Shown here: one piece after another, positions 1 through 64,000 of the stretch
Layout of the letters: each line of letters starts with the position of its first letter
Numbering within the stretch: the first letter of the stretch is position 1
Source of the DNA: Solimonas fluminis
GTDB lineage: Bacteria > Pseudomonadota > Gammaproteobacteria > Nevskiales > Nevskiaceae
Assembly (NCBI RefSeq): GCF_002930645.1
Contig: NZ_PSNW01000009.1
Location: forward strand, 62,001-126,000
DNA: 64,000 nt
Reading direction: 5' to 3'
Made by a program: the position numbers and the translations under genes
The notes under the pieces: model-generated
Seen by the model: only the letters and a program-made list of their open reading frames with translations
Database searches by the model: none
Told to the model about the DNA's origin: nothing

Positions 1-1193
1 ACCGCGCCGACCGCGATCAGGATCCACTCGTCCTGCTCGAAGGCCGGATGGAGCAGGTTCTCGAACTCCTCCACCGTCAGGTCCTGCATCTTGGTCGCCA
101 GCGTCCGCTCGAGATCCATGGCGTCATGGGCATACTTCTCGATGTGCTGCATCGTCGCCGGCAGGCGCTTCATGATCTCCTGCGAGACCAGGCGCTTCAT
201 CTCCTGGTACTTGGAGCTGCCGACCGCCATCACCACGAAGGGCTTGGCGACGCCCGACTGGGCATCGACCACGCGCTGCACCTGCTTCTGGATCATGCCG
301 AACAGGCGGTCCGACAGCGGACCGCGCAGCACGGCGTCGATGATGTTGTGCGGCGTGACGATCTCGGCGGCGATCAGGCGGCCGTACTCGGCCGACACCT
401 CGAGGCGGCGCTTCAGGAACAGGCCCTGCCAGGTGAACAGGCCACCGAGGTACTTGGTCGGCTGCTTGGGATTGAAGATCATCTTCAGCGCCAGCCAGTC
501 GGTGAACCAGCCGGTGAAGCCGCCGAACAGCGGCATGACCCAGACGTTCTGCGTCACCGCCCAGACCACGGCCTGGACGCAGCCGATGGCGAAGCCGAAG
601 AACAGTCCGGAATTGCGGATGAAGCGGAACTCGCCGTGTCCGGCCTCGAGGAAGATGCGGTTCAGCAGCGGCTTGTCGCGCAGCAGGTTGCTGACCACCA
701 TGTCCTTGAGGTCGAACACCGAATTGATGTTGGATTTGATGTCCGTCATGATCTGGCGGACGATCTCGGGCGCCTCTTCCTGGATGCGGCTGATGATCAT
801 CCGCTTGACGGTTTCCGGCGCCGCCTCCCAGAGCCCGGGGGCGTACTGTTCGGCGACGCTGCGGGTGATGTCTTCCACCGCCTCCAGCAGCGGCTTCTCG
901 ATCTCCTGGGCGATGCGGTCCGGGTCGAGCTTGTCGAAGACATCCTCGGGCTTGATCAGCTTCTGGGTCATGGTGTCGCAGGCGATGCTGGCCATGATCG
1001 CGGCCTTGCGCGGCACGATGCCCTGCCAGCCGAGATACGGCGGCTTGATGCCGATGAACTCGATCGGCTCGAACATCATACGGATCGCGACGATCTTGGT
1101 GACGTAGCCGATGATGGCCGCCACGAACGGCATCGACGCATACAGGAACCAGTTCTTCTGTACGTCGACGACGATTTCTGCCCAGCTTTGCAT
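1..1193 (-). CDS. DUF445 family inner-membrane protein, copy 1 (3' end beyond window)
   Basis: The frame is open from an ATG at 1193 to the window edge, giving about 397 residues. The paralogue at 61192-62448 aligns over the whole length and is 418 residues, so only about 22 C-terminal residues are missing. The protein begins MQSWAEI and has a hydrophobic stretch YASMPFVAAIIGYVTK near residues 18-33, followed by RMMFEPIEF, matching DUF445 (YheB/YjiN-like) membrane proteins of unknown function. A further hydrophobic region lies around residues 195-225, and the C-terminus is turning hydrophobic where the window ends. It is the last gene visible in the operon, 47 bases after the Abi-alpha-like gene. 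The family assignment is firm; the role is unknown. Confidence 0.85.
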   Translation of the reverse strand, partial: MQSWAEIVVDVQKNWFLYASMPFVAAIIGYVTKIVAIRMMFEPIEFIGIKPPYLGWQGIVPRKAAIMASIACDTMTQKLIKPEDVFDKLDPDRIAQEIEKPLLEAVEDITRSVAEQYAPGLWEAAPETVKRMIISRIQEEAPEIVRQIMTDIKSNINSVFDLKDMVVSNLLRDKPLLNRIFLEAGHGEFRFIRNSGLFFGFAIGCVQAVVWAVTQNVWVMPLFGGFTGWFTDWLALKMIFNPKQPTKYLGGLFTWQGLFLKRRLEVSAEYGRLIAAEIVTPHNIIDAVLRGPLSDRLFGMIQKQVQRVVDAQSGVAKPFVVMAVGSSKYQEMKRLVSQEIMKRLPATMQHIEKYAHDAMDLERTLATKMQDLTVEEFENLLHPAFEQDEWILIAVGA

Positions 1194-1240
1194 GTTTCTC
1201 TCCCCTGCCTGTCGCTGTTTCTATTGCCTGCCTGCGCTCT

Positions 1241-1972
1241 TCAGCCCACCAGGCCGGCGAACGATTCGGATACGTCCTCGCTGACGCGTCCGTCTTCCCA
1301 GAATGCACGGCCAAGCGCCGACAGCATCAGCACCCGCCGCACGATGTGGCCCTTGAGCCCGCCCTTGTGAAGCCGGGCGATGCCGTCGCGTACGACCTGT
1401 TCGGTTTCCAGCATTTCGTACTGGACGCGCCGCGAGAGATCCTCGGGGCCGGTCTCCACCAGGCCCAGCGCCCGCAGCTGGCCCAGATAGACCGGCGTGA
1501 CATCGTTCCACTGCACGCCGGCATTGCGGCCGATGCTGCTGATCCATTCCACCACCGGCTCGGCGGTGAGGCCGATGCGCGAACCGGCCAGGACGTGGAT
1601 CAGCGGATAGGTGGAACCGTCCGACATGGCCGAGAGGATGCGCGCCTGGTCCGGCAGCAGCTGGGAGGTCACCCAGCCGAAGTATTCGGCCTTGGCCTCG
1701 TCATGGCCCTGCTCGGAGGACCGGTGCAGGAGGTCCTGCAGGCTGATGCCGCCGCCCGGCCCGGCCGCCGAGCGGTCGGCCACCGAGCGCATCGCTACCG
1801 CCAGCACCGACACCGAGCTGGGGGGCTCGAGCCGGTCCATGCGCCGCTTGAGTTGCTGCAGCAGGCCGCGCTCCACCGCCTGCAGGCGCTCGCTGGCGAA
1901 GTCCGCGCCCGGCAGGCGCCGCAGCAGGCCCGCGACCTTGCGGCCCGCGCCGTTGTCACCCAATGCCTTCAC
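1241..1972 (-). CDS. Abi-alpha (DUF4393)-like protein, copy 1
   Basis: This is a predicted 243-residue soluble protein with no signal peptide or membrane segment. The GTG start at 1972 overlaps the upstream stop (GTGA) and has a GGGGGAAG ribosome-binding site. Landmarks are RLPGAD near residue 17, an amphipathic LLQQLKRRM segment, QLLPDQARILSAMSDG near the middle, and YLGQLRALGLVETGPED followed by VQYEMLE. The same landmarks occur in order in the protein at 60324-61163, so the two are paralogues. They resemble the Abi-alpha/DUF4393 family, some members of which are linked to phage abortive infection. Nothing else here suggests defence. Both copies sit beside DUF445 genes, so an envelope-linked role is equally plausible. 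Confidence 0.65.
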   Translation of the reverse strand: MKALGDNGAGRKVAGLLRRLPGADFASERLQAVERGLLQQLKRRMDRLEPPSSVSVLAVAMRSVADRSAAGPGGGISLQDLLHRSSEQGHDEAKAEYFGWVTSQLLPDQARILSAMSDGSTYPLIHVLAGSRIGLTAEPVVEWISSIGRNAGVQWNDVTPVYLGQLRALGLVETGPEDLSRRVQYEMLETEQVVRDGIARLHKGGLKGHIVRRVLMLSALGRAFWEDGRVSEDVSESFAGLVG

Positions 1973-2706
1973 GATTCTTCCCCCTTTGCTTGCGTGGCCG
2001 GCGCCTCGCCTTCTGCCTGCGGCATGCGCTCCAGGCGCAGCCCCTTGATGCGCAGGCCCAGGTCCGCGTGCTTGACGATCACCGGCACCGGCTCCTGCGG
2101 GAAGCGCACGTTCATGCCGAAGCGCGCCAGGATCGGCGTGGTGATCTCGCGCACCGCCTTCAGGCGCGTTTTGAGCACGGTATCCACCGGCGCGCGGATG
2201 CGCTGGTTGAGCGCCAGCTTCAGCGGGCCGCGGTAGTTGAGGCGGATGCTGGTATCCACCGGCACCGTGAACGATACCGGCTGCTCGAAGCGCAGCGGGA
2301 TGCGCGCCTTGAACTTCACGTTGCGCAGCCGCTTGAGCTTCTGGTAGGTGAAATCGGTGGTGCCCTCGATGTCGGCGTAGGTATCCACCGGCACCACGCC
2401 GCGGTAGCGGATCACCATGCGGATGGGTACCGAGGTGTCCAGCTTGACGTCGGCGTCGTAGTTGCCCTGCAGCGGCAAGTCCAGGGTCTGCTTGAACGGC
2501 ACCGTCGCGTCGATGTAGCCGTCGAGCTTGATGGTGATCTTGTTGGTAGCCTCCGCGATGGCACGGGCCTGCGGCGGCAGCAGGACATGGCCTGGCTGGT
2601 CGGTCAGCGTCAGGCGCACGACCAGGTGCAGGTAGAGCCAGAAGCCGAGCGCGGCGCCGCCTACCGCCAACAGCAGGCCCAGCCCCAGTTTTGCCAGCAG
2701 GCGCAT
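1969..2706 (-). CDS. Membrane-anchored beta-rich protein, second of a tandem paralogous pair
   Basis: The product is 245 residues with one N-terminal membrane segment (KLGLGLLLAVGGAALGFWLY). The rest is predicted periplasmic and built of short alternating beta-type segments such as VPVDTY, IPLRF and FTVPVDTS. Its ATG shares one base with the upstream TGA (TGATG), which implies translational coupling. The N-terminus (TM, then a segment of the LTDQPGHVLLP type) matches the upstream neighbour (LKDQPATVLLP), so the two arose by tandem duplication. No enzyme motif is visible and I do not recognise the family. The architecture suggests a structural or ligand-binding periplasmic component working with the DUF1302 barrel encoded just upstream. 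Confidence 0.75.
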   Translation of the reverse strand: MRLLAKLGLGLLLAVGGAALGFWLYLHLVVRLTLTDQPGHVLLPPQARAIAEATNKITIKLDGYIDATVPFKQTLDLPLQGNYDADVKLDTSVPIRMVIRYRGVVPVDTYADIEGTTDFTYQKLKRLRNVKFKARIPLRFEQPVSFTVPVDTSIRLNYRGPLKLALNQRIRAPVDTVLKTRLKAVREITTPILARFGMNVRFPQEPVPVIVKHADLGLRIKGLRLERMPQAEGEAPATQAKGEES

Positions 2707-3446
2707 CACGGCGCCGGTTCCTTCGCCGCCGCGGCCGGGGCGGCCGGGGCGGCGGCCGGGCCATCGGCCGTGTTCAGGCGCAGCGTGCGCAGCGGCAGGC
2801 GCAGGTCGGCCTCGGTGATCACCACCGGCGCCGGATCGGGCACGATGATGCTGGCCTGCAGCGCCGACTTCACCGGCACGTCCATCTTGCTGCGGATGGG
2901 AATGGTGGCGGCGATGTCGGCCTTCAGCGGCACGTCCAGCGCCTGTTTGAGCTTGGCCTCCACCGGCGCGGTGAACTTGAGGTGCACCATCTGGTCGACC
3001 GGGATGTTGAGGTTGACCGGAACCTTGGCCTTGACCGGAATCTTGCCGCGCAGCGGCAGGTCGTGCGTGTCGCCGAGCAGGTCGGCCTTGACCACGGTGT
3101 TCACGTCCAGCAGCTGGTCGATCACGATGTAGTCCTTGACCGGGACGTTCATCTTGATCGGAATCTCGCTGTCGAAGCTGGCATTGACGCGCAGCGTCTC
3201 CTCCACCGGAATCCTGACGCGCTGGTCCACCGGCACGGTGGTGGTGATGGCGGTGTCGATCTCGATCGACAGGTCGTTGAGCACGTCGGCACTGATGTTC
3301 AGCGGTTCGGGCAGCAGCACGGTGGCCGGCTGGTCCTTCAGTACCAGTCGGGCATCGACGTTGCGGAACACCCACCAGCCGGCGACGGCACCGCCGGCAA
3401 CGGCGCCCAGCAGGATCGCGAGGAAGAAGATCGTGGTTTTGCTCAC
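2706..3446 (-). CDS. Membrane-anchored beta-rich protein, first of a tandem paralogous pair
   Basis: This is a 246-residue protein with an N-terminal anchor (TIFFLAILLGAVAGGAVAGW). A long region follows in which IPV/VPV motifs recur every 10-20 residues (VPVDQR, IPVEET, IPIKMNVPV, IPVKAKVPVNLNIPV, VPLKAD, VPVKSA). It ends in an Ala/Pro-rich tail. The pattern suggests a repetitive beta structure exposed to the periplasm. It lies 10 bases after the DUF1302 gene and is directly followed by its paralogue. No named domain is recognised. The repeats could form an extended bridge or a hydrophobic groove, but this is inferred only from the spacing of the motifs. Confidence 0.75.
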   Translation of the reverse strand: MSKTTIFFLAILLGAVAGGAVAGWWVFRNVDARLVLKDQPATVLLPEPLNISADVLNDLSIEIDTAITTTVPVDQRVRIPVEETLRVNASFDSEIPIKMNVPVKDYIVIDQLLDVNTVVKADLLGDTHDLPLRGKIPVKAKVPVNLNIPVDQMVHLKFTAPVEAKLKQALDVPLKADIAATIPIRSKMDVPVKSALQASIIVPDPAPVVITEADLRLPLRTLRLNTADGPAAAPAAPAAAAKEPAP

Positions 3447-3456
3447 TGGTCGATTC

Positions 3457-5643
3457 CTAGAAGCGCATGCCGATGCTGGCGGAGAAGAAGTCGCGGTCGT
3501 GCAGCGTGTTGCGCTTGCCGCCGCCGAACATGAAGGCCTGGGCCAGGCTGGCGTCGAAGTCGCCGTAGCTCAGGCGCACGTCGAGCACGGCCAGCTTGCG
3601 CCCTTCCAGGAAATTCTCGCCGAGGCCCGGCGAGACGCCGGACACGTCGTGGGTGAAGACCAGGAAGGGCCTGACGTCGAAGCCGCGGATGCCGACATCG
3701 CTGTAGTGCAGCATCGTGCCCAGGCGGTAGCCCCAGGAGAAATCGTCGACGTAGCCGCCGGTGTTGCGCACCGGGTTGATGTGCAGCGCGTTGCCGGTGT
3801 CGGCGGCGCCCGGGCCCGCGTGAGTGTCGGTACCCGGCCCCTCGAATTGCAGCTTCGAGCGCGACGGCAGGTCCAGCACGCCGATGGCGGTGAACTCGGC
3901 CAGCAGCAGCGCATCCGTGGTGCCCAGGAAGGCGCTGTTGCCGAAGATGCTGGTCAGTCCCAGCGAGCCCTGCATCACCTGCAGGCGCTCATAGCCCCGG
4001 ATGTACTGGCCCGCCCCGATCTCTCCCGGCGTGCCGCCGCGGTAGGCCGTCACGAAATCGGGGATCGCCGTGCGCGAGCCGGGCACCGTGGTGCCCAGCA
4101 GGTTCGGCGCGGTCAGCAGGCCCTGCAGCGCGCTGATGACGCCCGGCAGGTTGCCGGTGGCACCGGCCGCCACGTTGAGGACGTTGCCCGGATCCTGGAT
4201 CGCCGCCAGCAGGCCCGGCAGGGTATCGGCGGTGCCGAACAGCGGGATGTCCTGGCGCGGCAGCGCCGGCTGCAGCGCCGCGAACAGCACGTCCTCCAGG
4301 TCCACCTGCACCGGCTGGTTGGGACGGTAGGCCAGCTCGCCACGCACCGCGACACCACCGACCAGGCTGCTGAAGCTCAGGCCGAACAGCTGGATGTCCT
4401 CGGGGTAGTCCAGGAAGTAGCGCGCCGTGTCCAGCGGCACCGCCTCGCGCAGGTGGGTGCCGGGCACGCCGCAGGCGGCCATGAAGCTGGTCAGGTCCAC
4501 CGCGTCGATGCCCGAGGGATTGCCCTCGCGGCGCGTGCAGCTGGACTCTGCGGCATAGGCGCTGGCCGCCGGAATGCGCGAATGGTAGTTGGCGAAGTAG
4601 AGGCCCAGCTCCGAACCGCCCAGCCATTCCGGGTGGAAGTACACCGCCAGCCCGTACTGGCCGAGGTCGTCGGGCTCGCGGTTGGGCGCGCGGCGCAGCG
4701 TGTAGCTGGTCTGCGTCACCAGGGCGAAGACGTCATTGGCCGGCGTGCCGATCTGCTGCGGATCGTAGGGCGCCTTGCCGAAGGGCGCGATGATGCCCTC
4801 GTTCTCCGTCAGCTCGTTGCCGGCGTTGAAGAACGAGAAGTACGAACCGCGCGGCGGAATGCCGGCGGGGCGCCATTCGAACTGGTAGAAACCCTCCAGG
4901 CTCAGTTCATCGTTGACCGGCCCGCGCACCAGCAGCATGCCCACCGGCCGGTAGACCTCGTCGAGCTCCTGGCCGGGCCGCGTCAGGTTGTTCACGTCCG
5001 GCGGGTTGATGACATTGAGGCTGCCCTGCGTGACGAAGCTCGACTCGCCCCAGACGATGCGCTGGCGGCCGATGCCGATGTCCACCGGCTGGCCCAGGAT
5101 GTCGAAGGTATCCTGGACATAGGTGTCCAGCAGCTGGAAGCCGTAGCCGATCTCCTCGCGGGTCTCGCTGGGGCGCCGGCTGCGCACGGACTGGCCGGGC
5201 TGCGGGCCCGGCGTGACGATCTGGTTCGGGTGACGCTCCCTGAGATCGGCATTGACCGGGTCGTAGAACGCCAGCCCCCCGACCTCCATCAGCAGGTCGC
5301 CGCGGCGCAATTGATAGCGCGAGGCCCACTTCACCGGCGCGGAGATCAGGTCGCCGCGGTCGTAGTTGAGATTGCCCTCGTCGTAGACCGAGTTGAAGGC
5401 GCCGGGGGCCGCCATGTAGCGCTCGTTGGGCGCGGTGTTGTTGGGGCTCGCGGAGAGGCAGTCGTCACTGGCGCAGAGCTGCGGGTCCAGGTTGGACTTG
5501 CCGACCAGGCCCGGGTCGCGCGCCTCGGTGCGCACGGCGGCACCGAGCGTCAAGCGGTTGCTCCACTGCGATTCCCAGTCCTCGGCGGCCGCGAGGCCCG
5601 GGATCAGCAGCGCCAGCAGCAGGCAGCGTTCGATCGGGCTCAC
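3457..5643 (-). CDS. DUF1302 family outer-membrane protein
   Basis: A 728-residue protein with a signal peptide (LLLALLIPGLAAAEDW, cleavage near residue 20) and the DUF1302 signatures GRQRIVWGESSF, NVINPPDVNNL and VGMLLVRGPV. It ends in SIGMRF, a terminal aromatic consistent with insertion by the BAM machinery. DUF1302 proteins are predicted beta-barrels, often near DUF1329 proteins and RND/MMPL-type exporters in bacteria that handle hydrophobic compounds. Neither partner is visible here, so this looks like a different assembly. The GTG start at 5643 overlaps the upstream stop. Length is normal for the family and no interruption is seen. The substrate is unknown. Confidence 0.88.
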   Translation of the reverse strand: MSPIERCLLLALLIPGLAAAEDWESQWSNRLTLGAAVRTEARDPGLVGKSNLDPQLCASDDCLSASPNNTAPNERYMAAPGAFNSVYDEGNLNYDRGDLISAPVKWASRYQLRRGDLLMEVGGLAFYDPVNADLRERHPNQIVTPGPQPGQSVRSRRPSETREEIGYGFQLLDTYVQDTFDILGQPVDIGIGRQRIVWGESSFVTQGSLNVINPPDVNNLTRPGQELDEVYRPVGMLLVRGPVNDELSLEGFYQFEWRPAGIPPRGSYFSFFNAGNELTENEGIIAPFGKAPYDPQQIGTPANDVFALVTQTSYTLRRAPNREPDDLGQYGLAVYFHPEWLGGSELGLYFANYHSRIPAASAYAAESSCTRREGNPSGIDAVDLTSFMAACGVPGTHLREAVPLDTARYFLDYPEDIQLFGLSFSSLVGGVAVRGELAYRPNQPVQVDLEDVLFAALQPALPRQDIPLFGTADTLPGLLAAIQDPGNVLNVAAGATGNLPGVISALQGLLTAPNLLGTTVPGSRTAIPDFVTAYRGGTPGEIGAGQYIRGYERLQVMQGSLGLTSIFGNSAFLGTTDALLLAEFTAIGVLDLPSRSKLQFEGPGTDTHAGPGAADTGNALHINPVRNTGGYVDDFSWGYRLGTMLHYSDVGIRGFDVRPFLVFTHDVSGVSPGLGENFLEGRKLAVLDVRLSYGDFDASLAQAFMFGGGKRNTLHDRDFFSASIGMRF

Positions 5644-6110
5644 GGCTTCTTCTCCTCGGAGTCGCGCCGGCGGCTGCGCCAGAACTGGATGCGCGGCAGC
5701 GGCAGGTCCTCGACCCGGTCGGCGATCGATTCCGTCTGGCCGCGCAGGGTGTGGAGCTGCTCCATCAGCGACTCCATGTGCACGACGATGCGGAACAGCG
5801 ACAGCAGGGATTCCAGCACCACGCGCACGATGACGATGCCGGCGATGGAGGTGATCGGCATGATCAGCAGCAGCCAGACCAGGCCGGCCGCGAGCGACTG
5901 CTGGAAGGCCTGGAGCGCCACGAACAGGTTGAGCGCCAGCACGGCGCCGACGCAGACGACGTAGATCGCAGGCGCCATGGCGGTGGTGATGATCTGCCGC
6001 AGCTGCCAGTCGGCCAACCCACGCAGGATATCGGCGAGCCCGAGGCGGGCCGCCTGCCAGCCGGAGTCGCCCCGGCCAGACTCGTCTTCGGTCTGTCTGT
6101 CCAACCCCAT
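5640..6110 (-). CDS. DUF4282 domain small membrane protein
   Basis: A 156-residue protein whose central region has two membrane segments (APAIYVVCVGAVLALNLFVA and LVWLLLIMPITSIAGIVIV). The helix that follows contains RVVLESLLSLFRIVVHM. This two-helix plan with an R-E-L-FRI segment matches the DUF4282 family of unknown function. The C-terminal tail is charged (RRRDSEEKKP). It is the first gene of the operon. A clear ribosome-binding site (GGCGGAGAC) precedes the ATG at 6110, and its stop overlaps the start of the DUF1302 gene. It could be an assembly or regulatory subunit of the envelope system; this is inference. Confidence 0.7.
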   Translation of the reverse strand: MGLDRQTEDESGRGDSGWQAARLGLADILRGLADWQLRQIITTAMAPAIYVVCVGAVLALNLFVALQAFQQSLAAGLVWLLLIMPITSIAGIVIVRVVLESLLSLFRIVVHMESLMEQLHTLRGQTESIADRVEDLPLPRIQFWRSRRRDSEEKKP

Positions 6111-6282
6111 GTCTCCGCCAGCACCCTAGTTTTTTTATTTATTTTTCAGGTCCTTGAGAAAGGAACTGAAGATTCCTTCAGGCGCCGGCCTGAGGCGGCG
6201 GCGCCATGGCCACCAAACTTAGCGACAATTCTTCCAGCGGATAATGGCACAATGAGCCAGAAATAGGCATTTGGGGACAACG
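6111..6282. promoter_or_regulatory. Divergent promoter region between the six-gene operon and araC-type gene
   Basis: This 172-base spacer separates two divergent genes. It holds an unusually A/T-rich tract at about 6128-6150 (a run of T with TTATTTATTTTT), which stands out in GC-rich DNA and could carry the core promoter for the minus-strand operon. An inverted repeat TCAGGC-GCCG-GCCTGA lies near 6177-6192, and more GC-rich symmetric sequence follows. It is a natural binding region for the adjacent AraC-type regulator, but no operator can be assigned from a single copy. Confidence 0.4.
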
Positions 6283-7320
6283 ATGTCGGCCTACTGGGAC
6301 TACCCGCGGAACAGCTGCAGCGTGCGCGTGCTTACCGAGGTGGCGGCGGAGCATGGCATGACCGTCGCCGACTGCCTGCAGGGCACGCGCGTGGACGCGG
6401 CGGCCCTGCACGATCATTCCGCCATGGTCTCGGCCCACGACGAGCTGCAGGTGATCCGCAACCTGCAGGCGCGGCTGGGCACCGCGCTGCCGCTGGGCCT
6501 CGATGCCGGACTGCGCTACCACCCCACGACCTTCGGCGTCTGGGGCTTCATGATCCTGTCCAGTTCCACGCTGCAGCACGCGGTGGACGTCGGGCTGCGC
6601 TACCTGCGCCTGACCTCGTTCTACTGCCGCATCCGCCTGTCGCAGGCCGGCGACGAACTGCAGATCATCGCCGACGATTCGCAGCTGCCGGCGGACGTGC
6701 GCGACTTCCTGCTGGAACGCGACGGGGGGACGCTGATGAACCTCGCCCGGGACATCCTGCCCTCGCGGTTCACGCTGACGCGCGTCGATACCCGCCTGCC
6801 GATGCCGGCCTACCACAAGCGCGCGGAGGCGCTGTTCGGCCGCCCCGTCGCCTACGGACAGCCGCAGAACCGCGTGGGCATCCACCGCTCGATGCTGGAC
6901 TGGAAGCTGCCGCAGGCCGACCTGCCGATGCGCCGCATGTTCGAGGCGGAGTGCGAGCGCCTGCTGGCGCGCCACCAGGCCCTGGCAGGCATCGCCGGGC
7001 GCGTGCGCGAACGGCTCCTGCGCGACCCCCACCGCATGCCGACGATGGACATGGTGGCGGCGGAGTTCAAGGAAACCGCCCGCACGCTGCGCCGCCGCCT
7101 GGAGGCGGCCGGCACGCGCTTCGAGAACCTGGTGGACGAAACCCGCAGCGCGCTGGCGGAAGAACTGCTGCGCGGCACCAACCTGGCGATCTCGGAGGTG
7201 GCGGAACGCCTGGGCTACTCGGAGCCCTCCACCTTCATCCGCGCCTTCAAGCGCTGGAAGGCGGTGTCGCCGCAGCGCTATCGCAAGACCGCGTCGCCCG
7301 ACCTCAACGCCCCGCCCTGA
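6283..7320 (+). CDS. AraC family transcriptional regulator with arabinose-binding-like N-terminal domain
   Basis: A DNA-binding regulator of about 345 residues. The N-terminal two thirds match the arabinose-binding-like domain of OruR-type AraC regulators (GLRYHPTTFGVWGFMILSS). The C-terminus is an AraC helix-turn-helix: LAISEVAERLGYSEPSTFIR, then AFKRW and SPQRYRK. The ATG at 6283 is chosen because GGGGA lies five bases upstream; a TTG at 6271 is in frame but lacks a site. It is divergent from the DUF4282-DUF1302 operon and is the obvious candidate regulator. Its 3' end overlaps convergent cysG by 17 bases. The effector is unknown. Confidence 0.88.
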   Translation: MSAYWDYPRNSCSVRVLTEVAAEHGMTVADCLQGTRVDAAALHDHSAMVSAHDELQVIRNLQARLGTALPLGLDAGLRYHPTTFGVWGFMILSSSTLQHAVDVGLRYLRLTSFYCRIRLSQAGDELQIIADDSQLPADVRDFLLERDGGTLMNLARDILPSRFTLTRVDTRLPMPAYHKRAEALFGRPVAYGQPQNRVGIHRSMLDWKLPQADLPMRRMFEAECERLLARHQALAGIAGRVRERLLRDPHRMPTMDMVAAEFKETARTLRRRLEAAGTRFENLVDETRSALAEELLRGTNLAISEVAERLGYSEPSTFIRAFKRWKAVSPQRYRKTASPDLNAPP

Positions 7321-8680
7321 ACCACTGCAGGCGCTCGCGCAGCCGCACCACCTCGCCGACGATCACCAGCGTGGCGCCCTTGACGTCGGAACGCGCCACC
7401 AGCCCGGGCAGATCGGCCAGCGTGGCCGCCAGCACGCGCTGCTGGCGGGAGGTGCCGTCTTCCACGATCGCCGCCGGCCAGTCCGGCGGCAGGCCGTGCG
7501 CGACGAACTGGCGGCAGAGTTCCGGCAGCGTCGCCAGACCCATGTAGATCACCACGGTCTGGCCACGCCGCGCGAGCTGGTCCCAGTGCAGGTTCAGCGT
7601 ACCGTCGGCGCGGGCATGGCCGGTGACGAAGATGCAGGACTGGGCGTAGTCGCGGTGCGTCAGCGGAATGCCGGCGTAGGCGGCACAGCCACTGGCGGCG
7701 GTGACGCCCGGCACGACCTGGAACGGAATGCCGCGCGCCGCGATCTGGTCGATCTCCTCGCCGCCGCGGCCGAAGATGAAGGGGTCGCCGCCCTTGAGGC
7801 GCAGCACGCGCTTGCCCTGCTCCGCCAACCGCACCAGTTCGGCGTTGATCTCGTCCTGCGGCACGGTATGCAGGTTGCGCTTCTTGCCGACGAACAGGCG
7901 CTCCGCGTCGCGGCGCACCAGCTCCAGGATCGCCGGCGACACCAGGCGGTCGTAGAGCACCACGTCGGCCTGCTGCATCAGGCGCAGGGCACGGAAGGTC
8001 AGCAGGTCCGGGTCGCCGGGACCGGCGCCTACCAGGTAGACCTCGCCGCGCGGCGGCTCGCCCCGCAGCAGGCTCTCCAGCTCGATCGCCGCGGCGCTCT
8101 CGTCACCGACGAACAGGCGTTCCGGGCCGGGGCCGTCGAGGAAATCCTCCCAGAGCTTGCGCCGCGCCTCCGGCGGCAGCGCCTTGACCTTTGGACGCTG
8201 GCGGCCCATGAACTCGCCGAGCCGGCCATAGGCCACCGGCAGCAGCGTCTCGATGCGCTCGCGCAGGCGCCGCGCCAGCACCGGGGCCGCGCCGCCGGTA
8301 CCGATGGCCACCGTCACCGGTGCGCGCTCGACGATCGACGGCGTGATGTACGTGGACAGCTCCGGGTTGTCGACCACGTTGACCGGGACATTGGCAGCCA
8401 TTGCCGCGGCGGCAACGCGGGCGTTGAGCGCCAGGTCGTCGGTGGCCGCCACCACCAGCCGGCAGCCGGCGATGCCGGCAGGGTCGAATTGCCGGGCACC
8501 GTGGGTCAGTTCACCCTCCGCCGCCATGGCGGCCAGCTCGGGATTGAGCTCGCGCGCGGCGACCTCGATGCGGGCGCCGGCCTTGCGCAGCAGGCGGATC
8601 TTGCGGGCGGCGACTTCGCCGCCGCCGACGACCAGCACCCGTGCCTCTTTCAGGCGCAGGAATATCGGGAAATGTTCCAT
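7304..8680 (-). CDS. cysG: Siroheme synthase CysG (trifunctional)
   Basis: A 458-residue fusion enzyme. The N-terminal Rossmann domain (VLVVGGGEVAARK, residues 15-27) is the precorrin-2 dehydrogenase/ferrochelatase part. From about residue 214 comes the uroporphyrinogen-III C-methyltransferase, with VYLVGAGPGDPDLLT and LKGGDPFIFGRGGEE. It makes siroheme in the cytoplasm for the sulfite/nitrite reductase encoded at 10662-12332. Length and domain order match Escherichia coli CysG. It lies just downstream of the TSUP gene on the same strand (9-base gap), so the two are probably co-transcribed. The ATG at 8680 begins the conserved MEHFPIFL sequence. Confidence 0.96.
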   Translation of the reverse strand: MEHFPIFLRLKEARVLVVGGGEVAARKIRLLRKAGARIEVAARELNPELAAMAAEGELTHGARQFDPAGIAGCRLVVAATDDLALNARVAAAAMAANVPVNVVDNPELSTYITPSIVERAPVTVAIGTGGAAPVLARRLRERIETLLPVAYGRLGEFMGRQRPKVKALPPEARRKLWEDFLDGPGPERLFVGDESAAAIELESLLRGEPPRGEVYLVGAGPGDPDLLTFRALRLMQQADVVLYDRLVSPAILELVRRDAERLFVGKKRNLHTVPQDEINAELVRLAEQGKRVLRLKGGDPFIFGRGGEEIDQIAARGIPFQVVPGVTAASGCAAYAGIPLTHRDYAQSCIFVTGHARADGTLNLHWDQLARRGQTVVIYMGLATLPELCRQFVAHGLPPDWPAAIVEDGTSRQQRVLAATLADLPGLVARSDVKGATLVIVGEVVRLRERLQWFRAGR

Positions 8681-8689
8681 CCACCCAGT

Positions 8690-9487
8690 TTAATGCGCGA
8701 ACAGCTTCCAGAGCATGGTCAGCGCGATGAAAATCAGCAGGCCGGCAATGGTCTTCTTGAGTGCCTTGTCGGACAGCCTGAAGCCGATGCGGCTGCCGAT
8801 CCAGATGCCGGGGATGGCGCCGATCAGCAGGAAGCCGAGCATGCTGTAGTTGACCGTGCCGATGCCGGCATGGCCGATGCCGGCGATGCCGGTGATCAGC
8901 ACCGCATGCGCCAGGTCGCTGCCGACCAGGCTGATCGGCGCGTGCCGCGGATACAGGATCAGCAGCAGCATCATGCCGATCACGCCGGCGCCGACCGAGG
9001 AGATCGTCACCAGCGCGCCGATCAGGACGCCGCAGACCACGGTCATGGCTCGCTGGCCGTCGCCGTGCAGCCAGTCCACGAAGCCGCCATGGCGGCCTTG
9101 CAGGGACCGCCACAGCCGGTCCTGGAACAGCGAGACCGTGGCCGTGACCAGCACCGCGATGGCCAGCACCAGCTTGATCAGCTGGTCCAGCTCCCTGTCG
9201 GCTCCGTGGCCGTGCAGGAACAGCAGGGTCAGCAGCGCCGCCGGCACGCTGCCGGCCGAGAGCCAGCCGACGATCTTCCAGTCCAGCGAGCCGTTGCGGC
9301 CGTGCAGGACCACGCCGAAGGCCTTGCTGATGCTGGCATAGAGCAGGTCGGTGCCGACCGCGACCGCCGGGCTGATGCCGTAGAACAGGATTAGGATCGG
9401 CGTCATCAGCGAACCGCCGCCGACGCCGGTCGCGCCGACCGCCGTGCCCACCACGAGTCCCGCCAGGGAAAAGGCCCAATCCTGCAT
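8690..9487 (-). CDS. TSUP family sulfite/sulfur anion transporter
   Basis: A 265-residue membrane protein of the TauE/SafE (TSUP) family, with about eight hydrophobic segments. It has the family-typical N-terminus (LVVGTAVGATGVGGGSLMTPILI) and an internally related second half (LIGALVTISSVGAGVIGMML). These proteins move sulfite, thiosulfate, taurine or sulfoacetate across the inner membrane. Position between cysB and cysG points to an inorganic sulfur anion. It diverges from cysB across a 101-base spacer and is followed after 9 bases by cysG. Direction of transport cannot be told from sequence. Confidence 0.88.
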   Translation of the reverse strand: MQDWAFSLAGLVVGTAVGATGVGGGSLMTPILILFYGISPAVAVGTDLLYASISKAFGVVLHGRNGSLDWKIVGWLSAGSVPAALLTLLFLHGHGADRELDQLIKLVLAIAVLVTATVSLFQDRLWRSLQGRHGGFVDWLHGDGQRAMTVVCGVLIGALVTISSVGAGVIGMMLLLILYPRHAPISLVGSDLAHAVLITGIAGIGHAGIGTVNYSMLGFLLIGAIPGIWIGSRIGFRLSDKALKKTIAGLLIFIALTMLWKLFAH

Positions 9488-9588
9488 GCTATCGCCACCA
9501 AAAGGAGCGGCAAGCTAACAGCGGCCTCTTAGCCCGCGAAAGAATTATTGGATATAGTGTTATTTCCCAATTGAATATGGGTGCGCCG
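9488..9588. promoter_or_regulatory. Divergent TSUP-cysG / cysB control region
   Basis: An A/T-rich spacer. On the plus strand a possible -10 (TATAGT, 9553-9558) has no good -35 at the right distance, which would fit an activator-dependent or autoregulated promoter. CysB commonly acts at such divergent sites. No defined CysB site is claimed. Confidence 0.35.
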
Positions 9589-10575
9589 ATGAAGCTCCGC
9601 CAGCTCCACTACATCCATGAAGTCGCCCGCCGCGGCCTCAACGTGACCGCCGCAGCCGAGGCCCTCTTCACCTCCCAGCCGGGGGTCAGCAAGCAGATCA
9701 AGCTGCTGGAGGAAGAACTGGGGGTCGATGTCTTCGTCCGCAACGGCAAGCACCTGTCGGAGGTGACACCGGCCGGCAAGCGCATCCTCGACTATACCGC
9801 CCGCCTGCTGGCGGAGGCGGAGAACATCAAGAACGTGGCCGAGGAGTTCCGCGACACCGATCGCGGCGACCTGTCCATTGCCACCACGCATACGCAGGCG
9901 CGGTACGCCCTGCCCCAGGTGATCCAGCGCTTCCGCAAGCTGTATCCCAAGGTCACCCTGCACCTGCATCAGGGCTCGCCGCCGCAGATCGCCAAGATGG
10001 CGGCCGAGGGCCAGGCGGACTTCGCCATCGCCACCGAGGCGATGCACCATTTCGACAGCCTGGTGATGCTGCCCTGCTACCAGTGGAACCGCTGCGTCTT
10101 GGTCAAGCCCAACCACCCGCTGGCCGCGATCCGCAAACTGACCCTCAAGGACGTGGCGCAGTACCCCATCGTCACCTACACCTTCGGCTTCACCGGCCGC
10201 TCCAAGCTGGACCAGGCCTTCGCCGCGCGCGGGCTGAAGCCGGACGTGGTCCTGACCGCGGTGGACGCCGACGTCATCAAGACCTACGTGCGCCTCGACA
10301 TGGGCGTGGGCATCATCGCCAACATGGCCTACGACGAGCGGGCAGACAAGGATCTGAAGCGGCTTTCGGCGAACCACCTGTTCGAGCCCAGCGTGACCCA
10401 TATCGGCTTCCGGCGCGGCATGTTCCTGCGCCGCTACATGTATGATTTCATGTCTGTTTTTGCCGAACACCTGACACATGAGCTGGTCGATGAACTGACC
10501 GGCATCGCCGACCACGAGGCGCGCATGCAGCGCACCCAGCAGTTGATCGACCCGGCCGCCCTGCCCGAATCCTGA
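9589..10575 (+). CDS. cysB: LysR family regulator of sulfur assimilation, CysB
   Basis: A 328-residue LysR-type regulator. The ATG at 9589 begins MKLRQLHYIHEVARRG, which aligns with the CysB N-terminus. The helix-turn-helix covers NVTAAAEALFTSQPGVSKQI, and a co-inducer-binding domain follows, with TTHTQARYALPQV and YPIVTYTFGFTGRSKLD characteristic of CysB/Cbl. Length is close to E. coli CysB (324). An in-frame ATG four codons upstream (9577) is possible. It sits between its likely targets, the TSUP-cysG unit and the sulfite reductase operon. The usual inducer is O-acetyl- or N-acetylserine. Confidence 0.95.
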   Translation: MKLRQLHYIHEVARRGLNVTAAAEALFTSQPGVSKQIKLLEEELGVDVFVRNGKHLSEVTPAGKRILDYTARLLAEAENIKNVAEEFRDTDRGDLSIATTHTQARYALPQVIQRFRKLYPKVTLHLHQGSPPQIAKMAAEGQADFAIATEAMHHFDSLVMLPCYQWNRCVLVKPNHPLAAIRKLTLKDVAQYPIVTYTFGFTGRSKLDQAFAARGLKPDVVLTAVDADVIKTYVRLDMGVGIIANMAYDERADKDLKRLSANHLFEPSVTHIGFRRGMFLRRYMYDFMSVFAEHLTHELVDELTGIADHEARMQRTQQLIDPAALPES

Positions 10576-10599
10576 GCGCCGGCGGCGATGCCCGCCATG

Positions 10600-10628
10600 T
10601 CCGGTTATAACGCCGGGCCTGTTATAAT
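10600..10628 (+). promoter_or_regulatory. Probable cysI promoter
   Basis: A perfect TATAAT lies at 10623-10628 within a GC-rich region. Seventeen bases upstream is TCCGGT, a poor -35. A related GGTTATAA sits at 10603-10610. A strong -10 with a weak -35 suits dependence on an activator such as CysB. The leader to the ATG at 10662 is short. Confidence 0.55.
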
Positions 10629-10661
10629 TTTGGGCTCGCTACCGCGCTTTCTGAGGCAGGC

Positions 10662-12332
10662 ATGTACCGTTACGATTCTTTCGACCAGCAGCTGGTGGAT
10701 GACCGCGTCGCGCAGTTCCGCGGCCAGACCCAGCGTTTCCTCGCCGGCCAGCTCCCCGAGGACGAGTTCCGCAGCCTGCGCCTGCGCAATGGACTGTACA
10801 TCCAGCGCTTTGCGCCGATGCTGCGGGTCAGCATTCCCTATGGCCTGATCTCGTCGAAGCAGATGCGCATGCTGGGCCACATCGCCCGCAAGTACGACAA
10901 GAACTACGGCCACTTCACCACCCGCCAGAACATCCAGTACAACTGGCCGAAGCTGGAACAGGTGCCCGACATCCTGGCGGACCTGGCCAGCGTGCAGATG
11001 CACGCGATCCAGACCTCCGGCAACTGCATCCGCAACATCACCACGGATCACCTGGCCGGCGCCGCCGCCGACGAGCTGGTGGACCCGCGCCCGTACTGCG
11101 AGATCACCCGCCAGTGGGCCACGTTCCACCCCGAGTTCAACTGGCTGCCGCGCAAGTTCAAGATCGCCTTCTGCGCCACCGAGACCGACCGCGCCGCCAC
11201 GCGCCTGCACGACATCGGCGTGTTCATCGTGCGCAATGCCCAAGGCGAACTGGGCTACGCGATCTACGCCGGCGGCGGCCTCGGCCGCACGCCGATCGTG
11301 GCGCCGAAGATCCGCGACTTCCTGCCCGAACTGGACCTGCTGTCCTACCTCGAGGCGATCCTGCGCGTGTACAACCGCCTGGGCCGGCGCGACAACATGT
11401 ACAAGGCGCGCATCAAGATCCTGGTCAAGGAAACCGGGCCGGCGAAGTTCACCGAACTGGTGGAGGCGGAGTGGGCCAAGATCCGCGACGGCGAGCTCAA
11501 GCTCACCGCCGCCGACTTCGACCGGATCCGCCAGCACTTCGACGAGCATCCGTATGCGGCCGACGCCGACGCCGATGCCAGCTTCGATGCCGCGGTGGCG
11601 GCCGACTCCGCCTTCGCCGCCTTCGTGAAGCGCAACGTCAAGGCCCACCGGGTGCCCGGCTACAAGGTCGTGTTCGTGTCGCTGAAGGCGCCCGGCGTCG
11701 CCCCGGGCGACATCACCGCCGAGCAGATGGAGTTGGTGGCGCAGCTGGCCGACGACTACAGCTTCAGCGAGATCCGCTCCACGCACGACCAGAACCTGGT
11801 GCTGGCCGAGGTGCGCCAGCAGGACGTCTACGCGGTGTGGAAGGCGCTCAAGGCGCACAACCTCGCCACGCCGAACATCGGCCTGCTGACCGACCTGATC
11901 TGCTGCCCGGGCCTGGATTTTTGCTCGCTGGCCAACGCCGGTTCCATCGGCGTGTCCGACGAGATCACCGATGCCTTCGAGTCGATGGACGACCTCTACG
12001 ACATCGGCGAGATGAAGATCAAGATGTCGGGCTGCATGAACGGCTGCGGCCACCACACCGTCGGCCATATCGGCATCCTCGGCGTCGACAAGAAGGGCGA
12101 GGAGTGGTACCAGGTGACGCTCGGCGGCTCCGCCGAGAACGACGCCACGCTCGGCGACCGCACCGGCCCCTCCTTCGACCGCGCGCACATCGTGCAGGCG
12201 GTGGAACGCATCATCGAGGTCTACCTCGAGCAGCGCAGCAGCGAGGATGAAACCTTCCTGAAGACCTATCGCCGTATCGGCATGGCGCCGTTCAAGGCCC
12301 GCCTGTACGCCGACGAAGCGGTGGCGGCATGA
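10662..12332 (+). CDS. cysI: Siroheme/[4Fe-4S] sulfite (or nitrite) reductase, CysI-type
   Basis: A 556-residue enzyme for six-electron reduction of sulfite to sulfide (or nitrite to ammonia). The four cluster cysteines are visible: C415 and C421 in CCPGLDFC, and C458 and C462 in SGCMNGCGHH. Siroheme-contact sequences include HFTTRQNIQYNW and TSGNCIRNITTD. The setting (cysB upstream, DUF934 downstream, cysG nearby) argues for sulfite as the assimilatory substrate. No flavoprotein CysJ is adjacent, so electrons may come from ferredoxin or an unlinked reductase. Its stop overlaps the next start by four bases. Confidence 0.92.
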   Translation: MYRYDSFDQQLVDDRVAQFRGQTQRFLAGQLPEDEFRSLRLRNGLYIQRFAPMLRVSIPYGLISSKQMRMLGHIARKYDKNYGHFTTRQNIQYNWPKLEQVPDILADLASVQMHAIQTSGNCIRNITTDHLAGAAADELVDPRPYCEITRQWATFHPEFNWLPRKFKIAFCATETDRAATRLHDIGVFIVRNAQGELGYAIYAGGGLGRTPIVAPKIRDFLPELDLLSYLEAILRVYNRLGRRDNMYKARIKILVKETGPAKFTELVEAEWAKIRDGELKLTAADFDRIRQHFDEHPYAADADADASFDAAVAADSAFAAFVKRNVKAHRVPGYKVVFVSLKAPGVAPGDITAEQMELVAQLADDYSFSEIRSTHDQNLVLAEVRQQDVYAVWKALKAHNLATPNIGLLTDLICCPGLDFCSLANAGSIGVSDEITDAFESMDDLYDIGEMKIKMSGCMNGCGHHTVGHIGILGVDKKGEEWYQVTLGGSAENDATLGDRTGPSFDRAHIVQAVERIIEVYLEQRSSEDETFLKTYRRIGMAPFKARLYADEAVAA

Positions 12333-12829
12333 GCCTCAACCTGATCCGCGACCGCCAGCTGGTCGCGCACGACTACCCCCTGCTGGCGGACGACGCCGCC
12401 CTGCCCGCCTCCGGCACGCTCACCGTGACGCTGGCGCGCTGGCGCCAGGACGGCGAGGCCCTGCGGGCCCCGGGCCTGGCAGTCGGGGTGCGCATCCCCA
12501 ACACGGTGGACGTGGCGGATGTCTGGGCCGAGGTCTCCGACCGCCCCATGATCAACCTGGAGTTCCCCGGCTTCGCCGACGGCCGCGCCTACTCGCAGGC
12601 CCGCGTGCTGCGCGACCGCTACGGTTACCGCGGCGAAATCCGCGCCAGCGGCGGTGCCGTGGTGCGCGACCAGCTGCACGGCATGGCCCGCTGCGGCATC
12701 AACGCCTTCGAGCTGCGCCCGGACCAGGACCCGCAGGTCTGCCTCGGCGCCTTCGAGGACTTCGGCCTGGCCTACCAGCCGGCCGCGGACCACGTGACGC
12801 CGGTCCTGCGCCTGCGCGGCCGGCGGTAG
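12329..12829 (+). CDS. DUF934 family protein, sulfite reductase partner
   Basis: A 166-residue cytoplasmic protein of the DUF934 family (RVLRDRYGYRGEIRASGGAV, then DQLHGMARCGINAFELR). Such genes are repeatedly found directly after nitrite/sulfite reductase genes in proteobacteria and are often labelled as putative oxidoreductases, though a biochemical role is not established as far as I know. Start and upstream stop overlap as ATGA, so expression is coupled to cysI. A single conserved-looking cysteine in GMARCGIN and one in PQVCLG are present; no cofactor motif is evident. Confidence 0.88.
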   Translation: MSLNLIRDRQLVAHDYPLLADDAALPASGTLTVTLARWRQDGEALRAPGLAVGVRIPNTVDVADVWAEVSDRPMINLEFPGFADGRAYSQARVLRDRYGYRGEIRASGGAVVRDQLHGMARCGINAFELRPDQDPQVCLGAFEDFGLAYQPAADHVTPVLRLRGRR

Positions 12830-13072
12830 CCTTCCGGAACCCGTCTCAAAACGTGAGCTGCCGCACAGCGGCGGACCCGTCAGTCGATCTACATTCCTCA
12901 CCGGCTTGGCGGTCTTCGCTGTTGAGCCTGCGAGGAGCTCAGCGAGCAAGCATTCAAAACAGCCAATTTAGGGCTTGTAATCAGTGGGATAAGCCTCTAG
13001 AGTTGCGCTGTCGCGGTGCACAAAACCGGCTGCAATCGTAGCCTCGAGCCATTATCACGGGGATTTATGCTT

Positions 13073-13831
13073 ATGAATTTCAATAAAAAGTTTTTCTTCG
13101 CAGCCAGCGCACTGATGGCCGCCAGCACGCCCGCCCTCGCTCAGGTCGAATCGGCCAGCGCCGCTGCCGCGTTCAAGGGCGTTGCCTCCCCCTCCCTGCA
13201 GGTCCCGACGGCGTTCGGCGCCAGCTGGGGCGGCGTGGGCTTCGGCGTCTACGGCCAGACCTGCGATTGCAACAACGACGACGCGGACGGCTCCTTCGGC
13301 GTTGCGGTCGGCCTGGGTGACGCGGACAAGTACGTCGGCCTTGAAGTGGCTGCCGCCTCGTCCTCGCTGTTCGGCGACAAGGGCAGCGGCGACAGCTTCG
13401 GCGAAGTCGGCGCCTTCGGCCTGAAGCTGCACACCAACCTGCCGGGCGATGCCTCCTTCGCCGTCGGCGTGACCGGCACCGGCCGCTGGGGCGACAACAA
13501 CCCGAACCGCTCCAGCGTCTACGCTGCCGCGGCCAAGTTCTTCGACCTGGGCCCGGTGGCCTCGATCGTGAACATCGGCATCGGCGACGGCATCTTCAAC
13601 GAGCCGGGCGACACCGGCGCCAACCTGTTCGGCTCGGTCGGCGTGTACTTCACCCCGCAGATCGCGCTGATCGCCGAGCACACCGGCCGCTTCACCAATG
13701 CCGGCGTGTCGTTCGCTCCCTTCAAGGCCTTCCCGCTCACGGTCACGGTCGGCGGCACCAACCTCGGCGAGCGCTACGGCGCCGACGCCGAAGTCGCCGT
13801 TGCCGTCGGTTACGGTATCAACTTCAAGTAA
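13073..13831 (+). CDS. Exported beta-rich protein, possible small outer-membrane barrel
   Basis: About 252 residues. The signal peptide is clear (KKFFFAASALMAASTPALAQ). The mature chain has alternating Gly/aromatic strands such as WGGVGFGVYG, GSFGVAVGLG and SFAVGVTGTGRW, and ends VAVAVGYGINFK. The pattern suggests a barrel of eight or more strands, but the last residue is Lys rather than an aromatic. A TCDCNNDDADG segment near residue 65 could be a disulfide or metal-binding loop. The ATG at 13073 is nine bases from GGGGA; another ATG at 13067 is possible. It is followed after 26 bases by a gene for a small exported peptide. The family is not recognised. Confidence 0.75.
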   Translation: MNFNKKFFFAASALMAASTPALAQVESASAAAAFKGVASPSLQVPTAFGASWGGVGFGVYGQTCDCNNDDADGSFGVAVGLGDADKYVGLEVAAASSSLFGDKGSGDSFGEVGAFGLKLHTNLPGDASFAVGVTGTGRWGDNNPNRSSVYAAAAKFFDLGPVASIVNIGIGDGIFNEPGDTGANLFGSVGVYFTPQIALIAEHTGRFTNAGVSFAPFKAFPLTVTVGGTNLGERYGADAEVAVAVGYGINFK

Positions 13832-13857
13832 GGCCGCAAGGCCCAGGAGTCACTCTC

Positions 13858-14073
13858 ATGCGTAAGATGATCACGGTTGTTGCACTGGCGGCGATGGGCT
13901 TTTCCGCTCCGGGCTTCGCCCAGAGCGGCACCAGCGGCACCAGCGGCAGCGCTGGCTTGGGCATCGACCTGGCGGGCATCACCGTCTCGGTGACCGCCAA
14001 CCCCTACATCACCACCCAGAACCTGGGCCCGGTCGTGGCCCTGATCAAGTGGGGCAGCAACAAGTCGAACTAA
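13858..14073 (+). CDS. Small exported peptide (71 residues), unknown function
   Basis: A 71-residue precursor with a good signal peptide (KMITVVALAAMGFSAPGFAQ). The mature peptide is about 49 residues, starting with a Ser/Gly/Thr repeat (SGTSGTSGSAG). A hydrophobic segment (GIDLAGITVSVTANPYITTQ) and a basic tail (KWGSNKSN) follow. AGGAG lies seven bases before the ATG, and a strong terminator follows. It is evidently co-transcribed with the beta-rich protein gene upstream. No cysteines are present after cleavage. I recognise no family; an accessory subunit or a secreted peptide are both possible. Confidence 0.7.
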   Translation: MRKMITVVALAAMGFSAPGFAQSGTSGTSGSAGLGIDLAGITVSVTANPYITTQNLGPVVALIKWGSNKSN

Positions 14074-14116
14074 GCTCTGGCGCATAGTCAGCAGCCCGCT
14101 GGCCTTGGCCAGCAAC

Positions 14117-14149
14117 GAAAAGCCCCCGGAATCGGGGGCTTTTCTGTTT
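14117..14149 (+). terminator. Rho-independent terminator after the exported-peptide gene
   Basis: A perfect stem (GAAAAGCCCCCG / CGGGGGCTTTTC, loop AAT-type) is followed by CTGTTTTT. It ends the 13073-14073 transcript and could also act on serS transcription from the other side. Confidence 0.85.
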
Positions 14150-14252
14150 TTCGGATGACCGTTACGGCGGCCCGCACCCGGCAGAACCTGCGGCAGGGCG
14201 GCAGAGGCCCACGCCCGGCCCCGCCACGGTCCGATCGCGCTCCGGCGCCCGC

Positions 14253-15968
<1,716 letters not shown>

Positions 15969-15972
<4 letters not shown>

Positions 15973-17387
15973 GATCCGGAGCCCTTCTTCGCCGCCCGCA
16001 GCTGCTCCAGCTTCTCGGCAATCTTGATCTCGAAGCCACGTCGCACCGGCTGGTAGAACTCGGTGCCGCGCAAGCGGTCCGGCAGGTACTGCTGGCCTGC
16101 CGCATGGCCGCCCGCTTCGTCATGGTCGTAGCGATAGCCCTCGCCGTAGCCAAGATCCTTCATCATCCTGGTGGGCGCGTTGCGGATGTGCAGGGGCACC
16201 TCCAGCGATCCTGTCTGCTCCACTACCGCGCGCGCCGCGTTGTAGGCGGTGTAGACGGCGTTGCTCTTGGGGGCCACCGCCAGGTAGACCACGGCCTGCG
16301 CGATCGCGAGTTCCCCTTCCGGGCTGCCCAGCCGCTCATAGGTATCCCAGGCTTCCAGGCAAAGGCCCTGGGCCCGCAGGTCGGCGAGCCCTACGTCCTC
16401 CACCGCCATGCGCGTCACCCGCCGCATCAGGTAGCCGGGATCGGCGCCGCCATCGAGCATGCGCGCCAGCCAGTACAGGGCACCGTCCGGATCGCTGCCG
16501 CGTACGGACTTGTGCAGGGCCGAGATCTGGTCGTAGAAATTCTCGCCCTGCTTGTCGAAGCGGCGGAAGCCCCTGCCGATCAGCCGCTCCAGCAGCGCGT
16601 CATCGCGGGAAGCCTCGGCGCGCGACAGTTCCACCGCCGTCTCCAGCAGGATCAGCGAGCGCCGTGCGTCGCCGTCGGCGGCTTCGGCGATGCGCCGCAG
16701 CCAGCTTTCCGGGATCGCCTCCTGGCCTGTGCCCAGGCCGCGCTCTGCATCCGCCAGGGCACGGCGCAGCAGATCCAGGATCGCCGGTTCGTCCAGCGCG
16801 CGCAGCACGAAGACGCGCAGCCGCGACAGCAGCGCCGCATTGAGTTCGAAGGAAGGGTTCTCCGTGGTGGCGCCGACCAGCACGACCGTGCCGTCCTCCA
16901 CGAAGGGCAGCAGCGCGTCCTGCTGCCCCTTGTTGAAACGATGGATCTCGTCGATGAACAGCAGGGTGCGCCGCGGCGTCAGTCCGCGCAGCTCCGCCTG
17001 CGCCGCGGCCATCGCCTCGCGGATGTCCTTGACGCCCGCCAGCACCGCCGACAGCGTCAGGAACTGCGCGTCGCTGTGCTGGGCGATCAACCGCGCCAGC
17101 GTGGTCTTGCCGACGCCCGGCGGCCCCCAGAACACCATGGAGGGAATACTGCCCGCCTCCAGCAGCACGCGCAGCGGCGCCCCGGGCCCCAGCAGGTGAT
17201 CCTGGCCGAAGACCTCGTCCAGCGTCCGTGGACGCATGCGCTCCGCCAGCGGGTGAGTCGGATGAGGCCGACGCCCAGTGGACGTCGGCCCCGACGAACG
17301 CCCAGCCATGGATGGCTGGGCAGGGGGGGGCTCAGACGCGCCGCTGTCGCGCCATGGACGGCCACCCTGCTCTTCTGGCCCGCTCAT
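15969..17387 (-). CDS. rarA: Replication-associated recombination protein RarA (MgsA), AAA+ ATPase
   Basis: A 472-residue clamp-loader-like AAA+ ATPase acting at stalled replication forks. Walker A is GPPGVGKTTLARL (residues about 89-101) and Walker B is LFIDEIHRFNKGQQD; the C-terminal oligomerisation region (MLDGGADPGYLMRRVTRMA) is intact. The conserved core starts at PLAERMRPRTLDEVFGQ near residue 47. The first 45 residues are a Pro/Ser/Gly-rich extension encoded by DNA containing a dispersed palindromic repeat (17300-17321). The ATG at 17387 overlaps the lolA stop (ATGA). If that start is used, the repeat is translated. Confidence 0.93.
17300..17361. repeat. Dispersed palindromic repeat inside the 5' end of rarA
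   Basis: A perfect palindrome with arms GCCCAGCCAT / ATGGCTGGGC around a GG centre lies at 17300-17321. A weaker copy of the core (GCCATGGACGGC) is at 17350-17361. The same CCATGGATGG-type centre recurs at 18158-18210, 23409-23471 and 49890-49901 with different but still pairing arms. Confidence 0.7.
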
Positions 17388-18007
17388 CCGCCCCCGTCCA
17401 CCACTTCCGCGCCCTTGGGCGGGGTGAAGCTGAACTGTGCCGCGTCGATCTTCGGATTGGTCTTGATCGCCGTGAAGCGGATATCGGTCTTGCCGCCCAG
17501 TTGGTCATGGAAGCGCATACGCTGTGGCACGCCATTGCTGAGCCACAGCTCGATCGACTTGAAATCGCCATCCTGGCTCTTGGGCAACAGGCGCACGATG
17601 CTGGCGCCGTTCTCGCTGCCGCCGTCCTGCAGCGTGTACGCATCACCCAACAGCGCCTTCTGCGACAGCAGAGCCGCCGGCGTGCCGCTGAGCGCCTGCT
17701 CCGCCGACCGCACCGTCACCTGCGCCAGGTCCGGGTCATAGAGGTAGATCTTCTTGCCGTCGCAGACCATCAGCTGCGCGTACGGCTTCTCATAGGTCCA
17801 GCGGAACTTGCCAGGCCGCGACAGAGCGATCTTGCCCGAACTCGTGCCCGTGACCTTGCCGGCTTCATCCGACTGCACCTGGCTGAAGTCCGCCGTCAGC
17901 GTCTGCACGCCATCCACGAACTTGCGCAGCGTGGTCTGGGGGTCTTCCGCGTGGGCAGGCAGGATAGAGGCCAGGCCCAGGAGGGCGGCGAAGAGGCGAA
18001 GCTTCAT
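17384..18007 (-). CDS. lolA: Outer-membrane lipoprotein carrier LolA
   Basis: A 207-residue periplasmic chaperone carrying lipoproteins from LolCDE to LolB. The signal peptide is KLRLFAALLGLASILPAHAE. The mature chain shows the LolA pattern: TADFSQVQSDEAG, GKIALSRPGKFRWTYEKPY, GKKIYLYDPDLAQVTVR and the C-terminal IRFTAIKTNP. The start at 18007 is chosen because it gives a compact signal peptide; an in-frame ATG ten codons earlier is less likely. It is separated from ftsK by 553 bases of repeat-rich DNA, longer than usual for this pair. Confidence 0.95.
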   Translation of the reverse strand: MKLRLFAALLGLASILPAHAEDPQTTLRKFVDGVQTLTADFSQVQSDEAGKVTGTSSGKIALSRPGKFRWTYEKPYAQLMVCDGKKIYLYDPDLAQVTVRSAEQALSGTPAALLSQKALLGDAYTLQDGGSENGASIVRLLPKSQDGDFKSIELWLSNGVPQRMRFHDQLGGKTDIRFTAIKTNPKIDAAQFSFTPPKGAEVVDGGG

Positions 18008-18560
18008 GGTGGTGAATCCGTTCAAAAATGACATCTCCAGTATGCGAGGAGGGGCTGAATCGGTTCTGAACCTCGGGTCTTGGTGAGCGTAGCGAATGCT
18101 TTTGATGTCGGGTCCCATTGTGCGAGTGCCTGCGCGGGGGGCGGGCGCAGGGTCGAGCCGGGCATGGATGCCCGGCCGAGGACACGCAGGCCATGGATGG
18201 CCTGTGTGTCCGACCCGTCGCGCCTGAGCATCGCGCAGGTTGCCCCGCTTCAGCGGGGCCGCTCGCACCTGGGTGTGCTTTCTTTGGTTACTCGCCCCCA
18301 GGCGAAACCAACCCTCAGAGTCTCACTGCACCTGAGCGGCCTCAGGGCCGCCACCCCTCTCCCAGCCCCTCTCCCACAAGGGGAGAAGGAGTCGATTGCG
18401 GACGCGATCCCTCTGGCGAATATTTTATCGCGAGGTGGGGTAAACACCTAACGGAATTCCGTTTTTCTGCGAACTGTTGCGCGCCCCTCGATACACCGCT
18501 ACGCGGCACTCGGGGTGAACGGTCTGGCTAGATCGCAGGGAAAAGCGACGGCTACTCTGG
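18008..18560. repeat. Repeat-rich spacer between ftsK and lolA, no gene
   Basis: No coding frame here has family resemblance or consistent codon use. The stretch is a mosaic: palindrome CCGGGCATGGATGCCCGG (18158-18175); a longer hairpin at 18181-18210 with 14-base arms and one mismatch around the same GG centre; a CTTTCTTTGGTTACT segment near 18281 (its complement resembles GAAACCAAAG near 24670 and 24773); a CCTCTCCC...GGGGAGAAGG inverted repeat near 18355-18391; and TCGATACACCGCTACGCGGC followed by ACTCGGGGTGAACGG near 18488-18523, resembling intergenic repeats widespread in proteobacteria. Confidence 0.7.
18158..18210. repeat. Two adjacent CCATGGATGG-type palindromes
   Basis: 18158-18175 has arms CCGGGCAT / ATGCCCGG. 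18181-18210 has arms GACACGCAGGCCAT / ATGGCCTGTGTGTC with a single wobble-compatible mismatch. Both share a GG centre flanked by AT. Arm sequences differ, but pairing is kept. Confidence 0.75.
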
Positions 18561-20984
18561 CTACTCACGTCCGCCAGGAGTGAGAATGTCCCTGTTACCG
18601 CCCGGCCCCGACGGCCCCACGATCCCCGCCGCCTCCATCTGCTCCACCATCCGTGCCGCGCGGTTGTAGCCGATCTTCAAGCGGCGTTGCACCCAGCTCA
18701 CACTCGCCTTGCGCGTCTCCAGCACCAGCGCCACCGCCTGGTCGTACAGCGGATCGGCCTCGGCATCGTCGCCGCCGCCCCCGCCCTCGCCCGGCGCCGG
18801 CGGCTCGTCGGCGCAGATGTCCTCGATGTACTGCGGCGGCGCCACCTGCTTGAGGTAGGCCACCACCTTGTGTACCTCGTGGTCGTCCACGAAGGCCCCG
18901 TGCACGCGATCCAGGCGGCTGGAGCCGATCGGCCGGAACAGGCCGTCGCCATGGCCCAGCAGGGTCTCCGCTCCCATCTCGTCCAGGATCGTGCGCGAGT
19001 CGATGCGCGAAGCCACCTGGAAGGCCAGGCGCGAAGGGATATTGGCCTTGATCAGGCCGGTGATCACATCCACGCTGGGGCGCTGGGTGGCCACGATCAG
19101 GTGGATGCCGGCGGCACGCGCCTTTTGCGCCAGGCGGGCGATCAGCTCTTCCACCTTCTTGCCTACCACCATCATCATGTCCGCCAGCTCGTCGATGATG
19201 ATGACGATGTGCGGCATCTCCTCCAGCACCTTCGGCTCGAAGGGCGGCAACTCCTCGTCGAACAGCTCGGGCGCACGCGACAGCGGATCGCGGATCGGCT
19301 CGCCGGCGTCGTTGGCCTCCTGGATCTTCTTGTTGAGGCCGGCCAGGTTGCGCACCCCCAGCGCCGACATCAACCGGTAGCGCCGCTCCATCTCGCCCAC
19401 GCACCAGCGCAGCGCGTTGGACGCATCCTTCATGTCGGTGACCACGGGCGTCAGCAGGTGCGGGATCGCCTCGTAGACCGAAAGCTCAAGCATCTTCGGG
19501 TCGATGAAGATGAAGCGCACCTGCTCCTTGGTCGCCTTGAACAGCATCGACAGGATCATGGCGTTGATCGCCACCGACTTGCCCGAGCCCGTGGTGCCTG
19601 CCACCAGCAGGTGCGGCATCTTGGCCAGGTCCACCGATACCGGGTGGCCGGCGATGTCCTTGCCCAGGCAGATCGTCAGGGGCGAGGCGATATTGCGGTA
19701 GCTGGACGAATCGAGGATCTCCCGCAGCACCACCATCTCGCGCTTCTGGTTGGGCAACTCCAGGCCGATCACCGACTTGCCCTCGATGACCTCGATCACG
19801 CGCACGCTGGAAACCGACAGCGAGCGCGCCAGGTCGCGCGAGAGGTTGGTGATCTGCGAGCCCTTCACGCCCGGTGCCGGCTGCATCTCGAAGCGGGTGA
19901 TCACCGGGCCCGGAGTGGCGTTGACCACCTGGACCTTGACGCCGAATGACGCCAGGTGACGCTCCACGTCACGCGACAGGCGCTCCAGTTCGTCCGGGGT
20001 GTACTGGCGGCCGCTCGGCCGGGGCGGATCCAGCATCGACAGCGGCGGCAGCGGATTGCCCTCGAAGGCCGGGACCTCGGCCTTTTCGACCTTCTTCGGC
20101 TTGCTGGCCACCGGCTTGGGCGCCGGACGCGGCGCCGGGGCCTCCATCGGCTCCAGTTCGATCGGCTCCGGCGGCGGCGCCGGGATCAGGTCGAACTGCT
20201 CCTCCTCGGTCCCGAGCACCGACAGCACCGGCGCCTTGCGCTTGCGCTTCTCGCGCGCCGGCGGTTCGTCCGGCACCAGGAAGTCGTCCAGCGGCCGCTG
20301 TTCGGGCGCCCGGAACCCCTCTTCCGCGGGCTCCGGTGCCGGCTCGTCGGTGGGCGGCGGCGGCACCCGGCCCTCGCGCAGCCGCTGCAGCGTGCGCAGC
20401 GACCAGGCACCGACCCGGTCCAGCAGCGACAGCCAGGAAAAAGCCAGCGCGAACGGCGCGCTGGCCAGGAACAGGGTCAACAGCAGCAGCGTCGCACCGA
20501 AAGCCTTCAGCGCCCCCACCAGCAGCTGCGCCAGGGCCTGGCCACCGATGCCGCCGGCACCCTGGGGCGCCCAATTGGGCGAGGCTCCCACGTGCAGGGC
20601 GCTGAGACCGGCGAGGCTGATCAGCATCAGGATCCAGGCCGCCACGCGGATGCCGCGCGGGATCGCCGCCTCGTCCTCCGTCTGGGCCTGGAAAATGCGG
20701 ATACCCACCAGCAGCACCGCCCAAGGCAGCAGGAAAGCGACGTAGCCGAACAGCGAGAGCAGCACGTCCGCCAGCCAGGCGCCGACACTGCCCGCCAGAT
20801 TGCGGATCGGCTCCAGGGTGCCGGAGGACGACCAGCCCGGGTCATTGGGACTGTAGGACACCAGGGTAACCAGCAGGAACAGCGACAGCCCCAGGCAGGC
20901 CAGCATCGCCGCCTCGCGCGGCAGGCGCTCCAGCCAGCTGGGCCCGGCGGCTTCGTCGGTGGCTTGGGATTTGCTTCGGAACAT
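18561..20984 (-). CDS. ftsK: DNA translocase FtsK
   Basis: An 807-residue septal DNA pump that clears chromosome termini and activates XerCD at dif. The N-terminus has several membrane segments in the first 170 residues. A Pro/Glu/Arg-rich linker runs to about residue 310. The RecA-like motor follows, with Walker A ([15 protein letters not shown], about residue 460) and [20 protein letters not shown]. The C-terminal gamma winged helix ([20 protein letters not shown]) reads KOPS sequences. The short linker makes it much smaller than E. coli FtsK (1329), as in many bacteria. The gene is likely first in the ftsK-lolA-rarA-crcB-serS set. Confidence 0.97.
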
Positions 20985-21135
20985 CAGGACAGTCGGTCGG
21001 TACGGGCCATCGGTGAATGATAGCCTGCCATCCGTCCTTCCGTCGGGTCGCCGGCACCCTTGAAAACCGGGATCAAACCTTCATATTGCAACGAGGTCCA
21101 ACCTACAGGCGTAGCGAAAGACAGGTGAAAGCACC

Positions 21136-21468
21136 ATGACGACGACCAGGCATTTCGTGTTGACCCCGGAAGGCGGGATTCGCGAATTCTCGACCGAGCA
21201 GGCCGCGCTGATCGCGGCCGGCACGCGCAGCGTGCCGGAGCTCGCCGACCTGCGCGTGCGCTACCTCCAGCTGACCCTGGACGATAGCGCCGACAGCGGC
21301 GAACTCAAGGTCCAGACCGCGGGCGCCAGCATCGTGTTCGACGGCGATGGCCGTCTGCGCGAGGCCGGCCCACCCTCGGACGCCGAGCAGATTTCCCGCT
21401 TCGAGCACGACACGGTCGTGCAGTGGGCCCTGAAGAACATTCCCACGGTCGCCCCGACGTTCCACTAG
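21136..21468 (+). CDS. Small conserved-looking protein of unknown function
   Basis: A 110-residue soluble protein starting TTTRHFVLTPEGGIREFST, with no signal peptide, membrane segment or recognised domain. Composition and codon use match neighbouring genes. AGGTGAAAGCACC before the ATG gives a ribosome-binding site. It lies 12 bases upstream of the FemAB-like gene on the same strand and is divergent from ftsK. Coding status is likely from codon bias and spacing; the function is unknown. Confidence 0.65.
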   Translation: MTTTRHFVLTPEGGIREFSTEQAALIAAGTRSVPELADLRVRYLQLTLDDSADSGELKVQTAGASIVFDGDGRLREAGPPSDAEQISRFEHDTVVQWALKNIPTVAPTFH

Positions 21469-21480
21469 CCCCCCACAGCG

Positions 21481-22608
21481 ATGCGGCTGAGACAGGTTGG
21501 CCGCATCGCGGAGGTCCCGGCGCCCGCCTGGGACGCGTTGTTCCCGCCGGACTACCCCTTCACCCGGCACGCCTTCCTTTCCGCCCTTGAACGGCACCGC
21601 TGCGTCGGCGGCGACAGCGGCTGGGAACCCTGCCACCTGCTGGCCGAGGCGGACGACGGCAGCCTGGCCGGCGCCGCGCCGCTGTACCTCAAGCAGCACT
21701 CCTATGGCGAATTCGTATTCGATTTCGGCTGGGCCGAGGCCAGCCACCGGATCGGCCGCCGCTACTACCCGAAGCTGCTCTGCGCCATTCCCTTCACGCC
21801 TGCGACCGGTCCGCGCCTGGGAGCCCGGGATGCCGGGGCGCGGACGGCACTGGCGGCACAGCTGACCGCGATGGGCCGGGACACCACGTCCCTGCACGCG
21901 CTGTTCGTCCCGGAGGCCGACCAGGCCCCTCTGCGGGAGGCCGGCATGCTGGAACGCCAGGACATCCAGTTCCACTGGTTCAACCGGGGCTACCCCCGCT
22001 TCGAGGACTTCCTGGCCGGCCTGGCCGGCGAAAAGCGCAAGAAGATCCGCCAGGAGCGGCGGCGGGTGGCCGAAGCCGGAATCCGCTTCGAATGGCGCGC
22101 CGGGCACGAACTGCGGGACTCCGAATGGGTGGAAGTCTTCGCCCTCTATGCCAATACCTATGAAGAACGCGGCCAGGCGCCGTACCTGAGCCTGCCGTTC
22201 CTGCAGGATTTCGGCAGCGCCCCGGACACCCCATTGCGTTTTGCAATGGCCTACGACGGCTCCCGGCTGGTGGCCATGGCCATGACCCTGCAGGGCGGCG
22301 ACACGCTCTACGGCCGCCACTGGGGCAGCTCGGACCGCTACCACGCCCTGCACTTCGAGACCTGCTACTACCAGGGCATCGAGTACAGCATTGGCCAGGG
22401 CCTGCGCCGCTACGACGCCGGCACCCAGGGCGAGCACAAGCTGGCGCGGGGCTTCGTCCCGGTCCGGACCCGTTCGGCGCACATCCTCGCCGACGAGCGG
22501 CTCCACAAGGCGGTTGCAGCCCATCTGCAACGCGAAACGGCTTTTGTAGAATTGCGCCATGCCGAGCTGATGCGGCATGTTCCTTACAAGAAGGAGGGCG
22601 CAAGCTAA
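21481..22608 (+). CDS. FemAB-like GNAT-fold protein (DUF482/COG3146 type)
   Basis: A 375-residue protein matching the FemAB-like/DUF482 family, whose members are related to peptidyl- and N-acyl-transferases. Signatures are PFTRHAFLSALE, GAAPLYLKQHSYGEFVFDF, EKRKKIRQERRRV and GRHWGSSDRYHALHFETCYY. It ends in VELRHAELMRHVPYKKEG. The substrate is unknown. It directly precedes aat, another GNAT-fold transferase, with only a few bases between them, so both are probably co-transcribed. Neighbourhood suggests a transferase using aminoacyl-tRNA or an acyl-CoA, but that is inference. Confidence 0.85.
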   Translation: MRLRQVGRIAEVPAPAWDALFPPDYPFTRHAFLSALERHRCVGGDSGWEPCHLLAEADDGSLAGAAPLYLKQHSYGEFVFDFGWAEASHRIGRRYYPKLLCAIPFTPATGPRLGARDAGARTALAAQLTAMGRDTTSLHALFVPEADQAPLREAGMLERQDIQFHWFNRGYPRFEDFLAGLAGEKRKKIRQERRRVAEAGIRFEWRAGHELRDSEWVEVFALYANTYEERGQAPYLSLPFLQDFGSAPDTPLRFAMAYDGSRLVAMAMTLQGGDTLYGRHWGSSDRYHALHFETCYYQGIEYSIGQGLRRYDAGTQGEHKLARGFVPVRTRSAHILADERLHKAVAAHLQRETAFVELRHAELMRHVPYKKEGAS

Positions 22609-22610
22609 AG

Positions 22611-23366
22611 ATGGATAATCCCATCCGCCTGCACTGGCTGGACCCGCGCAACCCGCATCAGCATTTCCCGCCGGTGCACCTGGCCATGCGCGACCCCAAT
22701 GGCCTGCTGGCGATCGGCGGCGACCTGTCGCCGGTGCGGCTGCTGCGCGCCTATGCCCAGGGCATCTTCCCCTGGTACAACCCCGACGAACCCATCCTCT
22801 GGTGGTGCCCGGACCCGCGCAGCGTCCTGCTGCCCGATGGCCTGAAGGTATCCCGCTCCTTCCGCAAGGCGGTGGAGCGGGCCGACTACGCCGTGACACT
22901 GGACCTGGCCTTCCCCGAGGTGATGGAGGCCTGCGCCGGCCTGCGCGACAAGTCGCGCGGGACCTGGCTGGGAAGCGACATGAAGCGCGCCTACCTGGAA
23001 CTGCATCGCGGCGGACACTGCCACTCGGTGGAGGTCTGGCGCAGCGGCGAACTCATCGGCGGGCTCTACGGCGTCGCGCTGGGCCGCTCCTTCTTCGGCG
23101 AATCGATGTTCTCCCGCGCCGACAACGGCTCCAAGATCGCCCTCTACTGGCTCTGCCGCCAGCTCCAGGCCTGGCATTTCGCCCTGATCGACTGCCAAGT
23201 CAGTTCGCCGCACCTGCTGAGCCTGGGGGCCGTGGAAATGCCGCGCGAGGAGTTCCTGCGCCTGCAGCGCCCCGCCGCCGAGCAACCCGGGCGCATCGGG
23301 CGCTGGCGCTTCGACATCGATGTGCCGGCCGAGACCGCACACCTCAGTCGGGGGGCTGCGGCGTGA
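22611..23366 (+). CDS. aat: Leucyl/phenylalanyl-tRNA-protein transferase
   Basis: A 251-residue enzyme that adds Leu or Phe to proteins with N-terminal Arg or Lys, creating ClpS-recognised N-degrons. Signatures are PNGLLAIGGDLSPVRLLRAY, QGIFPWYNPDEPILWWCPDP and SVEVWRSGELIGGLYGVALG, with GESMFSRADNGSKIAL. Length is near E. coli Aat (234). AAGGAGG lies 13 bases upstream, a slightly long spacing. It is followed by bpt after a repeat-rich spacer. Confidence 0.96.
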   Translation: MDNPIRLHWLDPRNPHQHFPPVHLAMRDPNGLLAIGGDLSPVRLLRAYAQGIFPWYNPDEPILWWCPDPRSVLLPDGLKVSRSFRKAVERADYAVTLDLAFPEVMEACAGLRDKSRGTWLGSDMKRAYLELHRGGHCHSVEVWRSGELIGGLYGVALGRSFFGESMFSRADNGSKIALYWLCRQLQAWHFALIDCQVSSPHLLSLGAVEMPREEFLRLQRPAAEQPGRIGRWRFDIDVPAETAHLSRGAAA

Positions 23367-23408
23367 GGCGGGCCGGCGCATCCTTGGACCATCGAGAAGC
23401 TGCCGGAG

Positions 23409-23521
23409 CGCCATCCATGGCGGGACTTCTGCTCGCCGATCCAAGCCCGGCCCGGTCATCCATGGCCGGGCGTTCGGCAACACGGGCGATGCCATTTGGG
23501 CATCGCCCGAGACGTGTTGCC
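23409..23521. repeat. Palindromic repeat cluster between aat and bpt
   Basis: Three hairpins lie in tandem. CGCCAT-CC-ATGGCG is at 23409-23422. A 22-base palindrome at 23450-23471 has arms GCCCGGTCAT / ATGGCCGGGC (one wobble-type mismatch). A nested hairpin at 23476-23521 has inner arms GGGCGATGCC / GGCATCGCCC and outer arms GGCAACAC / GTGTTGCC. The first two belong to the CCATGGATGG family in reverse orientation. Confidence 0.75.
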
Positions 23522-23544
23522 TCGCCCACGCTGCTCGCGGTGTC

Positions 23545-24261
23545 ATGAGCGAACTCGAACGCATCCGCCTGTTCCTCAGTGTCGAGCACGTCTGTGGCTA
23601 CCTGCCCGGCCGCGCCTCGCGCAATGCCTTCATCGACCCGGAATTCCCCCTGACTCCGGCCCGCTACGGCTGGCTGCTGGAGCAGGGTTTCCGCCGCAGC
23701 GGCGTGCATGTCTACCGGCCCTATTGCCAGCACTGCATGTCCTGCATCCCGGCGCGCATTCCCGCCGCCGGCTTCCAGGCCAACCGCACGCAGCGCCGCT
23801 GCCTGTCGCGCAACGCCGACCTGAGCCTGAAGGTGGTCCACCGGCTCAACGAGGAGCACTACGCGCTGTACCGCGACTACCTGCTGTCCCGCCACGCCGG
23901 CGGCGGCATGGACGCCCACAACCGCGAAGCCTTCCATACCTTCCTGGAATGCTCCTGGGGCGAGGTGCGCTTCTGGGAGTTCCGTGCCGGGCGGCGCCTG
24001 CAGGCCCTGGCCGTGGTGGACGAGACTCCCCGCGGCATTTCCGCGGTCTACACCTTCTTCGACCCGGACGAGACCCGCCGCAGCCTGGGAACCTATGCCG
24101 TGCTCCGGCAGGTGGAGGATGCCCGCCAGCGCGACCTGCCCCATGTCTACCTGGGCTACTGGGTGCCGGGCAGCCAGAAAATGGACTACAAGCGCCATTT
24201 CCGCCCCCTGGAAGTGCTGATGCACGGCGGCTGGAAGCCCCTGCCCGAGGACGATGGCTGA
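23545..24261 (+). CDS. bpt: Aspartate/glutamate leucyltransferase Bpt (arginyltransferase family)
   Basis: A 238-residue transferase adding Leu to N-terminal Asp or Glu. The family signature is CGYLPGRASRNAFIDP, with a cysteine cluster in YCQHCMSCIPARI and the C-terminal ATE-type region YTFFDPDETRRSLGTYAVLR, then LGYWVPGSQKMDYKRHFRPL. The ATG at 23545 begins MSELERIRLFLS, in line with other Bpt/Ate proteins. Together with aat, clpS and clpA it completes a bacterial N-degron pathway in one neighbourhood. Confidence 0.95.
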   Translation: MSELERIRLFLSVEHVCGYLPGRASRNAFIDPEFPLTPARYGWLLEQGFRRSGVHVYRPYCQHCMSCIPARIPAAGFQANRTQRRCLSRNADLSLKVVHRLNEEHYALYRDYLLSRHAGGGMDAHNREAFHTFLECSWGEVRFWEFRAGRRLQALAVVDETPRGISAVYTFFDPDETRRSLGTYAVLRQVEDARQRDLPHVYLGYWVPGSQKMDYKRHFRPLEVLMHGGWKPLPEDDG

Positions 24262-24353
24262 GCCGCCCGTCCCCCGGAAACCGGCCCGGAAGGCCGGAAA
24301 GTTGATGCCGGCCAGCGACTTCCCGATAATGCGCCTCCCAAAAGCTGGCGCTC

Positions 24354-24572
24354 ATGTCCAAAGAAGATCACATCGAAATGGTTGGCACGGTGGTCGACAC
24401 CCTGCCGAACACCACCTTCCGCGTAAAGCTCGAGAACGGCCACGTCGTCACGGCCCACATCTCCGGCCGCATGCGCAAGCACTACATCCGCATCCTGACC
24501 GGCGACAAGGTCACCGTGCAGCTGACGCCGTACGACCTGACCAAGGGTCGTATCACGTTCCGGGATAAGTAA
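24354..24572 (+). CDS. infA: Translation initiation factor IF-1
   Basis: A 72-residue S1/OB-fold protein, starting [20 protein letters not shown] and containing [20 protein letters not shown]. It binds the ribosomal A site during initiation. Length and sequence are typical. It sits between bpt and convergent clpA, as in pseudomonads and xanthomonads. A repeat-bearing spacer and a bidirectional terminator follow. Confidence 0.98.
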
Positions 24573-24874
24573 AGCCCCGAGCAGCGTGCAGGGCCCCACG
24601 CGAAGCGTGGGATGCTAGCGTCGAGAGTGGGCGGCCGGAGTTGACTGGCTCTGCACCTCCCCGGCCGGTCAAGAAACCAAAGATCAGCGCGCAGGCCCCC
24701 ACCAAGCTGGGATCCTAGCGTAGTGCGTGAGCGGCCACAGTTGACCGGCCCCACCCCTCCCCGGTAGGTGAAGAAACCAAAGAACAGCGTGAAGGTCATT
24801 CCCTCGCGCCTTCTTTCGTTGCCCCATCAAAAAAGCCCGCTTTCGCGGGCTTTTTGTTTTCTACCCGATCCGCC
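24573..24874. repeat. infA-clpA spacer with two copies of a second repeat family
   Basis: No gene is seen in this 302-base stretch. Two related elements lie at about 24579-24629 and 24682-24731, starting GAGCAGCGTG or GATCAGCGCG, then a G/C-rich hairpin and GGGAT(C/G)CTAGCGT. A GAAACCAAAGA motif occurs at about 24673 and 24775. The hairpin CCCACGC-GAA-GCGTGGG is at 24595-24611. A third copy of the element lies after gspF. Confidence 0.65.
24829..24860. terminator. Bidirectional terminator between infA and clpA
   Basis: The stem AAAAAGCCCGC / GCGGGCTTTTT with a TTTC loop is followed by GTTTT on the plus strand. On the minus strand it is also flanked by a T run, so it can serve both infA and clpA. 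Confidence 0.88.
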
Positions 24875-27151
<2,277 letters not shown>

Positions 27152-27186
27152 TTCTTGCTCCGCCTCTGCCGCTCGCGCGGCCGCTA

Positions 27187-27507
27187 TCAGGCCTTTTCCA
27201 TCACCGTCAACAGGGGGTGCTGGTGCTCGCGCGCGTACGCGTTCACCTGCGCCGTCTTGGTCTCGGCGATCTCGGCGGGGAAAACCCCCGCCACACCGCG
27301 ACCCTGCGTATGTACATGCAGCATGATCTGTACCGCCGACTCCCGGGAGTGACGGAAGAACTGTTGCAAAACCTGGACCACAAACTCCATGGGCGTGTAG
27401 TCGTCGTTCAGCATCACCACCTTGTACATGGGCGGCTGCTGCGTCTTGGGCTTGGCTTCCTGTACCGCCAGGCCCTGGTCGGAATGTCGATCAGGCTCGT
27501 TGCTCAT
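27187..27507 (-). CDS. clpS: ClpS, N-degron adaptor for ClpA
   Basis: A 106-residue adaptor with the signatures [20 protein letters not shown] and [13 protein letters not shown]. These form the N-degron pocket and the ClpA-binding face. It delivers proteins with N-terminal Leu, Phe, Tyr or Trp to ClpAP. The flexible N-terminus of about 25 residues is polar, as is typical. Length equals E. coli ClpS. It is first in the clpS-clpA pair. Confidence 0.97.
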
Positions 27508-27756
27508 GGGTCAAAGTGTAGCGCTGCGACACCCCATATGGGGCCGCTCGGCCGTCACAAAAGGGGTGCCGCCGGTCAGACCGCGGCGGCGGCGGAGCGT
27601 TCGGCCGCCGCGGGGAAACGACGGCCGCGGGGATGCCGGCGACGGACGGCGCAGGTCCGGCGGGCGCCGTCAGCCGGAGGGGCGCCAAGGTTCCGGCTGC
27701 GGGCCGGGGCCTGCCTGCAAAATGCGGCGCAAGTCCCGGATTCGATGGGCCCCGGC
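27508..27756. other. clpS to cyclase spacer, no gene seen
   Basis: This is 249 bases of GC-rich DNA without a convincing frame. A palindrome CCCCATATGGGG (27532-27543) lies just upstream of clpS, in a position where it could be an operator. The rest holds short G/C inverted repeats. Confidence 0.5.
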
Positions 27757-29982
27757 CTACTTGTGGCTGAAATTATGGGCGCCGTCCCAGTTCTTGCCCG
27801 GCGGATTCTCCCGCAGCTCCATGATGCGGGAGACGAACAGCTCGTAGATCGGATGCGGCCGCCCGGACTGGATCAGGTTGAAGAACTCCTGCTCGGCCTG
27901 GTCCCACTGCTGCGCCCGGTACAGCTTCATGGCGCCGCGGTGGCGGGCCAGGTCCTGCCGCAAGGCGGGGTCCAGTTCATCCTTGGGGCCCATCGGCTCG
28001 TAGATCGCCACCGGCTCGCTGCGCCCCTTGACGCGGACCAGGTCCACCTCCCGGAAGGCCCAGTCGGACGGCAGCAGGTTGCGGGTATCCTCGCTGATCA
28101 GGATGCCGACGCCGTATTCCTTGGTCAGCCCTTCCAGGCGCGAGCCGAGGTTCACGGAGTCGCCCATCACGGTGTAGGCCATGCGGAACTCCGAGCCCAT
28201 GTTGCCGACATTCATCCTGCCGCTGTTGATGCCGACGCCGATATGGAGCTTGGGCCAGCCGCGCTTCTCGAATTCCGGGTCCAGCTCGCGGATCGCGCGC
28301 TGCATCTCCATGCCGGTGAGCACGCCGTTGAGCGCGTGGTCCTTGTCCGTCAGCGGCGCTCCCCAGAACGCCATGATCAGGTCGCCGATGTACTTGTCGA
28401 TCGTGCCGCGATGCTTCTGCACCACGCCCGTCTGCTTGGTCAGGAAGGCATTGATCATCGCCGACAGCTCCTTGGCATCGAGCTTCTCGGAGATGCTGGT
28501 GAAGTTGCGCACGTCGGAGAACAGCACGGTCATCTCGCGGCTCTCGCCCTCCATGGAAATCTGCTCAGGGTGCGCCGCCATCTCCTCGACCAGTTCCGGC
28601 GGCACGTACTGGCCGAACAGCTTGGAAATCTCGCGCTTGCCGCGCGACTCGATGAAGTAGCCGTACAGCAGCTGCGCCAGGTACAGCATCAGGGTGAAGG
28701 CCACCGGCACGCCGAAGGGCATCACGAAGTGACCCCAGCTCCACAGGCCGAAGGCCAGGAAGCTGATCAGGGCCAGCACCCCGGCGCCGAGCGCGCCGGC
28801 GGCCAGGGGCGACAGCGCGGCGAAGGCCCAGGCGATGAGGACGCCGATCGCCAGCAGCAGCACGGTCTCGATGCCGCTGTAGTACGGCGCCTTCTGCTTG
28901 ATGCCGCCGTTGACCAGGCCGGAGATGATGTTGGCATGCACCTCCACGCCCGAATAGGCCTTGGCCACCGGCGTCACGCGCAGGTCGCGCAGGCCCGGCG
29001 CGCTGGTCCCCACCAGGACGATCTTGCCCTTGAGCACCGCGGCATCGGCCTTGCCGGCGATGACGTCCGCCGCCGGCACGTAGGGGAAGCTGCCCTCCGG
29101 CCCGCGGTAGGGCACCATCACCGCGATCCGCTCGTCCACCGGGGCCAGCAGCGGTCCGGCGCGCAGGCGCTCCAGGTGCAGGGAGGTGCGGACGTCGGGC
29201 GGCTCGAACTCGAATTCGATCCCCGGCCGCCCGGCCGCCAGGCGCGCCACCGCCAGGGCCAGCGATTCGTAGACCGCCCCCTGGTAAATCTGCACCAGGG
29301 GCACCCGGCGATAGACGCCGTCGTTGTCCAGGGTGGGATTGTCGAAGAAGCCGCAGGCCGCCCCGGTGGCCTGCAGCACCGGAAGGTTGCCGGTGTAGCC
29401 CTCGGGCCGGATCCAGTCGAGGTCGTAGAGCTTGGCGGCCATGGAGTCCATCGCCGGGGGGCAGATGGCCCCTACCGCATCCTGCTGCTGCGACTGCAGG
29501 TGCTGGCTGAAATAGTAACCCCAGACCACCGGCTTGCCCCGCACCGCCTCGGCCAGGGCGCGGTCATTGTCCATGGATTCCCGCAGGGCCATCGCCCTCT
29601 CGGCGAAGCCCGGCAGGTCGGCCAGTTCCCCCTGCTGCAGGCGGTCCAGCAGCTGCAGGCCGGAGCTGCGGTCGGCCTCCGGAAAGGCGATATCGAAGCC
29701 CAGCGCCCGGATCTGGTAGGTCCCGAACAGGTTGTCGACCAGGGTCGCCAGCTTGTCGCGCGACCAGGGCCACTGCCCCTCCACCGCCAGGCTCTTCTCG
29801 TCGATGTCGACGATCACCACCGTGCTGTCGAGGGTCCCCGGCAGCGTGGCCTGGACGCGGCTGTCGTAGGTGAAATGCTCGATCTGCTCCAGCAGGCGCA
29901 GATTCACCCAGCCGGAGGTATGCACCAGGAACAGCAGGAGCACGAAGCCGCTGATGGCAAACCGGATGACCGTGCGCGACAT
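27757..29982 (-). CDS. CHASE2 domain class III adenylate/guanylate cyclase
   Basis: A 741-residue membrane signalling enzyme. An N-terminal membrane helix precedes a periplasmic CHASE2 sensor (about residues 30-340; VVIVDIDEKSLAVEGQWPWS, ALGFDIAFPEADR, GKIVLVGTSAPGLRDLRVTP). Three membrane helices (about 355-440) and a class III cyclase domain from about 475 follow (MTVLFSDVRNFTSISEKLD, GDLIMAFWGAP, HIGVGINSGRMNVGNMGS, YTVMGDSVNLGSRLE). The two metal-binding Asp residues of the catalytic fold are present, so it is probably active, making cAMP by family precedent. It is divergent from gspC across 99 bases. Confidence 0.93.
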   Translation of the reverse strand: MSRTVIRFAISGFVLLLFLVHTSGWVNLRLLEQIEHFTYDSRVQATLPGTLDSTVVIVDIDEKSLAVEGQWPWSRDKLATLVDNLFGTYQIRALGFDIAFPEADRSSGLQLLDRLQQGELADLPGFAERAMALRESMDNDRALAEAVRGKPVVWGYYFSQHLQSQQQDAVGAICPPAMDSMAAKLYDLDWIRPEGYTGNLPVLQATGAACGFFDNPTLDNDGVYRRVPLVQIYQGAVYESLALAVARLAAGRPGIEFEFEPPDVRTSLHLERLRAGPLLAPVDERIAVMVPYRGPEGSFPYVPAADVIAGKADAAVLKGKIVLVGTSAPGLRDLRVTPVAKAYSGVEVHANIISGLVNGGIKQKAPYYSGIETVLLLAIGVLIAWAFAALSPLAAGALGAGVLALISFLAFGLWSWGHFVMPFGVPVAFTLMLYLAQLLYGYFIESRGKREISKLFGQYVPPELVEEMAAHPEQISMEGESREMTVLFSDVRNFTSISEKLDAKELSAMINAFLTKQTGVVQKHRGTIDKYIGDLIMAFWGAPLTDKDHALNGVLTGMEMQRAIRELDPEFEKRGWPKLHIGVGINSGRMNVGNMGSEFRMAYTVMGDSVNLGSRLEGLTKEYGVGILISEDTRNLLPSDWAFREVDLVRVKGRSEPVAIYEPMGPKDELDPALRQDLARHRGAMKLYRAQQWDQAEQEFFNLIQSGRPHPIYELFVSRIMELRENPPGKNWDGAHNFSHK

Positions 29983-30081
29983 TGCGAGACTCCCCCAAGT
30001 CTTTCGGGCAAGTTACTGAAACTGACGGATTGCGGCAATTCCGGGCGTGTCCGGTGTCACATCCCCGGGTTATGATGCGGC
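29983..30081. promoter_or_regulatory. Divergent spacer, cyclase / gsp operon
   Basis: This 99-base spacer must hold both start regions. No convincing -35/-10 pair stands out. The sharing of one spacer is the only hint that type II secretion and the cyclase are co-controlled. Confidence 0.35.
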
Positions 30082-30963
30082 ATGACCGCTGCACTCCCAC
30101 TGCATAAGCTGACCGCTGCCTACGAGCGCTATGGCCGGCGCCTGCCGCCGCTGGCCAACCTGCTGCTGCTGGCGCTGATCGCGGCCACCCTGGCCCGCCT
30201 GGCCTGGACCCTCCTGCCGGTTCCGGAGGAAGGCCGCTGGCGCCCGGCCCCGACCGCGCCGGTGCAGCCGGCCGCGCAGGCCGCCCCAGGGCCCTTCAAC
30301 GTCGAGCGGCTGGTCGGCGCCAGCCTGTTCGGCAGCTACCAGGCCGTCCCCGGTTCCGCCGACCTGAACAACGCCCCGGAGACCCGCCTGAACCTGACCC
30401 TGCTCGGCATCCTGGCCGACCGCGGCGAGCAGGCATCGCGGGCCCTCATCTCGGACGGCTCCGGCGAGGAGAAGCCCTATGCCGTGGGCGACGATATCGC
30501 CCGTGGCGTGACCCTGGAAGCCATCTTCCCCGACCGCGTGATCCTGATGCGCAACGGCAAGGCCGAAACCCTGCGCCTGAACAAGGACCAGCCGGGCAGT
30601 TCGGTCGCCGCGACCGCGCCGGCCGGACCGGCCAGCATGGACAGCGGCACGGCCGCCACCCTGGCCGCGGCCCGCGACCAGATCCTGCAGGACCCCTCGC
30701 GGGCCTCCGAGTACATCCGCGTGCAGCCCGCCAGCGTCAACGGCCAGCTGCGCGGCTACCGCGTCTACCCGGGCCGCGAGCGCGGCCTGTTCAACGATGT
30801 CGGCCTGCGGCCCGGTGACGTGGTCACCGCGGTCAATGGCATAGAATTGGACAACGCCCAGAAGGCCCTGCAGATGCTCAACGACCTGAGCCGGGCCAGC
30901 AATTTCGCCCTGACCGTCGACCGCGGCGGCCAGGCGCAAACCGTCAACGTCACGCTGAACTAG
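30082..30963 (+). CDS. gspC: Type II secretion inner-membrane protein GspC
   Basis: A 293-residue bitopic protein. A short cytoplasmic tail is followed by a membrane helix (LANLLLLALIAATLARLAWT), then the homology region (NVERLVGASLFGSYQ, LNLTLLGILADRGEQASRAL). A C-terminal PDZ domain ends it (LRGYRVYPGRERGLFNDVGL, RPGDVVTAVNGIELDN). GspC links the inner-membrane platform to the GspD secretin. It is the first gene of gspCDEF, eight bases before gspD. Confidence 0.92.
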   Translation: MTAALPLHKLTAAYERYGRRLPPLANLLLLALIAATLARLAWTLLPVPEEGRWRPAPTAPVQPAAQAAPGPFNVERLVGASLFGSYQAVPGSADLNNAPETRLNLTLLGILADRGEQASRALISDGSGEEKPYAVGDDIARGVTLEAIFPDRVILMRNGKAETLRLNKDQPGSSVAATAPAGPASMDSGTAATLAAARDQILQDPSRASEYIRVQPASVNGQLRGYRVYPGRERGLFNDVGLRPGDVVTAVNGIELDNAQKALQMLNDLSRASNFALTVDRGGQAQTVNVTLN

Positions 30964-30971
30964 CCATCTCA

Positions 30972-33038
30972 ATGACCCTGCTCAAACTTGCGACGCGCGC
31001 CGCCCTGCTGGGCCTTGCCCTGGCTGCGCTGCCGGTGCGCGCCGACGTGACCCTGAACCTGAAGGACGCGGAGATCAGCACGCTGATCGCCACGGTCAGC
31101 GAGGTCACCGGCAAGAACTTCATCGTCGACAGCCGCGTCAAGGGCAAGGTCACGGTCATCTCGTCCTCGCCGATGTCGGCGGACGGCCTCTACGAGACCT
31201 TCCTGGCGGTGCTGGCGGTCAACGGCTTCGCCGCCGTGCCCAACGGCGACACGATCAAGATCATCCCGGAAACCAATGCCCGCTGGGAAGGCTCGGCCTA
31301 CAGCGGCGAGGCCGGCGGCCTGGCCAAGGACGAGGTCGTCACCAAGGTCTTTCCGGTGCAGAACGTCTCCGCCACGCAGCTGGTGCCGATCCTGCGTCCG
31401 ATGATCCCGCAGTGGGGTCACCTGGGCGCCTACCAGCCCTCCAACATCCTGATCATCTCCGACCGCGCCGCCAACGTGCGCCGCCTGGAGCAGCTGATCC
31501 GCCAGATGGACCAGGTCGGCGACCGCGAGATCGAGAGCTTCCGCCTGGAGAATGCCTCGGCCTCCGAGGTGGTGCGCATCCTCACCACGCTGACGCAGCA
31601 GGACAAGCAGGCCGACCCAAGCATGCGCCAGACCTCGATCATCGCCGACGAGCGCAGCAACTCGGTGCTGATCGGCGGCGACCGGGCCGAGCGCCAGAAG
31701 TACCGCGAGATCATCCGCCAGCTCGACCAGCCCGTTACCGACGGCGGCTCGACGCAGGTGGTCTACCTGCGCTTCGCTACCGCGGAGAACCTCGCGCCGA
31801 TCCTGGAAGGCTATGCCCAGCAGGTGCAGAGCACCGACGGCAAGAGCAGCACCGGCGGCAGCGCACCCGCCTCGGCACCCGCATCCTCGGGCAGCGCCGG
31901 CGGCGGCCGCGACGGCATCCGCGTGCTGTCGGACAAGGACACCAATGCCCTGATCATCACCGCGCCGCCCAAGGCGATGCGGCAGATCCGCGACGTCATC
32001 GCCCAGCTCGACATCCAGCGCTCGCAGGTGCTGGTGGAAGCGATCATCGCCGAGGTCAGCGCCACCACCAGCAGCCAGCTCGGCGTCGATTGGGCCGTGT
32101 TCAACAAGGAGCGCATCGCCGCCGCGGGCATCCTCAATCCCAGCACCTCGCAGGCCCTGACCAACGCCGCCACGGCGCTGTCCGGCAGCAGTTCCAGCAG
32201 CAACTCCACCACCGCGGCCCTGTCGCTGCTGGGCCTGGGCGCCACCGCGGCCGGCGGCATCATCAACGAGAACGGCACCAGCTTCGCGCTGCTGCTCAAG
32301 GCCCTGAAGGGCGACGGCAACACCAACATCCTGTCCACGCCGACGCTGCTGACCATGGACAACGAGGAGGCCAAGTTCTCGGTGGGCCAGGAAGTGCCCT
32401 TCCTCACCGGCAGCTTCAGCAATACGGGCTCGACCAGCGGATCGGTCAACCCCTTCCAGACGATCGAGCGCAAGGACGTGGGCCTGACCCTGGGCGTGAC
32501 GCCCCAGATCAACGAGGGCAACGTGGTGAAGCTCAAGATCGACATGGAGTCGTCGAGCCTCACCGCCAGCTCCAGCAGCACGCTGCAGCAGACCACCAAC
32601 AAGCGCACGCTGACCAACACCGTGGTGGTCGATACCGGGCAGATCCTGGTGATCGGCGGCCTGACCGACGACAAGCTGACGGACTCCAAGAACCAGGTGC
32701 CCTTCCTGGGCGACATCCCGCTGCTGGGCAACCTGTTCAAGGCCCGCGCGACCAGCAAGGAAAAGAGCAACCTGATGGTCTTCATCCGGCCCACGATCCT
32801 GCGCAAGCAGGAGGATGCGGACTACTACACGCGCAAGAAGTACGACTCCCTGCGCCAGGCCCAGCTCGAGGCGGCACGCATCACCCAGACCAACCGCCGC
32901 CAGCAGCCGGTGCTGCTGCCCTTCGACAAGCTGATGGGCGACGTGCCGCCGGCACCGCCGGTCGCGGAGCAGACGCCGCCGCCGCCCGCCGTGGCCGGCC
33001 AGGCCCGTCCGCAGCCGCCCGCCCCGCCGACCAACTGA
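30972..33038 (+). CDS. gspD: Type II secretion secretin GspD
   Basis: A 688-residue outer-membrane channel. After a signal peptide (KLATRAALLGLALAALPVRA) come the N0 domain (LNLKDAEISTLIATVSEVTG) and N1-N3 domains, with a Ser/Gly/Ala-rich loop near residues 290-310. The secretin core follows (VEAIIAEVSATTSSQLGVDW, ILSTPTLLTMDNEEAKFSVG, QEVPFLTG, VVVDTGQILVIGGLTDD, VPFLGDIPLLGNLF). It ends in a Pro/Ala-rich tail. A pilotin-binding S-domain is not evident. Confidence 0.95.
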   Translation: MTLLKLATRAALLGLALAALPVRADVTLNLKDAEISTLIATVSEVTGKNFIVDSRVKGKVTVISSSPMSADGLYETFLAVLAVNGFAAVPNGDTIKIIPETNARWEGSAYSGEAGGLAKDEVVTKVFPVQNVSATQLVPILRPMIPQWGHLGAYQPSNILIISDRAANVRRLEQLIRQMDQVGDREIESFRLENASASEVVRILTTLTQQDKQADPSMRQTSIIADERSNSVLIGGDRAERQKYREIIRQLDQPVTDGGSTQVVYLRFATAENLAPILEGYAQQVQSTDGKSSTGGSAPASAPASSGSAGGGRDGIRVLSDKDTNALIITAPPKAMRQIRDVIAQLDIQRSQVLVEAIIAEVSATTSSQLGVDWAVFNKERIAAAGILNPSTSQALTNAATALSGSSSSSNSTTAALSLLGLGATAAGGIINENGTSFALLLKALKGDGNTNILSTPTLLTMDNEEAKFSVGQEVPFLTGSFSNTGSTSGSVNPFQTIERKDVGLTLGVTPQINEGNVVKLKIDMESSSLTASSSSTLQQTTNKRTLTNTVVVDTGQILVIGGLTDDKLTDSKNQVPFLGDIPLLGNLFKARATSKEKSNLMVFIRPTILRKQEDADYYTRKKYDSLRQAQLEAARITQTNRRQQPVLLPFDKLMGDVPPAPPVAEQTPPPPAVAGQARPQPPAPPTN

Positions 33039-33051
33039 GGGGCGGTCGCCG

Positions 33052-34536
33052 ATGGAATCCGCACTGCGGCGCCCGCCGTTCGCCTTTGCCAAGCGCCACG
33101 GCCTGATCGTCACCGAGGACCAGGGCGAGCATGTGCTGGTCGCCGCGCGCCCCGGCGCCGGGGTGGATGCGATCCAGGAAACCCGCCGCTTCGTCGGCCG
33201 GCCGCTGCGCCTGCAGAACGTCAGCGCGCAGGAGTTCGACGCACTGCTGCAGAAGACCTACGAAGGCCAGACCTCCGCCACCAGCAGCCTGATGGACGGG
33301 CTCGGCGAGGAAGAGGCCGACCTCGGTTCCCTCGCCCAGGCCCTGAGCGAGAACCAGGACCTGCTGGAATCCAGCGACGACGCGCCGGTGATCAAGTTCA
33401 TCAACGGCCTGCTGGTGGAGGCGATCAAGGAAAATGCCTCCGACATCCACATCGAGAGCTTCGAGAGCCGCCTGCAGATCCGCTTCCGGGTCGACGGCGT
33501 GCTGCGCGAGGTCATGTCCCCTCCCAAGCAGCTGGCACCGCGCCTGGTATCGCGCATCAAGGTCATGGCCAAGCTCGACATCGCCGAGAAGCGCCTGCCG
33601 CAGGACGGCCGCATCTCGCGCGCCTTCGGCGGCCGCAAGGTCGACCTGCGCGTCTCCACGATCCCCACCGGCGCGCACAACGAACGCGTGGTGCTGCGTA
33701 TCCTCGACAAGCAAGCCGAGCGCCTGGACCTGGAGCAGCTGGGCCTGGACGAGGAGCAGATCGCCGTGCTGCGCCGGATCCTGTTCCGCCCCTACGGCAT
33801 CATGCTGGTCACCGGCCCCACCGGCTCGGGCAAGACCACCACGCTGTACTCCGGCCTGTCGGTGCTCAATGACCGCAGCCGCAACATCATGACGGTCGAG
33901 GATCCGATCGAGTACTACATCGACGGCATCGGCCAGACGCAGGTCAACACCAAGGTCGAGATGACCTTCGCGCGCGGACTGCGCGCCATCCTGCGCCAGG
34001 ACCCGGACGTGGTGATGGTGGGCGAAATCCGCGACCTGGAAACGGCGCAGATCGCCGTGCAGGCTTCGCAGACCGGCCACCTCGTGCTGTCCACCCTGCA
34101 CACCAACACCGCCGTGGGCGCCGTCACGCGCCTGCGCGACATGGGCGTGGAGCCCTACCAGCTCTCCTCCTCGCTGATCGGCCTGATGGCGCAGCGCCTG
34201 GTGCGCTCCCTGTGCCGGCATTGCAAGGAGCCCTACGAGGCCAGCGTCACGGAAAAGGAACAGCTGGGCGTGGAGCTGGCGCCGCCGCTGACGCTGTACA
34301 AGCCGGTCGGCTGCCCGGCCTGCCGGCATACCGGCTTCCTCGGACGCAGCGGCATCCACGAGATCATCGAGATCGACCGCCAGCTGGAGACGATGATCCA
34401 CGACGAAGCCTCCGAGCAGGCCATGGAGACCTACGCCCGCACGCGCGGCCCCGGCATCGTCCAGTCTGGCCGCAACAAGGTGCTGAACGGCCAGACCACG
34501 CTGCGCGAAGTGCTGCGTGTGACGATCGAAGACTGA
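33052..34536 (+). CDS. gspE: Type II secretion ATPase GspE
   Basis: A 494-residue cytoplasmic ATPase powering pseudopilus assembly. Walker A is GPTGSGKTTTLYSGL (about residue 255), the Asp box is NIMTVEDPIEYY, and Walker B is DVVMVGEIRDLETAQIA. The His box is HLVLSTLHTNTAVGAVTRL. A tetracysteine zinc site is complete (LCRHCKEP ... GCPACRHTG). The N-terminal domain is about 100 residues. It starts 13 bases after gspD. Confidence 0.96.
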   Translation: MESALRRPPFAFAKRHGLIVTEDQGEHVLVAARPGAGVDAIQETRRFVGRPLRLQNVSAQEFDALLQKTYEGQTSATSSLMDGLGEEEADLGSLAQALSENQDLLESSDDAPVIKFINGLLVEAIKENASDIHIESFESRLQIRFRVDGVLREVMSPPKQLAPRLVSRIKVMAKLDIAEKRLPQDGRISRAFGGRKVDLRVSTIPTGAHNERVVLRILDKQAERLDLEQLGLDEEQIAVLRRILFRPYGIMLVTGPTGSGKTTTLYSGLSVLNDRSRNIMTVEDPIEYYIDGIGQTQVNTKVEMTFARGLRAILRQDPDVVMVGEIRDLETAQIAVQASQTGHLVLSTLHTNTAVGAVTRLRDMGVEPYQLSSSLIGLMAQRLVRSLCRHCKEPYEASVTEKEQLGVELAPPLTLYKPVGCPACRHTGFLGRSGIHEIIEIDRQLETMIHDEASEQAMETYARTRGPGIVQSGRNKVLNGQTTLREVLRVTIED

Positions 34537-34554
34537 TGGATGCCTTGACGCGCC

Positions 34555-35769
34555 ATGTCGGCATTTGAATACAGCGCGCTCGACGCCCGCGGCCGGCAGG
34601 TCAAGGGTCTGATCGAGGGCGATACCGCCCGCCAGGCGCGGCAGATGCTGCGCGACCGCGGCCTGTCGCCGCTGGACGTCATCGAGGTCGCGGAGCGCCG
34701 CTCCTCCGGCGGCATGCCGTTCCAGCGCGGCGGCGGCATCAGCCATACCGAACTGTCGCTGTTCACCCGCCAGCTGGCGATCCTGGTCCGCTCCGGCCTG
34801 CCGCTGGACGAGGCGCTGACGGCCGTCTCGGAGCAAAGCGAGAGCAAGCGCGTGCAGCGCATCGCGCTGGGCGTGCGGTCCGGCGTCGTGGAGGGCAACA
34901 CGCTGGCGATGTCGCTCAACCAGTTCCCCAATGCCTTCCCGCCGCTGTTCCGCGCCACCATCGAGGCCGGCGAGCAGTCCGGCAAGCTGGATTACATCCT
35001 GGAGCGCCTGGCCGAGTACGTGGAAAAGCGCCAGGCCATGCGCAGCAAGATCATGCTGGCAGCCTTCTACCCCGCGATCCTGACCATGGTCGCCATCGGC
35101 GTGGTGCTGGTGCTGCTGACCTACGTCGTACCGCAGGTCGTGGCGGTGTTCGACAGCATCGACACCGAACTGCCGCCGCTGACCCGCGGCCTGATCGCCA
35201 CCTCCGGCTTCCTGCGCGAGTACGGCATCTACCTGATCGCCCTGATCGCCGCCGGTGCCGTGATGTTCGCGCGCATGATGCGCGCCGACGCCTTCCGGCG
35301 GAAAGTGCACCGTTTCGTCCTTCGCCTGCCCCTGGTCGGACGCCTGACCCGCGGCGCCAATACCGGGCGCTTCACCCGCACGCTGGGCATCCTGTTCGGC
35401 AGCGGCGTGCCGATCCTGGATGCCATGCGCATCGGCACCCAGGTGGTGAGCAACCTGCCGATGAAGGAAGCCATCGAGGAAGCCGCGATCAAGGTGCGCG
35501 AGGGTGCCACGCTGTCGCGCTCGCTCAATGCCAGCAAGCTGTTCCCGCCGATCACGATCCACCTGATCGCCAGCGGCGAGACCTCCGGCAAGCTCGACGA
35601 GATGCTGGACCGCTCCGCCGAGAACCAGGAGCGCGAGGTCGAGACCCTGGTGGCCGCGATGATGGGCATCTTCGAACCGGTGCTGATCCTGGCGATGGGC
35701 GGCGTGGTGCTGCTGATCGTGCTCGCGATCCTGCTGCCGATCTTCGACCTGAACAACCTGGTCAAGTGA
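34555..35769 (+). CDS. gspF: Type II secretion platform protein GspF
   Basis: A 404-residue polytopic inner-membrane protein with two T2SSF domains (LSLFTRQLAILVRSGLPLDE and GRFTRTLGILFGSGVPILDA) and three membrane segments (about residues 170-190, 220-240 and 372-396). It anchors GspE and helps pseudopilin extraction. It ends the visible gsp genes. The pseudopilin genes that usually follow (gspG onward) are absent; a repeat element and a TSUP gene come next. Confidence 0.95.
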   Translation: MSAFEYSALDARGRQVKGLIEGDTARQARQMLRDRGLSPLDVIEVAERRSSGGMPFQRGGGISHTELSLFTRQLAILVRSGLPLDEALTAVSEQSESKRVQRIALGVRSGVVEGNTLAMSLNQFPNAFPPLFRATIEAGEQSGKLDYILERLAEYVEKRQAMRSKIMLAAFYPAILTMVAIGVVLVLLTYVVPQVVAVFDSIDTELPPLTRGLIATSGFLREYGIYLIALIAAGAVMFARMMRADAFRRKVHRFVLRLPLVGRLTRGANTGRFTRTLGILFGSGVPILDAMRIGTQVVSNLPMKEAIEEAAIKVREGATLSRSLNASKLFPPITIHLIASGETSGKLDEMLDRSAENQEREVETLVAAMMGIFEPVLILAMGGVVLLIVLAILLPIFDLNNLVK

Positions 35770-35775
35770 AGGCGC

Positions 35776-35823
35776 GAGCAGCGTGGAGGGGCCCCACGTA
35801 GTGGGGATCCTCGCGTCGCGAGT
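35776..35823. repeat. Third copy of the GAGCAGCGTG repeat, after gspF
   Basis: Begins seven bases after the gspF stop: GAGCAGCGTGGAGGGGCCCC, then a CCCCAC-GTA-GTGGGG hairpin, GATCCTCGCG and a TCGCGAGT end. It matches the two elements in the infA-clpA spacer over about 48 bases, with arm changes that keep pairing. It lies where the gsp operon ends and may act as a terminator or mark a rearrangement. Confidence 0.6.
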
Positions 35824-35848
35824 CGCCGCATCTCTCCCCATTCCCCCC

Positions 35849-36610
35849 GTGCTCGAAACCCTCACCCTCCTCCTCACCGGCTTCGCCGCCAGCTTCTTCT
35901 CGGCCCTGGCCGGGGGCGGCGCAGGCCTGCTGCAGTTTCCCGCGCTGGTGCTGCTGGGCCTGTCCTTCGCCGCCGCGGTGGCCACGCACAAGGTGGCGGT
36001 GGTGGCGCTCGGCGTAGGCTCCACCGCGAGGCACCTGCGCGAGGGCGGCATCGACTGGCGTTTCCTGGGGCTCTGCACGCTGCTGGGCCTGCCGGGCGTG
36101 GTTTTCGGCACGCGCCTGGCCTTCGGGATTCCCGATCACGTCGGCAACGTCGTGTTCGGCTGCGTCAACATCGGCATGGGCCTGTACTCGATCTGGCGCC
36201 CTGCCCTGGGCCTGCACCCGGCGCCGCGCAACCGCGAGGGCCGGGGTCTGCGCTGGGGCTGCCTCTGGGTGTTCGTCGTCGGCTGGCTGACGGGGCTGGT
36301 GCCCTCGGGACCCGGCGTGTTCTCCACCCTGCTGTTCCTGCTGTGGTTCGGCTTCGACTACCGCCAGGCCGTGGCCCAGACCATGATCATGGTGGGCCTG
36401 TTCTGGAATGCAGCGGGCGCGTTGACCGCGGCCGTCGCGGGGCCGGTGATGTGGGCCTGGATTCCGGCCCTGGTGATCGGCGGCCTGCTCGGCGGCTACC
36501 TGGGCTCGCACCTGGGATTGCTGAAGGGAAATCGCTTCATCAAGCGCGCCTACGAATTCCTGACGCTGCTGATGGGTGCCAGCCTGGTCGCGCAGGGCTT
36601 GCTGGGCTGA
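35849..36610 (+). CDS. TSUP family transporter, second copy
   Basis: A membrane protein of about 253 residues, in the TauE/SafE family. The N-terminus is TGFAASFFSALAGGGAGLLQFP, followed by AAAVATHKVAVVALGVGSTA. The second-half repeat is WLTGLVPSGPGVFSTLLFLL. The GTG at 35849 is chosen because the protein then starts directly with the first membrane helix; a GTG at 35783 would add residues encoded by the repeat element. No clear ribosome-binding site is seen. The substrate is unknown. It is distinct from the cys-linked copy at 8690-9487. Confidence 0.85.
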   Translation: MLETLTLLLTGFAASFFSALAGGGAGLLQFPALVLLGLSFAAAVATHKVAVVALGVGSTARHLREGGIDWRFLGLCTLLGLPGVVFGTRLAFGIPDHVGNVVFGCVNIGMGLYSIWRPALGLHPAPRNREGRGLRWGCLWVFVVGWLTGLVPSGPGVFSTLLFLLWFGFDYRQAVAQTMIMVGLFWNAAGALTAAVAGPVMWAWIPALVIGGLLGGYLGSHLGLLKGNRFIKRAYEFLTLLMGASLVAQGLLG

Positions 36611-36641
36611 CGCTGGGCGCCCCCCCCTGGTCCTCGCGGGA

Positions 36642-37691
36642 TCAGGCGGCTTCGGCGCCCGGCGCCGCATCGTCGGCAGGCTTCACCACGCGGCCGAGCA
36701 GGCTGCTGATGCGCGCCGGGATGTCCTGCTCCACGGCCTTGATCGCCACGCCGATGGCATGGGCGAAGGCCAGCGCATCGGCGCTGCCGTGCGACTTGAT
36801 GACGATGCCGGTGAGGCCGGCGAAGCTGGCGCCGTTGTAGTTGCGCGGATCCATGCGGCGGCCCAGCGCCTTGAGCGCGGGCATGGCCGCTACCGCCGCC
36901 GCCTTGGTGAAGACGTTGCGGGTGAACTCTTCCTTCATGAACTGATGGACCAGCTTGGCCACGCCCTCGCCGGTCTTCAGCGCGACGTTGCCGACGAAGC
37001 CGTCGCAGACCACCACATCGACATCGCGCAGGAAGATGCCGTCACCCTCGACGAAGCCGATGTAGTTGAGGCTGGACTGCTGCAGCAGGGACGCCGCCAG
37101 CTTGATCGTGTCGTTGCCCTTGATCTCTTCCTCGCCGATGTTCAGCAGGGCAACCTTGGGCCGCTGGATGCCGTAGGCCGCGGTCACCAGGGCCGAGCCC
37201 ATGACGGCGAACTGCACCAGCTGGTCGGCGCTGCACTCGGCATTGGCGCCCAGGTCCAGCATGTGGACGTGGCCGTTGACCGAGGGGATCGCCGAGATGA
37301 TCGCCGGCCGGTCGATGCCCGGCAGGGTCTTGAGCACGAACTTGGCGGTGGCCATCAGCGCGCCGGTATTGCCGGCGGAGACGGCGGCCCTGGCGCGGCC
37401 TTCCTTGACCAGGTTGATGGCCACGCGCATCGAGGAATCCTTCTTGTTGCGCAGCGCCTTGGAGGGAGGCTCGTCCATCTCCACCACTTCGCTGGCGTGC
37501 TGCAGCACCAGGCGCGGATCGCCGGCATGGTTGCGTTCCGCCAATGCGGCGCGCAGCCGGCCCTCGTCGCCGACCAGGATCAGCTGCAGCTGCGGGTGCT
37601 CCCGCAACGACGACAGAGCGGCGTCCACGGCTACCGGGTAGCCGTGATCGCCGCTCATGGCGTCGATGGCGAGGATGACGGGGGCAGCCAT
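36642..37691 (-). CDS. plsX: Phosphate acyltransferase PlsX
   Basis: A 349-residue enzyme converting acyl-ACP to acyl-phosphate for phospholipid synthesis. Signatures are ILAIDAMSGDHGYPVAVDAA near the N-terminus, ASEVVEMDEPPSKALRNKKD, and CDGFVGNVALKTGEGVAKLV. It ends the yceD-rpmF-plsX operon. The fabH-fabD genes that follow plsX in E. coli are not here; the next gene is a convergent TSUP gene. Confidence 0.97.
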   Translation of the reverse strand: MAAPVILAIDAMSGDHGYPVAVDAALSSLREHPQLQLILVGDEGRLRAALAERNHAGDPRLVLQHASEVVEMDEPPSKALRNKKDSSMRVAINLVKEGRARAAVSAGNTGALMATAKFVLKTLPGIDRPAIISAIPSVNGHVHMLDLGANAECSADQLVQFAVMGSALVTAAYGIQRPKVALLNIGEEEIKGNDTIKLAASLLQQSSLNYIGFVEGDGIFLRDVDVVVCDGFVGNVALKTGEGVAKLVHQFMKEEFTRNVFTKAAAVAAMPALKALGRRMDPRNYNGASFAGLTGIVIKSHGSADALAFAHAIGVAIKAVEQDIPARISSLLGRVVKPADDAAPGAEAA

Positions 37692-37713
37692 GCGGTTGCG
37701 CCCGGATCCGGCC

Positions 37714-37920
37714 TTACTCTTCGGTGCTGTCGGCGGCCGGAGCGGCCGTGTCGATGACCTTCTTGCCGCGGTAGTAGCCGTCGGCGGTCACGTGGTGGCG
37801 CTGGTGCGTCTCACCGGAAGTGGAGTCGACCGACAGCGCAGCCGGCTTGACCTTGTTCTTCCAGTGGGCGTGGCGGTGGCCGCGCATCGCGCGGGACTTC
37901 TTGTCCTGGGAAACTGCCAT
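37714..37920 (-). CDS. rpmF: 50S ribosomal protein L32
   Basis: A 68-residue ribosomal protein, [20 protein letters not shown], followed by [18 protein letters not shown]. It is the zinc-free type (no CxxC pairs). It lies between yceD and plsX in the conserved order and is 22 bases before plsX. Confidence 0.97.
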
Positions 37921-37958
37921 TGTCTTGCTCCGTCGGGCACAAGGCCCTGCTTACCACT

Positions 37959-38468
37959 TCAATCTGACTTCAACTGCTTCTTCAATGCCGCGAAAGGGTT
38001 TTCCCGACGAGGCTCTTCTTCCACCGGCGCCGCAGCCACGGGCTGCGCCGCAACAATATTTTCGCACGATTCGCAGCGCGGCAGCATCGGCAGGCACAAC
38101 AGCACCTCGTCCTCGATCGCCTCGCGCAGCTGCAGCTCGTCGTCCTCGACCAGCAGCGGCTCGAAATCCTGCATCAGGGCCCGCTCGCTGGCTTCGTCCG
38201 CCACCAGCCGCCAGTCGACTTCCGCCTGCAGCGGCCAGTCGTAGGACTTGCCGCAGCGCTTGCAGGCCAGCGGCAAGGCGCCGCCCAGCGATCCCTGCAG
38301 GGCCACATGGCCCTCGCGGGATTGCGCCTGCAGCGACACCCGGAGCGCCCCGCCGGCATCGGCCAGCAGCTCGACCAGGCGCGGCAGCGACTTCAACGGC
38401 AGGTCGCCGTCGTAGCGCTCCGCCTGCGCGGCGGCACTGGAAACACGGATTCTGGCGGGGATACCCAA
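37959..38468 (-). CDS. yceD: YceD/DUF177 family protein, 23S rRNA accumulation factor
   Basis: A 169-residue cytoplasmic protein with the DUF177 signature LACKRCGKSYDWPLQAEVDW and a second CxxC in LPRCESCENIV. YceD in E. coli affects 23S rRNA accumulation and is always beside rpmF. The start is a TTG at 38468 without a strong ribosome-binding site; no ATG is available upstream in frame. It is divergent from maf. Confidence 0.9.
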   Translation of the reverse strand: MGIPARIRVSSAAAQAERYDGDLPLKSLPRLVELLADAGGALRVSLQAQSREGHVALQGSLGGALPLACKRCGKSYDWPLQAEVDWRLVADEASERALMQDFEPLLVEDDELQLREAIEDEVLLCLPMLPRCESCENIVAAQPVAAAPVEEEPRRENPFAALKKQLKSD

Positions 38469-38564
38469 GGCAAGCGTCCCGAGCTACCCTTCAAAGGGCG
38501 CGCATCATAGTGATCCGCCCCTCAAAAGTCAAAGGCGCCATGGCCGCATATTCCAAGAAATTCA

Positions 38565-39155
38565 ATGGCTAACCCCGCGGCCAACCCTGCGCTGATCCTG
38601 GCCTCGGGCTCCCGCTACCGGGCGGAACTGCTGGGGCGGCTGCAACTCCCCTTCCGTCCCCTGCCCTCGCAGGTGGACGAGACCCCCCAACCCGGGGAGA
38701 ACCCGCGCGAGCTGACCCAGCGCCTGGCCATCGCCAAGGCCCGGGCCCTGGCGCAGGAACACCCGCAGGCCTGGATACTCGGCTCCGACCAGTCCGCCGC
38801 CGCCCAGGGACGCCTGCTCGGCAAGCCGGGCACCCTGGACCGGGCCAGGGAGCAGCTGCAGCTGCTGTCCGGGCAGACCGTGGAGTTCCTGACGGCCGTG
38901 GCACTGGTGCAGGGAACACGGTTGCTGCAGGGGCTGGATGTGACCACCGTGCGTTTCCGGCGCCTGGATGCGGCGACGATCGACCGCTATCTGGCGGCCG
39001 AGCCGGCCCTGGACTGCGCCGGCAGCTTCAAATGCGAGGGCCTGGGCATCAGCCTGTTCGAGGAGATGCGCAGCACCGACCCTACCGGCCTGGTCGGCCT
39101 GCCGCTGATCCGCACGGCCGCGCTGCTCCGGGAAGCGGGCTTCAGGATTCCCTGA
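38565..39155 (+). CDS. Maf/YceF family nucleoside triphosphate pyrophosphatase
   Basis: A 196-residue house-cleaning pyrophosphatase. The Maf motif ILASGSRYRAELLGRLQLPF is followed by PSQVDETPQPGENP, WILGSDQSAA and CAGSFKCEGLGISLFEEM. The SDQSA motif and position next to yceD indicate the YceF subgroup, known for 7-methyl-GTP. It starts just before the CTAACC of the yceD promoter side and is followed by a repeat-rich spacer. Confidence 0.93.
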   Translation: MANPAANPALILASGSRYRAELLGRLQLPFRPLPSQVDETPQPGENPRELTQRLAIAKARALAQEHPQAWILGSDQSAAAQGRLLGKPGTLDRAREQLQLLSGQTVEFLTAVALVQGTRLLQGLDVTTVRFRRLDAATIDRYLAAEPALDCAGSFKCEGLGISLFEEMRSTDPTGLVGLPLIRTAALLREAGFRIP

Positions 39156-39256
39156 ACCCAGGCGGCAAGGAGGAGCTTCCGTGGCCCCTCCATGGCGAGG
39201 CGGCAGCTACCCCATCCAACCCCCACCCAGCCCTCCATGGTCGGGCCTTCGTCGGA

Positions 39257-39279
39257 GCGGATGTCCACCGGACATCCGC
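39257..39279. terminator. Hairpin after maf and the HAD phosphatase gene
   Basis: A perfect stem GCGGATGTCC / GGACATCCGC with loop ACC ends one base before the phosphatase stop codon on the minus side. The same stem core (GGATGTCC) recurs at 49761-49785. No long T run follows, so termination is only a possible role. Degenerate CCTCCATGG motifs lie upstream in the same spacer (39190-39245). Confidence 0.5.
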
Positions 39280-39936
39280 TTATTCCCGACTCAGCCAGCC
39301 CGGCAGCCCGGCGACGTCTTCCAGCAGCACGGCCGGCCCCGACGAGCGCAGGCGGACTTCGTCATGCACGCCGCAAAGCACGGCGGCGCCGGGCATGCCG
39401 ATGGCGGCGGCCATGGCCATGTCGTATTCGGTATCGCCGATCATCAGCGCCTCGCCGGCGGCGATGTCCTCCGCCTCCAGCAGCTCCCGCAGCATCAGCG
39501 GATCGGGCTTGGAGGCCGTTTCGTCGGCCGTTCGCGATCCCACCAGCAGGCGCCGCAGCTCGGTGTGGTGCCGCAGGGAGCGGTCCAGGCCCCGGCGCGA
39601 CTTGCCGGTGGCCACGGCCAGGCGATAGCCCTGTTCGTGCAGGGCCTCCAGGGCGTCCAGCGCTCCCGGAAACAGCGGCGCCTCGCGGGTCTCGGTGACC
39701 CACTGGGCGCGATAGCGCTCCAGCAGGGCCCGCAGGGCATTCAGCTCCAGCTCCGGGAACAACCGGACCAGCACGTCGTTCATGCCCAGCCCGATCAGCT
39801 CGCGGATGGTCTGGTCGTCGCGCGGCGGCAGGCCCAGGTCCCGGATCGCCACCTGCATGGTATCGACGATGGCGGCGGCCGAATCGGCCAGCGTGCCATC
39901 CCAATCGAAGATCAGAAGCTGCGGAGCCTTGGCCAC
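39280..39936 (-). CDS. HAD-superfamily phosphatase (Gph-like)
   Basis: A 218-residue HAD hydrolase. Motif I is LLIFDWDGTLADS, motif II is VATGKS, and motif III/IV is KPDPLMLRELLEAEDI with ALMIGDTEYDMAMAAAIGM. The cap domain is helical (C1 type), as in phosphoglycolate phosphatases. The substrate is uncertain. In pseudomonads a HAD gene occupies the same place between rluC and sohB/maf; here sohB is missing. It follows rluC after nine bases. Confidence 0.9.
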   Translation of the reverse strand: MAKAPQLLIFDWDGTLADSAAAIVDTMQVAIRDLGLPPRDDQTIRELIGLGMNDVLVRLFPELELNALRALLERYRAQWVTETREAPLFPGALDALEALHEQGYRLAVATGKSRRGLDRSLRHHTELRRLLVGSRTADETASKPDPLMLRELLEAEDIAAGEALMIGDTEYDMAMAAAIGMPGAAVLCGVHDEVRLRSSGPAVLLEDVAGLPGWLSRE

Positions 39937-39945
39937 CGATGAACC

Positions 39946-40926
39946 TCAGTTCGCGGTTCCTAGCCTGTTGAGGAAATCCCGCAGTTCGTCGGTCATCGGC
40001 GCGTTCAGGATCAGTTTCGAAAACTCGCCTTCTTCCGGCAATTTCAGGAAGTGGGAGTGCAGGAACATGCGCTTCAGGCCCTTCTCGCGGTACTTCTTGT
40101 TGACCTCGCGCTCGCCGTACTTGGTATCGCCGCAGACCGGATGGCCCAGCGCCAGGGAGTGCACGCGGATCTGGTGGGTGCGGCCCGAGAAGATCTGCAC
40201 CTCCATCAGCGTGGTATCGCGATAGCGCGCCTTGGGAGAAAAGCGCGACTTGGACGGCTTTCCGTCTTCTTCGTCGATCTCCACGCGCAGGTTGTTGCGG
40301 ACCAGGGCGGCATCCACGTCGCGGTCCTCGCCGCGCCAGCGGCCCACCAGCAGGGCGAAGTAGCGCTTGTCCGCCGTGCTGTTCTTGAAGGCGCGCTGGG
40401 CCCGCAGCAGGGCCGGCCGGTTCTTGGCCAGTAGCAGGATGCCGCTGGTGTCTCGATCCAGGCGATGCGCCAATTCGATGAATTCGTACTTGTTCCAGGC
40501 GCGAATGGTCTCGATCACCCCGTAAAGTACGCCGCTGCCGCCGTGCGCGGACAGGCCGGCGGGCTTGTTGAGCGCCAAATAGTTGTCATCTTCATGGATC
40601 ACCGCCGAACGCAGCTTGTTCAGCACCGCATCCGGCGGGCGCACGGCCTCGCCCTTTTCCGCCAGGCGCACCGGGGGAATGCGCACCTCCTCGCCCTTGG
40701 CCAGCTTGCGCTCTGGTTTGGCGCGCCCGCCGTCCACCCGCACCTGCCCGGAGCGCAGGAGCCGGTAGACGTGCGACTTCGGCACGCCAGGAAGTTGTTT
40801 TAAAAGGAAATTATCGATGCGCTGCCCGTCCTCGTTAGCGGAGACGGTTACCTTGCGCACTTCTTGGCGGGTTTGTGTCAAAATACGACATTCCGTTTGA
40901 ATAAGCGGAAAATTCCGTTGCCGCAT
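39946..40926 (-). CDS. rluC: Ribosomal large subunit pseudouridine synthase C
   Basis: An enzyme of up to 326 residues modifying three uridines of 23S rRNA. The S4 domain ([20 protein letters not shown]) is followed by the catalytic motif [17 protein letters not shown], with the nucleophile Asp, and then [20 protein letters not shown]. The ATG at 40926 adds 15 residues not expected from E. coli RluC. A TTG at 40881 would give a start that aligns exactly. The choice is open. It is divergent from rne, as in E. coli. Confidence 0.94.
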
Positions 40927-41136
40927 CGGCGGTTACGGAATCGATTCGGGGACGTTGCAGCGCGCATCTTAGCAGCGCCGCAGGCCCCAAGTTTGCGTCT
41001 GGGGCGCATTTGCGCCGCAGGCATCTACAAACCCAGCGCTCCTGCAAAGGGCGGGCGACCTAGAAAGACAACGCACCCATGCCTGTCACTGAAATCTCCC
41101 CTGCCCCGCGGTCGAGCGTCATCAGACGAGACCAAC
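40927..41136 (+). promoter_or_regulatory. rne leader and divergent rluC/rne promoter region
   Basis: This 210-base region separates rluC from rne. It has A/T-rich stretches near its left end (around 40878-40915). A long rne leader is expected, because RNase E autoregulates through its 5' untranslated region in E. coli. Specific hairpins equivalent to E. coli hp2 could not be assigned by eye. Confidence 0.45.
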
Positions 41137-44019
41137 ATGAAACGCATTCTGATCAATGCCACGCAGCGCGAAGAGCTGCGCGTGGCGATCGTGGACGGGC
41201 AGAAGCTCCATGACCTTGACATCGAGCATGCCTCCCGCGAGCAGAAAAAGGGCAACATCTACAAGGGCCGCATCACCCGCGTAGAACCCAGCCTCGAAGC
41301 CTGCTTCGTCGACTACGGCGGAGAACGCCACGGCTTCCTGCCGGTGAAGGAAATCGTCCGCTCCTATTTCAAGGGCGACGGCAAGAACCTGCGCGACCAG
41401 CTCGACGAGGGCCAGGAGATCATCGTCCAGGTCGAGAAGGAAGAGCGCGGCAACAAGGGCGCTGCCCTGACCACGTTCATCTCGCTGGCCGGCCGCTACC
41501 TGGTGCTGATGCCCAACAACCCGCGCGCCGGAGGCATTTCGCGCCGCGCCGAGGGCGACGAGCGCGAGGAGGCCAAGGAAGCGCTGAACCAGCTCAACCT
41601 GCCGGACGGCATGGGCCTGATCATCCGCTCCAACGGCGTCGGACGCACGGTGGAGGAGTTGCAGTGGGACCTCGACCACCGCGTCAGCACCTGGAATGCG
41701 ATCACCGCCGAAGCCGCCAAGCGCCCCGGCCCGTTCCTGATCTACCAGGAGAACAACATCGTCATGCGCGCGCTGCGCGACTACCTGCGCTCGGACATCG
41801 GCGAGGTGATCGTCGACAATGCCGAGATCTACGAGGAAGCGCGCGAGCAGCTGCAGTACTCCACGCCGCAGGACCTGCCCAAGCTCAAGCAGTACACCGA
41901 TGAAACGCCGCTGTTCCAGCGTTTCCAGGTGGAGAGCCAGATCGAGCTGGCGCATGAGCGCAACGTGCGCCTGCCCTCCGGCGGCTCGATCGTCATCGAC
42001 CACACCGAGGCCCTGACCGCGATCGACATCAACTCCGCCAAGGCGACCGGCGGCCGCGACATCGAGGAAACCGCGTTCAACACCAACCTGGAAGCGGCCG
42101 AGGAAATCGCCCGCCAGCTGCGACTGCGCGACCTCGGCGGCCTGATCGTCGTCGACTTCATCGACATGTCCAGCTCCAAGAACCAGAAGGAAGTCGAGAA
42201 GCGCCTGGAGCGGGCGGTCGAGATGGACCGCGCGCGCATCCAGCTGGGGCGCATCTCGCGCTTCGGCCTGCTGGAGCTGTCGCGCCAGCGCCTGCGCCCG
42301 ACCCTGGCCGAGCACACCCAGGTGGCCTGCCCGCGCTGCAGCGGCCGCGGCCACATCCGCAGCGTCGAATCGCTGGCCCTGTCGGTCCTCCGCCTGATCG
42401 AGGAGGAGGCCATGAAGGAGCGCACCGGCCGCGTCATCGCGCAGGTGCCGGTGGACGTGGGCACCTTCCTGCTCAACGAGAAGCGCCTGAACGTGCGCGA
42501 GATCGAGGCCCGCTGCCGCGTGCACATCGCGATCGTGCCCAACCCGACGCTGCACACGCCGAACTTCGAGATCAAGCGCGTCCGCGCCGATCACCTGCAG
42601 CAGGACAACAACAACGGCATTTCCTACGTCCTGGCGCAGAATTTCGACGCCGCGGCCCAGGAGGAACAGGCCAAGCCGCAAGCCCCGCAGCGCGCGCTGC
42701 AGGAACCGGCGGTGAAGCAGATCGTGCCGGCCACGCCGGCGCCGATCATCATCAAGCAGGAAGTGGTCGCGGCACCCGCAGCACCGATGGTGGCCGTCCC
42801 CGCCGAGTCGGTGTGGAGCCGCCTGCTGCGCTGGCTGGGCTTCGGCGCCAAGCCGGCGGTGGAAGCGGCACCGGCCAAGGCCCTGCCCGACCCGCGCCGC
42901 CGCGACGAGCGCCGCGATGGCCGTGGCAACAACCAGCGCCGTGAGCAGGGCCGCGACCAGAATCGCGGCGGCCAGCAGAACCAGCCGCGCCGCGACGGCC
43001 AGCAGCAGAACCAGCAGAAGAATCGCGACGGCCAGCAGCAGGGCCATCAGCAGAACCCGCAGAAGAACCGCGACGGCCAGCAGAACCAGCAGCGTCGTGA
43101 CGGCCAGCAGCAGAACCAGCCGCGTCGCGACGGCCAGCCGCCGCAGCAGGGCCGCGGCGAGGGCCAGCAGCAGAACCCGCAGAAGAACCGCGACGGCCAG
43201 CAGAACCAGCAGCGCCGCGATGGCCAGCAGCAGAACCAGCCGCGTCGCGACGGCCGCCCCGAGCGCCCGCCGCAGCCGGCACAGGAACAGCTGCCGCTGA
43301 CCGCCGAGGGGGCCGCCGCCGAACTCGCGGCGGAAGCCGCCGAGGCCGCCGGCCTGCCTGTGCCGGAAGGCGCCGAGGGTCATGCGCCGGGCGGCCGCAG
43401 CCTGCGTGGCCGCCGCAATCGCCGCAACCGCGGCCGCGGAGGCGACCGTGGCGAGGGCCAAGGCCAGAACGCACTGCCGGCCGCCGCGGGCGGCGTGGTG
43501 GCCTTGACCGCCGAGGACGCGCTGGCCGGCAACATCCCCTCCTCCGAGGCCCCGGACGCCGTGAACCTGGCGGCGCCGAGCGAATCCGCCGAGGCCGCCG
43601 AGGCCGTTGGGGCGGGTGCCGACGCCACTCCCGCCGTGGTTGCCGCCGCGGAAGCGCAGGCGCCCGAATCGCCGGCGGCCGCCATTGAAAGCGCCGAGCC
43701 GGTCGCGGCGGAACAGCCGGCCCCTGCCCAGCCGGAAACGGCCGCCGAGGTCGCGGAGCAGGCCCCCGCCCACGAAGCAGCGCCCGCAGCGGCCGCCGAT
43801 ACCGCGGTGATCGCGGCTGTTGCGGCCGAAGCGGAACCGGAAGAGGACGTTCATGCCATTGCAATGGACAGCGCCGAAGATATCGCCGAGGTTCAGGAGG
43901 CGTCGCAGAAGTTCCGCAGCAGCGCCCCGGCCTCGGACTACTTCAAGCTGTTCGAAGAACCGGCGGCTCCTGAAACCGAAACGGCCGCCGGACAGAAGCA
44001 AGACACCACCCACGGCTAA
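41137..44019 (+). CDS. rne: Ribonuclease E
   Basis: A 960-residue endoribonuclease for mRNA decay and rRNA/tRNA processing. The catalytic half has [20 protein letters not shown] at the start, an S1 domain, the DNase I-like site ([29 protein letters not shown]) and the zinc link C398-x2-C401 (CPRCSGRG). The C-terminal half from about residue 585 is unstructured: an Arg/Gln/Asn-rich region ([15 protein letters not shown] units) with a 120-base tandem duplication, then an Ala/Glu-rich tail. A short amphipathic segment ([14 protein letters not shown]) near residue 560 is a likely membrane anchor. Confidence 0.97.
43046..43258 (+). repeat. 120-base tandem repeat inside rne
   Basis: The sequence from about 43046 to 43138 recurs at 43166-43258 with only a few changes, a period of exactly 120 bases (40 codons). 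Each unit encodes [20 protein letters not shown]-type sequence. The frame is kept, so copy-number change would lengthen or shorten the RNase E tail. Confidence 0.85.
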
Positions 44020-44031
44020 GCCCCCTCCTCC

Positions 44032-45366
44032 ATGGACATCACCGTCTTCGGCTCCGGCTATGTAGGCCTGGTAACGGCCGCCTGCTTCGCCGACGCCGGC
44101 AACACGGTGGTCTGCGTGGATGTCGATGCGCGGCGCGTGGAGACCTTGTCGCGGGGTGAAGTGCCCTTCTACGAGCCAGGCCTGGACCAGATGGTCCGGG
44201 CCAACTTCCAGCAGGGGCGCCTGCGCTTCACCACCGATGCGGCGGAAGGGGTCAGCCATGGCCTGTTCCAGTTCATCGCCGTCGGCACGCCCCCCGGCGA
44301 GGACGGCTCGGCCGACCTGAAGTACGTGCTGCAGGTGGCCGATACCATCGGCAGCTTGGTCACCGACTATCGCGTCGTGGTCACCAAGTCGACCGTCCCG
44401 GTCGGCACGGCAGACAAGGTTCGCGAAGCCCTGCTCGCGGCATTGCAGCGCCGCGGCGAGAGCGTCGAGATCGACGTGGTGTCCAACCCGGAATTCCTGA
44501 AGGAAGGCGCGGCGATCTCGGACTTCACCAAGCCCGACCGCATCGTCATCGGCACCGACAATCCGCGCACCGCGGAGCTGATGCGCGCGCTGTACGCCCC
44601 GTTCAACCACAACCACGACCGCATCGTGGTGATGGACGTGCGCTCCTCGGAACTGACCAAGTACGCCGCCAACGCCATGCTGGCGACCCGGATCAGCTTC
44701 ATGAACGAGCTGGCCAACGTCGCGGAGAAAGTGGGCGCCGACATCGAGAAAGTGCGTATCGGCATCGGCTCGGATCCGCGCATCGGCTACCACTTCATCT
44801 ATCCGGGCTGCGGCTACGGCGGCTCCTGCTTCCCCAAGGACGTCAAGGCATTGGTCCATACGGCCAGCGAATCCGGCCATGCCGCGGCGCTGCTGGCGGC
44901 GGTGGAAGACGTCAACCAGCGGCAGAAGCGCGTGCTGTTCGAGAACATCCGCAAGCACTTCGGCGGAGACCTGAAGGGCCGCACGGTGGCGCTCTGGGGC
45001 CTGGCCTTCAAGCCCAACACCGACGACATGCGCGAGGCCTCCAGCCGCGTGCTGATGGAAGCCCTGTGGGAGTCCGGCGCAAGCGTGCGCGCCTTCGACC
45101 CGGTGGCGATGCACGAAACCCGCAAGATCTACGGCGAGCGTGCCGACCTGGCGCTCTGCGACAATGCCGAGGCGGCCTGCGAAGGCGCCGACGTGCTGGC
45201 CATCGTGACCGAGTGGAAGCAGTTCCGCAGCCCGAATTTCGAGCGCCTGAAGAAGCTGCTGAAGCAGCCGACGATCTTCGATGGCCGCAACCTCTACGAT
45301 CCGCAGCTGCTCAGGCGCCAGGGCTTCGCCTACTACAGCATCGGCCGCGCGCCGGTCGGCGTCTGA
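44032..45366 (+). CDS. ugd: UDP-glucose 6-dehydrogenase
   Basis: A 444-residue NAD-dependent enzyme making UDP-glucuronate for polysaccharide or lipid A modification. It has the N-terminal Rossmann motif [20 protein letters not shown], the catalytic Cys266 in [15 protein letters not shown], and [18 protein letters not shown] in the C-terminal domain. It follows rne after 12 bases. A very strong terminator lies after it. Confidence 0.95.
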
Positions 45367-45377
45367 ACTCATCCCCT

Positions 45378-45415
45378 GAAACGAAGAAGGCTCCGCAAGG
45401 AGCCTTCTTCGTTTC
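45378..45415. terminator. Bidirectional terminator between ugd and kdsB
   Basis: A perfect 17-bp stem (GAAACGAAGAAGGCTCC and its complement) with a GCAA loop; the arms end in TTCTTCGTTTC on either strand. It separates the convergent ugd and kdsB transcripts. Confidence 0.85.
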
Positions 45416-45424
45416 GCCGGCGTG

Positions 45425-46189
45425 TCAGCGCGCCGGCTTCATCAGCGCAATCACCGCCTGCAGGTCTTCCTCGGTATCCACGCCGCGCGGCGGCGGATTG
45501 TGGGTGATGCCCATGCGGATGCGGAAGCCATGCGTCAGCGCGCGCAACTGCTCCAGCGCCTCGCAGTCCTCCAGCGGCGCCGCCGGCAGCTGGCTGAACT
45601 CGGCCAGCGCGGCGACGCGATACGCGTAGAGGCCGATATGCCGATAGGCCAGCCCCTCGGGCATGCGCGGCTGCTCGCGGGTGGAGCCGTCGCGCTTCCA
45701 GGGGATCGGTGCCCGCGAGAAGTACAGCGCATAGCCACGGCGATCCATGACCAGCTTGACGACGTTCGGATTGAGCCATTCCTCGATCGCATGCAGCGGA
45801 TGGCACAGCGAGGCGATATGGGCCTCGCTGTCTTCGGCGAGCAGTTGCGCGGCCTGGCGCACCAGGTCCGCCGGCATCAGCGGCTCGTCGCCCTGCAGGT
45901 TCACGACGATGGTGTCGGCCGCCCAACCCGCCTTGCGGGCGATCTCGTTGATGCGGTCGGTGCCGGAATTATGGCTGGCGGCGGTCAGGCGCGCGTCGGC
46001 ACCGAAGCCGCGGCAGGCTTCCAGCACCTGCTCGGAGTCGGTGGCGACGATGATGTCCTCTGCGCCGCTCTTGCGGGCCGCCTCCCAGACGTGCCGCAGC
46101 ACGGGCTTGCCGTGGACATCGCGGAGCACCTTGTTCGGCAGGCGGGTGGACCCCAGCCGCGCCGGGATGACGACCTTGAAGCCCTTCAT
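45425..46189 (-). CDS. kdsB: CMP-KDO synthetase KdsB
   Basis: A 254-residue enzyme activating KDO with CTP for lipopolysaccharide inner-core synthesis. The nucleotide-binding motif is [20 protein letters not shown], followed by [23 protein letters not shown] and [12 protein letters not shown], and RHIGLYAYR. The ATG at 46189 overlaps the ycaR stop. It ends the msbA-lpxK-ycaR-kdsB set. Confidence 0.96.
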
Positions 46190-46368
46190 GCGTCCAGCTC
46201 TTCGGACGCCAGCTCGCGGGCCTCCTCTTCGAGCATCACCGGGATGCCGTCGCGCACCGGATAGGCCAGGCGTGAGCTGCGGCTCCAGAGCTCCTGCCGT
46301 TCCGGGTGCCATTCCAGCGGCCCCTGGCTGACGGGGCAGACGAGTATGTCGAGCAGACGCTTGTCCAT
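46186..46368 (-). CDS. ycaR: Trm112/YcaR family small protein
   Basis: A 60-residue protein, [20 protein letters not shown], then [20 protein letters not shown], matching YcaR-type Trm112 domains. Only one cysteine remains of the possible zinc ligands. The ATG at 46368 with AGGAAA upstream is chosen over a longer in-frame start at 46404. It is translationally coupled to kdsB. Confidence 0.9.
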
Positions 46369-46548
46369 GTTTCCTGGCGGGGCGTGACGATTGGGGGGAG
46401 TCATTGTTGCATGCTTTCACCCCGTCGGCGCCAGCACTGGCGCCCCGGCGGCCCTTCGCGCCGCAGCCTGCCGTAGACCCGCCGGAAGGCTCGCCGGCAG
46501 CCCGGGAGGCAGGCCGGCACGCCATGCCGCGCCTGCGCCGGGCGGACG

Positions 46549-47538
46549 TCAGTTCCCGCGCAGGACTTCCTGCAGTTCGGCGAGCAGCGAAGCGGCCGCT
46601 CCGTCGATGAAGTGCAGGTCGGCCGGCACCATCCACCAGTGCCGCTGGGCAAAGGCGCGGCACTTCACCGCATCCTTCTCGGTCATCAGCAGCGGCAGCG
46701 CATCGCCGAACGCCAGGTCGCCCGGCAGGTACGCATGATGGTCGCCGAAGGCGTGCTCCCGCAGTGGCAGGCCCTGTGCGCGCAGGCCATCGAAGAACCG
46801 CGCGGGATTGCCGATGCCCGCCACGGCGTGAACCTCCGTGCCGGAAAAGGCCCGCAGCGGACGCCGCTCGCCGCTGAGCAGGTTGACCGCCGTCGCGATC
46901 TCGAGCCTGAAGCCGATCGCGGAGGGTCCGAAGGGTCCGGGATCGCCGCCGTTGACGAGGATCCGCGCCGCCGCCCGGGCCCGTGACGGCGATTCGCGCA
47001 AGGGGCCGGCCGGCAGCAGCCAGCCGTTGCCGTAGCCTCGTGCGGCATCCACGACGCAGAGCTCCAGGTCACGCGCCAGGCGGTAGTGCTGCAGGCCGTC
47101 GTCGCAGACCAGCACGTCGGTCCCGGGATGCCGCTGCAGCAGCAGCCGGCCTGCGGCGACGCGGTCCGGCGCCACCGCCAGCGGCACGCCGCTGCGCTGC
47201 GCCATCAGCGCCGGCTCATCGCCGCAAAGCGCCGGATCGGTTTGCGGTGTCACCAGCATCGGAAACGGGCCGCGTCCGCCATACCCTCGGCTGAGGATGC
47301 CGGGCTGGCGCCCGGCCTGGCGCAAGGCCTCGACCAGCCACAGCACGCTGGGCGTCTTGCCGGTGCCGCCCACGGCCACGTTGCCCACCACGATCACCGG
47401 CACGGGCAGGCGCTGCGCCTGCTGCTTCCTCGAAGCGGCCAGCCGTGCCGCGGCGGCGCCGTAGAGCCGGGACAGGGGGCGCAGCCAGAACGGCGGCGGC
47501 GCGGACCGGTACCAGACCCGCTCCAGCCAGCGCTTCAT
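46549..47538 (-). CDS. lpxK: Tetraacyldisaccharide 4'-kinase LpxK
   Basis: A 329-residue inner-membrane kinase making lipid IV-A. The P-loop is GNVAVGGTGKTPSVLWLVEA (from about residue 52), followed by ILSRGYGGRGPF and DVLVCDDGLQHYRLARD. The C-terminus holds LLMTEKDAVKCRAF. The start overlaps the msbA stop (ATGA). A 180-base spacer with a GGCGCCAG / CTGGCGCC-type hairpin separates it from ycaR. Confidence 0.96.
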   Translation of the reverse strand: MKRWLERVWYRSAPPPFWLRPLSRLYGAAAARLAASRKQQAQRLPVPVIVVGNVAVGGTGKTPSVLWLVEALRQAGRQPGILSRGYGGRGPFPMLVTPQTDPALCGDEPALMAQRSGVPLAVAPDRVAAGRLLLQRHPGTDVLVCDDGLQHYRLARDLELCVVDAARGYGNGWLLPAGPLRESPSRARAAARILVNGGDPGPFGPSAIGFRLEIATAVNLLSGERRPLRAFSGTEVHAVAGIGNPARFFDGLRAQGLPLREHAFGDHHAYLPGDLAFGDALPLLMTEKDAVKCRAFAQRHWWMVPADLHFIDGAAASLLAELQEVLRGN

Positions 47539-49331
47539 CCGGCGGACGTCTCGCCGCTGTCGGCGGCGTCCTCGCGGAACTGCAGGCTGTGCAGCGCCGA
47601 ATAGGTGCCCTGCAGGGCCAGCAGTTCGGCATGGGTCCCCTGCTCCACCACCTGCCCGTCACGCATGACGACGATCAGGTCGGCATTCTGGATGGTGGAC
47701 AGGCGATGCGCGATCACCAGGGTGGTGCGTCCCTTCACCAGCTGCTCCAGCGCGCTCTGGATGTAGCGCTCGGATTCGGTGTCCAGCGCCGACGTGGCTT
47801 CGTCCAGGATCAGGATCGGCGCGTTCTTGGCCAGCGCGCGCGCGATCGCCAGGCGCTGTCGCTGGCCGCCGGAGAGCTTGCTGCCGTTCTGGCCGATCGG
47901 CGTATGCATTCCCTGCGGCAACCGGCTGATGAACTCCCAGGCGTAGGCCGCCTTGGCCGCCTCGATGAGAACGGACTCGTCGGGCGCCGGGTCCAGGCCA
48001 TAGGCGATGTTCTCGGCGACGGTGGCGTCGAACAGGCGCACCTGCTGGTCCACCAGCGCGATCTGCGCGCGCAGGCGCTGCAACGGATAGTCGCGCACGT
48101 CGTGGCCGTCCACCTTCACCGCGCCGGACTCCACGTCGTAGAAGCGCGGCAACAGCGCCAGCAGCGTGGACTTGCCGCTGCCCGACGCGCCGACGAAGGC
48201 CACGGTCTGCCCGGGCTTGACCGTCACGCTCACGCCGCGCAGCGCATCGGTGGTCTGCGTGGCATAGCGGAAACGCACGTCCTGGAACTCGACCAGCCCC
48301 TGGGCGCGCTCCAGCGGCCGGTCGCCGCCGCCGGGCTCCCCGCTCTCCGACATCAGCTTGAACACGTCGGTGGCTGCGGCGATGCCGCGCTGCAGGCGTT
48401 CGTTGACGTTGGAAAGGCTGCGTATCGGATTCATCAGCGACAGCATGGCGCCCAGGAAGGAGACGAAGGTGCCCGGCGTGATTGCCTGCAGCATCTGCGG
48501 CTGCGTCGCGAAATAGATGATGAACGCCACCGCCCAGGCGGCGATGAACTGGATCAGCGCATCGCTGCCGGCCTTGGTCGCCACCAGCTTCATCGACAGC
48601 CAGCGCTGCTGCTCGTTGACCCCCTCGAAACGGCGCCGCTCCTGCTGCTGTCCGTTGTAGATCTTGATGACACGCTGGCCGCCGATGGCCTCCTCGGACG
48701 CCTGGGTGACGATGCCGATGTTCCGCTGGATGCGGGCCGATACCTTGCGGAAGCGGCGGCTCACGTAGGAGATGACGCCGGCGATCAGGGGCGCCACGCC
48801 CAGGCAGAACAGCGTCAGTTCCCAGTTCAGCCACAGCATCCAGACAATCAACCCGACCACCGTCAGGCCATCCTTGATGATGGAGGTGAAAGCGGTGGTC
48901 ACCGCCTCGGCGACCTGCTCGACATGGTAGGTCAGGCGTGCGATCAGCTGGCCGCTGCTCATGCGGTCGTAGAAGCTCGCCGGCAGCTTCAGCAGATGGT
49001 CGAACAGCTCGCCGCGCAGCGCCTTGATGACCCTGCGCCCGATCCAGGACATGCCGAACGAGGAAATGAACTCCGAGATGCCGCGCATCAGGAACAGGCC
49101 GACGATGGCCCAGGGCACCCAGCGGATCACGGCCGGGTCGCGGTCGATGAAGGTGCCATCGAGCAGCGGCTTGACCAGGGACATGAAGCCCACCTGGGTG
49201 GCGGCGGCCAGGACCATGCCCAGCGAAGCCAGCAGGAACACCGGCCAGTACGGCCGCGTGTAGCCGAGCAGGCGGCGGTAGACGGCCATCGGCCGGAAAT
49301 CGCCGGCCACGGTCGGGAAAGGTTCAGTCAT
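47535..49331 (-). CDS. msbA: Lipid A flippase MsbA (ABC transporter)
   Basis: A 598-residue ABC exporter flipping lipid A-core across the inner membrane. Six membrane helices occupy about residues 20-320. The ATPase domain has Walker A GASGSGKSTLLALLP (about residue 380), signature LSGGQRQRLAIARAL (about 483) and Walker B ILILDEATSALD. The ATG at 49331 gives the expected length. First gene of msbA-lpxK-ycaR-kdsB and divergent from the HIT gene. Confidence 0.95.
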   Translation of the reverse strand: MTEPFPTVAGDFRPMAVYRRLLGYTRPYWPVFLLASLGMVLAAATQVGFMSLVKPLLDGTFIDRDPAVIRWVPWAIVGLFLMRGISEFISSFGMSWIGRRVIKALRGELFDHLLKLPASFYDRMSSGQLIARLTYHVEQVAEAVTTAFTSIIKDGLTVVGLIVWMLWLNWELTLFCLGVAPLIAGVISYVSRRFRKVSARIQRNIGIVTQASEEAIGGQRVIKIYNGQQQERRRFEGVNEQQRWLSMKLVATKAGSDALIQFIAAWAVAFIIYFATQPQMLQAITPGTFVSFLGAMLSLMNPIRSLSNVNERLQRGIAAATDVFKLMSESGEPGGGDRPLERAQGLVEFQDVRFRYATQTTDALRGVSVTVKPGQTVAFVGASGSGKSTLLALLPRFYDVESGAVKVDGHDVRDYPLQRLRAQIALVDQQVRLFDATVAENIAYGLDPAPDESVLIEAAKAAYAWEFISRLPQGMHTPIGQNGSKLSGGQRQRLAIARALAKNAPILILDEATSALDTESERYIQSALEQLVKGRTTLVIAHRLSTIQNADLIVVMRDGQVVEQGTHAELLALQGTYSALHSLQFREDAADSGETSAG

Positions 49332-49408
49332 GGGCGGGAATGGTAACAAACGGCGGGCCGGCCGCCGCCCATGGCTTACACTGGCGGTCTTTGGTCCAGG
49401 AGCCCCCC

Positions 49409-49750
49409 ATGGCGAAGACGCTGTTCGAGAAGATCATCGACCGGGAGATCCCCGCCACGATCGTCCACGAGGATGAATCGTGCGTGGCGATCCAGGACAT
49501 CAACCCGGGTGCGCCCATGCACCTGCTGCTGATCCCGCGCAAGCCCATTCCCCGCCTCTGCGACGCCGGCCCGGAAGACCAGGCCCTGCTGGGCCACCTG
49601 ATGCTGGCAGCCGGCAAGATCGCCGCCGCCCACGGCTACGGCGAGGCCTTCCGCCTGGTGGTGAACAACGGCGCCGAGGCCGGCCAGTCCGTGTTCCACC
49701 TGCACCTGCACCTGATCGGCGGCCGCCCGCTGAAGTGGCCGCCGGGGTGA
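49409..49750 (+). CDS. HIT family nucleotide-binding protein (HinT-like)
   Basis: A 113-residue protein with the histidine triad VFHLHLHLIGGRPL at the C-terminus, and LFEKIIDREIPATIVHED at the N-terminus, typical of HinT phosphoramidases. CCAGGAG precedes the ATG at 49409. It is divergent from msbA. A repeat hairpin follows 10 bases after the stop. Confidence 0.94.
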   Translation: MAKTLFEKIIDREIPATIVHEDESCVAIQDINPGAPMHLLLIPRKPIPRLCDAGPEDQALLGHLMLAAGKIAAAHGYGEAFRLVVNNGAEAGQSVFHLHLHLIGGRPLKWPPG

Positions 49751-49760
49751 GACGGAAGCC

Positions 49761-49901
49761 GGTGGATGTCCAACGGACATCCACCCCGTCGAACGCCCGG
49801 CCGTGGAATGTTTGGCCCGGCTGAGGCATGACTCAATGTCATGCCGAAGTAAGCCAGACATGGGCCGGGGCTGGATGAGCTGAAGTCGCGCCATGGATGG
49901 C
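49761..49901. repeat. Repeat mosaic between the HIT and crotonase genes
   Basis: A perfect hairpin GGTGGATGTCC-AAC-GGACATCCACC at 49761-49785 shares its core with 39257-39279. A GCCATGGATGGC palindrome is at 49890-49901. GCATGACTCAATGTCATGC near 49826-49844 forms another hairpin. These lie between 49751 and 49977, where no gene is seen. Confidence 0.7.
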
Positions 49902-49977
49902 AACCCCAACCCCGCAGCCTCCGTCACCAGTGCCGTAAAATGGCGGCCATCCCTTCTCTTTCCCCTTGGAGTCCCAC

Positions 49978-50751
49978 ATGACCAACGAACACGTCCTGAC
50001 CGAACTGCAGGACCGGGTCTTCACGATCCGCATGAATCGCCTGGACAAGAAGAACGCCCTGACCACGGCGATGTACGAAGGCATCACCGCCGCCCTGCTC
50101 AAGGCCGAGGCCGATCCCGAGGTGCGCGTGATCCTGCTGGCCGGCTCCGCCGACTGCTTCACCAGCGGCAATGACCTTGCCGACTTCCTGCAGAACCCGC
50201 CCAAGGGCGAGGACAGCGCCGTGGCGCGCTTCATGCGCACCCTGGCCACGGCCAAGAAGCCGGTGGTGGCGGCGGTCGGCGGCTTCGCCGTGGGGGTGGG
50301 CACCACCCTGCTGCTGCACTGCGACCTGGTCTACGCCGGCGACAAGACCCGCTTCCATCTGCCCTTCGTCAACATCGGCATCTGCCCGGAGTTTGCCTCC
50401 ACCTACATCCTGCCGCGCCTGATGGGCCACCAGAAGGCTGCGGAACTGTGCCTGCTGGCCGAGCCCTTCGACGCGGCGACGGCCCTGGAGGCCGGCCTGG
50501 TCAATGCCGTGCTGCCCAACGAGCAGGTCGAGGCCAAGGCCCGCGAGTCGGCGCTGAAGCTGGCCGCCCAGCCGCCCAATGCCCTGCGCACCAGCAAGGC
50601 CCTGCTCAAGCGCTGGCGCGAGGATCTGGTGGTGGACGCGATCCGCATCGAGGCGGACAAGTTCATCCCGATGCTCGGCATGCCCGAGGCCCGCGAGGCC
50701 ATGGGCGCCTTCATGCAGAAGCGCAAGCCGGACTTCTCCAGGTTCAGCTGA
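49978..50751 (+). CDS. Enoyl-CoA hydratase/isomerase family protein
   Basis: A 257-residue crotonase-fold enzyme. The oxyanion-hole segments are SADCFTSGNDLADFL and AAVGGFAVGVGTTLLLHCDL; FVNIGICPEFASTYILPRLM follows. It lacks the usual GGG in the second segment and has an Ile/Cys/Pro-Glu pattern seen in several acyl-CoA isomerases, so the exact reaction is open. GGAG lies just upstream of the ATG at 49978. A tetR gene follows after a hairpin. Confidence 0.88.
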   Translation: MTNEHVLTELQDRVFTIRMNRLDKKNALTTAMYEGITAALLKAEADPEVRVILLAGSADCFTSGNDLADFLQNPPKGEDSAVARFMRTLATAKKPVVAAVGGFAVGVGTTLLLHCDLVYAGDKTRFHLPFVNIGICPEFASTYILPRLMGHQKAAELCLLAEPFDAATALEAGLVNAVLPNEQVEAKARESALKLAAQPPNALRTSKALLKRWREDLVVDAIRIEADKFIPMLGMPEAREAMGAFMQKRKPDFSRFS

Positions 50752-50765
50752 GGCGAGCTTCACTT

Positions 50766-50796
50766 CCCCGGCCACCCTTGACAGGGGTGGCCGGGG
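50766..50796 (+). terminator. Hairpin after the crotonase gene
   Basis: A perfect 12-bp G/C stem (CCCCGGCCACCC / GGGTGGCCGGGG) with a 7-base loop, starting 15 bases after the stop. No T run follows, so it may be an attenuator or an mRNA 3' stabiliser rather than a simple terminator. Confidence 0.5.
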
Positions 50797-50804
50797 GGTG
50801 GAAT

Positions 50805-50820
50805 GTGACACATCCGTCAC
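50805..50820. promoter_or_regulatory. Possible TetR operator
   Basis: An inverted repeat GTGAC-ACATCC-GTCAC ends 23 bases before the tetR ATG. Position and symmetry fit autoregulation, but only one copy is seen. Confidence 0.3.
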
Positions 50821-50843
50821 CCAGCCCCCGACCGGCCCCGTCA

Positions 50844-51503
50844 ATGCAGACGTCCAGCGGCAAGCGTGAGCAGAACAAGCTGGCCAACCGCGCTTCGATC
50901 CTCGACAGCGCGCGGCGCCTGTTTGCCGAGCAGGGCTACGACGCGGTGACGATCCGCGATGTCATCCGCGCCACGCCGCTGGCCTCCGGCACCTTCTACA
51001 ACTACTTTCCGGACAAGGAATCGTTGTTGCGCTCGCTGGTGGAGGAGCGCCTCGGCGAACTGACCGACCGCCTGACCCAGGTCCGGCGCACGGCCGACAC
51101 CCTCGAGCAGTTCATGCAGGGCGCCTTCCTCACCACGTTCGAGGAAATCTGTGCCCACCCGGACTTCTACCGCATGATGTTCCGCAACGAGCCGGTGATC
51201 CGCGCCTTCTTCACCGACAACGTCTTCGGCCACACCATGCGCATGCTGAAGATCGACCTCGCCGACGCGGTGGCGCGCGGGCTGCTGGCCGACATCAACG
51301 TGGATTTCCTGACCGCGACGATCTTCGGCAGCGCCTATGAACTGAGCCGCACGCTGGTGGACCGCAAGAATCCCGATCCCCGGGAGGCCGCGAATTTCGT
51401 GGCGCGCCTGTTCATCAACGGCTTGGCGAACCTGCAGCCGGAACCCGCGGCCAGCGAGCTGATCCGCCGCGGCTCCCTGCTGCTCAAGGGCGCCGCCCGC
51501 TAG
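50844..51503 (+). CDS. TetR family transcriptional regulator
   Basis: A 219-residue regulator. The N-terminal helix-turn-helix reads RASILDSARRLFAEQGYDAV, then TIRDVIRATPLASGTFYNYF and PDKESLLRSLVEERL. The C-terminal domain (QGAFLTTFEEICAHPDFYRM) is helical and has no recognised ligand class. It follows the crotonase gene and may control it and fatty-acid genes nearby. A long inverted repeat overlaps its stop codon. Confidence 0.92.
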   Translation: MQTSSGKREQNKLANRASILDSARRLFAEQGYDAVTIRDVIRATPLASGTFYNYFPDKESLLRSLVEERLGELTDRLTQVRRTADTLEQFMQGAFLTTFEEICAHPDFYRMMFRNEPVIRAFFTDNVFGHTMRMLKIDLADAVARGLLADINVDFLTATIFGSAYELSRTLVDRKNPDPREAANFVARLFINGLANLQPEPAASELIRRGSLLLKGAAR

Positions 51504-51557
51504 GGCCTGTTAACACTGCAGCCGTCGCTGCGACGGCCGTAGTGTTAACAGGCCCTA
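51501..51557. repeat. Long inverted repeat overlapping the tetR stop
   Basis: The left arm (TAGGGCCTGTTAACACT, three unpaired bases, GCCGTCG) pairs with the right arm (CGACGGC, three bases, AGTGTTAACAGGCCCTA) around a CTG loop. It begins with the stop codon of tetR and ends nine bases before the MAPEG stop. It may act as a terminator for both, but its length and A/T content resemble a miniature repeat element. Confidence 0.75.
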
Positions 51558-51565
51558 GGGCCGCC

Positions 51566-51991
51566 TCAGAACAGGGCGCCGAGGATCATGGCTCCCATCC
51601 CCAGCGTCGCTCCGATCCCGACCGCATAGGAAAGGGTCCGCCAGGGCTGCAGCCCCGCCAGATAGCACAGCGTATGGGCCACCCGGGCCGCCACGAACAC
51701 GCCGAACAGCCAGGGCGCCGCCGCGGCCGACAGCCCCAGCTGCACGTAGGCGATGCCCAGCGCGAGGAAGACGGGGATGTTCTCCAGGTCGTTGGCCCAG
51801 GCACGCGCGGCGCGCTGCACCTGCGGCAGTTCCTCGGCGGCCGCCGGCCTGCCGACGAAGGCCGCATCCTCCGGCGTCTTGAACTGCTGCCGGCTGATGC
51901 GATGCCAGCCCTGGTAGAGCGAGATCGCGAACATCTTCAGGAACAGCAGCACGGCGCTGAGGGCGTACCAGTGCAGGGGCGATGATTCCAT
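51566..51991 (-). CDS. MAPEG family membrane protein
   Basis: A 141-residue protein with four membrane helices and the MAPEG pattern (ALSAVLLFLKMFAISLYQGW; RAARAWANDLENIPVFLALG; ARVAHTLCYLAGLQPWRTL). The family includes glutathione-dependent and eicosanoid enzymes in eukaryotes; bacterial roles are mostly unknown. The ATG at 51991 is chosen because GAGGAG is seven bases upstream. It lies 11 bases after the sugar-dehydrogenase gene. Confidence 0.88.
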   Translation of the reverse strand: MESSPLHWYALSAVLLFLKMFAISLYQGWHRISRQQFKTPEDAAFVGRPAAAEELPQVQRAARAWANDLENIPVFLALGIAYVQLGLSAAAAPWLFGVFVAARVAHTLCYLAGLQPWRTLSYAVGIGATLGMGAMILGALF

Positions 51992-52002
51992 CGGCATGCT
52001 CC

Positions 52003-53313
52003 TCAGGGCTTCGCCGCGCTGACGCGCCAGACGATGTTGCCGACATCGTCGGCCACCAGCAACGCACCGCCGCCGTCCAGCGCAACACCCACCGGCCGGC
52101 CCAGGGCCTTGCCCTCGGCACTCAGGAAGCCGGTCAGCACGTCCAACGGCTGGCCCTTGGGCTGGCCGCCCTCGAAGGGCACGAAGACCACCTTGTAGCC
52201 GCTGTGCGGCTTGCGGTTCCAGGAACCGTGCTGCCCCACGAACATGCCCTCCGCATAGGCAGTCGGCAGCGAGTTCCCCCTGGAGTGAGCCAGGCCCAGC
52301 GAGGCGGTGTGCGGGCCCAGCGCGTAGTCGGGGGCGATGGCCTTGGCCACGAGTTCCGGCTGCTGCGGCTTCACCCGCTCGTCCACGTGCTGGCCCCAGT
52401 AGCTCCAGGGCCAGCCGTAGAAGCCTCCCTCGCGGACCGAGGTCATGTAGTCGGGCACCAGGTCGCTGCCCAGTTCATCGCGCTCGTTCACCGCCACCCA
52501 CAGCGCGCCGGTGACCGGCTCCCAGGCCATCCCGACCGGATTGCGCAGGCCGTAGGCATAGATGCGCTTGTCGCCGGTCGCCGCGTCGATCTCCCAGATC
52601 AGGGCCCTGCCCTCCTCCACGTCCAGGCCGGCCTCGCCGATATTGCTGTTGGCGCCCACGCCCACGTAGAGCCGCGCGCCGTCGGGGCTGGCGATCAGGC
52701 TCTTGGTCCAGTGCCGGTTGATCTCGCCGGCGGGCAGGTCCGCCAGCTTCGTGCCGGAACCGGAGATCGACGTGGCGCCCGCCCGGTAGTCATAGCGCAG
52801 CACCGCGTTGGTGTTGGCGACGTAGAAGTGCTGCCCGACCAATGCCATGCCGAAGGGCGAGTTCAGGTCCTTGAGGAAGACCGAGCGCTGGTCGGCCACG
52901 CCATCGCCGTCGGTATCGCGCAGCAGCGTGATGCGGTTGGCGCTGGGCACGCCGGCGCCGGCCTTCTTCATCACCGCCCTCTCCACGCGGCCGACGATGC
53001 CGCGCGGCGGATTGGCCGGCGCGTTGCTTTCCGCCACCAGCACGTCGCCGTTGGGCAGGACCTGCAGCCAGCGCGGATGGTCCAGGCCGTCGGCGAAGGC
53101 CTGCACCTGCAGGCCGGCCGCCGCCTGCGGCCGGCCGCCGGCCGGCCAGCCCTGCGCCGGCGCGATGTTCACCACCGGCAGCAGCCTGCGGTCCGGCGCA
53201 GGCAGCTTCGGGCTGGGACCGGTACCCTCGGACAGCGGCAGCTGGGCGCTGCCGCCGCAGGCGGCCAGGCCCAGCAGCAGCAAGGCGGAAACGGCGGAAC
53301 GTTGCAGGAACAT
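52003..53313 (-). CDS. PQQ-type sugar/sorbosone dehydrogenase-like lipoprotein
   Basis: A 436-residue secreted beta-propeller protein. A lipoprotein signal is present ([11 protein letters not shown], lipobox LAAC, then GGSAQ), so it is membrane-anchored in the periplasm. Blade motifs include [72 protein letters not shown] and [20 protein letters not shown], as in L-sorbosone dehydrogenases. Substrate and cofactor use are unproven. The ATG at 53313 has GGGGA upstream. Confidence 0.88.
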
Positions 53314-53449
53314 GGGGCATCCCCGGGCTGGATTCGAGGCGGCCATGTTACGTGAGGAAACGAAAGACGCGCGCGCCGCGCCCCGTCCTGCCGGATGCCG
53401 CGGCAGCCGCTAGAGTGGCGACACCCCCCGAAAACAGCGAGAACCGCGC

Positions 53450-54481
53450 ATGAGCAGCCGCATCGCAGCCACCCTGATCCCCGGCGACGGCATCGGCCCC
53501 GAGATCGTCGAAGCCACCCTGGCCGCCCTCGACGCACTGGGAGTGCCCTTCGACTGGGACATCCAGCAGGCGGGCCTGGCCGGGATCAAGAGTGCCGGCG
53601 ACCCGCTGCCCGACGCGGTGCTCGACAGCATCCGCCGCACGCGCCTGGCCCTGAAGGGTCCGCTGGAAACGCCCTCGGGCAGCGGCTACCGCTCCAGCAA
53701 CGTGCGCCTGCGCGAGGCCTTCAAGCTCTACGCCAACGTCCGCCCGGCGCGCACGCTGATTCCCGGGGGGCGCTACGACAACATCGACCTGATGGTCTAC
53801 CGCGAGAATCTCGAGGGCCTGTACATGGGCTACGAGCACTACATCGCGATGGACGGAGACCCCGAGGCCGTGGCGATCGCCACCGGCGTCAATACGCGCC
53901 AGGGCTCGCACCGCCTGCTGGAATACGCCTTCGAGCATGCCATCGCGCTGGGCCGCAGGAAGATCGCCGTGGTGCACAAGGCCAACATCATGAAGGCGCT
54001 GACCGGCATCTTCCTCGACGAGGCGCGCAAGCTCCACAAGCAGAAGTACCAGGGCCGCATCGAGATGCAGGAGGTGATCATCGACGCCTGCGCGATGAAG
54101 CTGGTGCTGAATCCCTGGCAGTTCGACGCGCTGGTCACCACCAACCTGTTCGGCGACATCCTGTCCGACCTCGTTGCCGGCCTGGTCGGCGGACTGGGCA
54201 TGGCGCCGGGCGCCAACATCGGCGCCGACGCGGCGATCTTCGAGGCGGTGCACGGCTCGGCGCCGGACATCGCCGGCAAGGGCATCGCCAACCCGGTGGC
54301 GCTGATGCTGGCGGCGGCGATGATGCTGGACCATGTCAAGCTCGGCGAGGCGGCGGCGAGGCTGCGCCGCGCCATCAACGACACCTTCAACGTCGACAAG
54401 GTCCGTACCGGCGACCTGGGCGGCATGGCGGATACAAAGGCCTTCACCCAGGCGCTGGTGGCGCGCATCCGCAACGGTTGA
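53450..54481 (+). CDS. Isocitrate/isopropylmalate dehydrogenase family enzyme, probable NAD-type isocitrate dehydrogenase
   Basis: A 343-residue beta-decarboxylating dehydrogenase. The loop ETPSGSGYRSSNVRLREAFK is the substrate-binding signature of NAD-type isocitrate dehydrogenases, and YRENLEGLYMGYEHY carries the catalytic Tyr. NLFGDILSDLVAGLVGGLGM and EAVHGSAPDIAGKGIANP are conserved. Isopropylmalate dehydrogenase is less likely because leu genes are absent. A terminator follows. Confidence 0.88.
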   Translation: MSSRIAATLIPGDGIGPEIVEATLAALDALGVPFDWDIQQAGLAGIKSAGDPLPDAVLDSIRRTRLALKGPLETPSGSGYRSSNVRLREAFKLYANVRPARTLIPGGRYDNIDLMVYRENLEGLYMGYEHYIAMDGDPEAVAIATGVNTRQGSHRLLEYAFEHAIALGRRKIAVVHKANIMKALTGIFLDEARKLHKQKYQGRIEMQEVIIDACAMKLVLNPWQFDALVTTNLFGDILSDLVAGLVGGLGMAPGANIGADAAIFEAVHGSAPDIAGKGIANPVALMLAAAMMLDHVKLGEAAARLRRAINDTFNVDKVRTGDLGGMADTKAFTQALVARIRNG

Positions 54482-54495
54482 GCGGATCGCGGGCA

Positions 54496-54523
54496 AAGAA
54501 AAAGGCCGGGTCTCCCCGGCCTT
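54496..54523. terminator. Bidirectional terminator between the IDH gene and fadA
   Basis: The stem AAGGCCGGG / CCCGGCCTT with a TCTC loop. On the minus strand it runs into CCTTTTTCTTT, a good terminator for fadBA; on the plus strand it is followed by CTTC. Confidence 0.8.
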
Positions 54524-54548
54524 CTTCACTACGGCATGCCGCGACGGC

Positions 54549-57894
<3,346 letters not shown>

Positions 57895-58456
57895 GGTCAC
57901 CTCTTGGGATTTAAGAAAAAAGTGGAAATTGCGCGGCGAAAGACGACCGCAGCCGAAATGAAGAGGCGGCAATCATAACGACCGCCCCCCCCTCCGACAA
58001 CCGAAACCGGGGTCGCCCGGCCGCCCGGGGCGGCGCCTAAACCTGCGCCACTGAAAAATTTTTGACACTGATTCATCACACGCCCTACACTCCGGAAAAG
58101 CTTGCAGGGGAAATGTCAAGGGGAGTTGGACAGCTGCAGGAAGGCGGCGAATCCGGCCAGGGGAGCGGCACCACAAGAAGCCGCCGGCACGGATCATGGC
58201 TCAGAAGGCCGGGAAAGGCCGTTGGCTCCTGTGGAAAGTTCAGATCGGCCGGTTGCCGCGCGCGACCGTTGGTGCGATCGACATTTTCACTCCAGACTGG
58301 ATTCGCTTGGTGCCGCCCGTTTCGGGAGGCAAAGGTAAAAGAATGTCGCCTCGCAGCGGCTTGGCCGCTGCAGGATGATGATCCGGCGCGTCGCGTCGAC
58401 CGCCCATGAGTCCCTGGCCTACCGTGGCCGCTACACGTTTGGAGCTTGTTGAACTT
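57895..58456. other. 562-base spacer between fadB and the H1-like gene
   Basis: No convincing gene is seen. It contains a strong promoter-like sequence for the right-hand gene at 58062-58091, G/C-rich inverted repeats near 58010-58035, and a leader of about 360 bases. A 60-codon open frame (58196-58378) has codon use unlike its neighbours and is not called. The leader might hold a structured RNA; no known RNA family was recognised. Confidence 0.55.
58062..58091 (+). promoter_or_regulatory. Strong sigma-70-type promoter, reading toward the H1-like gene
   Basis: A perfect TTGACA (58062-58067), preceded by AAAAATTT, is followed 18 bases later by TACACT. It is the best promoter match in the window. 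Its transcript would have a leader of about 360 bases before the ATG at 58457. Confidence 0.6.
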
Positions 58457-59176
58457 ATGAAGAAGCCGAGCAAATCCAGCGGCAAGGCCGCGAAGAAGAC
58501 CGTTTCCAAGGTCAAGGCACAGGCCAAGAAGGCCCAGAGCACGGCCAAGAAGACCGTCGCCAAGGTCAAGGCGCAGGCCAAGAAGGCCCAGAGCACGGCC
58601 AAGAAGACCGTCGCCAAGGCCAAGAAAGCCGTGAAGAAGCCGGTGGCCAAGGTCAAGGCGGTCGTCAAGAAGGACGTGGCCAAGGCCAAGAAGGCCCAGG
58701 CCGCCGTCAAGAAGCAGGTCGCCAAGGCCAAGACCGCCGTCAAGAAGGACGTCGCCAAGGCCAAGGCCGTGGTGAAGAAGGACGTCGCCAAGGTCAAGGC
58801 GGTCGTCAAGAAGGACGTGGCCAAGGCCAAGGCCGCGGTCGAGAAGGTCGTCGCCAAGGCACCGCTGCCCAAGCCGGTGGCCAAGCCCGCCGCCAAGCCC
58901 GCCGCCGCGAAGCCGGCTCCTGCCCCGGCCGCCCCCAAGGCCAGCCCCGTGGCCAAGGCCAAGGCCAAGATCAGCGAGGCCACCGACAAGGTGGTGAGCG
59001 CGGTCCAGGCCATCACCCCGTCGCCGCTGTCGCGCGCCTTCCTCGCCACCTCGCAGGGCAAGAAGGAAGCGGCTACCGCGCCGGCAGCGGCTCCTGCCGC
59101 GACCCCCGCCGCGGCGGAAGCCGCCCCGGCCGCCGAGCCGCAGCCGCAGCCCAGCCAGGGCAGCCTGCTGCCCTGA
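58457..59176 (+). CDS. Histone H1-like/AlgP-type lysine-rich protein
   Basis: A 239-residue highly basic protein. The first 145 residues are Lys/Ala/Val repeats (KVKAQAKKAQSTAKKTVA twice, then KAVVKKDVAKVKAVVKKDVA-type units) like eukaryotic histone H1 tails and pseudomonad AlgP. A Pro/Ala/Lys section, a short less repetitive segment (ISEATDKVVSAVQAITPSPL) and an Ala/Pro-rich tail follow. It probably binds DNA or another polyanion. The ATG at 58457 is chosen; GGAG is 13 bases away, so an in-frame TTG start upstream is possible. Confidence 0.85.
   Translation: MKKPSKSSGKAAKKTVSKVKAQAKKAQSTAKKTVAKVKAQAKKAQSTAKKTVAKAKKAVKKPVAKVKAVVKKDVAKAKKAQAAVKKQVAKAKTAVKKDVAKAKAVVKKDVAKVKAVVKKDVAKAKAAVEKVVAKAPLPKPVAKPAAKPAAAKPAPAPAAPKASPVAKAKAKISEATDKVVSAVQAITPSPLSRAFLATSQGKKEAATAPAAAPAATPAAAEAAPAAEPQPQPSQGSLLP
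58511..58618 (+). repeat. 54-base tandem repeat in the H1-like gene
   Basis: Two near-identical units of 54 bases (18 codons) begin at 58511 and 58565, encoding KVKAQAKKAQSTAKKTVA-type repeats. Related degenerate units continue downstream. Confidence 0.8.
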
Positions 59177-59183
59177 GCGGCAG

Positions 59184-59227
59184 ACACAAAAACCCGCCGG
59201 GTTCCCCCGGCGGGTTTTTTTTGTGTC
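59184..59227. terminator. Terminator after the H1-like gene
   Basis: A long stem (GACACAAAAACCCGCCGGG paired with its complement) with a short TTC-type loop and a run of eight T. It is one of the strongest terminators in the window. Confidence 0.9.
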
Positions 59228-59257
59228 TAATGGGCGCAGAACCATCCGCCTATCCGC

Positions 59258-60187
59258 ATGACACTGTCCCTTGAACAAAGTACCGAGGTCTGCAGCCTGC
59301 TGGCCGACGCCAGCCGCCTTCGCCTGCTGCTGCTGCTGGAGACGCACGAACTGAGCGTGGCCGAGCTGACCGGGATCACCGGCCTGGCGCAGAGCCGCGT
59401 CTCCACCCACCTGGCCCGCCTGAAGCGTGCCGGCCTGGTACAGGACAAGCGCAGCGGCAGCTCGGCGCTCTATTCCGCCGCCGGCACCGCCGGGGCGGTG
59501 GGCGAACTCTGGGAACTGCTGCGGGGCCGCCTGGACGACGCCCAGCTGCGGCTGGACCGCGAGCGGGCCGAGGAGGTGCTGCGCAGCCGCAGCCCCGGCC
59601 AGACCTGGGCCGAGTCGGTGGCCGGCCGCATGGAGCTGCACTACTCGCCGGGACGGACCTGGGAAGCAACGGCGCGGGCGCTGATCGGCCTGCTGGATCT
59701 CGGCGACGTGGTCGACATCGCCAGCGGCGACGGCGTGCTCGCCGAGCTGATCGCCGAGCGGGCCCGCAGCGTCGCCTGCGTCGACATCAGCCCGACCGTG
59801 ATCGCCGCAGCCCGCAAGCGCCTGGCTCCCTTCCGCAACGTGCATTTCCATGAAGCGGACATGCATGCCACGCGGCTGCCGGACGCAGCGGCGGACCATG
59901 TCTTCGCGATGCATGCGCTGGCCTATACCCGCAACCCCGACAGGCTTCTGGCCGAGGCTTTCCGGCTGCTGCGCCGCGGGGGACGGCTGGTGGTGGCGGC
60001 GCTGAACTCGCACCGGCACGAAGCCGCGATGCAGGCCTACGACCACGTCAATCTGGGCCTGCAGCCGGCCCGGCTCCAGCGCCTGCTGGAGACCGCAGGC
60101 TTCGCGGTGGAGCACTGCCGCGTCACCTCGCGGGAGAGCCGTCCGCCCTACTTCGAGGTCGTCACCGCGCTGGCCCGCAAACCCTAG
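59258..60187 (+). CDS. ArsR-type regulator fused to a SAM-dependent methyltransferase
   Basis: A 309-residue fusion. Residues about 8-75 form an ArsR-type winged helix (SVAELTGITGLAQSRVSTHL, ARLKRAGLVQDKRSGSSALY). From about 140, a class I methyltransferase follows, with motif I VVDIASGDGVLAELIAERAR, acidic loop VACVDISPTVIAAARKRL and DHVFAMHALAYTRNPDRLLA. No ArsR-type metal-binding cysteine cluster is seen in the first domain. Such fusions often lie beside metH, but no methionine gene is present here. Confidence 0.9.
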   Translation: MTLSLEQSTEVCSLLADASRLRLLLLLETHELSVAELTGITGLAQSRVSTHLARLKRAGLVQDKRSGSSALYSAAGTAGAVGELWELLRGRLDDAQLRLDRERAEEVLRSRSPGQTWAESVAGRMELHYSPGRTWEATARALIGLLDLGDVVDIASGDGVLAELIAERARSVACVDISPTVIAAARKRLAPFRNVHFHEADMHATRLPDAAADHVFAMHALAYTRNPDRLLAEAFRLLRRGGRLVVAALNSHRHEAAMQAYDHVNLGLQPARLQRLLETAGFAVEHCRVTSRESRPPYFEVVTALARKP

Positions 60188-60323
60188 GAGCCGGCATCCG
60201 CGGCGGATCGGCACGCCGTCGATCCGGGTGGGTCGGCAGACCCGCGAGCGCGGCCGCAGGGCCATTCATCTGACGTATGCTTGCAGCGGACACTAGACGC
60301 ATCCGCATGCCAGAGGCTTCCGA

Positions 60324-61163
60324 GTGAGCGCCAACGACCCGAAACAGGACGACAACACCGCCGGCCGCGCCCTGGCGGTCAATGACGGCGCCGTGGCCAA
60401 CGCACGCCGTGCCGGCCGCTTCGCCGCCAGCTTCCTGAGCCGGCTGCCGGGCGCCGACATCGCGCAGGAACAGTTGCGCAAGGCGGAGAAGGCGCTGTTC
60501 GCGACGCTGAAGGAGCGCATGGAGCGTGCCGCCGAGGACGAGCCGCCGGCCGGCGAAGGCCAAGCCGCGGGAAGCAGCGCCGGGGCAACCCGGACGCGCA
60601 AGCCCAAGGTCGAGCGCACCTACATGCTGCCCTTGCCGCAGCCGCCCTCGCGCATGTTCGCCGACCTGCTGCAGCAGGCGGTGGACCAGACCAAGCCCCA
60701 GGCCTACGACTATCTCTTTGCCGCGATCCTGCGCGAACTGGTGCCGGACGAGGCGCGCATCATCTCCTTCCTGTCCGACGGCGCCCGCCACGCGGTGATC
60801 CAGCTGCACAGCGGCACCCTGCTGGGCTCGGCGCAGTCGCGCACCCTGGTGATGGAGAACGTCAACGCGGTGGCCAAGAACGCCGGGGCCTCGCTGCACG
60901 AATCCGGCCACTACTATATCGGCCGCCTGCGCCGCCTGGGCCTGATCGAGTTCGGCCCCGAGGATCCGCAGCTGCTGGTGCAGTACCAGCTGATCGAGAA
61001 CAGCAGCGAGATGCGCCAGACCATCGCCAGCATCGAGTCCAAGCCGCGCCAGCGCGCCAGGATCACGCGCGAGACCCTGCGCCTAAGCGTGACCGGGCAG
61101 CAGCTGTGGCGTGCCTGCGGCGGGGCCAGCGTGCAGCCGAAGCTGGCGGCGCCGGGCAAGTAG
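60324..61163 (+). CDS. Abi-alpha (DUF4393)-like protein, copy 2
   Basis: A 279-residue soluble protein, paralogue of 1241-1972: RLPGADIAQEQL, KALFATLKERMERA, LVPDEARIISFLSDG, VAKNAGASL, YIGRLRRLGLIEFGPED and VQYQLIE follow in the same order. It has a longer N-terminus and a Pro/Gly/Ala linker near residues 72-100. The start is a GTG at 60324, with AGAGG eight bases upstream. It faces the DUF445 gene 61192-62448 with 28 bases between the stops. Confidence 0.65.
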   Translation: MSANDPKQDDNTAGRALAVNDGAVANARRAGRFAASFLSRLPGADIAQEQLRKAEKALFATLKERMERAAEDEPPAGEGQAAGSSAGATRTRKPKVERTYMLPLPQPPSRMFADLLQQAVDQTKPQAYDYLFAAILRELVPDEARIISFLSDGARHAVIQLHSGTLLGSAQSRTLVMENVNAVAKNAGASLHESGHYYIGRLRRLGLIEFGPEDPQLLVQYQLIENSSEMRQTIASIESKPRQRARITRETLRLSVTGQQLWRACGGASVQPKLAAPGK

Positions 61164-61191
61164 CCACTCGCCCGCGGGAGCCGGCTGACTG

Positions 61192-62448
61192 CTAGTGAGC
61201 GGGAATGCTGCCCAGATGCAGCATCACCTGCACCTGCATCTCGCCGACCAGGAAGCCGAGCACGGCGCCGACGGTGATCAGGATCCATTCGTCCTGCTGG
61301 AAGGCGGGGCGCAGCAGGGCCTCGAACTCGTCCTCGGTCAGCTCCTGCATCTTCACGGTGAGGGTGCTGCGCAGGTCCATGGCGGTGCCGACGTAGCCCT
61401 CCATGTGGCGCAGCGTGTCCGGCAGGGTCTCCACGATCTTGTCGGCGATCATCTGCTTCATGTCGCGGTACTGGCGGCTGCCCACGGCGAACATGACGAC
61501 GCGGCGCACGATGCCGGCCTGCTCGTCGATCGATCTCTGCACCTGCTTGGTCACCATGTGGAACAGGCGGTCGGAGAAGGGGCCGCGGAGCACGGCCTCC
61601 AGCACGTTGCGCGGGGTGACCACCTCGGCAGCGATCAGCGCGCCGTACTCGGCGGCCACTTCCTTGCGCCGCTTGAGGAACAGGCCCTGCCAGGTGAACA
61701 GGCCCAGGTACTTCGTCGGCTTCTTGGGGTAGAAGATCATCTTCAGCGCCAGCCAGTCGGTGAACCAGCCGGTGAAGCCGCCGAACAGCGGCATGACCCA
61801 GGGGCTGTGCGTCAGCGCCCAGGTCACCGCCTGCACGCAGCCGATGACGAAGCCGAAGTAGATGCCGGAGCGGGCGATGAAGCGGAACTCCTCGTGCCCG
61901 GCCTCCTGGAAGATGCGGTTGAGCAGGCGCTTGTCGCGCATCAGCGCCCGCACGACCATGTCCGTCAGGTCGAACATGTCGTCGATGTTGTTCTTCAGGT
62001 CCACCATCATCTGGCGGACGATGTTGGGGGCCTCGGCCTGGATGCGGCGGATGATGGCCTGGCGCACGGAATCCGGCGCCGCTTCCCAGAGACCCGGCGA
62101 ATAGTGCGAGGCCACCTCGTGGGTGATCTTCTCCACCTGCTCCAGCAGCGGCCCCTCGATCTCGCGGGCGATCTGGTCCGGGTCCAGGCGCCCGAAGATG
62201 TCCTGCGGCTTGAGCAGGCGCTGGGTCATGGTGTCGCAGGCGATGCTGGCCATGATCGCGGCCTTGCGCGGCACGATGCCCTGCCAGCCCAGGTAGGGCT
62301 TGATGCCGAGGAATTCGATGGGCTCGAACATCATGCGGATCGCCACCAGCTTGGTGACGTAGCCGATCAGCGCCGCCACGAAGGGCATGGAGGCGTAGAT
62401 CAGCCAGTTCGCTTGCACATCCGCCAGGATTTCAGCCCAGGACTGCAT
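61192..62448 (-). CDS. DUF445 family inner-membrane protein, copy 2
   Basis: A complete 418-residue paralogue of the protein at 1-1193. Membrane segments lie at about 17-33 (YASMPFVAALIGYVTK), around 195-225 (IYFGFVIGCVQAVTWAL, MPLFGGFTGWFTDWLALKM) and at the C-terminus (ILITVGAVLGFLVGEMQVQ). Conserved charged regions lie between. A block of 70 bases (61732-61801) is identical to 474-543, over the GGFTGWFTDW segment. The ATG at 62448 follows GGGGGACC. Confidence 0.88.
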   Translation of the reverse strand: MQSWAEILADVQANWLIYASMPFVAALIGYVTKLVAIRMMFEPIEFLGIKPYLGWQGIVPRKAAIMASIACDTMTQRLLKPQDIFGRLDPDQIAREIEGPLLEQVEKITHEVASHYSPGLWEAAPDSVRQAIIRRIQAEAPNIVRQMMVDLKNNIDDMFDLTDMVVRALMRDKRLLNRIFQEAGHEEFRFIARSGIYFGFVIGCVQAVTWALTHSPWVMPLFGGFTGWFTDWLALKMIFYPKKPTKYLGLFTWQGLFLKRRKEVAAEYGALIAAEVVTPRNVLEAVLRGPFSDRLFHMVTKQVQRSIDEQAGIVRRVVMFAVGSRQYRDMKQMIADKIVETLPDTLRHMEGYVGTAMDLRSTLTVKMQELTEDEFEALLRPAFQQDEWILITVGAVLGFLVGEMQVQVMLHLGSIPAH

Positions 62449-62550
62449 CCGCAGGTCCCCCGTTCGTGTCGTTATGCGGCGTTTATGCCACAGACCCGGC
62501 GCGCTTTCCTATGGTCCGGATAGAATCGGGGCACGTCACGGGGGTCAAGC

Positions 62551-63831
62551 ATGGAAGCCGGCATCCGCCCGATCGCAGTTGGCATCGTTGCCGCGTACCT
62601 GCTGGCGGGGGCCGGCGTGCTGGCGGCGGCCTGGCTGCGGACCGGCCGTATCGACCAGCCGGCGACGCTGGCCATCGCCGGGCTGGCGCTGATCGCGGGG
62701 CTGGTCATGGCGGCCCTGCTGTCGATGATGCGCGACCCGCGCGGCATGGTGTTCTTCGGCGTCTTCTTCGGCCTGGTGGTGCTGCCGCAGGTCCTCGCCT
62801 TCGGCCTGTTTCCCGACCGCCTCCTGCGGCAGGACCCGCTGCCCGCTCCCGCCGGCACCCCGGCGCCCGAGCGCATTCCCGGCGCCGACGCGCCGCTGCA
62901 GGTCACCGATCTCACCCCGGGGGTGCTGGACGCGCGTCGCGCCCTGCTGTCGGTCTATGCCGACGGCAGCCAGGTCATCGAGGTCATCTACGATGGGGAG
63001 GCGCAAGCGCGCCTGCGCTTCCTGGCGGAGTACCAGAACCAGCCGCCCCCGCTGGAATCGCTGGGCCGCTACAGCGGCGTGCTGACGCAGGAGGAGCGCC
63101 ACGCCAGCTTCCACGCCGTGGACGGCCGGCGCCTGCTGCGGATCACCGCCGTGGACCGTGCCATCCTGGAGCACCGCCTGCGCGGGATGGATGCTCCCCC
63201 GCCCGGTCCGGCGGCCTCCGCCGCTGCCGCAACGCCGCCGGAGCCGCCCGTGGCCGTGCTGGCGGCCGCGCTGGTGCTCTACAGCCTGTTCGTGGCCTGG
63301 GTGTTCCTGCGCCTGGCCACCTGGGCCGCGAGCCATGCCGCGATGCCCGGAGTGCCTGTGCAGACCGCAACGGCGCTGCGGCAGCGCCTGCTGCGCCTGG
63401 GCCGGCAAGACCTGCCCTTCACGGTGCGCCCCGGCGATGCGCCGCAGGAACTGATCGCCGAATGGCGCCATGCCGAAGCCACCTGGCTGGACCTGATGCG
63501 GCTGCGCCACGTGAACCGGGTGGTCCGCTATCGCCTGCGCCTGGACGAGGATCGGGCGCAGGTCCGCGTGCGCGAGTTCCAGGCCGCCTTCGACGCCTCC
63601 GCGGGCGCAGGCGGCGCGGACCTGAGCTACCGCGCCACCTGGGGCGTCAGCTTCTTCGACCGCCGGGTCGAGGGCGTGCTGGGCCTGCAGTTGCGCGACG
63701 GCAAGCCGACGGGCGAGATCGCCCATGCCTGGCGCTTCGACATCGACGAGATGCGCTCACCGCTGGTGCAGGTGATCACGGCGGCGGGCTGGGAATGGCG
63801 CCACGTCCTGGTCGACGCGCGCTGGCTCTAA
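62551..63831 (+). CDS. Membrane protein of unknown function
   Basis: A 426-residue protein. Three membrane helices occupy the first 90 residues (VGIVAAYLLAGAGVLAAAWL, LAIAGLALIAGLVMAALLSM, VFFGVFFGLVVLPQVLAFGL). A soluble region of about 130 residues follows, then a fourth helix (VAVLAAALVLYSLFVAWVFL, about 235-254) and a C-terminal soluble domain. No family is recognised. Codon use is normal. It is divergent from the DUF445 gene across 102 bases. Confidence 0.75.
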   Translation: MEAGIRPIAVGIVAAYLLAGAGVLAAAWLRTGRIDQPATLAIAGLALIAGLVMAALLSMMRDPRGMVFFGVFFGLVVLPQVLAFGLFPDRLLRQDPLPAPAGTPAPERIPGADAPLQVTDLTPGVLDARRALLSVYADGSQVIEVIYDGEAQARLRFLAEYQNQPPPLESLGRYSGVLTQEERHASFHAVDGRRLLRITAVDRAILEHRLRGMDAPPPGPAASAAAATPPEPPVAVLAAALVLYSLFVAWVFLRLATWAASHAAMPGVPVQTATALRQRLLRLGRQDLPFTVRPGDAPQELIAEWRHAEATWLDLMRLRHVNRVVRYRLRLDEDRAQVRVREFQAAFDASAGAGGADLSYRATWGVSFFDRRVEGVLGLQLRDGKPTGEIAHAWRFDIDEMRSPLVQVITAAGWEWRHVLVDARWL

Positions 63832-63835
63832 AGCC

Positions 63836-64000
63836 TCAGGCGGCGGGAAGTTCGCCGGCCCACAGGCACTTGCCCTTGTCGGCCAGCTTCTTGAGCTTGG
63901 CCAGGTGGGCCTCCTGCTCGGCGGCATCGGGCGCCAGCACCGGCAGCGGCGCGGCGCTGGCGCCGAGCAGTTCGACGAAGCGCGAGCGCGAGGCGCCGCC
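63836..64000 (-). CDS. C-terminal fragment of an unidentified protein (start beyond window)
   Basis: The frame is open from the window edge to a TGA at 63836-63838. It gives the last 54 residues, containing SRSRFVELLGAS and AHLAKLKKLADKGKCLWAGE. The codon use is typical of the region. The stop is four bases from the convergent gene at 62551-63831. The family is not recognised from this fragment. Confidence 0.6.
   Translation of the reverse strand, partial: GGASRSRFVELLGASAAPLPVLAPDAAEQEAHLAKLKKLADKGKCLWAGELPAA

Follow-up and report, generated by a model that had tools for sequence, protein, structure and literature searches.

The window analyzed in this study (the whole stretch of 64,000 nucleotides) contains on its minus strand the open reading frame of rarA (mgsA; 15969-17387), which encodes a 472-aa AAA+ replication-associated recombination factor. 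Membership of the RarA family is indicated by matches to Pfam MgsA_C (1.5e-65) and AAA and, by phmmer, to the E. coli RarA structure 3pvs (1.8e-138); Hydrocarboniphaga and a Nevskiales MAG are the nearest named relatives among the matches listed. On the same strand, lolA extends over 17384-18007 (TIGR00547, 231 bits), and its stop codon overlaps the rarA ATG as ATGA at 17384-17387, which is seen in the sequence and had been recognized in an earlier sequence-only reading of this DNA. The rarA start codon within this overlap (17385-17387, minus strand) follows a G-rich Shine-Dalgarno-like stretch.

The conserved RarA block opens with PLAERMRP (17229-17252, minus strand). Within a 12-row alignment, P46 is the first invariant residue, preceded by 45 codons, and L47 and A48 are likewise invariant, in agreement with the distance of about 46 codons between ATG and core that had been proposed; alignment A2 contains 11 of the 80 loci from the list of RarA relatives. 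The pattern PLA.RMRP is common to the window RarA and E. coli RarA (3pvs). Two in-frame start codons lie upstream of RMRP, namely the ATGA at 49 codons and, at 23 codons, an ATG in hairpin 2 of the repeat described below (17307-17309, minus strand), which has no Shine-Dalgarno match. Read from the ATGA, RarA residues 2-20 are SGPEEQGGRPWR...; the first six or so codons (MSGPEE) and LAERMRP lie outside the repeat.

The R1 repeat family

A three-hairpin repeat element of the family here called R1 lies in frame in rarA at 17251-17367 on the minus strand (113-117 nt, with ends GGGTGG...CTCACCC). Its bounds are 17251-17363 according to the model, and the outer limit of 17367 was set by eye from the short terminal pairing GGGTG/CACCC. 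Hairpin 1 (GCCGTCCATGGC; 17350-17363, minus strand) is defined by the R1 alignment, hairpin 2 (GCCCAGCCATCCATGGCTGGGC; 17300-17321, minus strand), which encodes AQPSMAGR, by inverted repeat I4 and the fold, and hairpin 3 (17257-17295, minus strand, inner stem at 17266-17290) by an inverted repeat, the fold and the R1 alignment. The outer stem of hairpin 3 is formed by GTCGG (17291-17295) and CCGAC (17257-17261), for which many other copies have GGCGG/CCGCC. The tail CATCCGACTCACCC was assigned to the element because its CCGAC is able to pair with GTCGG, as CCGCC does with GGCGG in many copies. The 3′ limit falls 10 nt before the RMRP codons, within a Pro codon.

The R1 covariance model, for which 12 other copies of the same genome were used and the rarA copy was excluded, matches the latter over its full length (17251-17363, minus strand; model positions 1-113; 91.2 bits, E 7e-15), which bears out the earlier claim that the stretch between start and core is encoded by a repeat. 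At least 69 copies were detected in the genome at E ≤ 1e-3, a lower bound that comes from scoring 150 of 9850 first-look candidates, and the repeat core GCCATGGATGGC has 72 genomic occurrences versus 0 for the backwards pattern, some elements holding two. None of 200 shuffles folds as well as 17253-17370 (z -3.7). At the family level, 90.8% of the stem cells are paired, and among the 12 copies 15 of 30 pairs are changed on both sides, compared with a shuffled mean of 6.8. The rarA element is a short, probably mobile hairpin repeat.

Three further copies are present in the window, at 23409-23527 (plus strand, 94.3 bits), 39183-39296 (plus strand, 76.7 bits) and 49745-49902 (minus strand, 74.5 bits), and positions 58430-58859 hold a tandem array of lysine/alanine-type codons with direct repeat families D1 and D2. 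Elsewhere in the genome, six copies (G000:C23:324294, C23:79637, C29:199860, C8:32350, C12:5951 and C3:130520) end directly at a common further sequence, approximately TTCGACAGGCTCAGGGCGAACGG, and the copy at G000:C7:94587-94681 adjoins an apparent tRNA 3′ end, part of which (aactgagctacgggcg) recurs on the far side. At loci L273, L278 and L306, an ATG follows the end of the R1 copy after about 17-21 nt, and the spacers resemble one another (GCTCGC.CCG.TATGA-like).

Distribution of the repeat at rarA

The genus of the window genome (genus g1, window genome G000) has three other members, G001, G002 and G003. All three share the lolA-rarA ATGA overlap and have a shorter RarA N-terminus (MSAPRPTAAARSAQPAQPLAERMRP or near variants), with 17 codons before PLAER versus 45 in the window, a net difference of 28 codons; none of the three gave an R1 match at rarA in the covariance search. 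These shared characters suggest that the ATGA start is probably older than the repeat, which would sit in variable coding sequence. Removal of the 114-117 nt element leaves MSGPEEQ(P)LAERMRP in frame, as a matter of arithmetic and not as an observed ancestor, and at most positions the first rarA codons of the window lineage are unlike those of the congeners. An origin of the rarA 5′ end by transfer from genus g10 was also considered and is not supported by core identities: over the initial 240 nt of the core, G000 shares 93% identity with G001, 91% with G002 and 80-86% with the five g10 carriers compared, values that parallel those of the remaining gene.

Usable rarA 5′ ends were obtained from 55 of 58 family genomes (all except G010, G025 and G054) and from 5 of 27 genomes outside the family, which represent other families of the order. 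An R1 match (E ≤ 1e-4) abuts rarA in 11 of the 55 family genomes, belonging to five genera (g1, 1/4; g10, 6/11; g5, 1/2; g6, 2/17; g9, 1/2), while the other 44 lack it, as do all five genomes from outside the family. The sequence-only reading had named relatives with the same extension but no repeat as the evidence that would speak against it, and the N-termini of these 55 family genomes include no such case. In ten of the 11 carriers the distance from the model end to the RMRP codons is exactly 10 nt (18 nt in G018), a value that may be uncertain by two or three bases owing to the common Pro codon (CCN). The length from hairpin 2 to the end is 62 nt in seven carriers, 65 nt in G012 and 68 nt in G039, and the identical frame is left in the nine rarA-side copies with a locatable hairpin 2 (all except G016 and G018); this shared frame across lineages is mild evidence only, since 28 of 52 copies of the window genome fall into the same residue class.

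At least 847 R1 matches were recorded in the 58 genomes after filtering, and chance would place a copy at this particular gap in approximately 0.2 of 55 genomes, compared with 11 observed. This estimate assumes 4000 genes per genome, the six carriers from g10 are not independent of one another, and one of the 11 carriers has to be set aside because the site was chosen for the repeat in the window. Sequences downstream of 68 copies were examined for a target-site motif like the rarA junction and yielded none, the mean best match to the 18-base junction being 9.01 downstream, 9.15 upstream and 9.45 at random positions. At locus L144 (G048), an array of four R1 matches occupies 2765-3132 between lolA and rarA, and three of its units carry an ATG in the spacer.

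In g10, the likely rarA start lies in the element itself. Five of six genomes have there an ATG or GTG before RCTGATC, with a preceding GAGG in four; in G044 the start is likely a GTG in hairpin 1. G039 and G016 may start inside hairpin 3, where Shine-Dalgarno pairing is weak (-3.2 and -1.9).

A second in-frame copy in ribD

The 69 copies of the window genome were scanned for open frames of coding composition. Thirteen frames were flagged, 11 of them on the N-terminal side (rarA included), one on the C-terminal side and a single one on both sides, the last at C34:234397-234510; several of the N-terminal-side copies have, as judged by eye, an ATG just after the element. The copy at G000:C34:234397-234510 lies inside RibD (TIGR00326, 392 bits; ribD at 1080-2702 of locus L319, minus strand), in the same strand and phase as in rarA and with SMA at the hairpin-2 loop, and it is common to G000 (46.9 bits) and the congener G001 (75.4 bits). 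The distance from the DDPxL to the RxVLD motif is 150 nt in these two genomes, 36 nt in G003 and G040, and 39 nt in G048 and G008, which corresponds to a net gain of 114 nt versus the former pair and 111 nt versus the latter; no ribD insert of such size was found in G002 and G032. The ribD loops of G041 and G044 are of intermediate length, and the longer one (G044) yields 16.7 bits with R1 (E 0.13). Since this is not a significant match, the loop may also vary by other means or may hold worn-out copies. By eye, the hairpin-2 stem of the ribD copy shows a paired change between G000 and G001, from GCGAC/GTCGC to GTGAC/ATCAC.

Translation start of RarA and alternative explanations

Duplex energies, computed with letters that we take to be those of the 16S tail, were -9.2 kcal/mol before the ATGA and +1.2 kcal/mol before the hairpin-2 ATG. 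Five hundred random sites gave a mean of -4.2 and a 5% quantile of -9.3, and the ATGA of the three congeners gave -8.4, -9.0 and -8.0 kcal/mol. Shine-Dalgarno pairing at the ATGA and its absence at the hairpin-2 ATG favor the former as the start. In the AlphaFold model, obtained with a thin 12-row alignment, RarA residues 1-39 have pLDDT values below 50 and residues 51-60 a block mean of 91; only this N-terminal contrast was used because confidence is also poor in parts of the C-terminal region (residues 393-453, likewise below 50). Residues 1-39 are predicted to be disordered.

We consider it likely that the repeat was inserted into the variable N-terminus of rarA with the ATGA start and the reading frame kept, and that the resulting tail is translated. 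A non-autonomous mobile repeat of approximately 115 nt with three hairpins would have entered variable rarA codons just before PLAERMRP, presumably by transposition. The frame would have been kept because the element is open in the rarA phase and the net length change is divisible by three; this phase is open in 32 of the 52 genomic copies with a located hairpin 2 (the rarA copy included), 52 of the 69 R1 copies having a locatable one. Ribosomes would still initiate at the old lolA-overlapping ATGA and read through the element, and RarA would gain a Pro/Ser/Gly-rich tail that exceeds that of its congeners by about 28 residues, is probably disordered and presumably has little or no effect on the AAA+ core. 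Of the possibilities raised by the sequence-only reading, a translated extension with coupling kept is favored by the ATGA in all three congeners and by the Shine-Dalgarno pairing. Its description of an intergenic repeat becoming protein stands as far as the in-frame repeat is concerned but probably not for the intergenic origin, the ATGA start being probably older; such a capture fits g10 better than the window lineage because the likely g10 start codon is inside the element.

The extension might instead be untranslated, with RarA starting at the hairpin-2 ATG (17309) behind a near-native leader and the element serving as a 5′ leader that uncouples rarA from lolA. This ATG is in frame and lies 23 codons before RMRP, compared with 21 in the congeners, the start in G039 and G016 may itself lie inside the element, and passages of one survey state that many 5′-end REPs may be extragenic, with the start misplaced (PMC3733652). 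We regard this explanation as unlikely, however: the hairpin-2 ATG lacks a Shine-Dalgarno match (+1.2 kcal/mol) and is placed by the fold at the loop of a strong hairpin, and both the window (-9.2) and the congeners (-8.4, -9.0 and -8.0) retain a well-paired ATGA overlap. A start near MRPRTLDEV, also raised by the sequence-only reading, would accord with the conserved AAA+ fold, which begins around there in the AlphaFold model, but it is highly improbable because E. coli RarA also has PLA.RMRP, and P46, L47 and A48 are invariant in the 12 rows.

It is also conceivable, though quite improbable, that the element is kept at rarA as a cis-acting RNA that regulates rarA, with the peptide arising incidentally. 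Rfam classes the related TwoAYGGAY family as cis-regulatory, one copy of that family lies 5′ of lolA (18148-18219), CsrA binding has been proposed for it in a passage of one report (PMC4333381), and the element recurs at rarA across genomes. On the other side, the loops of hairpins 1 and 2 in the rarA sense strand read UCCAU and not GGA, the rarA copy has no RF01731 match at E ≤ 1, and 44 of the 55 family genomes have no rarA element. Insertion into a variable, translated N-terminus is the explanation that we prefer, and the history of the element is considered below.

Evolutionary history of the rarA element

On a RarA tree of 49 rows (without G003, G004, G005, G007, G035 and G037), presence of the element requires six changes, five of them forced by well-supported branches and each either a gain or a loss; one of 500 label shuffles needed as few. 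The only clade among the carriers consists of the six g10 rows, and both G016 and G000 fall within groups of element-free relatives, the placement of G000 in g1 being poorly supported (80/9). Searched against seven genomes, the rarA copy of G041 matched those of G044 and G040 with 98.7 and 88.7 bits and other places with at most 48.2 bits; these hits did not include the rarA copies of G048 and G043, which in pairwise scores are closer to that of G041 than any of the window genome's own copies is. With the G041 copy nearest to those of G044 and G040, the g10 element looks inherited.

An old element in the ancestor of several genera, followed by many losses (including those in the congeners) and by gene conversion to local copies, would be consistent with the identical rarA junction in five genera, with the single g10 clade and the similarity of the G041 copy to those of G044 and G040, and with an element tree, drawn without support values, in which the window copy is next to the g10 rarA copies. 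This scenario is nevertheless doubtful. G016 stands among element-free relatives with rarA cores 88-89% identical and a shared NAHA-like N-terminus, the window copy scores 58 with a copy of its own genome versus 57 with that of G040, the hairpin-3 types are unlike between genera, and the RarA tree calls for at least five presence changes, though these may be gains or losses. Several gains, at least three (in g10, in G016, and in the window lineage or its near ancestors), appear most likely from these comparisons.

The five distinct g10 elements (G050, near-identical to G041, was left out) are 112 nt long and have no indels. Counted from approximately the start codon, the variable columns are 9/30, 8/30 and 16/29 at codon positions 1, 2 and 3, a third-position excess (16/29 versus 17/60 at positions 1 and 2, p 0.019) that is small and belongs to one of four stretches looked at. 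From hairpin 2 on, the corresponding counts are 6/23, 6/24 and 12/23 (p 0.035), and the signal is absent from the first 42 nt of the element (7, 7 and 9 of 14). Intergenic copies in four length classes have no steady third-position excess, with position 2 low in one class. This pattern suggests translation of the element in g10, and not directly in the window.

A tentative possibility is that the rarA 5′ end is a recurrent landing site, precise to the nucleotide, at which separate gains occurred in the same orientation and at the same base, with domestication in g10. If so, the g10 repeat would supply RarA with a ribosome-binding site, a start codon and a selected N-terminal peptide, and a hairpin repeat could act as a portable module of translation start and N-terminus for a replication-repair protein.

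Comparison with known repeats

In-frame palindromic repeats are already known, and the R1 family and its recurrent rarA junction seem to be new; a few searches of an open-licence library found no literature on a repeat in rarA or on R1. Passages of three papers describe Rickettsia palindromic elements (RPEs) as palindromic repeats of approximately 100-150 bp with an open frame that form in-frame fusions in genes of conserved proteins, and N-terminally RPE-decorated proteins are said there to be expressed (PMC2229807, PMC10969869, PMC3733652). R1 resembles RPEs, by description, in lying in frame within genes of conserved proteins (rarA and ribD), but it comes from another taxon and has three separate hairpins with TCCNTGG loops. 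The GTAG/CGTC REPs are, according to parts of one study, also found inside genes, often those of replication and repair, and at about the same site in two Xanthomonas recB genes (PMC3733652). Like them, R1 is a high-copy hairpin repeat that also occurs inside genes, but it measures 113-117 nt with three hairpins, whereas REPs measure 20-40 bp, and neither a GTAG nor a CGTC tag is present at the R1 consensus ends (CGCC...CTCACCC), CGTC being found inside hairpin 1 of some copies. MITE-type elements such as ERIC, YPAL and Correia are characterized in a portion of PMC2229807 as small non-autonomous repeats that form in-frame gene fusions. By comparison, the terminal repeat of R1 (GGGTGG/CTCACCC) spans only about 5 bp, as seen by eye in some copies, and no target-site duplication is obvious at the filled/empty ribD pair, the one pair inspected.

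The present case adds to these a filled/empty-site example, outside Rickettsia, of a palindromic repeat that probably became protein sequence. The recurrent exact junction makes it testable whether the repair-gene bias mentioned in part of PMC3733652 reflects target choice, selection or chance. The case also matters for annotation, since repeat-derived N-termini resemble start-site errors.

TwoAYGGAY (Rfam RF01731, clan CL00106), which is listed as a candidate RNA motif in a section of PMC2864571, shares with R1 the palindromes around AYGGAY (ATGGAT, ATGGAC) and differs in abundance, with six RF01731 matches in the genome versus at least 69 for R1. Assignment of the rarA copy to this family was rejected because RF01731 has no match at E ≤ 1 within 17150-17450. 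The only window site that reaches the gathering score is 18148-18219 (plus strand, 55.3 bits), 5′ of lolA, which R1 matches weakly (30.2 bits). In the three congeners (L122, L139 and L140), weak R1 matches (23-34 bits) also occur at a long distance 5′ of rarA, by which the TwoAYGGAY copy at 18148-18219 may be conserved in the genus.
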